Shown piece after piece: positions 1-13,556 of a stretch of 13,556 nt of DNA; position 1 is the first letter of the stretch, and the number at the start of each line of letters is the position of its first letter. The notes below the pieces were generated by a model. The model saw nothing but the letters and a program-made list of their open reading frames with translations, did no database searches and had not been told where the DNA came from. The DNA is from Anaerolineales bacterium (lineage in GTDB: Bacteria > Chloroflexota > Anaerolineae > 4572-78 > J111), in NCBI GenBank assembly GCA_012032575.1, contig JAAUSP010000158.1:1-13556 (forward strand), in the 5' to 3' direction. The position numbers were made by a program, and so were the translations under genes.

Positions 1-1
1 T

Positions 2-258
2 GACCCTGCCCCCACCTACACCCTTAATGGCGAATTGAACCCGGTCGAAGCCCTGGACCTGGCTATTTCCATCATGGAAGAAAAGGCCGAACCTGACCGC
101 TTATTAGTCAAAATGATCGAACTGCACCCAGCGCTGGGGCCGATCGCCACGCCCTGGCCCGCTACCGCCGCTATCTCAAAGCCATCGACCGCTTGAAACA
201 AATCAAGCGAGACTATCAAAACCAAATATCAAGGGAGATAACAGACAATGTTGACTGA
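2..258 (+). CDS. 3' end of an unknown gene, apparent frameshift, truncated by window edge
   Basis: The first 130 bases read openly in the frame starting at base 2 (acidic, with LDLAISIMEEKAEPD). From about base 133 the coding-like reading moves to another frame (ADRHALARYRRYLKAIDR, then a basic KQIKRDYQ stretch) and stops at TGA 256-258. One extra G in the GGGG run at 136-139 would join the two into one hydrophilic, probably helical C-terminus of about 86 residues. The stop overlaps the ATG of the RepA-like gene at 248, which fits operon coupling. I do not recognise the family. The break looks like a homopolymer length error but could be real decay. The reverse-strand open frame over this region is a shadow. 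Confidence 0.5.
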
Positions 259-1975
259 ACGCCGCCAGCAGCAGGCCATTTGCGACCTACTAAAAGGAGC
301 GCAACCCACCCTGAGCCACGATCAATTGACCCCACCCTATGATTATCTATGGGAGGTGGTCATGGTCAACCTGCCCGACAAATACCTGGCTATAGAAGCC
401 CTCATCACCGCCAGGCAAGAAAACCCCGATCTGTCCAGTATCATTGACGCCGTGATTGAACTCAAACCCAACCAGTCCCCCCACTATGAAACCCTGGCCT
501 ACATCGGCCCTAACCTGCCTCAAGTCACCTGGTACTGGCCCAACTGGGTACCTCGCGGCCTGCTCACCGTCCTGGCCGCCGATGCTGGAGTCGGCAAAAC
601 CAACGTCGCCCTTGACCTGGCCCGGCGTAACATCACCGGCCTGCCTGCCCCCGACGGCGTGCCGCTCGACATTCGCAGCGGCAATATTATCTATGTGGAT
701 GCTGAAGGTTTTCTCCCGGTCATTTACGACCGTCTGGCCAGTTGGAACATGGACCTCAGCCGCTTCTATCCTGTTCAACGGCCTGAACGTGACATGCTCG
801 ACCTGGGCCTGAAGCGCAATCAAGACCACCTGATTGATATGTGCTACGATCTGCGGCCCGACCTGCTCACCATAGACTCCCTTTCGACCATCAGCAGCAA
901 AGGGGAAAACAATGTAGAGGATACCCGCGAGCTGCTTAACTTCCTGGCTAATTTAGCCAACCACTTTAGCCTGGCGCTGCTCCTGGTCCACCACTTACGG
1001 AAGCCACCAGCCAACGGCCAAAACAGCGGGGCCGGCCCGGTCAGTCAGCACGATCTACGCGGCTCCGGCCACCTCAGTTATATGGCCCGCTCGATCTTGG
1101 GCCTGTACATTCCCGGCCTCGATCCCAACGGCCCGCGCCGGCTGCACATGGTCAAAACCAACCTATGCAAACACCCCCGCCCCCTGGTCATGAACTACAT
1201 CCCCGCCCCCGACAATCCCGACGTGCTGACCCTCACCTATGAAGTGAGTGAAAAGCCCCTCATCCCTGACACCCTCACCGGCGACTGTGCTATGTGGCTG
1301 CTCGACATGCTCAGCGAAGGCCCCATGAGTTACTTCGATCTTCGAGCCGCCGCCGTTGAAGCCGGCTACAACGAAACCATGCTCCAGGAGGCCCGCCGCA
1401 AGCTCGATTGGCAGGTAATTGATACCCACGGCGTCAAGCGTAAAGGCAACAAATGGGCCGTATATCAATCTGAAGACGACGAAACCGGCGACGAAAATCA
1501 CATGGCATCACATGGCTCAAACGGATCACATGGGAAAATTATACGAACCATTATTGACGAACCCCTCGAATCGCCCGAATTAACCCCCAAAACACCCGAT
1601 TTTATTTCGCGATTCGATAAAAAAGGGCCATCACATGGTCACATGGCCCATGTGATAGACCCCCCCCCCGAAATTTTACCCCCCCCCCTATCACATGGGC
1701 CATGTGAGCCATGTGATGTTATGCGAAATAACAGAAGGAGTCACAATGCAATTTCCCGTCAAAATCCGCTTTCCCGCCGGCGCACAAATCGCCGTCCCGG
1801 AAGCCTGGCAGCGCCTCCCCACCGGCGAAATAGAAGCCACCTATCACGATTACCAGGAGCTTTACTGGTCAATCACGCTCAGCCAGTGGCTCAAAGAATG
1901 GTCCCTAAAGGACCGGGCCGGCCCGCTACAGCAAGGCGAATTAATTCCCCGTGGAAACGCGGGCGCAGCTTATGA
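248..1975 (+). CDS. RepA-like AAA ATPase (AAA_25/RecA-fold helicase of plasmids and phages)
   Basis: A hexameric RecA-fold ATPase of this class usually acts as replicative helicase or helicase loader of a plasmid or phage. Seen in the sequence: Walker A AADAGVGKT at residues 110-118 (Lys117, Thr118); IIYVDAEG near 147-154; Walker B LLTIDS at 206-211 with Asp210; a sensor-like VHHLRKP near 247-253; and DLRGSGHL near 269-276, matching the RGS motif of AAA_25 proteins. Residues 345-405 resemble the winged-helix C-terminal module that ends many relatives (a GPM...DL...A...G pattern, then W403). The start has GGAG at 233-236. Residues after about 410 are low complexity and are coded by the TCACATGG repeats and C10 tracts. 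The last 75 or so (after base 1745) overlap a better gene in another frame and are Arg/Pro-rich, so the true end is probably earlier. The function class is firm; the role in replication is inferred. Confidence 0.85.
   Translation: MLTERRQQQAICDLLKGAQPTLSHDQLTPPYDYLWEVVMVNLPDKYLAIEALITARQENPDLSSIIDAVIELKPNQSPHYETLAYIGPNLPQVTWYWPNWVPRGLLTVLAADAGVGKTNVALDLARRNITGLPAPDGVPLDIRSGNIIYVDAEGFLPVIYDRLASWNMDLSRFYPVQRPERDMLDLGLKRNQDHLIDMCYDLRPDLLTIDSLSTISSKGENNVEDTRELLNFLANLANHFSLALLLVHHLRKPPANGQNSGAGPVSQHDLRGSGHLSYMARSILGLYIPGLDPNGPRRLHMVKTNLCKHPRPLVMNYIPAPDNPDVLTLTYEVSEKPLIPDTLTGDCAMWLLDMLSEGPMSYFDLRAAAVEAGYNETMLQEARRKLDWQVIDTHGVKRKGNKWAVYQSEDDETGDENHMASHGSNGSHGKIIRTIIDEPLESPELTPKTPDFISRFDKKGPSHGHMAHVIDPPPEILPPPLSHGPCEPCDVMRNNRRSHNAISRQNPLSRRRTNRRPGSLAAPPHRRNRSHLSRLPGALLVNHAQPVAQRMVPKGPGRPATARRINSPWKRGRSL
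1498..1716. repeat. Nine-copy TCACATGG cluster with inverted copies; candidate iteron origin or operator
   Basis: TCACATGG occurs at 1498-1505, 1508-1515, 1526-1533, 1631-1638, 1639-1646 and 1691-1698. Its complement CCATGTGA occurs at 1648-1655, 1700-1707 and 1709-1716. Two pairs form 17-bp palindromes with one central base (1639-1655 and 1691-1707). Between the two groups lie an 8-bp inverted repeat TCGAATCG/CGATTCGA (1566-1573 and 1610-1617) and an AT-rich stretch at about 1599-1625. Iterons inside the 3' part of an initiator gene are known from lambda O. Here the repeats sit in the tail of the RepA-like gene, so a replication origin or autoregulatory site is the natural inference. No biochemical role is proven by sequence alone. 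Confidence 0.7.
1660..1688 (+). repeat. Two C10 homopolymer tracts (1660-1669 and 1679-1688)
   Basis: Two runs of ten C lie only nine bases apart in the low-complexity tail of the RepA-like gene. Loss of one C in either tract would read on openly through the next gene's start (1746) to its stop at 1982, giving a fusion. Gain of one C would stop at TGA 1702-1704. Such tracts are prone to replication slippage and to sequencing error, so the recorded length should not be taken as exact. Confidence 0.7.
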
Positions 1976-1982
1976 ACTCTAA
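1746..1982 (+). CDS. Hypothetical protein, 78 aa
   Basis: The start ATG 1746 is preceded by AGAAGGAG at about 1733-1740 with good spacing. The product begins MQFPVKIRFPAGAQIAVPEAW, contains a Trp-rich middle (ELYWSITLSQWLKEW) and ends AAYEL. It is soluble, with no signal peptide or TM segment. The open frame extends upstream to 1695, but the upstream part is the palindromic repeat and lacks a ribosome binding site, so 1746 is chosen. It is the first of a run of short genes downstream of the replication gene. No family is recognised. Confidence 0.65.
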   Translation: MQFPVKIRFPAGAQIAVPEAWQRLPTGEIEATYHDYQELYWSITLSQWLKEWSLKDRAGPLQQGELIPRGNAGAAYEL

Positions 1983-2006
1983 ATTATCAACCCAAAGGAG
2001 AAACCC

Positions 2007-2258
2007 ATGACCACCGAACTAACCGAAAAACTCAACCAACTGGCCCAACTTGCCAACGAGATTGGCGCTGAAGGCGTCTGGCTGTTCCGAGGTGTCAAAG
2101 ACGCCTATCTCACCTATACCCCCAATGAGCCGGTCAAAGTAGACACCCCGCTCATCAGCGCTAATCTATCCATCCGCTTTGGCATCGCCGATACCGGCGT
2201 ACTGCTGATCATGCGCTTTCCCGATGACGGCGGCCAGCACGGAGTCGAGTACAAGTAA
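2007..2258 (+). CDS. Hypothetical protein, 83 aa
   Basis: ATG 2007 has a strong AAAGGAG at about 1993-1999. The product starts with a short helical segment (LTEKLNQLAQLANEIGAEG) followed by what looks like alternating beta strands (VWLFRGV, DAYLTYTP, LSIRFGI, VLLIMRFP), so a small alpha/beta protein is likely. It is soluble, without signal peptide or cysteines. Its TAA overlaps the ATG of the next tiny gene (TAATG), indicating translational coupling. The family is not recognised. Confidence 0.7.
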   Translation: MTTELTEKLNQLAQLANEIGAEGVWLFRGVKDAYLTYTPNEPVKVDTPLISANLSIRFGIADTGVLLIMRFPDDGGQHGVEYK

Positions 2259-2365
2259 TGTGGCTGGCCGTTTTTTTTGCCGCCGGCTGCCTGCTGGGTA
2301 TGCTGTTCTTTGGCCTGCTGCTGCTGGCCTATCATTACAAACTATTCTGGTGGAGAATCCCATGA
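2258..2365 (+). CDS. Tiny single-TM protein, 35 aa
   Basis: ATG 2258 overlaps the upstream stop and the TGA 2363-2365 overlaps the next ATG at 2362, so the frame fits exactly between two coupled genes. The product is almost wholly hydrophobic (WLAVFFAAGCLLGMLFFGLLLLAY) with a short basic/aromatic C-terminus (HYKLFWWRIP), meaning one TM helix with the C-terminus probably in the cytoplasm. An 8-T run near the start is a possible slippage site. Tiny inner-membrane proteins are common in filamentous-phage and plasmid operons; no specific family is recognised. Confidence 0.55.
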   Translation: MWLAVFFAAGCLLGMLFFGLLLLAYHYKLFWWRIP

Positions 2366-2640
2366 CCCGAATGAACCCCTATACAAAGCGCCAACTCCTG
2401 CGGGAGATCATGGCGGCCGGCGGCTTCTACGTCACCAACTGCCGCCCCCAGGCCATCCCCCTCGAATGTCACCGCCTGGATTGCCCCATGCGAAAGCTGG
2501 CCATCCCCCCCGAAGCAGACGAAAACGACCACCGCCTGGAGTGCGATCCACCCGGCCATCTCGCCGATCTGCTGCTAATGCTCCGCGCCACCACGCCATA
2601 CCTACACCCTTCGCGGCCCGGAGCAGATGAGGCTAAATGA
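2362..2640 (+). CDS. Cys/His-containing small protein, 92 aa
   Basis: ATG 2362 overlaps the previous stop, with GGTGGAG at about 2349-2355 as ribosome binding site. The product opens MTRMNPYTKRQLLREIMAAGGFYVT and carries four cysteines and nearby histidines (CRPQ, ECHRLDCPMRK, HRLECDPPGH), so a small zinc-binding or DNA/RNA-binding module is possible. The cysteines do not form an obvious textbook zinc finger, so this is only suggestive. The C-terminus (HLADLLLMLRA) is helical. The gene ends with ATGA overlap onto the 2637 gene. An initiator cofactor or single-strand-binding role is possible but unsupported. Confidence 0.65.
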   Translation: MTRMNPYTKRQLLREIMAAGGFYVTNCRPQAIPLECHRLDCPMRKLAIPPEADENDHRLECDPPGHLADLLLMLRATTPYLHPSRPGADEAK

Positions 2641-3029
2641 GGCCCATTTTTGCGGGTGAAGTAACAATCTGCTCTCCGATCCGGCTGAAAGAACACGACC
2701 AGATAGCCTCCTTCAGCGTAAAGCACGGCAAAGACCGCTTTTTTATTCGCACCGTTGGCATGGGGCAATATGAAATGATGGCCGAACTAGCCGACGCCGG
2801 CACCGTCCGGCTGTTTGTGTTCGGCTATATGTTCTCTTACCAGTCCGACCGCTGCCACCAGGACCATCACGGGGTAGAGCCGGTCTGGATGGTCAGCCTC
2901 GACCACTACGACGGCGACCCGGCCACCCTGCGCAGCATCGCCGCCCAATGGTTCACCGCCTCCCTGGTCACACTCAACGGCAGCGGCAGCCGCCCCCGGC
3001 TGGACACAAAACCCCTCAAAACCGCCTGA
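2637..3029 (+). CDS. Hypothetical protein, 130 aa
   Basis: ATG 2637 overlaps the preceding TGA. The product is soluble and of mixed composition (EVTICSPIRLKEHDQIASFSV, FFIRTVGMGQYEMMAELADAGTVRLFVFGY, HHGVEPVWMVSLDHYDGDPATLRSIAAQWF), which suggests a compact alpha/beta fold. No catalytic motif, signal peptide or TM helix is seen. It is the last gene before a 205-base gap, so it probably ends the first transcription unit. The family is not recognised. Confidence 0.7.
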   Translation: MRPIFAGEVTICSPIRLKEHDQIASFSVKHGKDRFFIRTVGMGQYEMMAELADAGTVRLFVFGYMFSYQSDRCHQDHHGVEPVWMVSLDHYDGDPATLRSIAAQWFTASLVTLNGSGSRPRLDTKPLKTA

Positions 3030-3163
3030 AATAATTTATATAGAGTTTACGTCTCCCCCACGCAGATTTTACGGACTTACCGCCACGAACATGGTAAGCT
3101 GAAACCAACCAAATACCGTATTTTGGACTGTTTCTCTACTTCAAATTCACTTACGCATTGGAG
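3030..3163 (+). promoter_or_regulatory. Gene-free leader with inverted repeats upstream of the second gene block
   Basis: This AT-richer gap holds CTTACC/GGTAAG arms (3076-3081 and 3093-3098, 11-base loop) and AATAC-C-GTATT (3112-3122). Either may be an operator. An AT-rich TTATATAG near 3034-3041 could belong to a promoter, but I cannot place a convincing -35/-10 pair. It is the only substantial gap between 248 and 8195, so promoter and control elements for the block starting at 3235 are expected here. Confidence 0.35.
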
Positions 3164-3213
3164 AACGGCCCCAGCATTTTAGCAGTTTTATACTGTCTAG
3201 CTGGGGCCGTTTT
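3164..3213 (+). terminator. Strong hairpin with T-rich tail upstream of the 3235 gene
   Basis: AACGGCCCCAGC (3164-3175) pairs perfectly over 12 bp with GCTGGGGCCGTT (3200-3211). The 24-base loop can form a smaller inner stem (AGCAG...CTGTCT), and TTTCATTT follows. It fits a rho-independent terminator for the 2007-3029 unit, or an attenuator, because the next ATG lies only about 22 bases downstream. In a filamentous-phage setting a hairpin in the intergenic region could also be a packaging signal. Confidence 0.6.
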
Positions 3214-3234
3214 CATTTCACTCAAGGACTGGCC

Positions 3235-3465
3235 ATGTACACCTTCACCATCTTCATGCTTGTCATTGTCCCAATGGTTTGGACCGCCTGGAAAATCTAC
3301 CAGGCCCGCCGCGCCATTCTCACCGCCGCCAAACAGCAAGCCGACCTGATGGAAGACATGCCCATCACCGAGGCCGCACGCTTTAGCCTGCTGGGGAAAA
3401 ATGACGTTCAGCCAATACCTGACCAACTACCTGAACTATACCTTGAAAGTCCGGGGCACCGTTGA
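3235..3465 (+). CDS. Small membrane protein, 76 aa
   Basis: ATG 3235 is preceded by AAGGA at 3224-3228. The N-terminus is one TM helix (MYTFTIFMLVIVPMVWTAW), followed by a positively charged segment (KIYQARRAILTAAKQQ) and an acidic/Pro-rich tail, so an N-out/C-in single-pass protein is likely. Its last 65 bases overlap the 3401 gene in another frame. The residues coded there (NDVQPIPDQLPELYLESPGHR) look less constrained, and the true C-terminus may be shorter if an indel lies here. The family is not recognised. Confidence 0.6.
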   Translation: MYTFTIFMLVIVPMVWTAWKIYQARRAILTAAKQQADLMEDMPITEAARFSLLGKNDVQPIPDQLPELYLESPGHR

Positions 3466-3706
3466 CCTGTCTCACACGGAAGTCTTAGCCGCCCTGACCG
3501 TATCCGCCGATATGGTTCTGACCGATTGGGAAAGCCTGCGCCAGATCAATACCGAAACCCACCTGAACCCAACCCAAAAAGCGGCCATTGTCGCCGCCTT
3601 GCGGATTGACAACCCTATTTCACGCCACACCCTGCTGAAGCATGACCGAAATCACCCTGACCACCTGGGAAGCCGCGCTTTATCTCCGCGACTCCACCTA
3701 CCTTAA
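3401..3706 (+). CDS. Hypothetical soluble protein, up to 101 aa
   Basis: ATG 3401 follows a weak GGGGAAAA. The residues before about 80 look like real protein (GTVDLSHTEVLAALTVSADM, LTDWESLRQI, LNPTQKAAIVAALRIDN), mostly helical and soluble. The last 20 residues (after HTLLKHD) overlap the 3642 gene and look like an out-of-frame tail. The TGA at 3643 in another frame would give the ATGA junction typical of this cluster, so a small indel near the 3' end is possible. The family is not recognised. Confidence 0.5.
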   Translation: MTFSQYLTNYLNYTLKVRGTVDLSHTEVLAALTVSADMVLTDWESLRQINTETHLNPTQKAAIVAALRIDNPISRHTLLKHDRNHPDHLGSRALSPRLHLP

Positions 3707-3854
3707 TCTGTTCATCATCGCCGCCATGCTGCTGCTGGTCTACAGTCTTTGGATTGCCGGCCGCCGCCTGGCTGAACGCCTCACCGCTGGCCTGGCTATC
3801 ATCGCCTATATGTCCCTGCTCGTTGTAGGAGTCGTCCAACTATGGCAGCTCTAG
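3642..3854 (+). CDS. Small two-TM protein, 70 aa
   Basis: ATG 3642 begins MTEITLTTWEAALYLRD, followed by a first TM segment (YLNLFIIAAMLLLVYSLWIA), a basic loop (GRRLAERL) and a second TM segment (AGLAIIAYMSLLVVGVVQLW). The hairpin topology with a basic loop suggests both ends outside and the loop in the cytoplasm. Its stop overlaps the 3842 gene by 13 bases. The MTE-TLTT start loosely recalls the Thr-rich starts of the 53-residue protein at 7745. No family is assigned. Confidence 0.6.
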   Translation: MTEITLTTWEAALYLRDSTYLNLFIIAAMLLLVYSLWIAGRRLAERLTAGLAIIAYMSLLVVGVVQLWQL

Positions 3855-4795
3855 CCACCTACAGCCCGCCCCAGCGGGTCATCATCGGCAAACGAGGCCG
3901 GACCAAAATCATTGAGGCGCCCGGCAATTTCCCGGCCCGGCCTGTGCCGGCCATCAACCGCAACGACTACACCCCCGAATATTGGGCCGCCCTGCAAGAC
4001 TACGCCTTCACCAAAAATACCCTGTCCAGGTATGACGAAAAAGATTTGTCTGCCGGCGACCGCCGCAGCTTGACCGAGGCCCGGGCCCGGGTTGAAGAAG
4101 AAAAAGAAATCTCTACCGTCGCCCGTGAGCATGGCTACATCCCCGGCCAGATGTCCCCCCGCGACTGGTCCGCCCTGGCCGATGAGCTGCGAGCCGAGGC
4201 CGGCGACGAACTGCGCTACGCCCAAGAAAGCGACCGCCAAGCCGCCGGCGACAAGCTGAGAGGCAAGGCTGATACCTGGATGCAGGTAGGGGGAGAAGCG
4301 CGGCTGGTCCGTAGTGGGGCGACGGCCAAGCAAGCCCGCGAAGTCACCCAAGAAATCAACGCCGGCACCAAAGCCAGCGCCGCCAAATATATGGGTGAGC
4401 AGCTTATCAAATTCGGCTACAGCCCTGAAACCGTTGAACGCCTGGACTACCAGCAGCGCCGCCGGCTGTTGTCTGAGATTAAATGGGGCGCACCGCAAAA
4501 GGCCCGGATCGCCGGCGTGAGCCTGGCTGAACGTGAGCGGGTCATCAATTCTGTGGCCGACCGCGACCGCCTGACCGCCGGCGCTATCGCCGTGAACCCC
4601 CGCGCCGGCAAAGGGTTAGAGACCTGGACCTACTACGAACAAGCCAGCCTCAAAGCAGGCCGTGAACCTGACTATGTGCCCGACCTGGGCGAAAACAACG
4701 CCCCTGACTATGTACTCAAACCGGACGCCGGCCAGAAGGCCAAAATTGACGCCCGCCGCGCCGCCCGTATCCAATCAGAGGAGATTGACTTTTAA
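3842..4795 (+). CDS. Hydrophilic, charged protein of unknown function, 317 aa
   Basis: ATG 3842 is preceded by AGGAG at about 3827-3831. The product is rich in Ala, Arg, Glu and Asp. It starts with a basic Pro-containing segment (PPQRVIIGKRGRTKII), then has a long helical stretch (about residues 70-200: LTEARARVEEEKEISTVAR, WSALADELRAEAGDELRYAQ), probably coiled-coil in part, and a basic C-terminus (KAKIDARRAARIQ). There is no TM helix, cysteine cluster, HUH or nuclease motif that I can see. Its TAA overlaps the ATG of the DUF4417 gene (TAATG). Scaffolding, DNA-binding or structural roles are possible; none is supported. Confidence 0.75.
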   Translation: MAALATYSPPQRVIIGKRGRTKIIEAPGNFPARPVPAINRNDYTPEYWAALQDYAFTKNTLSRYDEKDLSAGDRRSLTEARARVEEEKEISTVAREHGYIPGQMSPRDWSALADELRAEAGDELRYAQESDRQAAGDKLRGKADTWMQVGGEARLVRSGATAKQAREVTQEINAGTKASAAKYMGEQLIKFGYSPETVERLDYQQRRRLLSEIKWGAPQKARIAGVSLAERERVINSVADRDRLTAGAIAVNPRAGKGLETWTYYEQASLKAGREPDYVPDLGENNAPDYVLKPDAGQKAKIDARRAARIQSEEIDF

Positions 4796-5472
4796 TGCAA
4801 ACCGCCACCATGCCCACCTTCCTGGTCCGGTCCTCCGAGGACTGGCAGAAATTACCCGGCAACATTGACGCCCTGCACACCCGCCAGATTTTTGAGACCG
4901 ACAACGCCCTGGGCCTGCCCGTCATCGGCAATGCCGGCCCGATCCGCCCGGACCGGCTGCACCCCTACAACCAGCGCACCCGGTCAACCGACAAACTGAA
5001 CCGGTCTGCCGTTCATTTCTTCCTCGACGACTACCAGTTTGAGGTAGCCTGGAACCGGCCAAACCGCGCCCTGTCCTATGTCCGCCGCTTCGATGTCGCC
5101 ATTACCCCGGATTTTAGCATCTGGTCACACTGGCCGCTGGCCTTGCAGCAGTGGAACACCTACCGCAATCGCTGGATTGGTGCATTTTGGATATCCGAGG
5201 GTCTGACCGTCATCCCCTCGGTGAGCTGGGCCGGCCCGAAGTCGTTTGACTTCGCCTTTGCCGGCATCCTGCGAAATTCAACCGTCGCTATCAGTACCGT
5301 GGGCTGCAACGTCAATGCCAAATCAAGAGGCAATTTTATAGATGGCTACTGCGAGATGATCGAGCGCCTGACCCCCACGCTGGTGCTTTGCTACGGGCGC
5401 ATGCCCTTCGAGTCCATCGTCGAGACGATTGAATATCCCACCTTTTGGGAGGAGCGTAAAGCGTATGCGTGA
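4795..5472 (+). CDS. DUF4417 domain protein, 225 aa
   Basis: Residues about 70-205 match the DUF4417 pattern as I know it from phages, plasmids and other elements: FFLDDYQFEVAWNRP (76-89), FDVAITPDFSIW (99-110), W-NTYRNRWIGAFW (120-132), VIPSVSWAGPKSFDF (139-153), the later STVGCNV (167-173) and the final LVLCYGRMP region (197-204). The molecular function of the family is not established. The protein is soluble, with no signal peptide. The start overlaps the previous stop, and the 3' end overlaps the glycosyltransferase start at 5465. Presence of this family supports a mobile-element setting. Confidence 0.8.
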   Translation: MQTATMPTFLVRSSEDWQKLPGNIDALHTRQIFETDNALGLPVIGNAGPIRPDRLHPYNQRTRSTDKLNRSAVHFFLDDYQFEVAWNRPNRALSYVRRFDVAITPDFSIWSHWPLALQQWNTYRNRWIGAFWISEGLTVIPSVSWAGPKSFDFAFAGILRNSTVAISTVGCNVNAKSRGNFIDGYCEMIERLTPTLVLCYGRMPFESIVETIEYPTFWEERKAYA

Positions 5473-6175
5473 ATTGTTCAACGTTCAACGTTCAACGTTC
5501 AACGTTGCCTTTATCACCGCCCTGACTGCTCTGCTCCGGCTGCCCACGCTGGGCCTTGAAAGTTTCTGGTACGATGAGACTTTTACCGCCTGGCTTGCAG
5601 GGCTGCCGCTGCCCAACCTGGTGGCCGCCACAATGGGCGATGTTCACCCGCCCACCTGGTACTTGATTGAGTGGGGCATGGCCCACGCCCTGGGCGCAAG
5701 CGAATTTAGCTTGCGCCTCGTCTCTGCTCTGGCCGGCATTGCCCTGGTCCCCGCCGTCTATCGCCTGGCTTCAACGTTCAACGTTCAACGTTCAAACGTT
5801 CCTTTGGCCGCCGCCCTGGTCACGGCCCTGGCCCCGTTTGCTGTCTATTACTCTCAAGAGGCCCGGCCCTACTCGCTGCTGATGCTGGTCACAACGCTGG
5901 CCACTATCGGCCTGTTGGAGCGGCGCTGGTGGCTGCTGGTCGCCGGCTCTGTGTTTGCTCTTTATCTGCACAACTTAGCGGTTTTGTATGTCGCTGCCCT
6001 GGTCTGGCTTGGTCTGCATCGCTGGCGGCTAGAGTGGCGAATGTTAGGCTCTTTCGGCCTAATCGGTATGATCTGGTCGCCCTGGCTCATTTTTGGCCTG
6101 CTGCACCAGGTCAGCGACGTGCAAAACGGCTTTTGGGTGAGGCCCATCACCCTGGCACCCCGGCCTACATCCTGA
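5465..6175 (+). CDS. GT-C membrane glycosyltransferase (PMT/ArnT-like), N-terminal part of a frameshifted gene
   Basis: GT-C enzymes move a sugar from a lipid-phosphate donor to an acceptor on the outer face of the membrane. Here the first luminal loop carries the acidic catalytic-type motif FWYDET (Asp37, Glu38), followed by GDVHPPTWYLIEW, as in PMT_2/glycosyltransferase-39 proteins, then many TM helices. ATG 5465 is chosen over 5429 because GGAGGAG lies just upstream at about 5448-5454; it overlaps the DUF4417 stop. Four TTCAACG repeats code residues 5-14 and further copies occur at 5770-5798. The frame closes at 6173-6175, but one extra G at 6154 would join it to the next entry, for about 492 residues in all. 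The N-terminal call is firm; the acceptor is unknown. Confidence 0.8.
   Translation: MRELFNVQRSTFNVAFITALTALLRLPTLGLESFWYDETFTAWLAGLPLPNLVAATMGDVHPPTWYLIEWGMAHALGASEFSLRLVSALAGIALVPAVYRLASTFNVQRSNVPLAAALVTALAPFAVYYSQEARPYSLLMLVTTLATIGLLERRWWLLVAGSVFALYLHNLAVLYVAALVWLGLHRWRLEWRMLGSFGLIGMIWSPWLIFGLLHQVSDVQNGFWVRPITLAPRPTS
5477..5506 (+). repeat. TTCAACG heptamer tandem repeat (4 copies) at the 5' end of the glycosyltransferase gene
   Basis: Four exact TTCAACG units lie at 5477-5504, starting 12 bases after the ATG and coding the NVQRSTFNV-type peptide. Seven is not a multiple of three, so gain or loss of one unit would shift the frame right after the start. Confidence 0.85.
5770..5800 (+). repeat. 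TTCAACG heptamer repeat, second tract in the glycosyltransferase gene
   Basis: Three exact TTCAACG units plus one 8-base variant TTCAAACG lie at 5770-5798, again in frame within a loop of the glycosyltransferase. The one-base-longer unit shows how the tract can change reading frame. Confidence 0.8.
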
Positions 6176-6942
6176 CCGCTTTATTTTTCAGCGAGTCCGC
6201 CTCATTCCTGGCGGTTAATGCCGGCGCACTTGTCGCCCTGGTCCTGGCGTTAGCCTGGCGAAATATCAAGCAGCAAATTGAATTAACCGGCTTAGTGGTG
6301 GTCTGTCTGGGCCTGGCCGTCATCCTCTCGGTAGTGGTGGCCCCGGTTTTAATCGTCCGGGTCATGGCCCCGCTCGCGCCGGTCCTGTACAGCCTGGCCG
6401 CACCCGTTCTAACGTTCAAACGTTCAACGTTTAACGTTCTGGCCCTGCTGACCGCGTTGACCTGGTTCACCGTCTACACTGTCAGCGACTCCGTAGGCCG
6501 TCCCCCGGCACTGCAAAACCTTGAACCTTTAACCTCGAACCTTCAACCTTCAGACGGCCTCTTTCACGGCAACTTAGCCAGTTACATCACCCTGCACTAC
6601 TACCTGCCCAATGTGCCCCAAGTCGTTTGGCGGCAGGCCAATGATCTATCTCAGTCCCTTACGGACCAGACCAAAACGGCCATGCAGATGGATCAAGTCA
6701 CCTGGTCCGCCGTCAAATGCACCCGCCCGCGCTGGTGGATTATCACCGCCTCGAATCCGACCACCAGCCCCGCCGAGCGGGACTATCTCACCAACCTACT
6801 GACCACCTATCACGGCGAACAGCAAGCCGTCATCAAACAGGGGGAGATGGTAGACGCCCGCCTGTGGCTGGTGGACACCCGCCCTTACTGCCCCCTCCTG
6901 AGCCAGTCGAAGGGGCCGCAGCTTGCCGAGGCCCGCCCATGA
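6154..6942 (+). CDS. GT-C glycosyltransferase, C-terminal part (same gene after one-base frameshift)
   Basis: After a -1 shift at CTGG (6152-6155), the reading continues GTPAYILTALFFSESASF, then more TM helices (LTGLVVVCLGLAVILSVVVAPVLI, VLALLTALTWFTVYT) and a soluble, probably extracytoplasmic tail with Trp/Cys-containing segments. This is what a full GT-C protein needs after the N-terminal part. TTCAACG-like repeats at 6407-6438 and five AACCTTN heptamers at 6517-6551 lie in frame here. TGA 6940-6942 overlaps the next ATG (ATGA). The break may be a sequencing error (a G run) or true inactivation; the good coding quality on both sides favours error or recent mutation. Confidence 0.7.
   Translation, partial: GTPAYILTALFFSESASFLAVNAGALVALVLALAWRNIKQQIELTGLVVVCLGLAVILSVVVAPVLIVRVMAPLAPVLYSLAAPVLTFKRSTFNVLALLTALTWFTVYTVSDSVGRPPALQNLEPLTSNLQPSDGLFHGNLASYITLHYYLPNVPQVVWRQANDLSQSLTDQTKTAMQMDQVTWSAVKCTRPRWWIITASNPTTSPAERDYLTNLLTTYHGEQQAVIKQGEMVDARLWLVDTRPYCPLLSQSKGPQLAEARP
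6407..6438 (+). repeat. Degenerate TTCAACG repeat, third tract
   Basis: TTCTAACG, TTCAAACG, TTCAACG and TTTAACG follow one another, coding TFKRSTFNV in the C-terminal part of the glycosyltransferase. Same family as the tracts at 5477 and 5770. Confidence 0.75.
6517..6551 (+). repeat. AACCTTN heptamer repeat (5 copies)
   Basis: AACCTTG, AACCTTT, AACCTCG, AACCTTC, AACCTTC run end to end, coding the NLEPLTSNLQPS peptide in the soluble tail of the glycosyltransferase. It is a different unit from TTCAACG but has the same period. Confidence 0.8.
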
Positions 6943-7748
6943 CCCGTTTCACGCATCACGCATCACGCATCACACTGGCCTTTATTCTCAGCCTCAGCCT
7001 TAGCCTTAGCCTGATCTTCCCCGCTCTGGCCGATAGCCCGATGGTGGGTGAAATCCGCCTATGGCCGACCGACAACCCGCCCGCCGGCTGGCTCATCTGC
7101 GATGGCCGGACTCTGAACGTGGCCGCGTACCCGGAGCTGCACCAAACCATTTTCTGGGTTTATGGCGGCTATACCGGCGCAGAAGATCAATTTAAAATCC
7201 CGGATTTTCGGGGACGCGGCCCGATGGGGAGAGATACGTCACAATCTCAATTTGATGGTTGGGGCGAAAGTGGGGGGGAGATCAATCACACCCTGACGAT
7301 TAATGAGATGCCGTCTCATAATCACGGCACTTATTTCAACAATTCAGGTGCGGCAGGAACGGCAAAGCCCGCTTTACAGGCTTTCGGTTCTTCTGCGTCC
7401 GGCTCCTATACCGGCGGTAACCAGCCTCACAACGTCCTCGACCCCTATTTGACCGTGAATTTTATCATCTACACCCGGCGTGGGCCTGCCCGACCCCGAC
7501 TCCCACCCCCACCAACACGCCCGAACCGACCGCCCACCCCCGGCCCCACCGCCACCGCGACCACAACCGGCACCACCTATCTGCCCAACATCTACGGCAG
7601 CACTTACACCACCACTCTGAGCAGCGGCAAAACACTCACTCAGGCCGTACAGGTCAGCTTTGGCGAAATCATCATTTCCGGCCTGGTGCTGGCCGTCGTT
7701 GCTGTGGTGGCTTTACAAGTTCTTTACGGAGTGGTGTTCAAAAAATGA
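6939..7748 (+). CDS. Secreted, membrane-anchored tail-collar-domain protein, 269 aa
   Basis: Signal peptide at 1-31 (THHASRITLAFILSLSLSLSL...PALA), partly coded by GCATCAC heptamers and CTCAGC-type hexamers. Residues 35-100 match the phage tail collar domain (PF07484 type): GEIRLWPTDNPPAGWLICDG, AAYPELH, FKIPDFRGRGPMG. PHNVLDPYLTVNFIIYT at 163-179 is the usual end of microcystin-dependent-protein-like collar proteins. A Pro/Thr linker (about 185-212) leads to TYTTTL-x2-G-x-TL and a C-terminal TM helix (about 245-266) ending FKK. The ATG overlaps the glycosyltransferase stop. The linker seems to be read partly out of frame between two compensating indels (about 7482-7484 and 7533-7535). Surface display or receptor binding is inferred; the anchored architecture is unusual for this domain. 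Confidence 0.85.
   Translation: MTRFTHHASRITLAFILSLSLSLSLIFPALADSPMVGEIRLWPTDNPPAGWLICDGRTLNVAAYPELHQTIFWVYGGYTGAEDQFKIPDFRGRGPMGRDTSQSQFDGWGESGGEINHTLTINEMPSHNHGTYFNNSGAAGTAKPALQAFGSSASGSYTGGNQPHNVLDPYLTVNFIIYTRRGPARPRLPPPPTRPNRPPTPGPTATATTTGTTYLPNIYGSTYTTTLSSGKTLTQAVQVSFGEIIISGLVLAVVAVVALQVLYGVVFKK
6953..6973 (+). repeat. GCATCAC heptamer repeat (3 copies) in the collar-protein signal peptide
   Basis: Three exact GCATCAC units begin 14 bases after the ATG and code THHASRIT. Same unit as the tract at 8664. Confidence 0.85.
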
Positions 7749-7906
7749 CCGACACTTACACCACCACCCTGGTTACTGGTCAAACTCTGGCCATTACCAC
7801 CCGCGCCGATTTTGGCGAGACCATCATGGCCGCGCTGCTGCTGTCGCTGCTGGTCGTGCTGGTCCTGAGCTTTATTTGGAGAGTGACGCATGGACGTCAT
7901 CGCTGA
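7745..7906 (+). CDS. Small single-TM protein homologous to the collar protein's anchor, 53 aa
   Basis: ATG 7745 overlaps the collar-protein stop (ATGA). The product is TDTYTTTLVTGQTL, then FGETI, a TM helix (MAALLLSLLVVLVLSFIW) and a basic tail (RVTHGRHR). It aligns without gaps to the collar protein from residue 223: TYTTTL-x2-G-x-TL-x7-FGE-x-I, then the TM helix. It is therefore a stand-alone version of that anchor. There is no cleavable signal peptide; with N-terminus out and basic C-terminus in, it looks like a minor coat or pilin-like subunit. It is too short for most gene callers but well supported by the homology and the overlaps at both ends. Confidence 0.75.
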   Translation: MTDTYTTTLVTGQTLAITTRADFGETIMAALLLSLLVVLVLSFIWRVTHGRHR

Positions 7907-8015
7907 CACCATGTCACTCCTCACCACCGCCAGTATTGCTCTGGCCGTGGTCTTTATCGCTCTGGTGGCCAGCGCCGCCGTGAGCAACTTTATTGACGAT
8001 ATTACGGGTAAATAA
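7890..8015 (+). CDS. Tiny single-TM protein, 41 aa
   Basis: ATG 7890 follows GGAGAG at about 7878-7883 and overlaps the end of the previous gene by 17 bases. The product MDVIADTMSLLTT-ASIALAVVFIALVASAAVSNF-IDDITGK is one TM helix with acidic ends. TAA 8013-8015 abuts the next ATG at 8016. Size and topology match the minor coat proteins (pVII/pIX class) of filamentous phages, but such short hydrophobic sequences cannot be assigned by similarity alone. Confidence 0.6.
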   Translation: MDVIADTMSLLTTASIALAVVFIALVASAAVSNFIDDITGK

Positions 8016-8195
8016 ATGTGGAACGACCTACAACAAACCTTTTTTATCACGCTTGGCCCGTTCATTCAAAACATTTTACTGCCTGTTTTCATCGCGGCGG
8101 GTGTTTTACTCGCCCTGTTAATGCCCCTGGCCCGCTTCTGGAAACCAACCGAGAAAATTAAACTCGATCCAGGGTGGGAGCGGGACCGGGATTAA
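8016..8195 (+). CDS. Small single-TM protein with charged tail, 59 aa
   Basis: ATG 8016 directly follows the previous TAA. MWNDLQQTFFITLGPFIQN precedes a TM helix (ILLPVFIAAGVLLALLMPLA), then a charged cytoplasmic tail (RFWKPTEKIKLDPGWERDRD). It lies immediately upstream of the coat-like pair. Spacing and size suggest one more minor structural or assembly membrane protein. No ribosome binding site is strong, so translation is probably coupled to the upstream gene. Confidence 0.6.
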   Translation: MWNDLQQTFFITLGPFIQNILLPVFIAAGVLLALLMPLARFWKPTEKIKLDPGWERDRD

Positions 8196-8224
8196 TTCAG
8201 ACGAAAGGAGGTTCACAATATCCC

Positions 8225-8380
8225 ATGTCATTCTCGATTGATGTAGACACCATCTTTAGCTATGCCAGCCAGATCGTCAACGCGCTCATGCCCATCATCG
8301 CGCTAACCGCTGGTCTTGCTTTCGGTTTCTACCTGGCCCGCAAAATCGCCAGCCTCTTTAGTGGCGGTTTTGGCAAATAA
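8225..8380 (+). CDS. Major-coat-like small TM protein, copy 1, 51 aa
   Basis: ATG 8225 has a near-perfect AAAGGAGG at 8204-8211, the strongest ribosome binding site in the window, suggesting high expression. The product has an acidic amphipathic N-terminus (SFSIDVDTIFSYASQIVNA), a TM helix (LMPIIALTAGLAFGFYLA) and a basic, small-residue C-terminus (RKIASLFSGGFGK). This is the layout of mature inovirus major coat proteins (acidic outside, helix, basic end facing DNA). It has no leader, as in Pf3 coat protein, which inserts through YidC. VirB2-like pilins are usually longer with two TM helices. A coat or pilin role is inferred from architecture and context. Confidence 0.75.
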   Translation: MSFSIDVDTIFSYASQIVNALMPIIALTAGLAFGFYLARKIASLFSGGFGK

Positions 8381-8415
8381 CTTAACCATCATCTTTTAGA
8401 AAGGAGTCCTAACCC

Positions 8416-8568
8416 ATGTCATTCTCGATTGACGTAGACACCATCTTCACCTATGCCAGCCAGATCGTCAACGCGCTCATGCCCATCATCGCGCTAACCG
8501 CTGGTCTTGCTTTCGGTTTCTACCTGGCCCGCAAAATCGCGGCCCTGTTCTCTGGCGGTTTCAATTAA
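8416..8568 (+). CDS. Major-coat-like small TM protein, copy 2, 50 aa
   Basis: A tandem duplicate of the 8225 gene, period 191 bases, with its own AAAGGAG at about 8399-8405. An 89-base core (8452-8540 against 8261-8349) is identical. The products differ only at residue 12 (Ser/Thr), residue 43 (Ser/Ala) and the last one or two residues (Asn here, Gly-Lys in copy 1). Near-identity including third positions means a recent duplication or ongoing gene conversion. Both copies are intact, so both are probably used, as dose increase or as two subunit types. Confidence 0.75.
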   Translation: MSFSIDVDTIFTYASQIVNALMPIIALTAGLAFGFYLARKIAALFSGGFN

Positions 8569-8578
8569 TCGCCCCGGT

Positions 8579-8594
8579 TGCCTTGAGGAAGGCA
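8579..8594 (+). other. Small hairpin before the main terminator
   Basis: TGCCTT (8579-8584) pairs with AAGGCA (8589-8594) around GAGG, followed by GAAAAATAAT. It may stabilise the 3' end of the coat-like transcript, or form part of a two-hairpin terminator with the next stem. Confidence 0.4.
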
Positions 8595-8610
8595 GAAAAA
8601 TAATCACAAG

Positions 8611-8645
8611 CGCCCCGGCTGATCCCACCCCAGCCGGGGGCGTTT
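8611..8645 (+). terminator. Rho-independent-like terminator after the coat-like genes
   Basis: CGCCCCGGCTG (8611-8621) pairs with CAGCCGGGGGCG (8631-8642, one extra G) around a 9-base loop, then TTT. It sits between the highly expressed coat-like pair and the large 8658 gene. In Ff phages the central terminator lies at the same place, between genes VIII and III. The short T run suggests partial termination, allowing low read-through into the downstream genes. Confidence 0.7.
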
Positions 8646-8657
8646 GAACTAACAAAA

Positions 8658-10916
8658 ATGAACGCATCACGCATCACGCATCACGCATCACGCATCACCC
8701 TTCCCCTGCTGCTGGCCGCCCTGATCGGGGCCGGCCTGTTTGTGCTTGTCGCTGATCCGGCCCGCGCCGATGAGCCATGCGACAACCCGGAAGAAATCTA
8801 CCTGGAGAATGATTTTTCCGTTGAAAGCTCACTGCCAAATTTATACTTTCAGGCCGGGGCCGACTATTGGGACATGATCTGCACCTCTGGCTGGTGCGAC
8901 TACAGTGAGGATTTTGTTTCTATCAGCCAGCCGGTTTCATTTCAGGTAGGGGCCACCAGCCAACTGGCTATCAAAGTTCAGGCTTTTACGGGGGGCAACG
9001 GAACCAACTTTCGTAGTCGGGTGCATTTCACCGACGACACCGAAGCCTTTACCGGCTGGCGGCGGATTATTGCCGCCGGCGAGGTGGTTTTTCATTCTTT
9101 TGATTTGTCCAGCTACGCCGGCAAAAGCATTGATAAACTCTACATTGATTATCAGGGGACTTACGGCTTTTCAGAACAATACCGCTTTTTCCCTGGGGAA
9201 TCCTATTTTTATGGCTGCCCCGGCTCGCCCGGCAGTTCCGACCTCTGCCCCCTCGTCCAAAATGCCCACTTTGCCGCCGCCGATGGCTGGCTGCTCGATG
9301 GCACGGCGGTTATTAGTGACGGCGTGCTGGTGCTGGCTGCCGGCGACATCGCCGCCCAAAACCTGACCCTGGAAAGCAATAAAACCTATAACGCGGTTAT
9401 TTCGGCTACCACCGGCACCGCTTCGCTCAATGTGGTTTTAGGTGCTCAAAGCGAAGTGCTGGACATCGCCGAACCCGGTCTTTACACCGCCACTTTTACC
9501 ATGCCCGAATTAGCCGGCCCTGTTCTCTTTAGCCTGGAAAACAGCAGATCGGCTGAACTCGCGCTTGATTTTGCCTGTGTTTCGCTGGCCACCGGCGACG
9601 GAGCGCAGCCGGATTGTTTAGCCCCCGAAAATGGCACGTTTGACACGGCTCAAGGTTGGCAGTGGTATCGTAATGCCGCCTGGGAGCAAATCAGCCAAAA
9701 GGCCGCGCTGCCCTACAATGATGGCAGCGACGGCGACATGAGTTTAATTGTGGCCGGCAGAGCCTACACCATGCCGGCAGTTCCAGCCGGTCAATTTTTG
9801 ATTTTAGGCTATCAGGCTCAGGCATCCAGTGAAGTGGGTCTGGTCAGCAGTAAGGTAGGCACCGCCGAGACCGAACAAACGGTTTATAAAGCTCCCTTTA
9901 ATTACGAAGTTGACATCACAACTCAGGCCGGTCAAACCGTTGATATTGCACTGGCCGACAGTGGCACCAGTGACCTGTTACTGGATAATGTCTGTATTTT
10001 TCTCTCTGACAACCCGCCCGCCTTGCCCGACGCCGCCGACCCCGGCGGCATTTCCGGCATGGACTTTGGCTTCAACTACACCTGTAGTGATGTGCCCGCG
10101 CTGCTGGCCGGGTGGGGGATCAATGTCCACAGCTTGCAGGCTATCTATGATACTGGCGTCTCTGTCTGGGAGCCTCAGTATTACATCCCCTGGTTAGCGG
10201 CAGCCCTGTGGAGCAACGCGGGCCGGCCCATTTCCTGCTTCCTTGTGGAACAAATGCGCCTCTTGGCTGGTGTAACCCAGCAGCAAATTAACATGTTTTT
10301 GAACTACGTCAATTGGGTAGTGCGCTCCTCGAACCTGGCCGGCCCCTGGCTACAGCAAGGCGTTTTTTATCTCCGTAGCGCCATTTTTAGCCCGGCCACT
10401 GCCGCCCGTACCACCGCTTACGGCTGGTTAAATTGGGCCGTCCGCAGCGCCCGCGGCCTGGCCGAGTCTGCCGGCACAAACTGGAAACTGACCACCGATT
10501 GGATCAAAGAGGCCGCCGTCTATCTGTCCGAGTCCTCATTTGGCTCCGGGGAACAACTAATTGACAATTTGCCCGGCGGCGGCACGATGTTTGGCTTTAT
10601 TGATCTGCTCTGGGCCATGGCCACCCTTATGTGGGCGCTCTGGTCCTGGATATGGGATAACGTTTTTGTCCTGGTGGATATTCCCATCAGATTTTACTAC
10701 GCCTTCAACGACGGCGTACAAACCGAGGCGTTTTCAAGCCTGATGAGCTGTAGCGGCACTAATTTCTGGTGCGGGCTGCTCGCAGGGACACAGTTAGTCA
10801 ATCAAACCATCGGGCACACCATTCTTTATCCCATCGTGATCATGCTCATCATTATGGGGACGCTGGCTATTTTCTGGAAACACATCTGGCAGTTGGTTCA
10901 TTTGGACATTCGATAA
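8658..10916 (+). CDS. Large secreted, membrane-anchored beta-rich surface protein, 752 aa (candidate adsorption/tip protein)
   Basis: Signal peptide at about 1-37 (ITLPLLLAALIGAGLFVLVADPARA, cleavage near ARA-DEP); its first residues are coded by five GCATCAC heptamers. Three beta-sandwich-like, CBM-like segments follow (about 50-185, 200-312, 320-450), each ending in strand-Cys patterns such as LALDFACVSL and DLLLDNVCIF. From about 470 the protein becomes helical with Trp-rich amphipathic segments. It has hydrophobic stretches at about 645-678 and a clear C-terminal TM helix (ILYPIVIMLIIMGTLAIFW, 722-740) ending in a short basic tail. N-terminal binding domains plus C-terminal anchor after the coat terminator is the layout of inovirus pIII, though this is much longer. 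Sugar binding is a guess from the fold style. Confidence 0.75.
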   Translation: MNASRITHHASRITLPLLLAALIGAGLFVLVADPARADEPCDNPEEIYLENDFSVESSLPNLYFQAGADYWDMICTSGWCDYSEDFVSISQPVSFQVGATSQLAIKVQAFTGGNGTNFRSRVHFTDDTEAFTGWRRIIAAGEVVFHSFDLSSYAGKSIDKLYIDYQGTYGFSEQYRFFPGESYFYGCPGSPGSSDLCPLVQNAHFAAADGWLLDGTAVISDGVLVLAAGDIAAQNLTLESNKTYNAVISATTGTASLNVVLGAQSEVLDIAEPGLYTATFTMPELAGPVLFSLENSRSAELALDFACVSLATGDGAQPDCLAPENGTFDTAQGWQWYRNAAWEQISQKAALPYNDGSDGDMSLIVAGRAYTMPAVPAGQFLILGYQAQASSEVGLVSSKVGTAETEQTVYKAPFNYEVDITTQAGQTVDIALADSGTSDLLLDNVCIFLSDNPPALPDAADPGGISGMDFGFNYTCSDVPALLAGWGINVHSLQAIYDTGVSVWEPQYYIPWLAAALWSNAGRPISCFLVEQMRLLAGVTQQQINMFLNYVNWVVRSSNLAGPWLQQGVFYLRSAIFSPATAARTTAYGWLNWAVRSARGLAESAGTNWKLTTDWIKEAAVYLSESSFGSGEQLIDNLPGGGTMFGFIDLLWAMATLMWALWSWIWDNVFVLVDIPIRFYYAFNDGVQTEAFSSLMSCSGTNFWCGLLAGTQLVNQTIGHTILYPIVIMLIIMGTLAIFWKHIWQLVHLDIR
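8664..8698 (+). repeat. GCATCAC heptamer repeat (5 copies) in the signal peptide of the 752-aa protein
   Basis: Five exact units start 6 bases after the ATG. The current copy number keeps ATG and gene body in frame; one unit more or fewer would not. This gives a simple on/off switch if slippage occurs. Confidence 0.9.
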
Positions 10917-10922
10917 ACGCTC

Positions 10923-12323
10923 ATGAAACATCTTGTAAAATCCATTCCGCTTATTCTTGGTCTGCTACTGCTCACACCCTCTCGTGCTTTGGCTCAAAGC
11001 CCTTATTGGGATACGGCCTCACCCTGGGAAGATATTTGCGATAGCAGTTTACGCCATCAAGTGCCCTTGGTGGGGTTCGCCTTTAATCCCCCTGTTCCTA
11101 CGGGGGACTCGCCGTTCAAAGCCCTTAACCGATTTCCCCTTGAGTGGACAGATCAAGGCTGCTCCTGGGCCTTACTGCCCGGTTATGGTTCTGACATTGA
11201 CCCCAGCGGAAACCTGTATCGCCCGCCCGTCTCTTATTTTGAAGAAATAGCCCCCAGTGGAGTTATGGCGGTTAAATTCGGTTTCTATGCTCGTTCTGAC
11301 ACACCTACCACATTAGGGATCGAATTGTCGTACGCTGATGAAAATTTTGTAGTTAAGACGCTTTTTGAGGATGTTGATGTCACAGAAAGCTGGCAATATT
11401 TCTCTTTTGAAAAATATAATCTTGATTTGTGGGCTAATGGTGACAAACGGATCACGGCCTTTTACCCCACGCTGGATATATCTTCAGTTTGGGTGGACGC
11501 GGTTCAAGTGGACTACCTACACGTAGAGGGTTTTGTCCCGGTCATTTCTCCCACCCCGACTCGCACACCTATTCCTTATACGCCTACTGCAACCGCCACC
11601 GCCCGGCCAACACTCTGGGCGACTCCCACATCCATTTCCACGCCTGCGCCTGGCGTTACTATCACCCCTGTTACGCCTATTTCCACCAAGCAGCTACCGG
11701 CCAAATATAGCTTTGTGCCTACCTCGATCCCGGCAGTTAAACTACCGAGTTGGCCCCCTGTGGCCACAATGGCCCCTATTGCAACCCCGGCTACACCCAT
11801 CAGCCTGGCGCTTATTCCCACGCCAGGTTTTCCTAGCCATAGCTGGGTGCCTGCCCCCGGCGAACCGACCCCCACCCCATTGGCCTGGACCACCGATGTG
11901 GTTTCTTTCACCAGTTGGTTGAGCGCTTCGACCAGTATCAACGGCACGGATACTTTTACGGTTGCCTCTGCACCGGGTTGGTATGCGCCCTCCCTCCCGC
12001 GACCGCTCGCCGACGTGGGCTGGACCTTTGAAACGATGCAAGGCGGCATCGCCACCGGCCAGCGGTACAGCCTGGCGGCCTGGGCCGCTCTCGCCGGTTA
12101 TCTGGCCTCGCTGCCCATTCAACTTATCAAATCCGTGATGGACGTGTTTCGCTTTATGGGACCGTTTGGCCTGTTTGTCGGTTGGCTGCTGATCATGCTG
12201 CCCGGCGTCCTGTTCTTCAAAGTCTTCGAGTTTTTCAAGAGCCTGGTCATTCGCCTGTTCAACTTTATCTTTGACATGATCCGCTTCATCCTGGAACTCA
12301 TCAAGCTCATTCCCTTTGTGTGA
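10923..12323 (+). CDS. Secreted protein with Pro/Thr linker and hydrophobic C-terminus, 466 aa
   Basis: Signal peptide at 1-24 (KSIPLILGLLLLTPSRALA, cleavage before QS). Residues 26-203 look like a beta-sandwich domain (VSYFEEIAPSGVMAVKFGFYARSD...WVDAVQVDYLHVEG). A Pro/Thr-rich linker spans about 207-320, a likely O-glycosylation region. A short domain follows (323-370), then several long hydrophobic helices (SLAAWAALAGYLASLP, FMGPFGLFVGWLLIMLPGVLFF, LVIRLFNFIFDMIRFILELIKLIPFV). It starts 6 bases after the previous stop. By position it would match inovirus pVI, but it has a large extra surface domain. The family is not recognised; secreted and membrane-anchored is firm. Confidence 0.75.
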   Translation: MKHLVKSIPLILGLLLLTPSRALAQSPYWDTASPWEDICDSSLRHQVPLVGFAFNPPVPTGDSPFKALNRFPLEWTDQGCSWALLPGYGSDIDPSGNLYRPPVSYFEEIAPSGVMAVKFGFYARSDTPTTLGIELSYADENFVVKTLFEDVDVTESWQYFSFEKYNLDLWANGDKRITAFYPTLDISSVWVDAVQVDYLHVEGFVPVISPTPTRTPIPYTPTATATARPTLWATPTSISTPAPGVTITPVTPISTKQLPAKYSFVPTSIPAVKLPSWPPVATMAPIATPATPISLALIPTPGFPSHSWVPAPGEPTPTPLAWTTDVVSFTSWLSASTSINGTDTFTVASAPGWYAPSLPRPLADVGWTFETMQGGIATGQRYSLAAWAALAGYLASLPIQLIKSVMDVFRFMGPFGLFVGWLLIMLPGVLFFKVFEFFKSLVIRLFNFIFDMIRFILELIKLIPFV

Positions 12324-12327
12324 CATC

Positions 12328-12846
12328 ATGAAATACCTCATCATTTTTAGCATTGTAATTTCATCCTTCATCCTTCCGCCTTCATCCTTCGCCCAAAGCC
12401 CCGAACCTACGCCCGATCTGGACCTGCCCTACCACTTTGAACCGGTTGACTTCGACGAAAACGCCGCGCCCGATCTGCCGCTGCCCAGCGTCACCACCCC
12501 GGACTTTATCAACAAAGTGGGCAGTTACGCCCTGACCGTGTTTTCCTTGTTGGATAAGTACCAGGTGCTTGGCATTTTCGTGGTTATTATGCTGGGCCTG
12601 TCCTGTTTGTGGTGGTTGTACAGCTTTGTGACTGACCGGCCTGTACTGCCGACGCTCAATGTTTCCGGCGGCCTCGATATGGCTGACCAGGTGGGCGACG
12701 CCTACTTTGATGACCAGTACCGCCGCGCCGAAGCCACCTTTGACCACCCCCATGCCCGTGAACAAGCCTTTAGTGAAATTGCGGACGTGCGCGGCTCCTT
12801 CAAAGAGAACACCCGCAAAATTAAGAAGCTGGTCAAATACTTCTAA
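12328..12846 (+). CDS. Signal-peptide, single-TM protein with charged cytoplasmic tail, 172 aa
   Basis: ATG 12328 is chosen over the upstream TTG because it starts directly with a signal peptide (KYLIIFSIVISSFILPPSSFAQ). An acidic, Pro-rich exported segment (24-60) precedes a TM region (about 79-101: YQVLGIFVVIMLGLSCLWWLYSF). The C-terminal 70 residues are charged, helical and basic at the end (FKENTRKIKKLVKYF), on the cytoplasmic side. Part of the signal peptide is coded by TTCATCC-like heptamers. The stop overlaps the next ATG (TAATG). An assembly or coupling protein of the inner membrane is possible; no family is recognised. Confidence 0.7.
   Translation: MKYLIIFSIVISSFILPPSSFAQSPEPTPDLDLPYHFEPVDFDENAAPDLPLPSVTTPDFINKVGSYALTVFSLLDKYQVLGIFVVIMLGLSCLWWLYSFVTDRPVLPTLNVSGGLDMADQVGDAYFDDQYRRAEATFDHPHAREQAFSEIADVRGSFKENTRKIKKLVKYF
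12360..12394 (+). repeat. TTCATCC-like heptamer repeat (5 degenerate copies) in a signal peptide
   Basis: TTCATCC, TTCATCC, TTCCGCC, TTCATCC, TTCGCCC run end to end, coding SSFILPPSSFAQ. Period seven, more degenerate than the tracts at 8664 and 5477. Confidence 0.75.
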
Positions 12847-13382
12847 TGTCAAAAGTTGAATTTCTCGAACCCGGACAGGAACCGATGACGCTGAACCGCG
12901 ACAAACGCGGCCAGCGGGGACACCGTAGAGGAATGATGGAAAAATCAGACCTAATCAAAATAATAATTTTTGGAGCTTTGTTTTTGCTCTGTGTCTGGTA
13001 TGGCCTGACCTGGGTTTTTGGCGGCTCCAAACTCGGCAAAGCTCAAGCCGCTTCAGCGGCTGAAGAACCGGCCATCATTCGCACCGTCGCCCCATTGGAG
13101 ACTCCAACCCTCCAACCCTCCAACCCTCCAACCTTCCAACCTTCCAACCTCGAACCGGCCCAACTCGCCGCCACCGCCCAAATGCAGGCGGCCATCAATC
13201 GGCCCGCCGCTGTTGATCCGGCCGGCTCGCCCTACCTGGTCGGCGTTGTCACCTATGAGACCGGCTGCCCGTTGAGCAACCTGGGCTTTACCACGTCCGG
13301 CGCAAACGGTACGCCGTACTACCTTTACCTGTCCAGTATGTTGGACCGCGACCCGTACAGCGTCAGGTATTTTGTTGGGTGA
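12846..13382 (+). CDS. Membrane protein with N-terminal TM and exported domain; frame broken near the right edge
   Basis: ATG 12846 overlaps the previous stop. A basic cytoplasmic N-terminus (about 1-36) precedes a TM helix (KIIIFGALFLLCVWYGLTWVF, 38-58), then a low-complexity stalk with the 8-base repeat (LQPSNPPTFQPSN). A folded domain then begins (SPYLVGVVTYETGCPLSNL, GTPYYLYLSSMLDRDP). The open frame stops at 13380-13382, but coding-like sequence continues in the next frame, so the protein is probably longer and open at the window edge. Alternative starts are 12885 and 12933. The single N-terminal TM plus Pro-rich stalk and exported domain superficially recalls VirB10-type or phage assembly proteins, but I see no decisive motif. 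Confidence 0.65.
   Translation: MSKVEFLEPGQEPMTLNRDKRGQRGHRRGMMEKSDLIKIIIFGALFLLCVWYGLTWVFGGSKLGKAQAASAAEEPAIIRTVAPLETPTLQPSNPPTFQPSNLEPAQLAATAQMQAAINRPAAVDPAGSPYLVGVVTYETGCPLSNLGFTTSGANGTPYYLYLSSMLDRDPYSVRYFVG
13103..13150 (+). repeat. TCCAACCC/T octamer tandem repeat (6 copies)
   Basis: Three TCCAACCC units are followed by three TCCAACCT units, all in frame in the stalk just after the TM helix of the 12846 protein. A period of eight shifts the frame when one copy is gained or lost. It is the only eight-base tract; the others have period seven. Confidence 0.9.
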
Positions 13383-13556
13383 TGGTAAATACGAAGCCTG
13401 CAAGCTGCCCAACATCCCCGGTAGGTTTCTCTGGAAGTGGGGCGGCGAGATGATCGAAATTCAAGCGCCCTTATCGCCGATACCACCGTCAAGAAAATAG
13501 TGGCAGACGCCAAGCAAGGTTCAAACACCGACGCCCAGAGCGCCGAGCGAGCGCAA
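13378..13556 (+). pseudogene. Probable continuation of the 12846 gene after indels, partial
   Basis: From 13378 one frame reads GDGKYEACKLPNIPGRFLW and onward to about 13467. Then a second shift gives ALIADTTVKKIVADAKQG and continues open to the edge. Removing one G from GGG (13377-13379) and adding a base near 13465-13467 would make one continuous protein with the 12846 gene. The residues are well behaved (paired Cys, Trp, helical C-terminal part), so the shifts are more likely sequence errors than true decay. Confidence 0.5.

Follow-up and report, generated by a model that had tools for sequence, protein, structure and literature searches.

Do the very small membrane proteins and the large anchored proteins that follow them in this contig, probably from a Chloroflexota bacterium, form the structural genes of a filamentous particle? 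The window analyzed here is the entire contig of 13,556 bases, a metagenomic fragment in which all genes judged real from the list of open reading frames (ORFs) share one strand (Table 1). The preliminary description had read its second half as a possible giant inovirus-like module, and every ORF on which that reading was built (53, 41, 59, 51, 50, 752, 466 and 172 aa) is present in the ORF list. In our assessment there is an even chance that the module comprises the structural genes of a Chloroflexota mobile element that assembles filamentous particles and extrudes them through the membrane, as inoviruses do.

Table 1. Features of the 13,556-base window
Feature	Position	Strand	Basis
AAA_25 RecA-fold helicase, RepA-like replication protein	248..1975	+	Pfam AAA_25 E 2.4e-25; phrog_239 primase/helicase E 1.9e-16
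Nine octamers TCACATGG/CCATGTGA, absent elsewhere in the window	1498..1716	.	Sequence count
DNA hairpin, 29 base pairs, one bulge, 29-nt loop with two C tracts	1630..1717	.	DNA folding
DUF4417 protein	4795..5472	+	Pfam E 8.9e-54
Membrane glycosyltransferase, PMT_2 type; two overlapping frames, broken near 6140	5429..6942	+	PMT_2 E 5.1e-6, first frame
Collar-domain protein: signal-peptide-like N-terminus, phage tail Collar domain, Pro/Thr linker, C-terminal TM anchor	6939..7748	+	Collar E 8.3e-16; phrog_9116
53-aa single-TM protein, minor-coat-like	7745..7906	+	ORF list, hydropathy, anchor comparison
41-aa single-TM protein, minor-coat-like	7890..8015	+	ORF list, hydropathy
59-aa single-TM protein, minor-coat-like	8016..8195	+	ORF list, hydropathy
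51-aa coat-like protein, copy 1	8225..8380	+	10 relatives; invariant columns; OH3 major coat profile match
50-aa coat-like protein, copy 2	8416..8568	+	93% identical duplication
Strong hairpin between coat genes and 752-aa gene	8607..8647	+	RNA folding
752-aa protein: signal-peptide-like start, beta-rich ectodomain, hydrophobic helical C-terminal third; putative pIII-like role	8658..10916	+	11 relatives; low-confidence model
466-aa secreted protein: CBM-like domain, Pro/Thr stalk, conserved membrane-helix C-terminus	10923..12323	+	47 relatives; model; PDB matches
172-aa protein: signal-peptide-like start and one further TM	12328..12846	+	ORF list, hydropathy
178-aa protein: short N-terminus, TM, Pro-rich linker, start of outer domain	12846..13382	+	ORF list; phrog_197

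The two coat-like genes form a 152-nt tandem duplication (93% identical), and each is preceded by a strong ribosome binding site, as reported earlier (AAAGGAGG and AAAGGAG). Ten database relatives of the 51-aa protein, counted as protein clusters, measure 49-50 aa and are 73-94% identical to it; the alignment of 12 family sequences contains 28 invariant columns. The best match of the family profile was the major coat protein (VIII) of Thermus phage OH3 (Paulinoviridae, Tubulavirales; LC035386), with a probability of 50.3 and an E-value of 1.6e-4 over 35 columns. This score was reached by none of 200 composition shuffles and none of 220 natural small TM ORFs, but by 3 of 300 shuffles preserving the pattern of charge and hydrophobicity, so homology to the OH3 coat is not proven. 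The OH3 protein (46 aa) has an acidic N-terminus and a basic C-terminus, with a charge of -2 before the TM segment and +4 after it; the two coat-like proteins of the window likewise have -2 before the segment, followed by +3 in one and +2 in the other. Orf5 of Propionibacterium phage B5 (Paulinoviridae; AF428260), taken as its 57-aa coat, matched the profile weakly (probability 5.8), and the coats of Pf3, Pf1, M13 and I2-2 did not match it (0.2-0.7; 0.7 for M13). The duplicated protein would be the major coat, inserted in the membrane with its acidic end out and its basic end in, and might be transferred from there onto the DNA.

A terminator had been placed after the coat genes. The hairpin itself is real (-36.1 kcal/mol for 91 nt folded as RNA, z -3.8, 0/200 shuffles as good); since it lacks a downstream T run and is missing from the output of the terminator scan, termination at this site is only plausible.

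All five small proteins (41-59 aa) carry one hydrophobic segment each (Kyte-Doolittle 1.96-2.85), which bears out their description as single-TM proteins and fits the size of 30-90 aa with a single TM segment given for short structural proteins of Tubulavirales in the consulted text of PMC6813254. The 53-, 41- and 59-aa proteins may be minor coats of an end cap. The module begins one gene earlier than first noted, at the protein starting at 6939, which shares its Collar domain (PF07484) with tail proteins of tailed phages and matches the phrog_9116 tail protein (E 2.8e-31). Its clear C-terminal anchor (hydrophobicity 2.87) is 41% identical to the 53-aa protein over 44 aa, making the two paralogous. 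In IMG/VR, 26 ORFs with related Collar domains were located and L182, cut by a contig end, was left out; in 24 of the remaining 25 the hydrophobicity of the C-terminal end nowhere exceeds 0.93, and L203, at 1.6, is a borderline case. None of the 27 corresponding records contains a Zot match (the ORF of L189 was not located, and that located in L202 covers the match only in part). The Collar domain is fused to a copy of the 53-aa anchor, which would present it on one end of the particle as an adhesin.

The large proteins were assessed from predicted structures, and signal peptides by eye from the N-termini. As described earlier, the 752-aa protein has a signal-peptide-like start and, in a low-confidence model (pLDDT 56.6, pTM 0.27; strands at 45-450, helices at 476-747), a helical hydrophobic C-terminal third. 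Its 11 database relatives (protein clusters) are 36-57% identical, a sequence drift that contrasts with the 73-94% kept by the coat family. For the 466-aa protein, with 47 relatives (protein clusters), the model agrees with the hydrophobic C-terminus noted before, placing helices at 360-462 with ten-residue pLDDT blocks of 77-97, and its top PDB matches include CBM16, CBM4 and CBM22 (E about 2e-4 to 1e-3). Foldseek matches give no evidence of a toxin for either protein: those of the low-confidence 752-aa model (pTM 0.27) to insecticidal and other proteins, and those of the 466-aa model to binary-toxin binding components and enteropeptidase beside the CBMs, rest on generic beta-sandwiches. Another protein, P0020, was considered as a 466-type head on a 752-type anchor; because the 752 profile has no match in it, it is the same head with a different C-terminus only. 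The two large proteins would form the opposite end cap, with pIII/pVI-like membrane parts and predicted sugar-binding heads on stalks, and the PMT_2-type enzyme may glycosylate the Pro/Thr stalks of module proteins.

Very small TM proteins, then the coat, the hairpin, the large proteins with their anchors and finally a smaller TM protein: this succession agrees with the Tubulavirales records compared, above all OH3 and M13. OH3 has the order VII-IX-VIII-III-VI-morphogenesis (Zot) on one strand, with which the sizes and TM segments in the window agree, and neither has an annotated secretin. OH3 differs in its size of 5.7 kb, an annotated replication endonuclease and single-strand binding protein, a 506-aa III, a 142-aa VI and no annotated Collar-domain protein, whereas the window has an AAA_25 helicase, surface proteins of 752 and 466 aa and no visible Zot. 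M13/Ff (Inoviridae; V00604) runs VII-IX-VIII and then III-VI-I with small proteins of similar sizes, and differs by a 73-aa coat precursor, a coat outside the profile and gene IV after gene I. B5, whose host is Gram-positive, follows the order of the window too: ORFs 3-5 are small, ORF6 is large, and a small ORF7 precedes ORF8. The proposed Ff-like order with enlarged surface proteins is partly supported, sizes and TM segments agreeing with OH3 and M13; sequence support is confined to the coat, gene I is absent from the contig, and the 752 family, the C-terminus of the 466 family and the 172-, 178-, 53-, 41- and 59-aa proteins have no significant match among the inovirus proteins tested (best probability 17.3, 53-aa protein against B5 orf3). 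The 752-, 466-, 172-, 53-, 41- and 59-aa and coat proteins likewise had no significant match in PHROG scans.

Beyond the 172-aa TM protein, confirmed as the last gene of the earlier outline, the module probably continues past 12846 through the 178-aa TM protein to the contig end at 13556; the frame of this protein is probably broken near 13375. Its match to phrog_197 'Zot-like toxin' (E 6.9e-6) covers the TM segment and Pro-rich linker only, a stretch also matched by NCBIfam GltJ (E 0.002), and was judged compositional, so that the protein is not taken as Zot. As stated in the preliminary description, no Zot/pI ATPase is found among the proteins scanned in the contig (Pfam, PHROG, NCBIfam). 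The contig ends where this gene is expected; the motor and marker ATPase may lie beyond that end, and we predict it just past base 13,556. Among 396 Anaerolineae genomes, PF05707 (Zot) matched in 37, 36 of them over the cut-off. Six of these loci and L151 were read, leaving out the remaining 30: judged by our own reading rather than a domain search, the ORFs of the six resemble HerA, VirB4-like or other ATPases, and L151, a 2-kb contig with secretin-like and Zot ORFs, looks like contamination. Because the pI ATPase is the marker of the group and none was found, we do not class the element as an inovirus; a module that functions in the way of an inovirus coat module remains the explanation we favor, held with no more than balanced confidence.

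The AAA_25 protein agrees with the earlier notion of a helicase-type Rep in place of a visible rolling-circle initiator, of which there is none among the proteins scanned in this incomplete contig. Its coding probably ends near 1450-1500, since third-position GC drops from 0.62-0.82 to 0.37-0.42 from about 1450. No phage record matched it, an IMG/VR pattern scan was empty, and three plasmid records matched weakly. Folded as DNA, the nearby hairpin reaches -30.4 kcal/mol (z -9.8, 0/200 shuffles as good); lying beside the helicase gene, it and the octamers are a candidate origin or packaging signal, from which the helicase would replicate the genome and which might serve both roles. According to PMC6813254, inovirus families widely have replication genes in common. 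DUF4417 is a common family in phages: 486 of 50,697 phage records encode a relative. Capsid, portal and terminase were absent among the proteins scanned in the contig, which has no flanks, and phage-family matches were limited to the Collar domain, DUF4417 and the helicase. Rfam and tRNA scans of the window returned zero matches and zero tRNAs, and the contig has no exact terminal overlap of 8-299 bases that would indicate circularity. The epithet "giant" is not established, as a fragment does not give the total size.

Linkage of the families elsewhere was judged from equal sizes of the contigs bearing relatives. By this measure coat, 752 and 466 relatives occur together on a 30,546-base contig and coat and 466 relatives on one of 7,801 bases, from which we conclude that the module recurs. 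Relatives of 752 and 466 also share a 76,075-base contig of a Chloroflexota MAG, with neighboring gene numbers (BroJett011_61890/61900), and one 466 relative lies on a contig of 412,946 bases that could be a chromosome. Pattern scans were empty for the 752 family in IMG/VR and GTDB r220 contigs and for the 466 and coat families in IMG/VR, and no phage record encodes a relative of the 752-aa protein. The whole 466 profile matched in 163 of 396 Anaerolineae genomes, but the matches listed fall at model positions 46-266 of 415, in the stalk and not in the C-terminal domain (264-408), and were therefore rejected as low complexity. The C-terminal domain alone had 0 matches across sets of 400, 46, 171, 56, 63 and 28 genomes, that is 764 overlapping searches (the sets of 400, 171 and 63 begin with the same genomes) run without a positive-control genome, and an empty answer of this kind shows nothing, according to the tool's own warning. 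The 752 profile matched 0/14 and 0/396 genomes.

A rival reading is a conjugative or pilus system (type IV secretion) of a plasmid, with the 50-aa protein as a pilin-like subunit, the multi-helix 752- and 466-aa proteins as a VirB6-like channel or adhesin, and the 178-aa protein, whose short N-terminus, TM segment and Pro-rich linker we take to be VirB10-like. One of the 12 coat members matches Pfam T4SS_pilin (E 0.0096), a helicase Rep with iteron-like octamers is plasmid-like, and relatives occur on contigs of 30 and 76 kb. Pilins of these systems usually have two TM helices, whereas the coat-like proteins have one; VirB4, VirD4 and relaxase have no match among the proteins scanned in the contig, the 752-aa protein has no relative in plasmid records, and plasmid matches of the coat are at chance level (E 6-7). 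We regard such a system as unlikely.

The many small TM proteins, as envelope proteins, and the large proteins, as spikes anchored by their C-termini and bearing a sugar-binding-like head, would equally well suit an enveloped, non-filamentous virus of pleolipovirus, plasmavirus or fusellovirus type. The match of the coat family to a filamentous-phage coat and the gene order of OH3 and M13 point away from it, as do, weakly, the empty PHROG scans, and we hold it to be quite improbable. Least credible, at a slim chance, is that the genes, on a plasmid or chromosome, encode a surface appendage or adhesin array derived from the host and no particle. Carbohydrate-binding-like folds, a glycosyltransferase and the relative on the 412,946-base contig speak for it; the absence of the 466 C-terminal domain from the Anaerolineae genomes searched argues against a core host feature, and a mobile element is suggested by the helicase, the cluster of octamers, DUF4417 and the Collar domain.

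Returning to the filamentous particle, a bolder version, which we consider doubtful, is that filamentous DNA viruses of at least 13.5 kb form a new lineage in Chloroflexota, replicating by a helicase from an origin of octamers and a C-tract hairpin in place of a rolling-circle initiator. Both particle ends would carry swappable glycan-binding heads, one of which would be the Collar domain of tailed phages joined to a minor coat protein. Searches relying on a recognizable Zot would have missed it: a single marker gene, the pI/Zot ATPase, underlies the large filamentous-phage survey, whose main text does not contain the phylum name 'Chloroflexi' (0 occurrences; PMC6813254). If the coat-module reading is correct, that approach would have a blind spot, given that the non-coat proteins match no inovirus protein tested and relatives number 10 (coat), 11 (752) and 47 (466) protein clusters. 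It would also add a host phylum for filamentous phages and show that a filament can display a domain of the receptor-binding type known from tailed phages. Our literature search returned no paper joining Chloroflexota with inovirus, Tubulavirales with Chloroflexota, or inovirus with tail collar; co-mentions of 'filamentous phage' and 'Chloroflexi' exist. New here are the Collar domain on an anchor paralogous to the 53-aa protein, the CBM-like head, the PMT_2-type glycosyltransferase and the 29-pair hairpin with its nine octamers.

The genes from the Collar protein to the end of the contig form a real and recurrent module, most probably one that functions as inovirus coat modules do. The ORFs named in the preliminary description, which had proposed an inovirus-like structural module at 7745-12846, are all present, although the module begins one gene earlier, at 6939. 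The terminator placed behind the coat genes corresponds to a strong hairpin (z -3.8) that carries no T run. In the Thermus filamentous phage OH3 (PMC4763002), as in M13, the genes are ordered VII-IX-VIII-III-VI-Zot/I; here the order is 53-41-59-51-50-hairpin-752-466-172-178 (ORFs by length in amino acids), after which the contig ends. An inovirus diversity study (PMC6813254) names the pI ATPase as the sole conserved marker. This enzyme decides membership of Tubulavirales, of which the module is a candidate, not an established, member.

Features of the contig and of the proposed coat module
Feature	Position	Observation
AAA_25 helicase	248-1975	replication region; assigned by Pfam
Octamer/hairpin region	1498-1717	probably non-coding
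DUF4417 protein	4795-5472	
PMT_2-type glycosyltransferase	5429-6942	frame broken near 6140
Heptamer tandem repeats	5476-5506, 5770-5801, 6949-6973, 8662-8698	GTTCAAC, TTCAACG, TCACGCA, ACGCATC
Collar protein	6939-7748	signal-peptide-like start, Collar domain (E 8.3e-16), TM anchor (hydropathy 2.87)
53-aa protein	7745-7906	
41-aa protein	7890-8015	
59-aa protein	8016-8195	
Coat copies, 51 and 50 aa	8225-8380, 8416-8568	strong ribosome sites on both
752-aa protein	8658-10916	
466-aa protein	10923-12323	
172-aa protein	12328-12846	
178-aa protein	12846-13382	

The two coat genes are tandem duplicates, 93% identical over 152 nt. Protein search returned ten relatives (10/10 scored candidates), each of 49-50 aa and 73-94% identity, and the alignment of 12 sequences contains 28 invariant columns. 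Among six OH3 proteins, the coat profile singled out the gene VIII product, the major coat protein (probability 50.3, E 1.6e-4; profile columns 7-41 on VIII 9-43), while the remaining 17 pairings of OH3 proteins with the 752-family, 466 C-terminal and coat profiles gave at most 4.1. This score was reached by 0/200 composition shuffles and by none of 220 natural small TM ORFs drawn from 16S loci, mostly Chloroflexota. It was reached by 3/300 shuffles preserving the hydrophobic/charged pattern, so the match is owed mostly to that pattern, namely an acidic N-terminus, a hydrophobic core and a basic C-terminus; common descent of the coat family and OH3 VIII is no more than possible. The coats of Pf3, Pf1, M13 and I2-2 gave probabilities of 0.2-0.7, and B5 orf5 gave 5.8. 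Pfam and PHROGs scans of the 12 members yielded no match counted as significant, including T4SS_pilin (E 0.0096, one member), phrog_7750 (E 0.011, two) and phrog_2186 'virion structural protein' (E 0.02, seven).

Comparison of the 53-, 59- and 41-aa proteins with twelve proteins of coat type from OH3, B5, M13, I2-2 and Pf3 gave no significant match (best probabilities 17.3 with B5 orf3, 15.3 with OH3 VIII and 6.2 with B5 orf4, respectively), and against I/Zot, III and VI proteins their best value was 1.2. The 172- and 178-aa proteins reached at best 2.3 with the inovirus proteins compared. The Collar-protein anchor and the 53-aa protein encoded next to it share 41% identity over 44 aa. Of 26 Collar ORFs located in IMG/VR, 24 have no hydrophobic C-terminal segment, one is borderline and one is truncated at a contig end. 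Small errors are possible in the frame of the Collar protein's Pro-rich linker, given the broken frames of other genes on the contig; inspection by eye revealed no ribosome site with a start codon between the two halves of the protein.

Proteins of the 752 family open with a signal-peptide-like segment, which is followed by a beta-rich region and a C-terminus that is hydrophobic and helical (low-confidence structure model). Its larger members P0010, P0011 and P0012 carry additional Trp-rich helices in the C-terminal third; a likeness of these to OH3 protein VI, noted by eye, was unsupported in profile comparison (probability 0.8). Proteins of the 466 family consist of a variable head, a Pro/Thr stalk and a C-terminal part of about 145 residues that is conserved and has confidently predicted helices. 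Glycosylation of the surface proteins' Pro/Thr stalks by the PMT_2-type enzyme is conceivable. The predicted head of the 466-aa protein resembles CBM16/CBM4/CBM22 (E 1.8e-4 to 1e-3), with TM-scores by chain length of mostly 0.37-0.44 and non-CBM beta-sandwich proteins scoring alongside; in BFVD it resembles phage tail-fibre or CenC-like proteins. In the relative P0020 this same head is joined to another C-terminus, and it is absent from most of the 22 family rows listed, so the heads are modular.

Linkage was read from agreeing sizes of the relatives' longest contigs: 30,546 bases for coat P0063, 752-type P0009 and 466-type P0018; 7,801 for coat P0062 and 466-type P0021; and 76,075 for 752-type P0007 and 466-type P0019, whose gene numbers are adjacent. 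This evidence for linked families and a recurrent module is indirect but specific. Organism-named relatives belong to Chloroflexota/Anaerolineae MAGs (BroJett011_61900, BroJett011_61890, KJ077_05970), indirect evidence for such a host. Metagenomic relatives number 11 (752), 47 (466) and 10 (coat). The 466 C-terminal domain had no match in overlapping sets of 400, 46, 171, 56, 63 and 28 Anaerolineae genomes, searched without a positive control; pattern searches found neither the 466 family in IMG/VR nor the 752 family in GTDB r220 contigs, and one 466 relative matched no phage record. This distribution fits an extrachromosomal element missed by binning and virus callers. One 466 relative on a 412,946-base contig shows that at least one copy lies in, or was assembled with, something large. 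No description of such a module was found in the literature searched. A 2-kb contig (L151) in an Anaerolineae bin pairs a Zot match (E 1.9e-12) with a secretin-like ORF, a combination typical of Gram-negative inoviruses; the contig is probably contamination.

The window is a complete contig, as protein search places its own 752-aa protein on one of 13,556 bases. All genes considered real are encoded on the + strand, the GC skew of all 13 intervals is negative, and no exact terminal overlap of 8-299 bases was found between the contig ends. Within the helicase ORF, the third-position GC signature is lost from about 1450 and a separate ORF with its own ribosome site begins at 1746, hence the probable non-coding assignment. 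That region holds nine copies of the octamers TCACATGG/CCATGTGA, found nowhere else in the window, and as DNA a 29-pair hairpin with two C tracts in its loop (z -9.8). A candidate origin is the natural reading; a candidate packaging signal is an attractive second one, the Ff packaging signal being a hairpin.

The glycosyltransferase frame break is perhaps a sequencing error. Past the 178-aa ORF, another frame is open to the contig end, and the frame is probably broken once or twice within 13370-13556. Relatives of the DUF4417 protein occur in 486/50,697 phage records, most of them from phages of Mycobacterium, Streptococcus and Gordonia. Three heptamer repeats lie at gene starts and one (5770) within the glycosyltransferase; those at 6949 and 8662 translate in frame as HHASRIT-type repeats preceding a hydrophobic N-terminus, and the repeats are possible phase-variation or recombination sites.
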